Source of the DNA: Acidimicrobiaceae bacterium
GTDB taxonomy: Bacteria > Actinomycetota > Acidimicrobiia > Acidimicrobiales > RAAP-2
DNA: 34,118 nt
Direction of reading: 5' to 3'
NCBI GenBank assembly: GCA_027365145.1
Contig: DAHXOA010000137.1
Location: forward strand, 1-34,118
Shown here: positions 1 through 34,118 of the stretch, piece by piece
Numbering within the stretch: the first letter of the stretch is position 1
How the letters are laid out: every line of letters starts with the position of its first letter
Notes under the pieces: model-generated
The model's database searches: none
What the model was told of the DNA's origin: nothing
What the model saw: only the letters and a program-made list of their open reading frames with translations
Position numbers and translations under genes: made by a program

Positions 1-112
1 CCGGCACCGGAGGAGGGAGCGTAAGACCTTCGCAGTCTCGGAAGGCCGCCCCCGGTGAGGCCAGAACCCGCAAGGGAACCCCGAGAAGGGGTGCGGCATG
101 AGTGACCGCTCA

Positions 113-499
113 CTATCGATCACTCGGCTGCAACGGCAGGACGCCGTCGTGGGACCCGGGAGCAAAGACGTAGCCCTTACCCGTGCCGACGATGCAGTGC
201 GCCGCCGTGAGCACCAGGTTGCCGGACCGGCTGTCGACGACGCTGGCCGTACAGACGTGGATCGACAGGCCGGGGGGGGACAGCGCCCCGACACTGGGGC
301 GCCCGTCGAAGTGGTGGGCGGTCGGCGTTCCGGCCGGCGCCGCCGGCTTTGACGAGCCGTGGGCGGCGCGCCCGGTGGTGGCAGATCGCCCGGTCGGGAG
401 CGAGACCCGTCCTGTCGCGGTGGGTCCCGCTGACGAGCAGGCGCCGAGGAGGACGGTGACCATCCCCAGGAGCAGGACGGTCGAGACCCGGGCGCGCAC
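113..499 (-). pseudogene. Truncated secreted lipoprotein with trypsin-like serine protease N-terminal domain
   Basis: Lipobox-like N-terminus (MRARVSTVLLLGMVTVLLGACSS) and the trypsin His motif 'NLVLTAAHC'. The ORF stops shortly after 'PGSHDGVLP', with no Asp or Ser catalytic regions. TAACGT -10-like box at 506-511, 6 nt upstream of the GTG start. Confidence 0.65.
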
Positions 500-597
500 C
501 GCCTGACGTTAACTTTCCTGATCCGCCCCTGTCCCGGGCCGCCCGGTGCGCCGGTGGTGCCGCCGGCCCGGTGCGTCCACCGGTGCTACCGTCCCCG

Positions 598-1779
598 ATG
601 ATGCGCCTCGACCTCGGCAATGCGCTCCGGAGCGCCCGGGACGCAGAGCCGGGCGCGCTCACGGGCGTCGTGGCTGCCGCCGCCCGCGACATCGGAGCGA
701 CAGATGTCGTCGTCTACCTGGTCGACTACGCCCAGTCCACGCTGCAGGCACTTCCGGCGGCAGGTGGGTCCACGACGCCTCGGAGCGAGGAGGTGGCGAC
801 GACCATGGCCGGACGGGCCTTCACCGAGAGACGGGCGGTCGTTGCCGAGCGACCCGAGGGTGCGCGGATCTGGGTGCCGATCGTGGAGGGATCGGACCGG
901 AGTGGCGTGCTGGCGGTGACCGTGCTCGAAGCGGGGGAGCATGTGGAGCGGGCATGCGAGGAGCTCGGGATCTTCGTGGGCTACCTGGTCTCGGTCCAGT
1001 CGCGCGTGACTGATCTCTACCACGTGCACCGCCGGCGCCGTTCTCTTACGCAGGCGGCCAGTATGCAGTGGGACCTCCTCCCGCCGCTCGTGATGCAGAC
1101 GGAGCGGTTTACCGTGGCCGGGATTCTCGAACCGGCCTACGAGGTGGGTGGCGACTGCTTCGACTACTCGATCAACGGGACCGAGCTCGACCTCGGGGTG
1201 TTCGATCCCCTGGGGCACAGCGTCGGCTCGGCGTTGCTCGCCGCCATGTGCGTGGGCACGTACCGCCACGGTCGTCGCGATCGGTTGGCGCTCGGCCGGA
1301 TCCATGCCTCCCTGGACGCCGACGCGGCCCGCGAGTTCCCCCAGGCCTTCGCCACCGGCCAGCTCGCCCGCATCGATGGCCAGACCGGCACCATGGAGTG
1401 GACGAACGCAGGTCACCCGCTACCCCTGCTCATCCGGGGCGGGAAGGTGATCGGCGAGCTGGAGTGCCCCGCCACGCTACCGTGGGGCATCGGCGCTCTC
1501 GAAGGGAGATCGGCGGCCGTCCCGCTGGCATCTGAGCCGCTGGAGCCTGGAGACAGCGTCCTGTTCTACACCGATGGAGTGGTCGAAGCGCACCTCCCCG
1601 GTGGGGAGCAGTTCGGTGTCGACCGCCTTGTCGATCTGGTCGGCCAGCACGCTTCGACCGGGCTCGATCCGGAGGAGACCGTCCGCCGGCTCGTCCGCAG
1701 CGTCCTCGACCACCAGAGCGATGCCCTGAGCGACGACGCCACGCTCGTCCTGTGCATGTGGCACGGCTCGGCCCGCTGA
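598..1779 (+). CDS. PP2C-type SpoIIE/RsbU-family serine phosphatase with N-terminal GAF-like region
   Basis: Motifs GGDCFDY, DPLGHS, NAGHPLPLLIR, LFYTDGVVEA, SDDATLVL. TACCGT box at 587-592 just upstream of the ATG. Confidence 0.88.
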   Translation: MMRLDLGNALRSARDAEPGALTGVVAAAARDIGATDVVVYLVDYAQSTLQALPAAGGSTTPRSEEVATTMAGRAFTERRAVVAERPEGARIWVPIVEGSDRSGVLAVTVLEAGEHVERACEELGIFVGYLVSVQSRVTDLYHVHRRRRSLTQAASMQWDLLPPLVMQTERFTVAGILEPAYEVGGDCFDYSINGTELDLGVFDPLGHSVGSALLAAMCVGTYRHGRRDRLALGRIHASLDADAAREFPQAFATGQLARIDGQTGTMEWTNAGHPLPLLIRGGKVIGELECPATLPWGIGALEGRSAAVPLASEPLEPGDSVLFYTDGVVEAHLPGGEQFGVDRLVDLVGQHASTGLDPEETVRRLVRSVLDHQSDALSDDATLVLCMWHGSAR

Positions 1780-1930
1780 CGCGTCGGCCCGTAGCGCACC
1801 GCGTAGGGCACGCACCGGAGAACCCGCATCCCGGGTCGGAGCGCAGCGACAGCCGCCAGCAGCGACAGCCAGTTCCCGTCGCCAGGGAGGCGGGCGTCCC
1901 GCTCGTCGGAGGCGCTGCCCAGGGCGTCGA

Positions 1931-2578
1931 TCAGGCCGTCGGAGCGCCCCCGGAGCGGCGGGCCGCGACCCAGGTGAACCGCTGGAGCGCACCACCGGGC
2001 GTGGAGTGGTCCTCCTCCCGTTCCGCAACCAGCTCGAAGTCGTCTCCGAGCATCTTGGTCAGCTCCTCTGCTCCATACCGGGTCACCGGCAGGCCGGAGC
2101 ACTGCTCGGGGCCGTCGGGGGCGAACGTGGCCAGGATCACCGTACCCCCGGGGGAGAGGGCGGCGTCGAGGACGCGCCGGTAGGCGAGCACCTCTTCGCC
2201 GGTGAAGAAGTGGAGGACGGCCCGGTCATGCCACAGCCCGTACCGGCGGGGTGGGTCCCAGGTGAGGACGTCTCCCACCATCCAGTGGGCCCGGGGATCG
2301 TCGCCGACGGCGCTCCGGCTCAGCTCCAACGCGGCCTCGACGATGTCGAGCACAGTGATGTCGGCGAACCCGCGCTCGAGCAGCGCGCGGAGCAGCGGAG
2401 AGGCTCCCCCTCCGACGTCGACAACCGCAGTGCCGGGTTCCAGGCCGAGCGACTCGACCAGCTCCAGGGAGACCGTGGGCTCACGCTGGTACCAGCTCAC
2501 CGCGTCCGGTCGGCTGCGCTCGTAGACCGAGCTCCAGTGGACGGCGCGGTCATGCTCGCTCGTCGGCCCCGTTACCAC
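1931..2578 (-). CDS. Class I SAM-dependent methyltransferase
   Basis: VVDVGGGASPLL (motif I), ITVLDI and GDVLTWDPP motifs; GTG start with TAGCCT 7 nt upstream. Confidence 0.85.
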   Translation of the reverse strand: MVTGPTSEHDRAVHWSSVYERSRPDAVSWYQREPTVSLELVESLGLEPGTAVVDVGGGASPLLRALLERGFADITVLDIVEAALELSRSAVGDDPRAHWMVGDVLTWDPPRRYGLWHDRAVLHFFTGEEVLAYRRVLDAALSPGGTVILATFAPDGPEQCSGLPVTRYGAEELTKMLGDDFELVAEREEDHSTPGGALQRFTWVAARRSGGAPTA

Positions 2579-2628
2579 GGGGCCGAGGCTACCCCGGGCC
2601 CATCGCCGACGTCGGGCAGCTGATGAGG

Positions 2629-2634
2629 TACCCT
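2629..2634 (+). promoter_or_regulatory. -10-like box (TACCCT) for the uORF-MarR-ABC operon
   Basis: TAnnnT hexamer 6 nt upstream of ATG 2641; same spacing recurs at many genes in the window. Confidence 0.5.
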
Positions 2635-2640
2635 AACCAG

Positions 2641-2685
2641 ATGGCGAGCCCTCTTCCGGCAACCCCGGGACGTCGACGGAGATGA
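2641..2685 (+). CDS. Candidate leaderless leader peptide MASPLPATPGRRRR upstream of the MarR gene
   Basis: ATG GCG AGC CCT CTT CCG GCA ACC CCG GGA CGT CGA CGG AGA TGA. TACCCT box 6 nt upstream. Its stop overlaps the MarR start (ATGA). Confidence 0.5.
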   Translation: MASPLPATPGRRRR

Positions 2686-3302
2686 GCCAGGACCTGGCCA
2701 ACCGCTCCATCGGCTCACTCTCCGGGCCCGAGCCAGCGGTCGTCGTCGGCGACCCGGTCGTCGGGATCGCTCGGACCCTGGCCATGTTGTCGCGGACCCT
2801 GGACGAGGGCTGCATGGCGGCAGGGCTCACGCTCGCCCAGTACCGGGCGCTCCTCTTCGTCGCGCTCCGGCCGTGGCGGGCCGCCGCGTTGGCCGGGGAG
2901 ATGGGGGTGCGCCGGCCGACCTTGAGCGGGATCATCGACAGTCTCGATCGGGCCGGTCTGGTGGAGCGTCGCTCCGTCGCGGACGACCGTCGGGGCGTGA
3001 GCATCAGCCTCACCCCGACCGGGAGCGCCGTCCTACGTGCGGTGGAGTCCGACATGGGCATGCGTCTCGGTCGCTCCATCGACCGGAGCAGCGGTGGTAC
3101 CGCCATCGATCCGGCGGTGCTGGCCGGGATGCTCCGTGCCCTGTTGTGCGGGATGGATCGATCGGGAACAGAGGGGCAGGCGGGCACAGACGCCCAGTCG
3201 CAGGGGAAGGGCTGGACAGAGGGGCAGGCACCGGGACGCGAGCCAGGGACAGGATCGGGAGCCCGGGATCCCGGCGACCTCCCGGAGGGAGGGACCCCAT
3301 GA
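2682..3302 (+). CDS. MarR-family transcriptional regulator
   Basis: wHTH pattern 'LTLAQYRALLFVALRPWRAAALAGEMGVRRPTLSGIIDSLDRAGLVERRSVADDRRGVSISLTPTG'. Confidence 0.88.
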   Translation: MSQDLANRSIGSLSGPEPAVVVGDPVVGIARTLAMLSRTLDEGCMAAGLTLAQYRALLFVALRPWRAAALAGEMGVRRPTLSGIIDSLDRAGLVERRSVADDRRGVSISLTPTGSAVLRAVESDMGMRLGRSIDRSSGGTAIDPAVLAGMLRALLCGMDRSGTEGQAGTDAQSQGKGWTEGQAPGREPGTGSGARDPGDLPEGGTP

Positions 3303-4336
3303 GCCAACCGGAAGGAGCGGGACGCACGTCGATCCAGCTGGAGGGGCTGGGCGCCGGTCAGCACTCGATCGCAGTGGACGGCCTGGCCAAATCCTACGGT
3401 GACCTGGTCGCTGTGAAGGGGGTCACCTTCGTCGTCGACGCCGGGGAGACGTTCGGCTTCCTCGGCCCCAACGGCGCAGGGAAGTCCACCACCATCTCGA
3501 TGCTCTGCACCCTCGTCGATCCCACCTCGGGTCGGGCCCAGGTCGCCGGCTTCGACGTGGTGACCCAACGGTCGTCGGTGCGCCAGCACATCGGTCTCGT
3601 GTTCCAGGACACCACGCTCGACGACTACCTCACGGCGGCGGAGAACCTGAAGTTCCACGCTGAGCTCTACGGAGTGCCCCGCGGGACAGTCGCCCGGCGA
3701 CTCGCCGATGTCATGGAGATGGTGGGGCTCGCCGACCGAGCCGACAGTCTCGTGCGGACGTTCTCGGGCGGCATGAAGCGGCGTCTCGAGATCGCGCGGG
3801 GTCTGCTCCACTCCCCGCGCGTCCTCTTCCTCGACGAACCGACCGTCGGCCTCGATCCCCAGACTCGCTCGAACATCTGGGAGTACGTGACCGAGCTGAA
3901 ACGACGTGAAGGCATCACGCTCTTCCTCACGACCCACTACATGGACGAGGCCGAGTACTGCGACCGGATCGCCATCATGGACCACGGGTCCATCGTGGCC
4001 ATCGATACGCCCGAGGCGTTGAAGGCGAGCATCGGCGAGGACCGGGTGGAGCTCCACACCACCGACGACGCCGCCGCGCTCGCCGCGCTCGCCGACCGCT
4101 TCGGGATCGACGCCTCCGTCTCGGAGGGGGCGGTCGCCTTCCACGTTGCCGCCGGCGAGCAGTTCGTCCCCCGGCTCTTCGCCGAGCTCGGGGTGGGCAT
4201 CACGTCGATCCGCGTCGCTCGCCCGACCCTCGACGACGTGTTCATGACCTACACGGGGCGGACCATCCGCGACGCAGAGGCGTCATCGGGAGATCGCCTG
4301 CGGTCGTCCCCGTTCATGCGGGCGAGGAGGGGGTAG
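3299..4336 (+). CDS. ABC transporter ATP-binding protein, daunorubicin-resistance (DrrA) type
   Basis: Walker A GPNGAGKST, signature FSGGMKRRLEIARGL, Walker B VLFLDEPT, DrrA-like 'TTHYMDEAEYCDRIAIMDHG'. ATGA overlap with the MarR gene. Confidence 0.92.
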   Translation: MSQPEGAGRTSIQLEGLGAGQHSIAVDGLAKSYGDLVAVKGVTFVVDAGETFGFLGPNGAGKSTTISMLCTLVDPTSGRAQVAGFDVVTQRSSVRQHIGLVFQDTTLDDYLTAAENLKFHAELYGVPRGTVARRLADVMEMVGLADRADSLVRTFSGGMKRRLEIARGLLHSPRVLFLDEPTVGLDPQTRSNIWEYVTELKRREGITLFLTTHYMDEAEYCDRIAIMDHGSIVAIDTPEALKASIGEDRVELHTTDDAAALAALADRFGIDASVSEGAVAFHVAAGEQFVPRLFAELGVGITSIRVARPTLDDVFMTYTGRTIRDAEASSGDRLRSSPFMRARRG

Positions 4337-4338
4337 CA

Positions 4339-5355
4339 GTGGTGAGTGACCAGGGACAGCAGGTCGGCACCGGCAGTGCGCCGACTCCCGAGGGCCGACC
4401 GGTGCCGCGGGAGGGTTCCGGCGCCCCGCCGGTGGCGACGTCGGCAGTCGGCGCACCAGTGGTGGCAGCGGCACCACCAGCGGCAGTCGGCGCACCAGTG
4501 ACGGCAGCGGCTTCGGTCGTCGGCGTGCGGGTCGCCGGGGGAACCGTCAGCGACGACCTCCGGGCCATCAGGGTCGTGTGGAAACGGGAGCTGATCCGTT
4601 TCAGCCGTAACCGGATCCGCATCGTGACCTCGCTCGTCCAGCCCATCTTGTTTCTCTTCGTCCTCGGCACCGGCCTGTCGCCCATCCTGTCGGGCAGCGA
4701 CCACTTCAACTTCCGAACGTTCATGTTCCCCGGCGTCATCGGGATGACGGTGCTCTTCACGGCCATCTTCTCCGCCATCTCCATCGTGTGGGACCGGGAG
4801 TTCGGCTTCCTGCGGGAGATGCTGGTGGCTCCGGTGCACCGGAGCGCGCTGGTCCTCGGGAAGTGCCTGGGAGGGGCGACCGTGGCCACCATCCAGGGTG
4901 CGATCATGCTGGCGCTGGCCGGGGCGGTCGGCGTCCCCTACGACCCGTTGATGCTCGTCGTGCTGATCGGCGAGATCGCGTTGGCGGCGTTCGCGCTCAC
5001 GGTCTTCGGCGTGCTGATGGCCTCACGGATCTCCCAGATCGAGGCGTTCCAGGTCGTCACCCAGATGGTGGTCCTGCCGATGTTCTTCCTGTCGGGAGCG
5101 ATCTTCCCGACCAGCAAGCTCCCGCAGTGGCTGGCGGTCCTGACGAAGATCGACCCGCTCTCCTACGCGGTCGACCCGCTCCGCCGTGCCGTCTTTTCCC
5201 AGATCGCCCTCTCGCCCCGCCTGAACGCCTTGCTGAACCCGGGGGTGACGTGGAACGGGTGGAGGCTACCCACCCTCCTGGAGCTGGCCATGGTCGCGGT
5301 AGCGGCGGGAGTGATGCTCTTCGTGGCGATCCTCCAGTTCTCGCGGACCGACTGA
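4339..5355 (+). CDS. ABC-2 type transporter permease (DrrB-like)
   Basis: Hydrophobic C-terminal segments, 'VWDREFGFLREMLVAPVHRSALVLGKCLGGATVATIQG' and 'MFFLSGAIFPTSKLPQWL' motifs; directly downstream of the ATPase. Confidence 0.9.
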   Translation: MVSDQGQQVGTGSAPTPEGRPVPREGSGAPPVATSAVGAPVVAAAPPAAVGAPVTAAASVVGVRVAGGTVSDDLRAIRVVWKRELIRFSRNRIRIVTSLVQPILFLFVLGTGLSPILSGSDHFNFRTFMFPGVIGMTVLFTAIFSAISIVWDREFGFLREMLVAPVHRSALVLGKCLGGATVATIQGAIMLALAGAVGVPYDPLMLVVLIGEIALAAFALTVFGVLMASRISQIEAFQVVTQMVVLPMFFLSGAIFPTSKLPQWLAVLTKIDPLSYAVDPLRRAVFSQIALSPRLNALLNPGVTWNGWRLPTLLELAMVAVAAGVMLFVAILQFSRTD

Positions 5356-5422
5356 GCCCTGGGCTCCGCCCATCCGTCGGCCTGTCGGCCTGCCGGCGGG
5401 TCAGACGGGACTGGGACTCGGA

Positions 5423-6307
5423 CTACGGCCGCACCCGTCGGTCGTGGGCGTGGGCATGGGACGCGATCCGGTCTGCGAGCTCGTCGAAGAGCTCGGGAGG
5501 GATGTGGTGGCCCATGCCCGGCACGACGAGCAGGTCGGCACCGGGAACAGCCGCCGCCGTCGCCCTGCCACCACTCGGATCGATCAGGGTGTCCGCCTCC
5601 CCGTGGATCACCAGGGTCGGGCAGTCCAGCCGCGACAAGTCCCCCGTCCGGTCGGGAGACGCCACGATGGCGGCCAGCTGGCGGGCGGTGCCCTCCGGGT
5701 GGAACGCCCGGTCGAACGCGGCGGCCGCCTGGGCGCGGACCTGGTCCTCGTGGAACGGGAAGCCCGGCGACCCGAAGGTCTGCCGGTGCTCGATCGCCTG
5801 GCCCATGACCTCCTCCCGGTTCCGTGCCGGCGGTTGGACCAGGAGCGCCGCCGCCTGGGGCTGGGCCTGGCCGACGCTCCGGTCGCCGGTGGTCGACATG
5901 ATGGAGATCAGGCTGTCCACCCGGTCGGGGTGGGCGACCGCCAGCGACTGGGCGATCATCCCGCCCATCGAGACACCGAGGACGTGGGCGGACGGGAGGC
6001 CCAACCCGTCGAGCAGTGCCGCCGCGTCGTCGGCCATGTCCGCCAGGAGGTACGCCGCCCGGGAGTGGTCCGAGGCGACAGCTCTGATGTCCGCGGGTCC
6101 GGACTCGTCGAACCACGTGGAGAGCCCCACATCCCGGTTGTCGAACCTGACGACGAAGAACCCCCGGTCGGCAAGCGCGTCGACGAACCTGGCGTCCCAG
6201 TTGATCAGCTGCCCACCCAGACCCATGATCAGGAGCAGTGGCGCATCCGACGTCTGTCCCGCCGTCTCGTACTCCAGGGTGATCCCGTTGGCGTCGATCC
6301 GTGGCAT
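5423..6307 (-). CDS. Alpha/beta hydrolase
   Basis: LLLIMGLGGQ oxyanion region, nucleophile elbow GVSMGG, C-terminal GMGHHIP His. TAGCGT box 6 nt upstream of the ATG. Confidence 0.9.
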   Translation of the reverse strand: MPRIDANGITLEYETAGQTSDAPLLLIMGLGGQLINWDARFVDALADRGFFVVRFDNRDVGLSTWFDESGPADIRAVASDHSRAAYLLADMADDAAALLDGLGLPSAHVLGVSMGGMIAQSLAVAHPDRVDSLISIMSTTGDRSVGQAQPQAAALLVQPPARNREEVMGQAIEHRQTFGSPGFPFHEDQVRAQAAAAFDRAFHPEGTARQLAAIVASPDRTGDLSRLDCPTLVIHGEADTLIDPSGGRATAAAVPGADLLVVPGMGHHIPPELFDELADRIASHAHAHDRRVRP

Positions 6308-6352
6308 GCCATCACGCTAGCGCCGGCCGTGCCGGCGAGGTCGACCGGGTCG

Positions 6353-7330
6353 CTACCGGTTCACCGAGCTCATGTCGGCGTAGCGGTCGCCGGCCGCGAA
6401 GCCTTTCGGGGAGACCTCGTCGATGCGCGCCAGGTCGTCGCCGTCGAGCGTGACGTCGACGGCCGCCAGGTTCTCTTCGAGGTAGGCCACCCGCTTGGTC
6501 CCCGGGATGGGCACGATGGTGTCGCTCTGGGCGAGAAGCCACGCCAGGGCGAGCTGCCCGGTGGTGCAGTCCTTCTCCTTCGCCAGCTCCTCGACCCGGT
6601 CGACGACATCGAGGTTCCGCTGGAAGTTGTCGCCGGTGAACCGGGGGTTGACCCGGCGGAAGTCCCCCGGATCCAGATCGTCGACCGAGCGGATCTGTCC
6701 CGTGAGGAACCCCCGGCCGAGTGGGCTGTAGGCGACGAAGCCGATCCCGAGCTCTGCGACCGTCTGGAGGATCCCGTCCTCCGGGTCGCGAGACCAGAGG
6801 CTGTACTCCGTCTGCAGGGCGGCGATGGGATGCACCGCTGCGGCGCGCCGGATGGTCTCGGGCGCTGCCTCCGACAGGCCGAGGAACCGGACCTTTCCCG
6901 ACGCGACCAGCTCGGCCATCGCCCCGACCGTCTCCTCGATCGGCACGGTCGTGTCGACCCGGTGCTGGTAGTAGAGGTCGATATGGTCCACTCCGAGCCG
7001 CAGCAGGCTGGCATCGCACGCGGCGTGCACGTACTCCGGCGATCCGTTCACACCGATCCGCGTGCCGTCCTCACGCCGTTGGTTCCCGAACTTCGTGGCC
7101 AGGACGACGCGGTCGCGACGGCCGGCGATCGCCCGCCCCACCAGTTGCTCGTTGGTGAACGGGCCGTACATGTCGGCGGTGTCGAGGAACGTGCAGCCCA
7201 GATCGATCGCCCGGTGGATCACGCGGGTCGACTCGTCGGGGTCGCCGGTCCCGTAGAACTCACTCATCCCCATGCACCCGAGTCCGAGCGCCGAGACGAC
7301 GAGCGACGATCCGAGCGTGCGAGTGTCCAT
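6353..7330 (-). CDS. Aldo/keto reductase
   Basis: '[13 protein letters not shown]', '[10 protein letters not shown]', '[37 protein letters not shown]', 'IPIPGTKRV'-type C-terminus. Confidence 0.93.
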
Positions 7331-7336
7331 CGGGCC

Positions 7337-7346
7337 ACGGTACCAT
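7337..7346. promoter_or_regulatory. Overlapping divergent -10 boxes (TACCGT on -, TACCAT on +) centred on GGTACC
   Basis: 21-bp intergenic region 7331-7351. The minus box 7337-7342 is 6 nt from the AKR ATG. The plus box 7341-7346 is 5 nt from the LLM ATG. Confidence 0.5.
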
Positions 7347-7351
7347 CGGGC

Positions 7352-8251
7352 ATGAAGATTCGGATCGGCGTGGGCTATACGCGTGGGCCCACGGATGGCG
7401 CGGGGTTCGGTGCCGTCCTCGATTCGCTCACCCGCTTGCACTTCGACTCGCTGTGGCTGTCGGAGGTGCTGACCGGCGCGGTTCCCGACCCGTTGGCAGC
7501 GTTGGCGTTCGCGGCCGGACGCCACCCGAGGCTGAAGTTGGGGACCACCATGTTGCTCCCCGGGCACCACCCGCTCCGCCTGGCCAAGCAGCTCGCCACC
7601 ATCGACGCGCTCTCGGGAGGCCGACTCCTCGTCACGTTTGTGCCCGGGCTCGCCCGCTCACCAGAGCGCGAGGCGGTCGGGGTCCCGCTGGCCGACCGGG
7701 GAAGCGTGATCGATGAGATGATGCCGTTGCTCCGTCGGCTGTGGTCGGGAGAAACCGTCACCTACCGGGGTGCGGGCCCGAGCGCGGCGGTGGCGATCGA
7801 CCAGGTGACGCTGTCCCCTCTGCCGGTCCAGCAGCCGCTCGAGCTCTGGCTCGGTGGGATGGCGTCGGCAGCGCTTGATCGGTGCGGCCGGCTCGGCGAC
7901 GGATGGCTGCCCTCGCTGTGCACGCCGGCCGAAGTGGCGGCCGGCAGGGAGGTGATCGACCGTGTTGCCGAACGATCGGGTAGGCGGATCGATCCCGAGC
8001 ACTTCGGCGTCAGCCTCGGGTACTCGTTCGATCCGCTGGACGATGCCGTGGCGGCATCGATCGGGGCCCGCAGCCGGGGCAACCCCGTCACCGACGTCGT
8101 GGCGGTGGGGGAACGTGGGCTCCGGGACCTCGTGCACCGTTTCGTCGACGTGGGGTTCTCGAAGTTCGTCGCCCGTCCCCTCACCCCGCCGGCCGACTGG
8201 CCGGGTGAGCTCGAACGTCTGGCGGGAGCGGTCGGAGATCTCCAGACCTGA
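7352..8251 (+). CDS. LLM-class (luciferase-like, probably F420-dependent) oxidoreductase
   Basis: 'FDSLWLSE', '[36 protein letters not shown]', '[27 protein letters not shown]'. Confidence 0.88.
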
Positions 8252-8411
8252 CTCCGGTCGTCGCCGGCTGATCGATCGACCGTGTCCGGCGTCGGGCCTC
8301 CTGCAGCGTCGGGCACGTCGAAGTGCAGCGTCGGAGGCGTCGCACCGCGGTGTCGTACGGTGCTGGCGAACGGTGCTGGCGGGGTGGGGGTCCCCGGACG
8401 ATACTGATGTC

Positions 8412-9128
8412 GTGGGACGGGTTGCCGACAGCATTGACGAGGGGCTGGCCGGCTGGCTCGCCGCACAGCCGGTGTTCTTCGTGGCGACGGCCCCACTGGC
8501 CCGAGACGGACGGGTCAACTGCTCGCCGAAAGGGAACCGGGGCGAGTTGTCTGTTCCGGACGCGTCGACGGTCGCGTACCTGGACCAGACGGGGAGCGGG
8601 GTGGAGACCGTCGCCCACATCCGCGAGAACGGACGCATCGTCGTCATGTGGGCGGCGTTCGAGGGCCCACCCCGTATCGTCCGCGTGCACGGCACGGGTC
8701 GAGTCGTTCGGGTGGATGACCCCGAGTTCGCTGCACTTGCCGCCACCTTCCCAGCGATGACCCCGTCGGTTGCCACCGGAGCCCCATCCACTGCTACCGA
8801 GGACGTTCAGGCCAGCGCCGGGTATGGCGCCGGCGACCCTGTCGTTCGTGGGAAGCGCCAGCAGGGCGATGGTGCCACGGGCCCGTGCGACCCCCCGGTG
8901 GGTACTCGGTCGATCATTGTCGTGCATGTGGAGCGGGTATCGGACTCCTGTGGCTACGGGGTCCCGTTGCTGACGTTCGATGACCATCGTGCCACCATGG
9001 ACCAGTGGGCGGAGCGGAAGGGCCGGCCCGGCATCGTCGCCTACCAGGAACAGCACAACGCCACCAGTATCGACGGCCTGCCCGGCCTGCCCGGCCTGCC
9101 CGGCCTGACGGCTCGTCCCCCGGGGTGA
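8412..9128 (+). CDS. Pyridoxamine 5'-phosphate oxidase-like (PPOX) family protein
   Basis: 'QPVFFVATAPLARDGRVNCSPKG', 'VVMWAAFEGPPRIVRVHGTGRVV', 'RVSDSCGYGVPL'. GTG start chosen by domain boundary. Confidence 0.8.
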   Translation: MGRVADSIDEGLAGWLAAQPVFFVATAPLARDGRVNCSPKGNRGELSVPDASTVAYLDQTGSGVETVAHIRENGRIVVMWAAFEGPPRIVRVHGTGRVVRVDDPEFAALAATFPAMTPSVATGAPSTATEDVQASAGYGAGDPVVRGKRQQGDGATGPCDPPVGTRSIIVVHVERVSDSCGYGVPLLTFDDHRATMDQWAERKGRPGIVAYQEQHNATSIDGLPGLPGLPGLTARPPG

Positions 9129-9247
9129 GCGGTGCGACGGCAGGGGTTCCTGGGGCGCCTCGTCACTGTCGTGCCGACCACCGGGCAGCTGCCCGCGTGT
9201 AGACGCGGCTCTGGGCAGGTTGACCGTGGGCAGTGTGGAGACAGTGC

Positions 9248-10243
9248 TCAAGCGGCGCCGACGGGTTGACCCGCTCGCGGTGCAGACTGACCGCACAGGA
9301 AGGCGACACTGAGGTCGATCGCCGTAGCCAGCCTGGAGGCGTCGATGTCCACCACGCGAACCTCACCGGCGTCCGGCCATACTCCACCGACACGGGCCGG
9401 CAGCGGGCGCGTCGGGTGGCGCAGCCCTTCGACCAGTGCCACGTAGGCGAGGGCCGTCTCTGCCACCGGAGTCGGGTATCCACCTATGACGACGACGAGC
9501 GCCTCATGGCGATCCGCACTGGTCGTGGCGTGCTCAGGGAGACACCGGCAACCGGGGGAGGGTGGAAGCACGATCCGTACGTCGCTGCGGCTCTTCAGCC
9601 GGACGCGGTGGTCAGGAGGGAGCGCCCACAGGGCGTCGTGGGGTCCGATCTCGAACCCGAAGTGGAGCGCCGACCAGTCGATCGACGTGACCAGCCCGGC
9701 CGCCCATGTCGTGGCCTGGGCCAGCACCTCGGCGCGGGTCGGCAGGTCGAGCACGGCCAACCATGGTTCCCAGTAGTGGCGCCTGCGTCCCGTCCGGCGC
9801 CATGTCGAGACCGCCAGCTCTGCCGCCTCCTCGACTGCGTTGGTCACTGACTCGGCATTCCCCCGGAGGTAGCGCGCCGCTGCCAGCGAGCCCAGAGAAC
9901 GTCGCGCCCGGTCAGGTCGCCAGGAGAAGGAGGCGCCCGGATCTACCGGGTCCGATCCCCGAGCCGGGACTCCAGCGCGATGCAGCAGCTCGGGCGAGAC
10001 GATGTCGATGGTGTCGCCCGAGCGGGCGTCGGTGATCGTTTCCAACCTCGCGGCCACGTGTCGGCGGAGCATGACCTGGTTCCCACTCGGCATCGACTCC
10101 GCAGCCGGTGCAGCCACGAGTGCGGTGAAGCTCTTGGTCAGCCGGGTTGGATGGGGTCGCCAGGGTGGCTGGGGGTCGGTGCGGTCTGCTCTGCCTGCTG
10201 GTGTTGGCACTGTTGTTGGCACTGTTGTGGTGGCAGGCGTCAT
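9248..10243 (-). CDS. Uncharacterised protein; possible divergent PD-(D/E)XK/RecB-like fold paralog of its upstream neighbour
   Basis: 'VRLKSRSDVRIV...LVVVIGG...ALAYVALVEGLRHPTRPLPARVGGVWPDAGEVRVVDI' parallels the neighbour's 'ILSCRPDLLVG...VGVVDISS...LSFLVLVETLRSAAPPFVGATYYAQTGEIAVMPI'. ATG lies 5 bp after the upstream stop. Confidence 0.5.
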   Translation of the reverse strand: MTPATTTVPTTVPTPAGRADRTDPQPPWRPHPTRLTKSFTALVAAPAAESMPSGNQVMLRRHVAARLETITDARSGDTIDIVSPELLHRAGVPARGSDPVDPGASFSWRPDRARRSLGSLAAARYLRGNAESVTNAVEEAAELAVSTWRRTGRRRHYWEPWLAVLDLPTRAEVLAQATTWAAGLVTSIDWSALHFGFEIGPHDALWALPPDHRVRLKSRSDVRIVLPPSPGCRCLPEHATTSADRHEALVVVIGGYPTPVAETALAYVALVEGLRHPTRPLPARVGGVWPDAGEVRVVDIDASRLATAIDLSVAFLCGQSAPRAGQPVGAA

Positions 10244-10248
10244 GATCG

Positions 10249-11373
10249 TCACCGCCGGCTCCGGCGGGGTGAGGGCGGTCGGGCCGGGGGCCGGAGGTCG
10301 CCTGGTGATGCTGGACGCGCATGGGCGCGGCGATTCGTGCGCGGGGCACATTGGCCCGTGGGGGGCTGTGCGCCGCCGTGATCCGTCCGTTGGTCCCGGA
10401 CCTGGGGTTCGGGCGACCGCCCTGTCACTCCTGTCCTCAGGCCGACGGCGGTGGTGATGGCGTCCACCACATCACGAGCAGCGTCCTCCGCAACCTGGTA
10501 GGTGATCGGCATCACCGCGATCTCGCCCGTCTGGGCGTAGTACGTCGCGCCGACGAACGGTGGCGCTGCGCTGCGCAGCGTCTCTACCAGGACCAAGAAC
10601 GACAGCCGAGTCCGGTCGACCGCCTGGTACTCGTCCGAGCTGATGTCGACGACACCGACACTCCCTTCCCGCCCGTCGGGCCAGCCGACGAGGAGATCGG
10701 GCCGACACGACAGGATCACGGCACCGTCGAGTAGCCGCACGCGCATCGGGACTCCGGTTCTCGGCAGCCACCGGGGGTCGAGCCGGGGCCACCGACCTGC
10801 CAGATCGCGGCCCAGGCGATCGACCTCGACGCGGAGCGCCGTACGTTCGGGGGAGGTAAGTCGCCTGACCCGCTCGACGACCCCGAGCTGTCCGCACGCC
10901 TCGAGCGCGACGATGCCGTCGTCGAACGGATGGCCGACCGTGCCGGTCGAGACAAGCCGCCGGAACGATGTCCGGACCAACGCATTGCGTGCCAGCGCGT
11001 AGGTGGTATCGCTCCCTGGCTCCCGTCCGGTCGCGCCGGACTTGGTCTCACCGGACCGGGCTTCGTCGGTAGGGCGGTGGCGCACGGCGGAGCGCAGCAA
11101 GCGACGGGTGACCACGAGCGGTGCATCGGCGGTCGGAAGCTCGAGAAGTGCTGCCGCCAACTCCCGGTTGAGGCAGTCCCGCAGTCGTTCGATCCTCACG
11201 GGGGTGATCTCCGGGCGCCGGAGCCCCGTCTCCCGGAGGCGGTCCAGCAGGACAGCGCCAACGGGCGGGACCCACCGGCACGGACGGTGCCCGTCGACCG
11301 GTGGAGGATCCGCCGGACCGACGCCGTTCGCTCGGGCCGCCTCACGTCGATCGACTACGGGTTCGCTGGTCAT
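10249..11373 (-). CDS. Uncharacterised protein with RecB-like nuclease-type core lacking the canonical catalytic Lys
   Basis: 'RPDLLVG-x(n)-VVDISSDEY...RTRLSFLVLVETLRSAAPPFVGATYYAQTGE' resembles actinobacterial RecB-like cores (GRxDLVLG...xxExKxG...DxxFYALLETLRxGxPPxRVATYY). Confidence 0.5.
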   Translation of the reverse strand: MTSEPVVDRREAARANGVGPADPPPVDGHRPCRWVPPVGAVLLDRLRETGLRRPEITPVRIERLRDCLNRELAAALLELPTADAPLVVTRRLLRSAVRHRPTDEARSGETKSGATGREPGSDTTYALARNALVRTSFRRLVSTGTVGHPFDDGIVALEACGQLGVVERVRRLTSPERTALRVEVDRLGRDLAGRWPRLDPRWLPRTGVPMRVRLLDGAVILSCRPDLLVGWPDGREGSVGVVDISSDEYQAVDRTRLSFLVLVETLRSAAPPFVGATYYAQTGEIAVMPITYQVAEDAARDVVDAITTAVGLRTGVTGRSPEPQVRDQRTDHGGAQPPTGQCAPRTNRRAHARPASPGDLRPPARPPSPRRSRR

Positions 11374-11440
11374 GACCACGGAGCGAGTGTGGCACTCGGG
11401 TGTATCGGGCCGCTTGTGCACCCCGGTAGCGTGGCGGGAC

Positions 11441-12721
11441 ATGCAGCTCGCAACGGTGACGTCGGCCTTCGTGGTCGTCTTCGGGTTTTTCGTCGTCGGG
11501 ACGGCGGTGCTGATCGTGTTGACGATCCGGTGGACCGTCCGGCGGGATGCCACCCTCCGACGGCGGTGGCGGAGCGGGACATCCGGCCTCGTCGATCCGG
11601 AGGAGGTCGGAGCGCATCCAGCGCCGCCCGAGCGGGAGAAGATCGCCCTCGTGCTGGCCGGAGGCGGTACCCGGGGTGCCGCCCAGGTCGGCATGCTCCA
11701 GGTGCTGGCCGAGCGCGGGTTCGTTCCCGACCTGGTACTGGGGGCCTCGGTGGGGGCGATCAACGGGGCCGCATTCGCCGGTGATCCGACCCCGGCCGGC
11801 GTGGCCCGGCTGGCCAGGGTCTGGCGCGGTCTCCGCGGAGCGGAGGTCTACCCGCAGAAGCGGATCCACGGTCCGTGGCGCTTCCTCCAGCAACGGGAGT
11901 CCGTGCATCCCAACGACGGGCTCCGGCGCGTGATCGAGGCAGGCATCACCTTCGAGCGATTGGAGGAGGCGCCGGTACCCTTCGAGGTCGTCACCACCTC
12001 GTTGGTCGACGGTCGGGAGCGCTGGTTCTCGACCGGGCCGGCTGTCGAACCGATCCTGGCGTCGGCGGCGATCCCGGCCATCTTTCCGCCGGTGGAGGTG
12101 GACGGCGACCTCCTCATCGACGGTGGCGTGGTGGACAACGTTCCGATCATGCGGGCGGTGGATGCCGGCGCCACGAAGATCGTGGTGCTGCTGTGCGGGC
12201 CGCTCGACTACGTCCCGCCAGAGTCCAAGCGCCCGGTCGAAGCGATGCTGAACGCGCTGTTCATTGCCATCCATGCTCGTTTCGCCCAGGATCTCGCCCG
12301 GCTCCCCGACGGCGTCGACGTGATCGTGATGAGCGCTGGCGGGAGCGGTTCCCGTGACTACACGGACTTCTCGGAGACCGAGGTGTTGATCGAGGCAGGC
12401 CGGGCTGAGGCGACCGAGGTGTTACGCCGCCACCACCTCGGTCCGACCCTGGGCCTGCAAGCCGAGCGGCTCGAGGACGATCGAGATGCCCTCCCGGTGT
12501 CCGACGCGTCGCGTGGTCTGCGCTCCGGCTCCCGGGTCGCTCCCGGGCCATCGGCGTCCCCGAGTGCCGGTGGCGACGGTCCTGCTCTCTCCGTGGCGCC
12601 GCCACCGGATCCGCGTCCGGCGACTGGACGCTCCCGGCGGATACGCCGTCAGGCGAGAGGCACCGGGCCGGATCCCCATCCTCCGGAAGCGGTGGGGACG
12701 GCGGGCACCTCCCCGGGCTGA
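11441..12721 (+). CDS. Patatin-like phospholipase with N-terminal TM anchor
   Basis: ALVLAGGGTRGAAQVGML oxyanion region, GASVGAING (GxSxG), DGGVVDN (DGG) dyad; N-terminal hydrophobic helix. Confidence 0.92.
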   Translation: MQLATVTSAFVVVFGFFVVGTAVLIVLTIRWTVRRDATLRRRWRSGTSGLVDPEEVGAHPAPPEREKIALVLAGGGTRGAAQVGMLQVLAERGFVPDLVLGASVGAINGAAFAGDPTPAGVARLARVWRGLRGAEVYPQKRIHGPWRFLQQRESVHPNDGLRRVIEAGITFERLEEAPVPFEVVTTSLVDGRERWFSTGPAVEPILASAAIPAIFPPVEVDGDLLIDGGVVDNVPIMRAVDAGATKIVVLLCGPLDYVPPESKRPVEAMLNALFIAIHARFAQDLARLPDGVDVIVMSAGGSGSRDYTDFSETEVLIEAGRAEATEVLRRHHLGPTLGLQAERLEDDRDALPVSDASRGLRSGSRVAPGPSASPSAGGDGPALSVAPPPDPRPATGRSRRIRRQARGTGPDPHPPEAVGTAGTSPG

Positions 12722-13575
12722 TCGACGGCGGGCATGTCTGGCGGACCGGGGAGCCAGCCGTCGCCAGCGGCGTAGTGCCGGACGACGCGTGCGGGTACGC
12801 CGGCGATGACCGAGTGGTCGGGGAAGGATCCCCGGACCACCGCTCCCGCCGCCACGACGACGTTCCGGCCGAGCTGGCTGCCGGGGAGGATCACGACTCC
12901 CGTCCCGAGCCAGCTCCCTGCGCCGATCCGGACGGGCTTGTCCGAGGGCCACTGCTCGTGGACGACGCGCGTCGGGTCCTCGTAGCCGTGGTTCTGGTCG
13001 GTGATGTAGACGTACGGTCCGGTGTGGACGTCGTCTTCGATGTCGATCGAGAAATGCCCGACGATATGGCTCCCACGCCCGATCATGCATCGGTCGCCGA
13101 TGCGCACCACCGGGTCCGTGACCATGGTCTGCCCCGGGAGCATCCCGGCGGAGATGCTGGCGAACGGTCCGATGAGGGTGTGCCGGCCGACGTGGATCCA
13201 TCGTTCACCGAACACCGCTCCGGGCGGGAAGGAGAGGCAGCTGCCTTCCCCGAACGATCCGAACCGCTTCGTGCGTTCGTCGGACGGACCGGCGGCACCG
13301 TGGACCACGAGCCAGTCCCACCCCTTCCCGATCAACCGGCTCGTGAGCCGCTGGCGTGCCTGGCGCCGGTGGGGCCCCCGAAGCCGGGTCGGGATCCAGG
13401 TCCGGGTGGGATCACCGTGGTTCCGACGGATGGACTCGGCTCCGTGCGCGAGCCGGGGTCGGATGTCGGTGACAGGTCTGGATCGCGCTTCCGTGGCGCC
13501 GCCATGCCCAGGCTCGGCTTCGGAGCCGTCCCGGAGACCGTCGTCGGTGGCGTTCGGGGTCGGGTCGACCTGCAT
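12649..13575 (-). CDS. Acyltransferase with left-handed beta-helix (hexapeptide repeats)
   Basis: Hexapeptide pattern 'VRIGAGSWLGTGVVILPGSQLGRNVVVAAGAVVRGSFPDHSVIAGVPARVVRHY'; 'ITDQNHGYEDP'. Confidence 0.88.
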   Translation of the reverse strand: MQVDPTPNATDDGLRDGSEAEPGHGGATEARSRPVTDIRPRLAHGAESIRRNHGDPTRTWIPTRLRGPHRRQARQRLTSRLIGKGWDWLVVHGAAGPSDERTKRFGSFGEGSCLSFPPGAVFGERWIHVGRHTLIGPFASISAGMLPGQTMVTDPVVRIGDRCMIGRGSHIVGHFSIDIEDDVHTGPYVYITDQNHGYEDPTRVVHEQWPSDKPVRIGAGSWLGTGVVILPGSQLGRNVVVAAGAVVRGSFPDHSVIAGVPARVVRHYAAGDGWLPGPPDMPAVDQPGEVPAVPTASGGWGSGPVPLA

Positions 13576-13879
13576 GCCCGGTGACGCTATCGGAAGGGGA
13601 TCGTGCCGTGGCCCCTCTCCGGCCACCCGTGGGCTCCACGCCCCCGACCACCGTGCCATCGACGAGGTGTCGCCGACACGGCTGGACCACCTTTCCGTCG
13701 GCGTGCGGACGGTGGTGGGAAGTATCGAACCGTTGGTCGGCCGCTGGTCGGCCGCACCGAGCGTGATGGGGTGATGACGACGTGCCGGGGCGGCGTAGCA
13801 TCGGGAGCGCCGGGCTGCAGCGTCCACGAGACGTGCGCCCGGGCCGGAGCTGGGACGTGGCCGTGGGAAGGAGCCTGGG

Positions 13880-15145
13880 ATGCCACAGGCGAACATGGCG
13901 GGCGACGACACCTCTCGTGATCCCGTCGTCGAGCCTGTGGATCTCACCGATCCGGCGACCTTCGACCACGGCGTGCCCCATGATCGGTTTGCCGAATTGC
14001 GCTGCCGCACGCCGGTCGTGTGGCAGGAGGAGCGTGACGGCCCGGGGTTCTGGGCGGTGACGCGGTACGCCGACTGTGTGCGGGTGAACCGGGACTGGGA
14101 GACCTTCTCGTCGTACCGGAGGGCGACCTTGGTCCGGGAGCTTCCCGATATGGTCCTCGCGCAGCAACGGTTGATGATGCTCAACATGGACCCTCCCGTC
14201 CACACCCGCTACCGCCGGCTGGTCAATCGGGCCTTCACGCCCCGCATTGTGGCCGCCCTGGTGGAGCGGGTCCACCAGATCGCCGACGAGATCATCGACT
14301 CGGTGATCGAGCGGGGTGAGGCCGACTTCGTGACGGACCTCGCCGCCCAGTTGCCCCTGGTGGTGATCGCGGAGCTGCTCGGCATCCCCGGTGAGGACCG
14401 CCGCCAGATGTTCGAGTGGTCGAACGCGTTGGTCGGCAGCGCCGATCCGGAGTACCAGGCCTCCGAGGGGCTTGTCCATCGGTCGGCGATGGAGCTCTAC
14501 GTCTACGCCTCCGAGCTGTTCGCCGAGAAGCGTCGGCGGCCCGACGACGACCTGATGAGCATGCTCGTCGAGGTGGACATCGACGGGGAGAAGCTGTCGG
14601 ACGTCGAGCTCGAGCTGTTCTTCCTGCTGCTCATGGTGGCGGGAAACGAGACGACGAGGAACCTGGTCTCCGGAGGGATGGCTGCCTTCTTCGACCACCC
14701 CGACCAGTGGCGGCTCGTCGTCGACCGCCCCGGCCTGGTGCCGACCGCCGTGGAGGAGATGCTCCGGTTCGTCACACCGGTGATGCACTTCCGGCGGCAG
14801 GCGACGCGAACGGTCGAGCTCGGCGGGCAGCGGATCGAGGAGGACGACAAGGTGGTCTTCTTCCACGTCTCGGCCAACCGCGATGAGGAGGTCTTCGCTC
14901 AGTCCCAGCGGTTCGACATCACCCGGGATCCCAATCCGCACCTGGCGTTCGGCGGCGGCGGCCCCCACTTCTGTCTGGGTGCCAACCTTGCCCGCATGGA
15001 GGCCCGGGTCATGTTCGAGCACCTGGTCGACCGGATCCCGGGGTTGGAGCCAGGAGGGGAGATGCTCCGGCTCCGGTCGGCGTTCATCAACGGGGTGAAG
15101 CACCTACCCGTGGTGTTTCCGCCGGGTCCTCCGTCGGACGCCTGA
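13880..15145 (+). CDS. Cytochrome P450
   Basis: Heme motif 'LAFGGGGPHFCLGANLARME', I-helix 'MVAGNETTRN', 'EEMLRF' ExxR; SD GGAAGGAG upstream of the ATG. Confidence 0.96.
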   Translation: MPQANMAGDDTSRDPVVEPVDLTDPATFDHGVPHDRFAELRCRTPVVWQEERDGPGFWAVTRYADCVRVNRDWETFSSYRRATLVRELPDMVLAQQRLMMLNMDPPVHTRYRRLVNRAFTPRIVAALVERVHQIADEIIDSVIERGEADFVTDLAAQLPLVVIAELLGIPGEDRRQMFEWSNALVGSADPEYQASEGLVHRSAMELYVYASELFAEKRRRPDDDLMSMLVEVDIDGEKLSDVELELFFLLLMVAGNETTRNLVSGGMAAFFDHPDQWRLVVDRPGLVPTAVEEMLRFVTPVMHFRRQATRTVELGGQRIEEDDKVVFFHVSANRDEEVFAQSQRFDITRDPNPHLAFGGGGPHFCLGANLARMEARVMFEHLVDRIPGLEPGGEMLRLRSAFINGVKHLPVVFPPGPPSDA

Positions 15146-15198
15146 CCAGGTTCGTCCCCGGTGTGGGCCCGGGTCGGGCCGCGACGAAGAGCCCGGGC

Positions 15199-15639
15199 TC
15201 AGCGGGTGCGATCTCGCTCGACGCAGTCCGCGCACCGTCCGACCAGGGAGAAGTGGTGTGGATCGACGGCGAACCCAGTGGCGTCGAGCAGCTGGCGCCG
15301 GAGTGGGTCGAAGGTGGCGTCGGGCACCTCGACGACCGAGCCGCACCTTTCGCACACCAGATGGTGATGGACCTCGCCTGCCAGGTGCCATCGGGAGGGG
15401 CCGTGCCCGAGGTGGACGTGGAATGCCAGTTCCAGACGCTCGAGAAGCTCCAGTGTCCGGTAGATCGTGGCCAGGTTCACGTCGGGGTGCGACGCACGGA
15501 CCGCATCCGCGACCTCGTCGGCAGTGAGGTGGTCCGGATTTCCGTCGAGCACTTCGATCACCGCCCTGCGGTCGACGGTGGCGCGACCTCCTGACGAGCG
15601 GATCACCTCGATGGCGGCTTCCACCCGTTGGGAGGACAT
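15199..15639 (-). CDS. Fur-family metal-responsive transcriptional regulator
   Basis: 'NLATIYRTLELLERL', 'HHHLVCERCGSVVEVPD' and C-terminal CADC; TACGCT 6 nt upstream of the ATG. Confidence 0.92.
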   Translation of the reverse strand: MSSQRVEAAIEVIRSSGGRATVDRRAVIEVLDGNPDHLTADEVADAVRASHPDVNLATIYRTLELLERLELAFHVHLGHGPSRWHLAGEVHHHLVCERCGSVVEVPDATFDPLRRQLLDATGFAVDPHHFSLVGRCADCVERDRTR

Positions 15640-15704
15640 GGTCGGAGCGTAGCGGGGGCCCGGATGCCGGGATGCAACCGACCCCGGTAGGGTGCGCCTG
15701 AGGC

Positions 15705-17246
15705 GTGGACCCGGACCGGCTCCGAGGGGAGTCGATGTCGGTCCACGGGAAGCGACGAACTCCGATGACCGTCCCTACCACCCGGGAACCCGACGAGGAC
15801 GTGCCGGGCCGCGACCGCCCAGGGATGGTCGCTCCGGTGGCGGTGGCGATCACGCTCACCACGGTCGGTGTGCTCCCCGTGTTCTTGACCGGGTCGTTGG
15901 CCGTGCAGATCCGTCACGACCTCGGATTGTCCCGGACGGGGCTGGGTGTCGCCGTGTCGGCGTTCTTCGCCACCGCGGCCTGTACGTCGATCTTTGCCGG
16001 TCGCATCGTCCGGCGCCTGGGGGCGACGAGGACAATGCGGTCCGTGGCTGCGTTCCAGTGCGTGATGGGAGTGGTGATCGCGTTACTGGCCCGCTCGCCC
16101 GTGTTGTTGATCGTGCTGCTCGGCGTGGCCGGTCTGGGCAACGGAGCCATGCAGCCGGCGGTGAACCTGTTCGTCTCCGAGCGGGTGATCTCGGGACGTC
16201 AGGGGCTGGCGTTCGGTATCAAACAGGCAGCCATCCCGGTCGCGACCCTTCTCGGAGGTCTTGCCGTGCCGGCGATCGCGCTGACCATCGGGTGGCGGTA
16301 CGGATTTGGCTGCGCTGCCGGCTTGGCTGTGGCGGGCTGGTTGGTTGTCCCACGGGGAGATGACCGCGAGACAAAACGGTCCGTGACGGCAGTGCTCTTC
16401 CGTCGTGGCGGATCGGGAGCACCCGGTGAGCCGGTCGTGCCGCCGGCGGGCAGGGGCATGTCCGAAGAGGTGGTCGTGACGGCCGAGCAGGGCGCGACCG
16501 GCGTGGAGCGCGTGACGGCCGAGCAGGGCGCGACCGGCGTGGTACCTGGACGTCCGGCAGGTGTCGGGGTCGGTGCGGCATCGGACGCCATCGCTCCGGA
16601 ACAGGGCGTTCGGCGCCGCAGACCACCTTCACCGGCGTCCGGCGAGGTGGCGCACCGGGCACTCGTCGTGCTCGCCATCGGCATCGCCCTTGGCTCGGGC
16701 GCGGCCAACGGCCTCGGGGCCTTCCTGGTGACGTCGGCCGTCGGTATCGGTTTCCACCCGGCCACCGCTGGGCTCCTCGCCGCGTTGGGAAGCGGGGCAG
16801 GGCTCACGGCCCGGATCAGTGCCGGCGCTGCGGCCGACCGGTGGACCTTTCCGCAGTTCCGGGTCGTGTCGATCATGCTCGTGCTAGGAGGCGTGGGCTA
16901 TGTCGGCCTCGCGGCGGGCGAGCGGTGGCTGTTCGTGCCCGCAGTCTTGTTGGCCTACGGCGCCGGATGGGGGTGGAACGGTCTCTTCAATTACACCGTC
17001 GTCCGAGCCCATCCGGGCGCCGTGGCCCAGGCGACGGGTATCACCCAGGCCGGCGTGTACGTCGGCGGCATCGTCGGACCGCTCGGCGTCGGGGCACTCT
17101 CTGACGTGACGTCGTTCTCGGTCGTGTGGGTCGTGGCTGCCGGGGTTGCCGTGGCCGCCGCCCTCACGATTGTCGTGGGCCGCCGGATGCTCCTCCGCTG
17201 GATGGTCGCCCGCGGCGAGCACGGTGCACTCCCCGGGTTCGCGTGA
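15705..17246 (+). CDS. MFS transporter with an expanded central loop
   Basis: About 12 hydrophobic segments; long Ala/Gly/Thr-rich loop between the two halves. Confidence 0.88.
   Translation: MDPDRLRGESMSVHGKRRTPMTVPTTREPDEDVPGRDRPGMVAPVAVAITLTTVGVLPVFLTGSLAVQIRHDLGLSRTGLGVAVSAFFATAACTSIFAGRIVRRLGATRTMRSVAAFQCVMGVVIALLARSPVLLIVLLGVAGLGNGAMQPAVNLFVSERVISGRQGLAFGIKQAAIPVATLLGGLAVPAIALTIGWRYGFGCAAGLAVAGWLVVPRGDDRETKRSVTAVLFRRGGSGAPGEPVVPPAGRGMSEEVVVTAEQGATGVERVTAEQGATGVVPGRPAGVGVGAASDAIAPEQGVRRRRPPSPASGEVAHRALVVLAIGIALGSGAANGLGAFLVTSAVGIGFHPATAGLLAALGSGAGLTARISAGAAADRWTFPQFRVVSIMLVLGGVGYVGLAAGERWLFVPAVLLAYGAGWGWNGLFNYTVVRAHPGAVAQATGITQAGVYVGGIVGPLGVGALSDVTSFSVVWVVAAGVAVAAALTIVVGRRMLLRWMVARGEHGALPGFA
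16476..16541 (+). repeat. Direct repeat (2 copies, 30 bp, period 36 bp) in the MFS loop
   Basis: gtgacggccgagcagggcgcgaccggcgtg occurs twice, separated by gagcgc (VTAEQGATGVERVTAEQGATGV). Confidence 0.9.
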
Positions 17247-17290
17247 ACGCGTCGCGGAGTCGGTGGACGGTCGTGCTAGGCAGGGGGGGG

Positions 17291-17764
17291 ATGGGAACGG
17301 TACGAGCCGCCGTGGACCGCACCCTGGCGGCGCCGGCTGACGTCGTCTACGGGTGCATTGCCGACATGCGCGACCACCATCCCCGGTTTCTCCCTCCCGC
17401 GTTCTCCGGGTTCGAGGTGGAGTCGGGTGGCGTGGGGGCCGGGACGGTCGTGCGGTTCACCGTGACGGCGGGTGGGCGGCAGCGTGCGTACCGGATGGAA
17501 GTGTCGGAACCAGAGCCTGGTCGGGTGCTCGTCGAATCCGATACCAACTCGAGCCTGGTGACGACCTTCACCGTCGAGCCCCGCGGGGCGAGTTCCGCGG
17601 TACGTGTGACCACGACCTGGACGGGAGCGGGCGGGATCGGAGGGTTCTTCGAGCGACGGTTCGCCCCGAAGGCCATGGAGCGGATCTACGCCGATGAGCT
17701 CGATCGCCTCGACGCGCATGTCCGCCAGCATGTTGTCGGGGACCAGGACCAGGACCGGTCCTGA
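17291..17764 (+). CDS. SRPBCC-family protein (polyketide cyclase/START-like)
   Basis: 'RTLAAPADVVYGCIADMRDHHPRFLPPAFSGFEVESGGVGAGTVVRF', typical SRPBCC layout. Confidence 0.82.
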   Translation: MGTVRAAVDRTLAAPADVVYGCIADMRDHHPRFLPPAFSGFEVESGGVGAGTVVRFTVTAGGRQRAYRMEVSEPEPGRVLVESDTNSSLVTTFTVEPRGASSAVRVTTTWTGAGGIGGFFERRFAPKAMERIYADELDRLDAHVRQHVVGDQDQDRS

Positions 17765-18167
17765 GCTCCCCGCACCTGACGGCCCGGCTCCAGACACGCG
17801 GCACGGAGGCGGGTTCTGGCAAGCCGTCGGGCGCGCAGGATCCGGGGTCCCGGCCGCGCTCAACCGGTGGAGGCCGGTGGCAGGTTGGTGCAGCGTCAGG
17901 CTCTCCGACCGTTACTCAGGGTTGGCGCCGGGCGATCCCCGGGACGCGCCGAACCCGCTGGCGTCCGCCATCGTCCTGCGGACCCCGAGGAGCCGATCTG
18001 CCAGGCTGGGCGGGCGCTCATCGTGGCGGCAACAGCGGGCGAAGTTGACCGGTCGTCGGTCTTCTCCACGTACATCCTGAGGATGCGGAACGGCGCGGGA
18101 GCCGGCCCCGGCGCAAACGTCCGGCGCCGAGCCTGTGAGTGGTGCTGCCCCCCGGTAGGATGGCCTC

Positions 18168-18404
18168 GTGGCACTGACGGCTCTGGCGTGGCTCGAACGG
18201 TTCGCGGCGGAGGTCGGCGTGGATCCGCCGACCTCCGAGGAGGTCGACGCGCTCCTGGCCCTCGCCGGAGCGGCGGCGCACGCGTCGGAGCGGACCGCCG
18301 CCCCGGTCGGGTGCTGGCTGGCGGCACGCTCCGGACTCACGCCCGAGGAGGCGTTGGCCGTGGCTCGTCGGATGCCCGGGCTTCCTCTCCACGCGGACGG
18401 CTGA
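18168..18404 (+). CDS. DUF6457-type small protein associated with MobA
   Basis: 'LAWLERFAAEVGVDPPTSEEVDALLALAGAAAHASERTAAPVGCWLAARSG'; TAGGAT 6 nt upstream of the GTG. Confidence 0.7.
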   Translation: MALTALAWLERFAAEVGVDPPTSEEVDALLALAGAAAHASERTAAPVGCWLAARSGLTPEEALAVARRMPGLPLHADG

Positions 18405-18430
18405 TCGGCGGGTGGCGGCGCCTCTGCCCC

Positions 18431-18467
18431 AGGAGCCATTGGAAGAGGAGCCATTGGAAGAGGAGCC
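18431..18467 (+). repeat. 15-bp tandem repeat (about 2.5 copies) between DUF6457 and mobA
   Basis: aggagccattggaag x2 followed by aggagcc. Confidence 0.9.
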
Positions 18468-18505
18468 GTGGCTCTGCAGACGCACCGAAGGCGTGTGGCG
18501 CCACG

Positions 18506-19153
18506 GTGGGTGAGCCGGCACGGCGGGAGGTCTCCGGCCTTGTCCTGACGGGTGGGAGGAGCCGACGGATGGGCTCCGACAAGGCGCTCCTCGTCGTCGA
18601 TGGGGAAGCCCTCGCGACGCGGATTGCCAGGATGGTGGCAGGGGTTGCCGATCCCGTGATGGAGGTCGGCCCCGGCCGGACCAGCCTCCGTCGCATTACC
18701 GAGAGCGTCCCCGGGGGTGGGCCGTTCCTGGCGGTGGTGGACGGATGGGCGGCGGTGGGTCGGGCGGCTCGCCGCCCGGTCATCATCGTCGCCTGCGATC
18801 TGCCGTTGGTGGACCAGCCGTTCCTTGCCTGGCTGGCCACCTTCGGAGGCGACCGTTCGCTCGTTCCCGTGCTGGGCGGTGAACCCCAACCGCTGTGCGC
18901 ACGATGGTCCCCGGAGGACCTCGATCGGATGACCGCGCTGGCGGCGGCCGGGGCCCGGTCGTTCCGCCCGCTCTACGACCAGCTCGACGCCGACCTACCC
19001 GGTCCGGAGATCTGGCGGCAGGCGGGCATTCTCGGTGCGCCGGACGACATCGACAGCCCCGGTGACATCGAGCGGCTGGGGCTCGTCGACCGGGTGGTTC
19101 CCGGGATCGGCACGGAAGCCCGGCCAGGTCCCGCGACTACGATGGAGGGGTGA
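18506..19153 (+). CDS. mobA: Molybdenum cofactor guanylyltransferase
   Basis: 'GLVLTGGRSRRMGSDKALL' NTP-binding, 'ACDLPLVDQPFL', 'PVLGGEPQPLCARW', C-terminal 'DIDSPGDIERLGL'. Confidence 0.9.
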   Translation: MGEPARREVSGLVLTGGRSRRMGSDKALLVVDGEALATRIARMVAGVADPVMEVGPGRTSLRRITESVPGGGPFLAVVDGWAAVGRAARRPVIIVACDLPLVDQPFLAWLATFGGDRSLVPVLGGEPQPLCARWSPEDLDRMTALAAAGARSFRPLYDQLDADLPGPEIWRQAGILGAPDDIDSPGDIERLGLVDRVVPGIGTEARPGPATTMEG

Positions 19154-19641
19154 CGTCTACTGCTCCCCGGGAGGCCGACGACTGGCTGGCGGTGACCGAG
19201 GCGGAGCTCCCCGTGGCCGAGGTGATGGCGTGGGCCACGGCGCCGTCGTGCGGCGCGGTCGTCACGTTCTCGGGGACGGTCCGTGACCACGCTCCGGGGC
19301 GCGACGGCGTGATCTCGCTGGAGTATGAGGTGTTCGCGTCCCAGGCGGTGACGCAACTCGCCGAGGTCGCCCGAGCGGCAAGGTCCCGGTGGCCGGAGGT
19401 TCGGCGGATCGGTCTCCTGCATCGTTCGGGGGTGCTGGGGGTTGGGGAGACCTCGGTCGTCGTGGTGGTGGCGGCGCCGCACCGGGGAGAGGCATTCGAT
19501 GCCGCTCGGTTCTGTATCGACACGGTGAAGACCTCCGTCCCGATCTGGAAGAAGGAGACGTGGGCGGGTGGCTCGGACTGGAGCGAGTGCTCCCACGAGA
19601 TCGTCCCGCCCGACCGGGCTGCCGGGGTGGATGCCCGGTGA
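19150..19641 (+). CDS. moaE: Molybdopterin synthase catalytic subunit
   Basis: 'GAVVTFSGTVRDHAPGRDGVISLEYEVF', 'HRSGVLGVGETSVVVVVAAPHRGEAFDAARFCIDTVKTSVPIWKKETW'. Confidence 0.95.
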   Translation: MTSTAPREADDWLAVTEAELPVAEVMAWATAPSCGAVVTFSGTVRDHAPGRDGVISLEYEVFASQAVTQLAEVARAARSRWPEVRRIGLLHRSGVLGVGETSVVVVVAAPHRGEAFDAARFCIDTVKTSVPIWKKETWAGGSDWSECSHEIVPPDRAAGVDAR

Positions 19642-20930
19642 TCCCCCTGACCGAGGCGCGGTCGATCGTGTTCTCGCTCTGCCCGCCTCGTCCTCCGGTG
19701 GCGATACCGGTCGACCTGGCGCTGGGTTGTGTCACCGCCGGCCCGGTGGTGTCCGCAGTCCCGGTCCCGCCGTTCGACAACTCGGCGGTCGACGGATACG
19801 CCGTCCGTGCAGCGGACGTGACGACTGCCCCTGTCGTGCTTGCCGACGTCGATGCCGTCATGGCGGGGAGCAGCACGGACCGTGTGCTCGGCGACGGCGA
19901 GGCGATCCGGATCATGACCGGAGCTCCGCTCCCCGAGGGGACGGGCGCGGTCTCGATGATCGAGGACGTGGAAGTCCTGCCGGGTCCAGGCGGAACCGGC
20001 GACGCGATCCGTGTGGGGCGTCCACTGGTTGCCGGGGAGAATATCCGCCGTGCTGGTGACGACATCGTCGTCGGCCAGGAGGTGATCGTGGCAGGGACGC
20101 GGCTGACGCCGGCCCACCTCGGAGTGCTGGTGAGCATCGGTGTCGACCAGGTGGAGGCGGTCCCCCGTCCCCGGGTCGGCGTGCTCTCCACCGGTGACGA
20201 GCTCACGCCGTTGCCAGACCCTCTGGGTCCCGGGGGGATCCGGGACTCCAACCGCCACATGCTGCTCGCGCTGGTGAGGCAGGCAGGCTTCCAACCGGTC
20301 GACCTCGGCGTGGTCCCCGACGACGAGGAGCGCGTGGCCGCTGTCCTCCAGGACGGCGCCGGCCGGTGCGACGCGCTGGTGACCAGTGGCGGGGTGAGCG
20401 TGGGCGACCGTGACGTCGTGAAGGCGACGCTCGATCAGCTCACCGAGGGAGCCATGCGGTGGATGCAGATCGCCATCAGGCCGGCCAAGCCGTTCGCGTT
20501 CGGCGTCCTCGGGCCGGGCCGGGTTCCGGTGTTCGGCCTCCCCGGCAACCCGGTGTCCGCGCTGGTGAGCTTCGAGCTGCTGGCGGCCCCAGCGTTGCGC
20601 CGGATGGCGGGCCGTCAGCGGATCGACCGGCCGGTCGTCCGGGCGGTCGCGGCGTCGAACCTGGTCCGGCGGCCAGACGGCAAGGTCCACTTCGTGCGAG
20701 CCGTCGCCGGTTGGACGCCGGAGGGCTCCATCACGGTGGCCCCGGTGCCCGGACAGCAGTCCCACCAGCTCCATGCGGCGGCGGTCGCCAACGCGCTCGT
20801 CGTGCTGCCCGACGGCGCCGGTGTGGCGGCAGGCGAGACGGTCCACGTGGTGCTGCTCGACGTCGAGCACCTTCCGGGCGTCGCCGGGATCGGGGAGCTC
20901 CTGGGCGCCCGCGACGTGAGCGCGGCATGA
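19638..20930 (+). CDS. moeA: Molybdopterin molybdotransferase
   Basis: 'PPFDNSAVDGYAVRAAD', 'IMTGAPLPEGTGAVSMIED', 'VLSTGDEL', 'VTSGGVSVGDRD', 'VFGLPGNPVSALVSFELL'. Confidence 0.96.
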   Translation: MIPLTEARSIVFSLCPPRPPVAIPVDLALGCVTAGPVVSAVPVPPFDNSAVDGYAVRAADVTTAPVVLADVDAVMAGSSTDRVLGDGEAIRIMTGAPLPEGTGAVSMIEDVEVLPGPGGTGDAIRVGRPLVAGENIRRAGDDIVVGQEVIVAGTRLTPAHLGVLVSIGVDQVEAVPRPRVGVLSTGDELTPLPDPLGPGGIRDSNRHMLLALVRQAGFQPVDLGVVPDDEERVAAVLQDGAGRCDALVTSGGVSVGDRDVVKATLDQLTEGAMRWMQIAIRPAKPFAFGVLGPGRVPVFGLPGNPVSALVSFELLAAPALRRMAGRQRIDRPVVRAVAASNLVRRPDGKVHFVRAVAGWTPEGSITVAPVPGQQSHQLHAAAVANALVVLPDGAGVAAGETVHVVLLDVEHLPGVAGIGELLGARDVSAA

Positions 20931-20961
20931 GGCAGTCCACGCAGCTGGAATCGCCGGGGGG

Positions 20962-22065
20962 ATGTGCGTGCCGGTGAACGGGCCCGGGCCAGCTGGGGCA
21001 CTGACTCCGGTGGCCCTGTCGCGTTCCCGCTCGGGCCGCCCGGCCAGTTCCCCCACCGACGCCGCCCCACCGACCGACGGCCCCCTTGTCGACACGTTCG
21101 GCCGGGTCCACGACGACCTCCGGATCTCGGTCACCGACCGGTGCAATCTCCGCTGCGTCTACTGCATGCCGGAAGAAGGGCTCACCTTCCTTCCCCGGTC
21201 GGAGCTGTTGGACTTCGAGGAGATCGTCCGGGTGGCGACCGTCGCCCATCGGCTGGGGGTACGCTCGGTCCGGATCACCGGCGGGGAACCCCTCGTCCGC
21301 CGGGGTATCGTCGACCTGGTTCGTATGCTCGCCGGCGTCGGTTTCGACGACCTGTCGATGACCACGAACGGGATGGGGCTCGAGACCCTCGCCCGGGCGC
21401 TGGCCGATGCCGGGCTCCAGCGGGTGAACGTCAGCTGTGATTCGCTCCGGGCCGATCGCTACGCGCGGCTGCGCCGGCGTGGCGACCTCGGCAGGGTCCT
21501 GGCCGGGATGGGCGCCGCCGACAGCGCGGGTCTCGCACCGGTGAAGGTCAACGTCGTGCTCCTGCCTGGAGAGAACGACGACGAGATCCTGGCCTTCGCC
21601 GACTTCGCCCGCCGGACCGGTCGGATCGTCCGGTTCATCGAGTACATGCCACTCGACGCCGATGGCGCCTGGCAGCCAGATCGGGTTGTCGAGGGCGCGC
21701 GGGTGCTCAGGGAGATCTCCGCTCGGTGGCCGTTGGAGGAAGTCCCCGGGTCGAAGGTGGACCGAGCCCCGGCCGAGCGTTTTCGCTTCGTCGACGGCGC
21801 CGGGGAGATCGGGATCGTCTCCAGCGTCAGCCAACCGTTCTGCGGGACGTGCAACCGCTTGCGCCTCACGGCCGAAGGGTCGTTGCGCAACTGCCTCTTC
21901 TCAGACGACGAGCTCTCCGTGCGCGACGTGCTGCGTTCCGGCGGGTCGGACGTCGAGCTGGCTGCGCTGTTCCGGCGGTCCGTGTGGGGCAAGGCCCGCG
22001 GCCACGGGATCAACACGCCGGGGTTCGTGCCCCCGGTGCGTTCGATGTCGATGATCGGCGGGTGA
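20962..22065 (+). CDS. moaA: GTP 3',8-cyclase
   Basis: Radical SAM 'TDRCNLRCVYCMPEEG', 'ITGGEPLVRRGIVDLV', C-terminal cluster 'FCGTCNRLRLTAEGSLRNCLF', terminal GG. Confidence 0.96.
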   Translation: MCVPVNGPGPAGALTPVALSRSRSGRPASSPTDAAPPTDGPLVDTFGRVHDDLRISVTDRCNLRCVYCMPEEGLTFLPRSELLDFEEIVRVATVAHRLGVRSVRITGGEPLVRRGIVDLVRMLAGVGFDDLSMTTNGMGLETLARALADAGLQRVNVSCDSLRADRYARLRRRGDLGRVLAGMGAADSAGLAPVKVNVVLLPGENDDEILAFADFARRTGRIVRFIEYMPLDADGAWQPDRVVEGARVLREISARWPLEEVPGSKVDRAPAERFRFVDGAGEIGIVSSVSQPFCGTCNRLRLTAEGSLRNCLFSDDELSVRDVLRSGGSDVELAALFRRSVWGKARGHGINTPGFVPPVRSMSMIGG

Positions 22066-22069
22066 CCCC

Positions 22070-22306
22070 GTGGCCAGGATCGTGCTGTTCGGACCGGCTC
22101 GGGAGGCAGCGGGTACTCGGGAGGTGACGATCGCCGGTCACACCGTCGGGCTCGTGCTGGAGGAGGCGTCCAAGGCGTTCGGTGCCGGCTTGGCGCGCCT
22201 GTTGCCTACGTGCCGTATCTGGGTGAACGGGTCACCGGCCGACCTGTCGACGGTGGTCGGCGACGGGGACGAGGTGGCCGTGCTCCCACCGGTGTCGGGC
22301 GGCTGA
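22070..22306 (+). CDS. moaD: Molybdopterin synthase sulfur-carrier subunit
   Basis: Ubiquitin-like small protein 'VLFGPAREAAGTREVTI...RIWVNGSPADLSTVVGDGDEVAVLPPVSGG' with C-terminal GG. Confidence 0.9.
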   Translation: MARIVLFGPAREAAGTREVTIAGHTVGLVLEEASKAFGAGLARLLPTCRIWVNGSPADLSTVVGDGDEVAVLPPVSGG

Positions 22307-23202
22307 CCGGCCACGAGGTCGTGGAGCACCGTGGCCGTCGTCGATGCCCGGGTGCTCCACCAGGTTGCGCAACCGTCTCCGGGTACGGGTAGACGGGTCC
22401 GGTGGCGTGCGGTCCACCGTGCCGCCTCGTCGGCCAACCAGGTCACCGTGCCGTGTGGATCCTGTTCCAGCATGGAACGGAGGGTGAAGCGGCGCTCCCC
22501 CTGGCGGTAGCCGATACCGACGCAGCGGCTCGCGCCTGCCAGGGCGCTGCGGGTGAGCACCATCCCGGAACGCACGGGAGCGAGGATGCCGTCGAGGAGC
22601 TGCTCGGTCGTGCCAGCCTCGACCGGACGGGTGGCCTGCCGGAGCGCGAGGGGCAGTCCCGGTGCCGGAGTAGCATGGCGCCCCTCTGCCGTCAGGACCT
22701 GGGCGACCAGCCGGGCCCACGGGGTGACCGTGGCCGTCCGGAGGTCGGTGACCGCGTCGAGGTAGCCGGGGATCCAAGACCACAGGTGCTCCCAGAGCAG
22801 GACGTCGCGAGCCCGTTCGAGGCGCCGGGCCACCACGTCCCGGCGTGCGGACGCGGCAGCGTCGCCGAGCTCGGCGTAGAGCGACAGCAGTACGCTCAGG
22901 TGGTCGGGCTCCGGCGGTGGGTCGAGCCCGACCACCCGCCAGAAGCCGGCGATCCGATCAGCGGCGTCCCCGCCCAGCTTCCCCTCCTCACCGAGGTGGA
23001 TGGAGGCATACGGCGGGCAGGAGAGGACGAAGACCTCTGTGGCGTCTGCAGGGTCGAGCGCGGGCAGCCCGAGCGCGGCGGTGACGTCCGGACCCGGCGG
23101 TGACTGCGGATCAGCGATGGCACCCAGGGCCCGGATCGTCTCTATCCCCACCACGGGCGGCGTGGTGCGCGCCATCTCCACTCCGGTCGGTGCCCCCGTC
23201 AC
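22138..23202 (-). CDS. TorD/DmsD-like molybdoenzyme chaperone
   Basis: 'YASIHLGEEGKLGGDAADRIAGFWRVVGLDPPPEPDHLSVLLSLYAEL...LLWEHLWSWIPGYLDAV' TorD-like core. GTGA overlap with the upstream catalytic subunit. The 3' end is antisense to moaD. Confidence 0.82.
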   Translation of the reverse strand: MTGAPTGVEMARTTPPVVGIETIRALGAIADPQSPPGPDVTAALGLPALDPADATEVFVLSCPPYASIHLGEEGKLGGDAADRIAGFWRVVGLDPPPEPDHLSVLLSLYAELGDAAASARRDVVARRLERARDVLLWEHLWSWIPGYLDAVTDLRTATVTPWARLVAQVLTAEGRHATPAPGLPLALRQATRPVEAGTTEQLLDGILAPVRSGMVLTRSALAGASRCVGIGYRQGERRFTLRSMLEQDPHGTVTWLADEAARWTARHRTRLPVPGDGCATWWSTRASTTATVLHDLVAGQPPDTGGSTATSSPSPTTVDRSAGDPFTQIRHVGNRRAKPAPNALDASSSTSPTV

Positions 23203-26174
23203 GGCGTCCTGTCGGGGATGGCGAAGAGCTCTTTCGCCGGCTTGAGCGGACGCATGAGCCACGTGGGTCGGCGGAGCCCGTCGGGGGTGACCTGGCCGGC
23301 GGGGCGGGTGTCGGCCAGCCACGCCTGGTAGATCGCCCTCGACCGTTCGGTGTCGACCGCGATGTCGCCGTGCCGGTCGTCGGGACCGGCCGGGCGCACC
23401 CGCACCGCCTGGTGCCAGCAGTGCATGCCGGAGATCGGATCAGGGTGCACCGGGAAGGTCAGGTTCTGGTGCACGCCCGTGTCGGACCACCAGATCCGCT
23501 GGGTGTCCGGATCGCTCGACTCGTAGGGTGCGACGGGGGCGGTCCGGCGCATCGCCCACCCGCCCTCCTCGCGGTGCAGATCGACCGTGGCCATCATTGC
23601 CCCGACGCCGGCGGGCTGGCCGGCCAGCTTCCACCGCCCCATGTGGTGGCTGCAGGCGACGACGCCGGGACGGATGCCCTCGGTGATCCACGCCTTGGCC
23701 ACGAAGTAGCCGATGTCGGTCTCCACGCGGACCAGGTCACCAGTGTGGCCGATCCCGAGCCGGGCGGCGTCCGACGGGTGGATCCACACCGGGTTGGTGT
23801 GGGCCAGCTCGTCCAGCCACTTGGCGTTGGCCGACCGGGTGTGGATCTGGGTCGGGAGGCGAAAGGTGGAGAGGAGCACCATCTGGTCGTCCGCCAGCTT
23901 CGACGGGTGGACGTGGCTCTTGATGTAGCCGGGAAGTGCATGCTCGGGCCATCCCCAGCTGGCCAGGGTGGAGGAGTAGAACTCCAGGCGACCGGACGGG
24001 GTCGGGAACCCACGGCGCACGGTCCCGTCGATCTCGACGCCGACGGCGCGGCGCCCCTCGTCGTCCGGTGGAGGCGCCCCGAGGGGCACCACGTTCGGGC
24101 TCACGGGAGCGGGCACCGGGGTGTAGACCCGGCCATGGTCACCGGTGCGCGCCCCCTCCAGCTCGGCCGCCGGCACCTCGGTGTCGTGGACCGCCCCGAC
24201 GTGGTTCGTGATCTCGAACGCCCCGTAGCGTCGCATCCACTCCAACGGGGTGAGCTCCTCGGCTGCGGCGCGCTCGGGCAGGCCGGGCACCGAGTGCTCG
24301 AACATCCACCCGTAGTACTCGTCCACCGTCAGCTTCTCCCCCGGGTGGGAGCGCGACTCGTGGTACTGGCGAATGCCGAGGTCGCCGTCGGGGTCGATCC
24401 GCCACGACAGCTCGATCCACCACTCGTTCTCCTCCCAGACGTCGCCGGGATTGACCTGACGGCTGTCGGTGACGGTCTCGCCCATCCGCTCCCGAGCCGC
24501 TCGCAGGACGGGCTGGCGGAAACCCACCCACTGGCCGTCGTACTGCTCGTAGGAGTGGGTGTCGTGGCGCTCGGACGCGTGGCCCATCGGGAGCACGAAG
24601 TCGGCCAGGAACGCCGACTCGTTCCAGGTCGGGGTGAGGGCGACGTAGCACCCTACCTTCTTCTCGTCGGTCAGCACCTCCATCCAGGTGAGTCCGTCCG
24701 GGTTGGTCCACACCGGGTTGTAGACCCGGGTGAAGTAGGTGTCCAGCCGTCCCCGGCCGTCCTTCAAGAAGTGCGGGAGCAGGAACGACAGCTCGTTCTG
24801 TGCCAGGGGGTACTCCATCGGCCACGTGAGCTCCTGCCAGACCCCGGGATGCGGAGGGGTGTGGATGGGCCGGGGCACGAACTTGTTCCAGGCGTTGGGG
24901 AAGGTCCCGCCCTCGGTGGCGATCGCCCCGAGCAGGGCGGAGATCAGCACGAGCGTGCGGGAGACCTGCCAGCCGCCGAGGTTGCCGGCGGCCGCCGACC
25001 GCCAGTTATGGGCGGCGAACTTGGTGCCGGCGGCCGCCACCGTCTCGGCCACCTCGCGCAGGACGCCGGCGTCGATCCCGGACTCCACCGCCGCGTACTC
25101 GAAGCTGAACTGGTCGTAGAGGCCGGTGAGGAGTTGTTCGAAGGCCGCGAAGGTCTGGGGCCCGTCCGGGTGGCAGGCGGCGAGGTACTCCTCCCAGTTC
25201 CACCACCGCCGGACGAACTCCCGGTCGTAGCGGCCGGTGGTGATGATGTGCCGGGCGATCGCCAGGTTGATGGCGGCCTCGCTCCCGGGTTGGGGTGAGA
25301 GCCACCAGTCGGCGTGGGTGGCCGTGTTCGACAGGCGCGTGTCGAGCACGATCACCTTCGCCCCTCTGGCCCTGGCCTCGGTGATGCGTTGGGCGTGGGG
25401 GTTGAAGTAGTGACCGGTCTCCAGGTGGGCGCTGATCAGGTAGATGACGTCGGCGTTGGCGTAGTCCGGGCTCGGGCGGTCGATGCCCATCCAGAACTGG
25501 TAGCCCGTCCGCCCCCCGCTGGAGCAGACGTTGGTGTGGGAGTTGTGGCCGTCCACGCCCCAGCTGGCGAGCACCCGCTCGGTGAACCCGTCCTCACCGG
25601 GCCGCCCGATGTGGACCATGATCTCGTTCTGACGGTGCTCGACGAGGGCGGCCCGGATACGAGCGCCGATGGTGTCGAGCGCCTCGTCCCACGAGATCCG
25701 CTCCCACCGGCCCTCTCCCCGCTTCCCGGCACGCTTCAGGGGGTAGAGGATCCGGTCGGGGTCGGTCAGCTGGTTGATGGTGGCCGGCCCTTTGGCGCAG
25801 TTCCTCCCCCTGGAACCCGGGTGCTCCGGGTTGCCCTCGAACTTCTTCACCTGGAGGCTGTCCCGATCCACGTAGGCCAGCAGGCCGCACGCCGACTCGC
25901 AGTTGAAGCAGGTGGTCGGGACCAGGAGGTAGCGGTGCTCGACGCGCTCGGGCCAGGCCCGCGAGTCCAGCTCGACCCAGTCGTCCCATCGCTCCTTGGG
26001 CGGGAACGCGGCCAGGTGGATCCGGCTCGCCCCCGGGTAGAACGTCTCGCCACGGGCCTCGGTGTCGGCGCGCGCCGCCGAAACCCGGCGGCCGAGCGCC
26101 TCCAGGTCGTCGGGCGGGGTACGGCCGAGATCGTCCCCAGCGGGATGGTCCGGATGGTCCGGATGGTCCGTCAT
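23199..26174 (-). CDS. Molybdopterin (bis-PGD) oxidoreductase catalytic subunit, about 991 aa, no Tat signal visible
   Basis: N-terminal Fe-S motif 'CFNCESACG...GNPEHPGSRGRNCAKG', 'WERISWDEALDTIGARI', 'SHTNVCSSGGRTGYQFWMG', C-terminal molydopterin-binding 'PSDAARLGIGHTGDLVRVETDIGYFVAKAWITEGIRPGVV'. SD TAGGAG. Confidence 0.92.
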   Translation of the reverse strand: MTDHPDHPDHPAGDDLGRTPPDDLEALGRRVSAARADTEARGETFYPGASRIHLAAFPPKERWDDWVELDSRAWPERVEHRYLLVPTTCFNCESACGLLAYVDRDSLQVKKFEGNPEHPGSRGRNCAKGPATINQLTDPDRILYPLKRAGKRGEGRWERISWDEALDTIGARIRAALVEHRQNEIMVHIGRPGEDGFTERVLASWGVDGHNSHTNVCSSGGRTGYQFWMGIDRPSPDYANADVIYLISAHLETGHYFNPHAQRITEARARGAKVIVLDTRLSNTATHADWWLSPQPGSEAAINLAIARHIITTGRYDREFVRRWWNWEEYLAACHPDGPQTFAAFEQLLTGLYDQFSFEYAAVESGIDAGVLREVAETVAAAGTKFAAHNWRSAAAGNLGGWQVSRTLVLISALLGAIATEGGTFPNAWNKFVPRPIHTPPHPGVWQELTWPMEYPLAQNELSFLLPHFLKDGRGRLDTYFTRVYNPVWTNPDGLTWMEVLTDEKKVGCYVALTPTWNESAFLADFVLPMGHASERHDTHSYEQYDGQWVGFRQPVLRAARERMGETVTDSRQVNPGDVWEENEWWIELSWRIDPDGDLGIRQYHESRSHPGEKLTVDEYYGWMFEHSVPGLPERAAAEELTPLEWMRRYGAFEITNHVGAVHDTEVPAAELEGARTGDHGRVYTPVPAPVSPNVVPLGAPPPDDEGRRAVGVEIDGTVRRGFPTPSGRLEFYSSTLASWGWPEHALPGYIKSHVHPSKLADDQMVLLSTFRLPTQIHTRSANAKWLDELAHTNPVWIHPSDAARLGIGHTGDLVRVETDIGYFVAKAWITEGIRPGVVACSHHMGRWKLAGQPAGVGAMMATVDLHREEGGWAMRRTAPVAPYESSDPDTQRIWWSDTGVHQNLTFPVHPDPISGMHCWHQAVRVRPAGPDDRHGDIAVDTERSRAIYQAWLADTRPAGQVTPDGLRRPTWLMRPLKPAKELFAIPDRTP
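26143..26169 (-). repeat. 9-bp tandem repeat x3 encoding DHP-DHP-DHP at the catalytic subunit N-terminus
   Basis: ggatggtcc repeated three times on +. Confidence 0.9.
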
Positions 26175-26183
26175 GGGTAGCTC

Positions 26184-27713
26184 CTAGGCAAGTGGCACCG
26201 ACTGTCCGGCCTGGACATAGGCGTGCTCGTGGGCGAGCAATCCGACCAGCGCCAGTGGGGCGGCCACCCAACCGATCCACGGAGCGGCCACGCAGGCGGC
26301 GACCAGCACGATGCCGATCCAGAACACGTAGGAGTACCGTCCGGTCAGCATCTCTGCCACGGCCAGGTGGGCGTGGGCGGTCGGGTGCGTGAGGGTCGAC
26401 TCTCCGAGGACCATGAGCAGGTGGGTTGCCGCCGCCGCCAGCAGGAGGACCTCGACGGCATGCACCGTGCGGTGGGGGCTCAGCCACTCGGCCAGTGGCA
26501 GGGCAACGGCCGCTCCGGCCAGGACCGCCTGTACCGCCAGGTGCGGGGCGAGGAGCGGGCTCTGCCACAGATCCCGGGCCTTGGCCTGGGCGAAGAGGAA
26601 GGCGGTATAGCAGGCGGTGGCGATGGCCAGTGGGAGGCCGAGCCCGGTCATCACCTGTCGGAGGACCAGCGAGTCCGCGATCGAGCCCACCAGGTAGAGG
26701 GCGACCACGCCGCCGTACGCGCCGATGACGAACGACCCCCGCACGAGCCAGCTCTTCCACTTGTGACGGGTGAAGATCAGGTAGAAGCGGGTGGGGTGCT
26801 TCAGGTCCCAGATGAGCAGCACGCCGGTGACGGCGAGGAAGCCGAGGGCGACCGCGGGCGCTCCCCATCGCGTAAGGGAGTTGCCCCAGGTGAGCCACCC
26901 GGCCAGGACGAGGACGAGGGGGACGATGAACGCTCCGGCGGCCACGCTCTTCGTGAAGGTGTAGAGGCTCACCCGCCATCCCCACGGGGCCCGGTGCGGG
27001 ACGTCGTAGGAGAGGAGGGCGGCAGCACTGGAGTTGGCATGTCCGGGGTGACCGGACACGACCAGCCGTTCGTTCTCGATCCCCTGGGTGGCCCAGGCAA
27101 ACAGCCCCCCTTCCGGACGGCGGGCGGCGAGAGGGTCCAAGGTGGTCTGGTGGGCGCCCTTGTAGAACACCCCGGGACGGGTCTCCTTCTCCACCCGGCG
27201 CACCGAGACCGGCTGGCGCTGCACGATGGCGGAGACAGCCGAGGTCGGATCGTGGAGGTCGCCGACGAGGATCGCCCCGGTCGGGCAGACGGTCACACAC
27301 GCCGGCTCCAGCCCGATGTCGAGGCGATGGGCGCAGAAATTGCACTTCTCCGCCGAGTGGTCCTCGGGGTTGATGAAGATGGCGTCGTAGGGACAGGCGG
27401 CCATGCACGCCTTGCACCCGATGCAGATCCGCTTGTCGAAGTCGACGATGCCGTCCGGTCGCCGGTACATGGCGCCGGTGGGGCATGCCGCCACGCACGG
27501 CGCCGTCTCGCACTGGTTGCACCGGGTGACCTGGAAGTTCCGCCGCACGTTGGGAAAGTGACCCACGTCGACGGACTTGACGTAGGTCCGGGTGACCCCG
27601 AGCGGCACGTCGTTCTCGCTCTTGCACGCCGTCGTGCACGCGTGGCACCCGATGCATCGGGTCTGGTCCAGAACCTTCACCCAGCGCGCCGGCGTCACGG
27701 CAGTGTCGCTCAC
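26184..27713 (-). CDS. Fused 4Fe-4S ferredoxin (HybA/DmsB type) and NrfD/PsrC-type membrane anchor
   Basis: Four Fe-S motifs (CIGCHACTTAC, CNQCETAPCVAAC, CIGCKACMAAC, CNFC...CVTVC), then multiple TM helices with NrfD-like 'WDLKHPTRFYLIFTRHKWKSWLVRGSFVIGAYG'. GTG start with TACCCT 6 nt upstream. Confidence 0.92.
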   Translation of the reverse strand: MSDTAVTPARWVKVLDQTRCIGCHACTTACKSENDVPLGVTRTYVKSVDVGHFPNVRRNFQVTRCNQCETAPCVAACPTGAMYRRPDGIVDFDKRICIGCKACMAACPYDAIFINPEDHSAEKCNFCAHRLDIGLEPACVTVCPTGAILVGDLHDPTSAVSAIVQRQPVSVRRVEKETRPGVFYKGAHQTTLDPLAARRPEGGLFAWATQGIENERLVVSGHPGHANSSAAALLSYDVPHRAPWGWRVSLYTFTKSVAAGAFIVPLVLVLAGWLTWGNSLTRWGAPAVALGFLAVTGVLLIWDLKHPTRFYLIFTRHKWKSWLVRGSFVIGAYGGVVALYLVGSIADSLVLRQVMTGLGLPLAIATACYTAFLFAQAKARDLWQSPLLAPHLAVQAVLAGAAVALPLAEWLSPHRTVHAVEVLLLAAAATHLLMVLGESTLTHPTAHAHLAVAEMLTGRYSYVFWIGIVLVAACVAAPWIGWVAAPLALVGLLAHEHAYVQAGQSVPLA

Positions 27714-27719
27714 ACTCCC

Positions 27720-27725
27720 AGGGTA
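27720..27725 (-). promoter_or_regulatory. -10-like box TACCCT for the FeS-NrfD operon
   Basis: TACCCT-gggagt-GTG on the minus strand. Confidence 0.5.
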
Positions 27726-27756
27726 CGGCGGGTTCGTCGTGGGAACCACCGGGTCG

Positions 27757-27778
27757 TTGCTGATAGCTTCATCAGCAA
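27757..27778. promoter_or_regulatory. Perfect 8-bp dyad TTGCTGAT-agcttc-ATCAGCAA, candidate regulator site
   Basis: Perfect inverted repeat centred about 55 bp upstream of the GTG at 27713, AT-richer than its surroundings. Confidence 0.6.
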
Positions 27779-27939
27779 TTGTTATGAGCTGACATCGTGC
27801 GACGACGACTCGCCGTGCGTTGCGATCCCGTTGGAAGGCGGTCGGGATCGTCCGCGACGTGTCTGGACACGACCGGAGGCGAACCGGCTCTTCGTGACAC
27901 GTCACGCGGTATGGCCAGAGGGAGACGTCGGCCGGGGTC

Positions 27940-28378
27940 ATGGCCATGGACGCAAGCAAGGAGGCGCGAGCCAGGGCCGGCGTAGGGGTGTTCCACCTGG
28001 CGTTCTTCGTCCTTCTTGGTGCACGAGGGGCGGTCGCTGCTGGGTCCTCGCGGCTTCACGGTGGCTGGGAGTGCCTTCGTTCGGCCCGTGGGCCGCATGG
28101 GTCCTCTTCGTCGCCGGGGGTCGGCGCTCGGTCTCTTCGAGCTTCGGCCGATCACGACTGCGCTGAAGATGCGCGACCCGATCCTGTTGGTGTGTTGCCG
28201 GTCGCACCGCAGGCTGGGATCGTTGGCTATCTCGTGAACGCCACGGTGATCGGTGGATCACCAGGCGTTGCTGTCGCCTTGGAACAGACCTAGCTCCTGC
28301 GCCACGGCGCTCACTCTGCTTGCGGCAGTCGTCTTTGCCAGCGTCTGGGTTCCTCGCTACGTCTTCCTGTGGCGATGA
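27940..28378 (+). pseudogene. Possible decayed small multi-TM membrane protein (coding signal hops frames)
   Basis: Successive TM-like pieces in different frames: 'GVFHLAFFVLLGARGAVAAG', 'SFGPWAAWVLFVAGG', 'ALGLFELRPITTALKMRDPILLV', 'AGIVGYLVNATVIGGSPGVAVA', 'LLAAVVFASVWVPRYVFLWR*'. Confidence 0.45.
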
Positions 28379-28577
28379 CGCCGGGTGGCTGCATACCGTC
28401 CGACCGGCTCCGGCTCCGGCCCTTGTGTCATCCACCCGGTGCGGTCTCACGTGAGGCCGGCTCACCGGACCGGCGACGGTCGACCGATCCCACCGCTGGG
28501 CGTGCTCCACGTCCACCCTGTCCACCGCCCCGCAGCCGACCCCGTCTGGGGCGGTGACCGAACTGCACGGTCGGGGT

Positions 28578-29480
28578 CTAGCCCGTGGCGATCGTGACCA
28601 GCGTGCGTGCCAGGGCGGCAAGCCGGTGACCCGAGAGCCAGATGGCCCGGAATGTCCGGTCGAGCGCGATCCCCTCCACCGCCACCTCGACCAGGCGCCC
28701 GCCGGCGAGATCGTCGAACACGGCGAGTGACGAGATGACGGCCGGTCCTTCCCCTCGCCGGGCGGCGCCGATGATGGCCGAGGTGGAGCCGAGCTCGAGG
28801 TTGGCGCTGACGTGGTAGCCGTGCCGTGCCAGCGCGTCTTCCAGCACCTGGCGAGTGCCCGAACCCTTCTCGCGCAGCACGAGGGACGTGCGGGCCAGTT
28901 CCTCGACCGAGAGCGGGGTCGATCGTCGCGCCCACGGGTGACCTGGGGCGACGACGATGGCCAGGCGGTCGTGCCCGACCGTGCGGGAGCGGATCCTCGG
29001 GCGCTGCTGCACCGGGCCCTCGACGAAGCCCAGGTCGGCATGGCCGGCCTCCACGTGGTCCGTGACGGCGGCGGAGTTCGTCACGCTGAGGTTGATCGAC
29101 GCGTCGGGCGCCAGTTGGCGCAGGCTGACCAGCCATCCGGGGACGAGGTGGTCGGCGATCGTGAGGGACGCCGCCACTCTGAGCCGAGCGCCGGTCTCGG
29201 CCCGGAGCGCTGCCGTTCCGGTCACGAATGCGTCGACCGCCTCGAGGACCGTCCTGCTCCAGTCGACGACGCTCGCCCCCGGACCGGTGAGGCGGGTGCC
29301 GGACGCGCTCCGCTCCAGGATGGTGATCCCCAGGCGGCGTTCCAGCTCACTCATCCGGAGGCTGACGGCTGGTTGGGAGATCCCGTGGCGGCGGGCTGCC
29401 TTCCCGAGGCTTCCCAGCTCTGCCACGGACATCAGCAGGTCGAGCGAACGGAGATCGGGAGTCTCCTCCGGCAACGGCAT
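28578..29480 (-). CDS. LysR-family transcriptional regulator
   Basis: 'LDLLMSVAELGSLGKAARRHGISQPAVSLRMSELERRLGITILERSASGTRLTGPG' HTH; substrate-binding domain. TAGCGT 5 nt upstream of the ATG. Confidence 0.95.
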   Translation of the reverse strand: MPLPEETPDLRSLDLLMSVAELGSLGKAARRHGISQPAVSLRMSELERRLGITILERSASGTRLTGPGASVVDWSRTVLEAVDAFVTGTAALRAETGARLRVAASLTIADHLVPGWLVSLRQLAPDASINLSVTNSAAVTDHVEAGHADLGFVEGPVQQRPRIRSRTVGHDRLAIVVAPGHPWARRSTPLSVEELARTSLVLREKGSGTRQVLEDALARHGYHVSANLELGSTSAIIGAARRGEGPAVISSLAVFDDLAGGRLVEVAVEGIALDRTFRAIWLSGHRLAALARTLVTIATG

Positions 29481-29513
29481 GCGCCACGCTACCGCCGGTT
29501 CCCCAAGTACTGC

Positions 29514-30656
29514 TTATGACCGGAGCGTTCCGGGCCTCCGCCAGTGACCCGACCGGCCGCCGAGCTTCTCCCACAGGGTGAGGTCCTCGATGTGCGGAGG
29601 CGGGTCGCTGGCGCTGCATGCCCCCACGATGGTGAGCGCCGCCATCGTGCAGGCGGTCAGCGCCTCCATCTCGACCCCGGTGCGCTCGACGGTCTCGGCG
29701 GTCGCCGAGACGAGGACGCCCTCCGCCGAGGGGATGAGATCGACGACGACCGCCGACAGGGCGAGCGGGTGGCACAACGGCACGAGCGACGCCGTGAGCT
29801 TGGCGCCCTGGATCCCGGCGATACGGGCCTCGCCGAGCACCTCCGATTCGGGGACCTCGGGAGGAAGGCAGAGACGGAGGTCGGCGGCCAGCACGACGCG
29901 GCACGCGGCGCGTGCCAGGCGCCGGGTGGCTGGCTTGCCCGACACGTCGACCATGCGGGCGTGGCCTCGTGTGTCCACATGGGTGAGCTCACCGTCCCGC
30001 TGCTGAATGGGTACGTCGGTACGCCCTACCAGTTCGTGCGCCGGTTCGCTCGCTCGGTCCGTCCGGTCGGGCGTGACGGCCACCGCACTGCTGAGATCCT
30101 GGTCGTGGGTTCCTCCGTCGTGACCGTGGGTTCCTGCGTCGTGACCGTGGTGGGTTCCTCCGTCGTGACCGTGGACTTGGGCCACCGGGTGCTCGGTCGG
30201 CTCCCCGGCGAGCAGCGACAGGATGTGGGGGAGCAAGGGGGCCACGACGTCGATCGACTCCCCTACCGCCGCTGGCGAACCGGGAAGATTCACGATGAGG
30301 CAGGTGCCGACGACACCGGCGATACCCCGGGACAGGGCCCCGAGCGGGTGAGCCGAACGGATCGCCTCGGCCAACCCGGGCGCCTGACGTTCGATCACCA
30401 GCGCGCTCGCCTCCGGCGTGAGGTCCCTGGGGCCGAACCCGGTTCCGCCCGTCGTGACGACCAGCCCGTCGAACCCGACCGCCATCGCCCGTATCCGCCC
30501 GGAGACCGGCGCGACGCCGTCAGGGACCACTGCGGTCTCGACCACTGCGAAGCCCAGCGACTCGAGCCGGGCGACCAGCGCTGCTCCGGAGCGGTCCGGG
30601 CGCGTCCCTCCGGCCACGGAGTCGGAGATGGTGAGCACCTTTGCGGTGAGCGGCAC
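29514..30656 (-). CDS. Fusion of MoaB/Mog-type molybdopterin adenylyltransferase and a MoaC-like domain joined by a His-rich linker
   Basis: N-term 'VLTISDSVAGGTRPDRSG...VVTTGGTGFGPRDLTPEA' (MoaB/Mog). C-term 'ARMVDVSGKPATRR...ARIAGIQGAK...LVPLCHPLALS...TGVEMEALTACTMAALTI' (MoaC). Confidence 0.92.
   Translation of the reverse strand: MPLTAKVLTISDSVAGGTRPDRSGAALVARLESLGFAVVETAVVPDGVAPVSGRIRAMAVGFDGLVVTTGGTGFGPRDLTPEASALVIERQAPGLAEAIRSAHPLGALSRGIAGVVGTCLIVNLPGSPAAVGESIDVVAPLLPHILSLLAGEPTEHPVAQVHGHDGGTHHGHDAGTHGHDGGTHDQDLSSAVAVTPDRTDRASEPAHELVGRTDVPIQQRDGELTHVDTRGHARMVDVSGKPATRRLARAACRVVLAADLRLCLPPEVPESEVLGEARIAGIQGAKLTASLVPLCHPLALSAVVVDLIPSAEGVLVSATAETVERTGVEMEALTACTMAALTIVGACSASDPPPHIEDLTLWEKLGGRSGHWRRPGTLRS
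30108..30173 (-). repeat. 21-bp repeats x3 encoding the HGHDGGT-type linker
   Basis: ggttcctccgtcgtgaccgtg / ggttcctgcgtcgtgaccgtg / (gtg) ggttcctccgtcgtgaccgtg on +. Confidence 0.9.
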
Positions 30657-30847
30657 GGGCAGAGCCTACGGGACGCCACCGGTTGGTGGTCCCAGACGCC
30701 TCGCCGGTTCCGTCGGGACCGACGGCGCGCGCGTCTGGAGCCCGGCGGAGGAGGTGGCGCCCTAGCGGATGGAAGGATGCGCCGGCGGTTACAGTCGGTC
30801 GAGGCGCGCGGCGGGGCCTGCCGGATGCCGGGACGAGGAGAGTGCTC

Positions 30848-31216
30848 ATGGGTCACGCACACGATGTGCAAAACGAGCTCCGGGAGCCGGCACGCCGGCT
30901 CCGCGGCCTGGTGCCGGACGTCCTGGCGGCCTACTCCGCGCTCCATCGTGCCGCCATGGCGGACGGAGCCCTGAGCTCGGGAACGAAGGAACTCATCGCC
31001 CTGGCGATCGCCGTGACCCGGGAGTGCGACGGGTGCGTCGTCGCCCACGCCCGTGGCGCTGCCGCCCGCGGGGTGTCGGAGGCTGAGGTGGCCGAGGCGA
31101 TGGGGGTGGCGATCATGATGAACGGGGGTCCGGGAACGGTCTGGGGCCCCCGGGCGCTGGACGCTTTTACCGAGTACGCCACGCCTGAAGAGCCCACAGA
31201 GCCCAGGGTCGGATGA
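30848..31216 (+). CDS. Carboxymuconolactone decarboxylase/AhpD-like protein
   Basis: 'GTKELIALAIAVTRECDGCVVAHARGAAARGVSEAEVAEAMGVAIMMNGGP' with CxxC-x3-H; SD GAGGAGAG. Confidence 0.92.
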   Translation: MGHAHDVQNELREPARRLRGLVPDVLAAYSALHRAAMADGALSSGTKELIALAIAVTRECDGCVVAHARGAAARGVSEAEVAEAMGVAIMMNGGPGTVWGPRALDAFTEYATPEEPTEPRVG

Positions 31217-31299
31217 GCGGGCGCACGATCGCGTTCTGAGGGCCGGGTTCCAGGTCGGGGCCGCGCCCCGGCCATGAGGCCGGGCCGGGTGGAGGCTGG

Positions 31300-32343
31300 T
31301 CAGCCGGCGGGGAGCTTTCGCTCCAGGATGCCGGTGATCGACTGGATGCCGTCCGGACTCAGGGGTCCCGATTGCTCGATGAGCTTGATGAGGGCCGCCG
31401 GCCACGTCACGTAGACGCCCAGGTGGCGGTACGGCCGCTTTGCCAGCATGCGGAGGGCGGATTTTCCGCCCCAGTCCCCGTCGAGAAGGACGAGGGCGGC
31501 GGAGACGGGGATCGTGGGGTTGGCGATGACGCCCGTCACCGGCACGAGATCCCCGGCCAGTTGCTCGACTGTCGCGGTCTCGTCGTTCCCGCCGATGACG
31601 AGCCTCCGGTCGGTGCGGAGCGGTCCGCCGGCGTTCTTGTACTCGATCAAGCCGCGGGCAACGCGCGAGCTCACGATCCACACTCCTGATGGCGCGACGA
31701 CCAGGAGATCGAGCAGCGCCAGGCCGCCGGGGATCTTCCGGTCCGTGAGCACAGAGGCCCGACCGACCAGCGCCTCCTGGATGGTGCGGAGCGCGGATGG
31801 TTCCCCGGCACCCCCCCGGAACCAGGTGCCGGAGCCGGGCGGGGAAGGCGACCCGGTACCGGCAACGCCCTGCTCAACTTTGGGAAGGTTGAACGGGGTC
31901 GACGGACTGTATGGGCTCGATGCCGGCAGCGGCTCTCCGCGGAGCGCCGGGTTCGACGGGCCGGAGGCGCTGGCGACCCCCGGGTTCGACGGACTGTATG
32001 GTCCGGAGCGAAGTTCCTGGCCGGTCGTGTCGGACGGGTTCGTTCCGGTACGGGCACGGGGCTGGACCGGGGGGCAGGTCGGACACGAGACCCCGCCGGT
32101 TTCCGGGTCGCGCCATCCGGGCGATCCCGGTGGGAGCGTCGTCCCGCACACCACGCATGCCCCACCGGACACGAGTCGTTCGTACCGGGATCCCGGACCC
32201 ATGACGGCTGCAGCAGTAGTACCCAACGTCGTACCAGCAGACTCTGACGTTGCCGTACGTTGTCGATCGGGATGCAGTTCCGGTGGGTACCAGTTCCCAT
32301 CGGATGCCAACCACCACCCTTCGCTGTTTCCGATCGTCGCCAC
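31300..32343 (-). CDS. NERD-like domain protein with N-terminal GWW-ASDGxWYPPE motif and zinc-ribbon-like CxxC pairs
   Basis: 'GWWLASDGNWYPPELHP', 'CVVCG...CPTC', C-terminal 'LALLDLLVVAPSGVWIVSSRVARGLIEYKNAGG...LVIGGNDETATVEQLAG...GVIANPTIPVSAALVLLDGDWGG' NERD-like. Confidence 0.65.
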   Translation of the reverse strand: MATIGNSEGWWLASDGNWYPPELHPDRQRTATSESAGTTLGTTAAAVMGPGSRYERLVSGGACVVCGTTLPPGSPGWRDPETGGVSCPTCPPVQPRARTGTNPSDTTGQELRSGPYSPSNPGVASASGPSNPALRGEPLPASSPYSPSTPFNLPKVEQGVAGTGSPSPPGSGTWFRGGAGEPSALRTIQEALVGRASVLTDRKIPGGLALLDLLVVAPSGVWIVSSRVARGLIEYKNAGGPLRTDRRLVIGGNDETATVEQLAGDLVPVTGVIANPTIPVSAALVLLDGDWGGKSALRMLAKRPYRHLGVYVTWPAALIKLIEQSGPLSPDGIQSITGILERKLPAG

Positions 32344-32485
32344 GTTCGCTTCCACCTTCCACCGCAAAGGGTGCCCGTGTCCTGCTGGTCATCGCCGCGT
32401 GCTGGGCCTGCGTCACTGAAGACGATCATCACGCCACTGCGTCATCGACCAGTTCGACACGGATCTTGACGGGTCTCGCGACACA

Positions 32486-32525
32486 GGTGACGGAAGAGTT
32501 CATCGGGAGGTCATCTCCCGTCACC
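32486..32525. other. Nested inverted repeat (GGTGACG...GGGAG-gtcat-CTCCCGTCACC)
   Basis: Outer 7-bp arms 32486-32492/32519-32525, inner 5-bp arms 32505-32509/32515-32519. Confidence 0.45.
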
Positions 32526-32605
32526 CCTCCGGTTCGCGTGCGTTCACCTGAGGTCGTCATGCTTGAGGTACTGGCAGGCAACGCCGAGAATGAGGAGGGC
32601 ACCCC

Positions 32606-32785
32606 GTGGAGAGCCTGGTGGAAGGAGTACTCCTCGAACTTGCCGTGGTCACGCTGCAGCTGGCGTTGGCACGACTGATCGAGTGGCTCCGGGCCCGCTC
32701 CGGGCGCGGTGACATGGGCGGCGGTATCGGGTCCCACAGCGGTGCCCGGGGAGGCGCCCCCGGCGGCATGCCATTGGCGGCCTGA
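32606..32785 (+). CDS. Small ORF (59 aa) with hydrophobic/amphipathic N-terminus and Gly-rich tail
   Basis: GTG start preceded by gaggaggg; product VESLVEGVLLELAVVTLQLALARLIEWLRARSGRGDMGGGIGSHSGARGGAPGGMPLAA. Confidence 0.4.
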   Translation: MESLVEGVLLELAVVTLQLALARLIEWLRARSGRGDMGGGIGSHSGARGGAPGGMPLAA

Positions 32786-33017
32786 TCCCTCCCGACAGGC
32801 TCGGCCAGTGGTGACCGTGAGGAACGGGTCCGGGATCGGTGCTCGGCGGCCTGCGTCGCCGTCGGGAGCTCGTCGGCTGTGGACGGCACGGCCATCCGCC
32901 CACGGCCCCGTCCCATCCCCCCTGCTGTAGGCTCTCCCTGCTCCACTCGCCTCTCGCCTGGCTCGGCTCAGGGACAGGCCAGGGCGGGTCGGGGCACCGG
33001 GGCGCAAAAGCCCTGAT

Positions 33018-33058
33018 GGAGAGGTGCGAGAGCGGCCGAATCGGACTCACTGCTAATG
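33018..33058 (+). pseudogene. 5' half of tRNA-Ser(GCU), truncated at the anticodon arm
   Basis: GGAGAGGTGCGAGAGCGGCCGAATCGGACTCACTGCTAATG matches the tRNA-Ser(GCT) 5' half. It is followed by GGACCAAGC instead of AGTTG..., and no T-arm or CCTCTCC acceptor strand is seen downstream in the window. Confidence 0.75.
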
Positions 33059-33172
33059 GGACCAAGCAGGCGACGCAGGGTGATGTTGGAAGGCTATACA
33101 CGCTCTGAGCTGCAAAAACTCTGAAGGCGTCCGAGGGGCTCCACTACGCAAGGCGCAAAGATTAGGGCGAGA

Positions 33173-34105
33173 TTAGGGCGGGCTGGTCGATCGGTTCAGC
33201 TCGATACCTCGTGCCAGCAGCGCGTTCCCGAGGGCGGTGAGTGATCGCTGTGCGTGGAGGCGCTCAGCGTTGCCGGGGTGCGACTCGAAGAACTCCGCGT
33301 ACGCGGTGGGACCGACGGAGTCGGTGTCGAAGAACTGGTCGAAGATGAGCCGGGCGAGTTGCCTCGTCACCTCGGGAGCGAACGGACCGGCGAGCAGGGG
33401 GCTCGCCATGACGAGATCGCCGGCCCGGTTGGGTCCGAGAGCGTCGATCAGCCAGACGACGTCGTAGGCATCCTTGGACTCGTCGCGCCGCATGATCGCG
33501 TCGGACATCAAGCACAGCCACGAGGCGGTGCCTGCCACCGGGAAGTCGTATGTGAGGTTGCCCCGGCTGGTCTCGACCCGCCGCTCGACGATGATCGTGT
33601 CAGGTGGCACGAGATGCCCGCAACCGATGGCAAGCGCGGTGATCTCACCGCTCGGACCGATGTTGGCCTCGGCCGGCGTGTCGGCGACGGGCGCCTCGGG
33701 TCGTCCGGCACGGGTCCGCACCGGGCAGAGCAACTCGACCTGGAGGCGTGTGTTCCGGTATCGCCCGAGTCAGCGCCACTTCACCTCCCGGCTGTCGCGC
33801 ATGTCGGGGCGAAGACCGAGCGACCGCAGGCCGTCGATGATCGCCTGGTAGTAGTCGGCGGTCTCGCCCTCCACGAGGTGAAGGGAGAGGTGCAAATCGA
33901 GATCTGCTGTACCGACGTGAGGTTCTTGTCCGGCCGGCGGCTCTGGTACGAGGAGCCCCGGTACGGCGCCCCCGACGATGGCGAGGTGCCTGCCGCCGAA
34001 GGCGCTGCCGAACGAACGCAGCACGTCGGCGGCGATCCCGAGCAGGCGAGTGCTCATCGGGTCGTCGTAGTCGCTCCCCCGCATCCGGTCATCCGGCACG
34101 GACAA
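33173..34105 (-). pseudogene. Nucleotidyltransferase (AbiEii-like) gene interrupted by one in-frame TGA at 33770-33772
   Basis: 'LAIVGGAVPGLL...HVGTADLDLHLSLH' (GG...DxD) upstream of the stop; 'LGRYRNTRLQVELLCPVRT...LMSDAIMRRDESKDAYDVVWLIDAL' downstream, in the same frame (34105-33733 = 372 nt). Confidence 0.65.
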
Positions 34106-34118
34106 TCGTTCCCCACAG

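Follow-up and report, generated by a model that had tools for sequence, protein, structure and literature searches.

A putative leaderless upstream reading frame coupled to a marR-drrAB operon in an actinomycete outside the mycobacteria

Why should a 14-codon open reading frame overlap the start codon of a MarR-family regulator gene, and does its arginine-rich end matter to the exporter genes behind it? The locus lies in a 34,118-nucleotide stretch of an Acidimicrobiaceae genome (contig DAHXOA010000137.1), called the window here. An earlier note on this DNA had described a leaderless upstream open reading frame (uORF) and proposed that stalling on its arginine codons tunes an efflux pump. On re-reading, the layout it gave proved exact to the base: TACCCT, a six-nucleotide spacer (AACCAG, 2635-2640), an ATG (2641-2643), 14 codons of which the last four encode arginine, and an ATGA overlap (Table 1). 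The uORF, MASPLPATPGRRRR*, reads ATG GCG AGC CCT CTT CCG GCA ACC CCG GGA CGT CGA CGG AGA TGA; it falls within the 5-50 aa range of small ORFs, and its TGA (2683-2685) lies inside the ATGA that opens marR in a different frame. The marR start assigned by the note, ATG 2682, also held, being the earliest possible in that frame and the sole ATG, GTG or TTG ahead of residue 35. Both species compared below also have an in-frame ATG at 2623 (MRYPNQ..., window 2623-2640), which would give a 20-codon uORF if the transcript began upstream.

The genes marR, drrA and drrB can reasonably be predicted to form an operon, since drrA opens in a second ATGA and passes the TIGR01188 profile, and an ABC-2 permease comes next. 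The ATPase scores above the DrrA subfamily cut-off and adjoins the permease, as in a DrrAB-type exporter. These overlaps and profile matches bear out the operon-like chain described earlier.

Table 1. Features around the marR start and its neighbours, in window coordinates
Feature	Position	Strand	Evidence or remark
Methyltransferase gene, divergent, SAM-dependent, apparently leaderless too	1931-2578	-	PF13649
Methyltransferase -10, TAGCCT	2586-2591	-	N7 before its GTG; N6 in the congener
23-nt block CAGCTGATGAGGTACCCTAACCA, promoter core and candidate MarR operator	2617-2639	+	Identical in the congener
-10 element TACCCT (TANNNT)	2629-2634	+	Across the genome TANNNT peaks 6-7 nt ahead of predicted starts
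Predicted transcription start, at the first base of the uORF ATG	2641	+	From N6 spacing
Predicted leaderless 14-codon uORF, MASPLPATPGRRRR	2641-2685	+	Congener: equal length and coupling, as MVGPLSLSRGRRPV
Four Arg codons, CGT CGA CGG AGA	2671-2682	+	Run not kept: RRPV in the congener
ATGA stop/start overlap, uORF/marR	2682-2685	+	Sequence; also in the congener
marR, MarR-family regulator, 206 aa	2682-3302	+	PF12802 and PF01047 above gathering scores
Second ATGA overlap, marR stop/drrA start	3299-3302	+	GTGA in the congener
drrA-like ABC ATPase gene	3299-4336	+	TIGR01188, 348 bits against a cut-off of 312.45
drrB-like ABC-2 permease gene, start codon uncertain	4339-5355	+	PF01061; TIGR01247 (drrB) 195.6 bits, below the cut-off of 223

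Leaderless initiation leaves a recognisable spacing between the -10 element and the start codon. About half of the genome (0.98 Mb) was scanned, and a simple codon model predicted 775 genes, 751 of them with usable starts. TANNNT stands six nucleotides (N6) before 35 of these starts and seven (N7) before 26, that is 61 of 751, against an expectation from internal start-like codons of about 0.2 per spacing and about 0.4 for both. The peak was also seen in a congener, of whose genome about a fifth was counted, and each of the 12 leaderless orthologue pairs whose starts align has retained the -10. On these grounds TACCCT-N6-ATG is the modal leaderless signature in this genome. The uORF carries its -10 at exactly this spacing in both species, placing the predicted transcription start on the A of its ATG, and leaderless initiation at 2641 is well supported by these signals, as the note had supposed. 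The result bears on a second reading, in which the frame of the uORF is open by chance, ribosomes reach marR directly from a 41-nt leader, and conservation reflects promoter and operator DNA only. We consider this unlikely: any lineage that uses such starts would read an ATG placed right on the predicted +1 as a leaderless start.

A scan of GTDB genomes yielded one usable relative, the congener (JAKADK010000004.1, G001), since the loci with DrrAB orthologues fetched from other genera of the family have no recognisable copy of this marR upstream. The congener keeps the -10, the N6 spacing, the ATG, the ATGA and the 14-codon length; a simple gene model chose a later marR start there, although ATGAGC is present. 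The MarR proteins are 71% identical, so that in this one comparison the conserved layout is not mere recency; retention of the ATG is partly confounded, because it sits at the edge of the conserved promoter block. Thirty of the 45 uORF bases agree, and the 15 differences fall 5/5/5 over the three codon positions, with no sign of peptide-level selection between the two species. In this congener, then, the linkage (14 codons and ATGA) is kept and the peptide has changed, the arginine run passing from RRRR to RRPV with CGT CGA identical in both. The conservation that the earlier note looked for was found for the ATG and the ATGA and was lost for the four arginines; neither loss of the uORF nor ordinary indels, which it had held would count against it, were seen in the sole usable relative. 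An unconserved peptide, and a 23-nt block conserved as DNA with third positions included, would also fit a chance frame; against it, the exact 14-codon length has survived differences at a third of the interior bases.

Does RTGA coupling of such ORFs exceed what chance would give? Short ORFs that lie close to the next gene and begin 6-7 nt behind a TANNNT were compared with all short ORFs and with those at off-spacings. Of these leaderless-placed ORFs, 12 of 17 end in an exact RTGA overlap with a potential start codon, against 341 of 1198 short ORFs overall (p=3e-4) and 18 of 64 off-spaced ones (p=0.002); when restricted to predicted starts, the figures are 7 of 17 against 204 of 1198 (p=0.016) and 10 of 64 (p=0.04). 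Such enrichment counts against a chance frame. At N6, five of eight short uORFs share exactly 4 nt with the gene that follows, at its predicted start, whereas 14 off-spacings together gave ten such overlaps, about 0.7 per spacing, so the chance that a site of this kind is coincidental is roughly 15-20%, or one in five or six, conservation left aside. RTGA overlaps result easily when the second codon begins with A, which we counted against coupling. In the congener the excess is weaker and in the same direction (6/10 as against 216/775; p=0.03); since orthologues are common to both genomes, it does not count as a separate sample.

All 4 leaderless cases retained the coupled layout at unchanged length in the congener, as did 20 of 77 controls (p=0.006, approximate only because the controls take in nested ORFs and very similar loci); the 20 control ORFs, keeping the layout by chance or recency, lend some weight to the view that the marR uORF might do the same. 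Besides marR, the arrangement is kept in three other cases: VSRRPNRAPGTCR/VSRPPIHAPGTCP before a PfkB kinase gene, VLERPAP/VLERPLP ahead of moaC, and an ORF of 45 aa, MARSRKLVKPAAALG..., leaderless-placed, well conserved in the congener and coupled to a gene for an AMP-binding enzyme (L141:4562-4699, minus strand). The last probably encodes a genuine small protein, one that gene callers may overlook. Three further leaderless-placed, RTGA-coupled short ORFs precede genes for the regulators MerR, FUR and FUR (L073:100-162, L139:1690-1737, L144:15551-15637); with MarR, transcription-regulator genes stand behind 4 of the 11 coupled ORFs examined, numbers too small for a claim of enrichment.

In mycobacteria, "coupled" leaderless small ORFs that overlap the next gene by RTGA are over-represented, and their linkage is kept while the peptide is free (Shell et al. 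2015, PMC4633059). The present case resembles this class in its RTG at the inferred 5' end, its 5-50 aa ORF, its TGA within the RTGA of the next gene, the genome-wide over-representation, and a linkage that persists across species though the peptide changes. It differs in that the host is not a mycobacterium, the uORF precedes a MarR-DrrAB operon and its start is placed from sequence. In Mycobacterium tuberculosis, uPPE2 and ppe2 share an AUGA overlap, and ppe2 expression needs translation of the uORF, mainly through termination-reinitiation (PMC11260477). Like the present uORF, uPPE2 is short, out of frame and joined to the downstream gene by AUGA; unlike it, uPPE2 has a Shine-Dalgarno site and a B12 riboswitch in front of it, whereas the marR uORF is apparently leaderless, without a riboswitch-like leader. 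The layout is hence already known from mycobacteria, and the uORF of marR-drrAB is most likely a further case of the coupled leaderless class.

We therefore favour, with a probability of about 0.75, a leaderless uORF that delivers ribosomes to marR by termination-reinitiation, independently of its peptide and under MarR control at the promoter, because the mycobacterial class fits closely and reinitiation at an AUGA has been demonstrated for ppe2. The marR-drrA-drrB mRNA would start at the A of ATG 2641 and have no leader. A 70S ribosome would initiate on the 5'-terminal AUG, translate the 14 codons, stop at the UGA, step one base back and begin anew on the marR AUG that overlaps this stop; a second relay of this kind may follow at the ATGA between marR and drrA. 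The uORF would thus act as a ribosome-delivery device in which the peptide sequence is irrelevant, regulation probably being transcriptional, through MarR binding over the -10. Termination-reinitiation, as the earlier note had it, is accordingly a likely route, given the leaderless signal, the RTGA excess and the layout in the congener; its dependence on an arginine-rich peptide did not stand. A missing Shine-Dalgarno site was unusable as proof of coupling, the predicted anti-Shine-Dalgarno pairing upstream of marR being ordinary (-4.4 kcal/mol against a median of -4.9 for non-leaderless genes). An energy of this size would also allow ribosomes to start at marR directly, weakly aided by Shine-Dalgarno pairing, as a chance uORF frame would need.

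The arginine codons deserve separate treatment, since pausing on them could in principle alter marR-drrAB expression in response to arginine or a drug. All four stand directly before the stop and include the rare AGA (0.8 per 1000) and CGA (5.7 per 1000); the congener's uORF has three arginines; and among 505 open frames of 14 codons that run up to an RTGA, only 2 end in RRRR. There is also a precedent: Mycobacterium smegmatis has polycysteine leaderless small ORFs that act as attenuators (Canestrari et al. 2020, in the account given through PMC9031893 and PMC4633059). According to that account these are likewise short leaderless ORFs that lie ahead of an operon and repeat codons for a single amino acid, but theirs are Cys-rich, with conserved relatives, and precede Cys-related genes, whereas here the Arg run is unconserved and no Arg genes follow.

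The evidence from the locus itself points the other way. The run is not a conserved one, given RRPV in the congener, and the even spread of differences over codon positions shows no bias. Comparable frames average 16% Arg, and 20% of the 505 hold four or more arginines. Predicted folds are no better than shuffles (z-scores of -0.68 and -1.24 in this genome; for the congener, +0.30 and +0.32), so that over this range, -1.24 to +0.32, no switchable structure is indicated, and no terminator-like site was seen. No Arg-metabolism gene lies downstream, where MarR, the DrrA-like ATPase and the ABC-2 permease follow. Moreover, a ribosome that pauses on codons 11-14 would also sit over the start codon of marR, and such a pause would therefore be more likely to block marR initiation than to help it. 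Regulation by Arg limitation or drug stalling, as the note proposed, thus found no support, and we rejected an arginine attenuator on the conservation, codon-position and folding tests, regarding it as very improbable. The narrower version, in which the CGT CGA pair of both species and the extra arginines here slow ribosomes under Arg-tRNA shortage or a drug and so change reinitiation at marR, seems to us just as improbable.

The invariant 23-nt block CAGCTGATGAGGTACCCTAACCA exceeds the 11-nt conserved run of the other leaderless pair that has diverged most (74% protein identity). The simplest reading is that the block, lying over the -10, may be the MarR operator; no strong palindrome was found within it, only 6-bp palindromes. 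It was rejected as a regulon motif: at up to 3 mismatches each congeneric genome holds a single copy, and the four other genomes tried hold none. The block could instead be the promoter of the divergent methyltransferase gene, or a symmetric -10 common to both genes, the uORF then being incidental, since TACCCTA reads TAGGGT on the opposite strand. This is hardly credible. The methyltransferase gene has its own leaderless promoter (Table 1), which is why we assign the block to marR, and the distance from block to methyltransferase start is not kept (38 nt here, about 123 nt in the congener), whereas that to marR is 42 nt in both; the shared symmetric -10 was ruled out on the same two grounds.

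The methyltransferase start has a feature of its own. A perfect 10-bp inverted repeat, TCGGCCCCGT-TACC-ACGGGGCCGA (window 2563-2586), spans its GTG (2576-2578) beside the TAGCCT element and is a possible operator; by eye, a less perfect version occupies the same place in the congener. Another genus of the family (G035) has a 55%-identical relative of the methyltransferase near a different MarR-family gene (L008:230-859, L008:1510-1851).

Taken together, the locus offers a concrete, conserved example of leaderless-uORF coupling in a non-mycobacterial actinomycete genus, and counts across the genome suggest that this genus, too, uses the coupled class of mycobacteria. Gene callers miss such ORFs, and yet it is the 5' end of the mRNA that decides translation of the downstream regulator. 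Were the arginine reading true, the uORF would be a leaderless arginine or translation-stress attenuator for a DrrAB exporter. If the ribosome-delivery model is true, the response of the operon to translation stress would arise from leaderless initiation and coupling, not from a sensor peptide.
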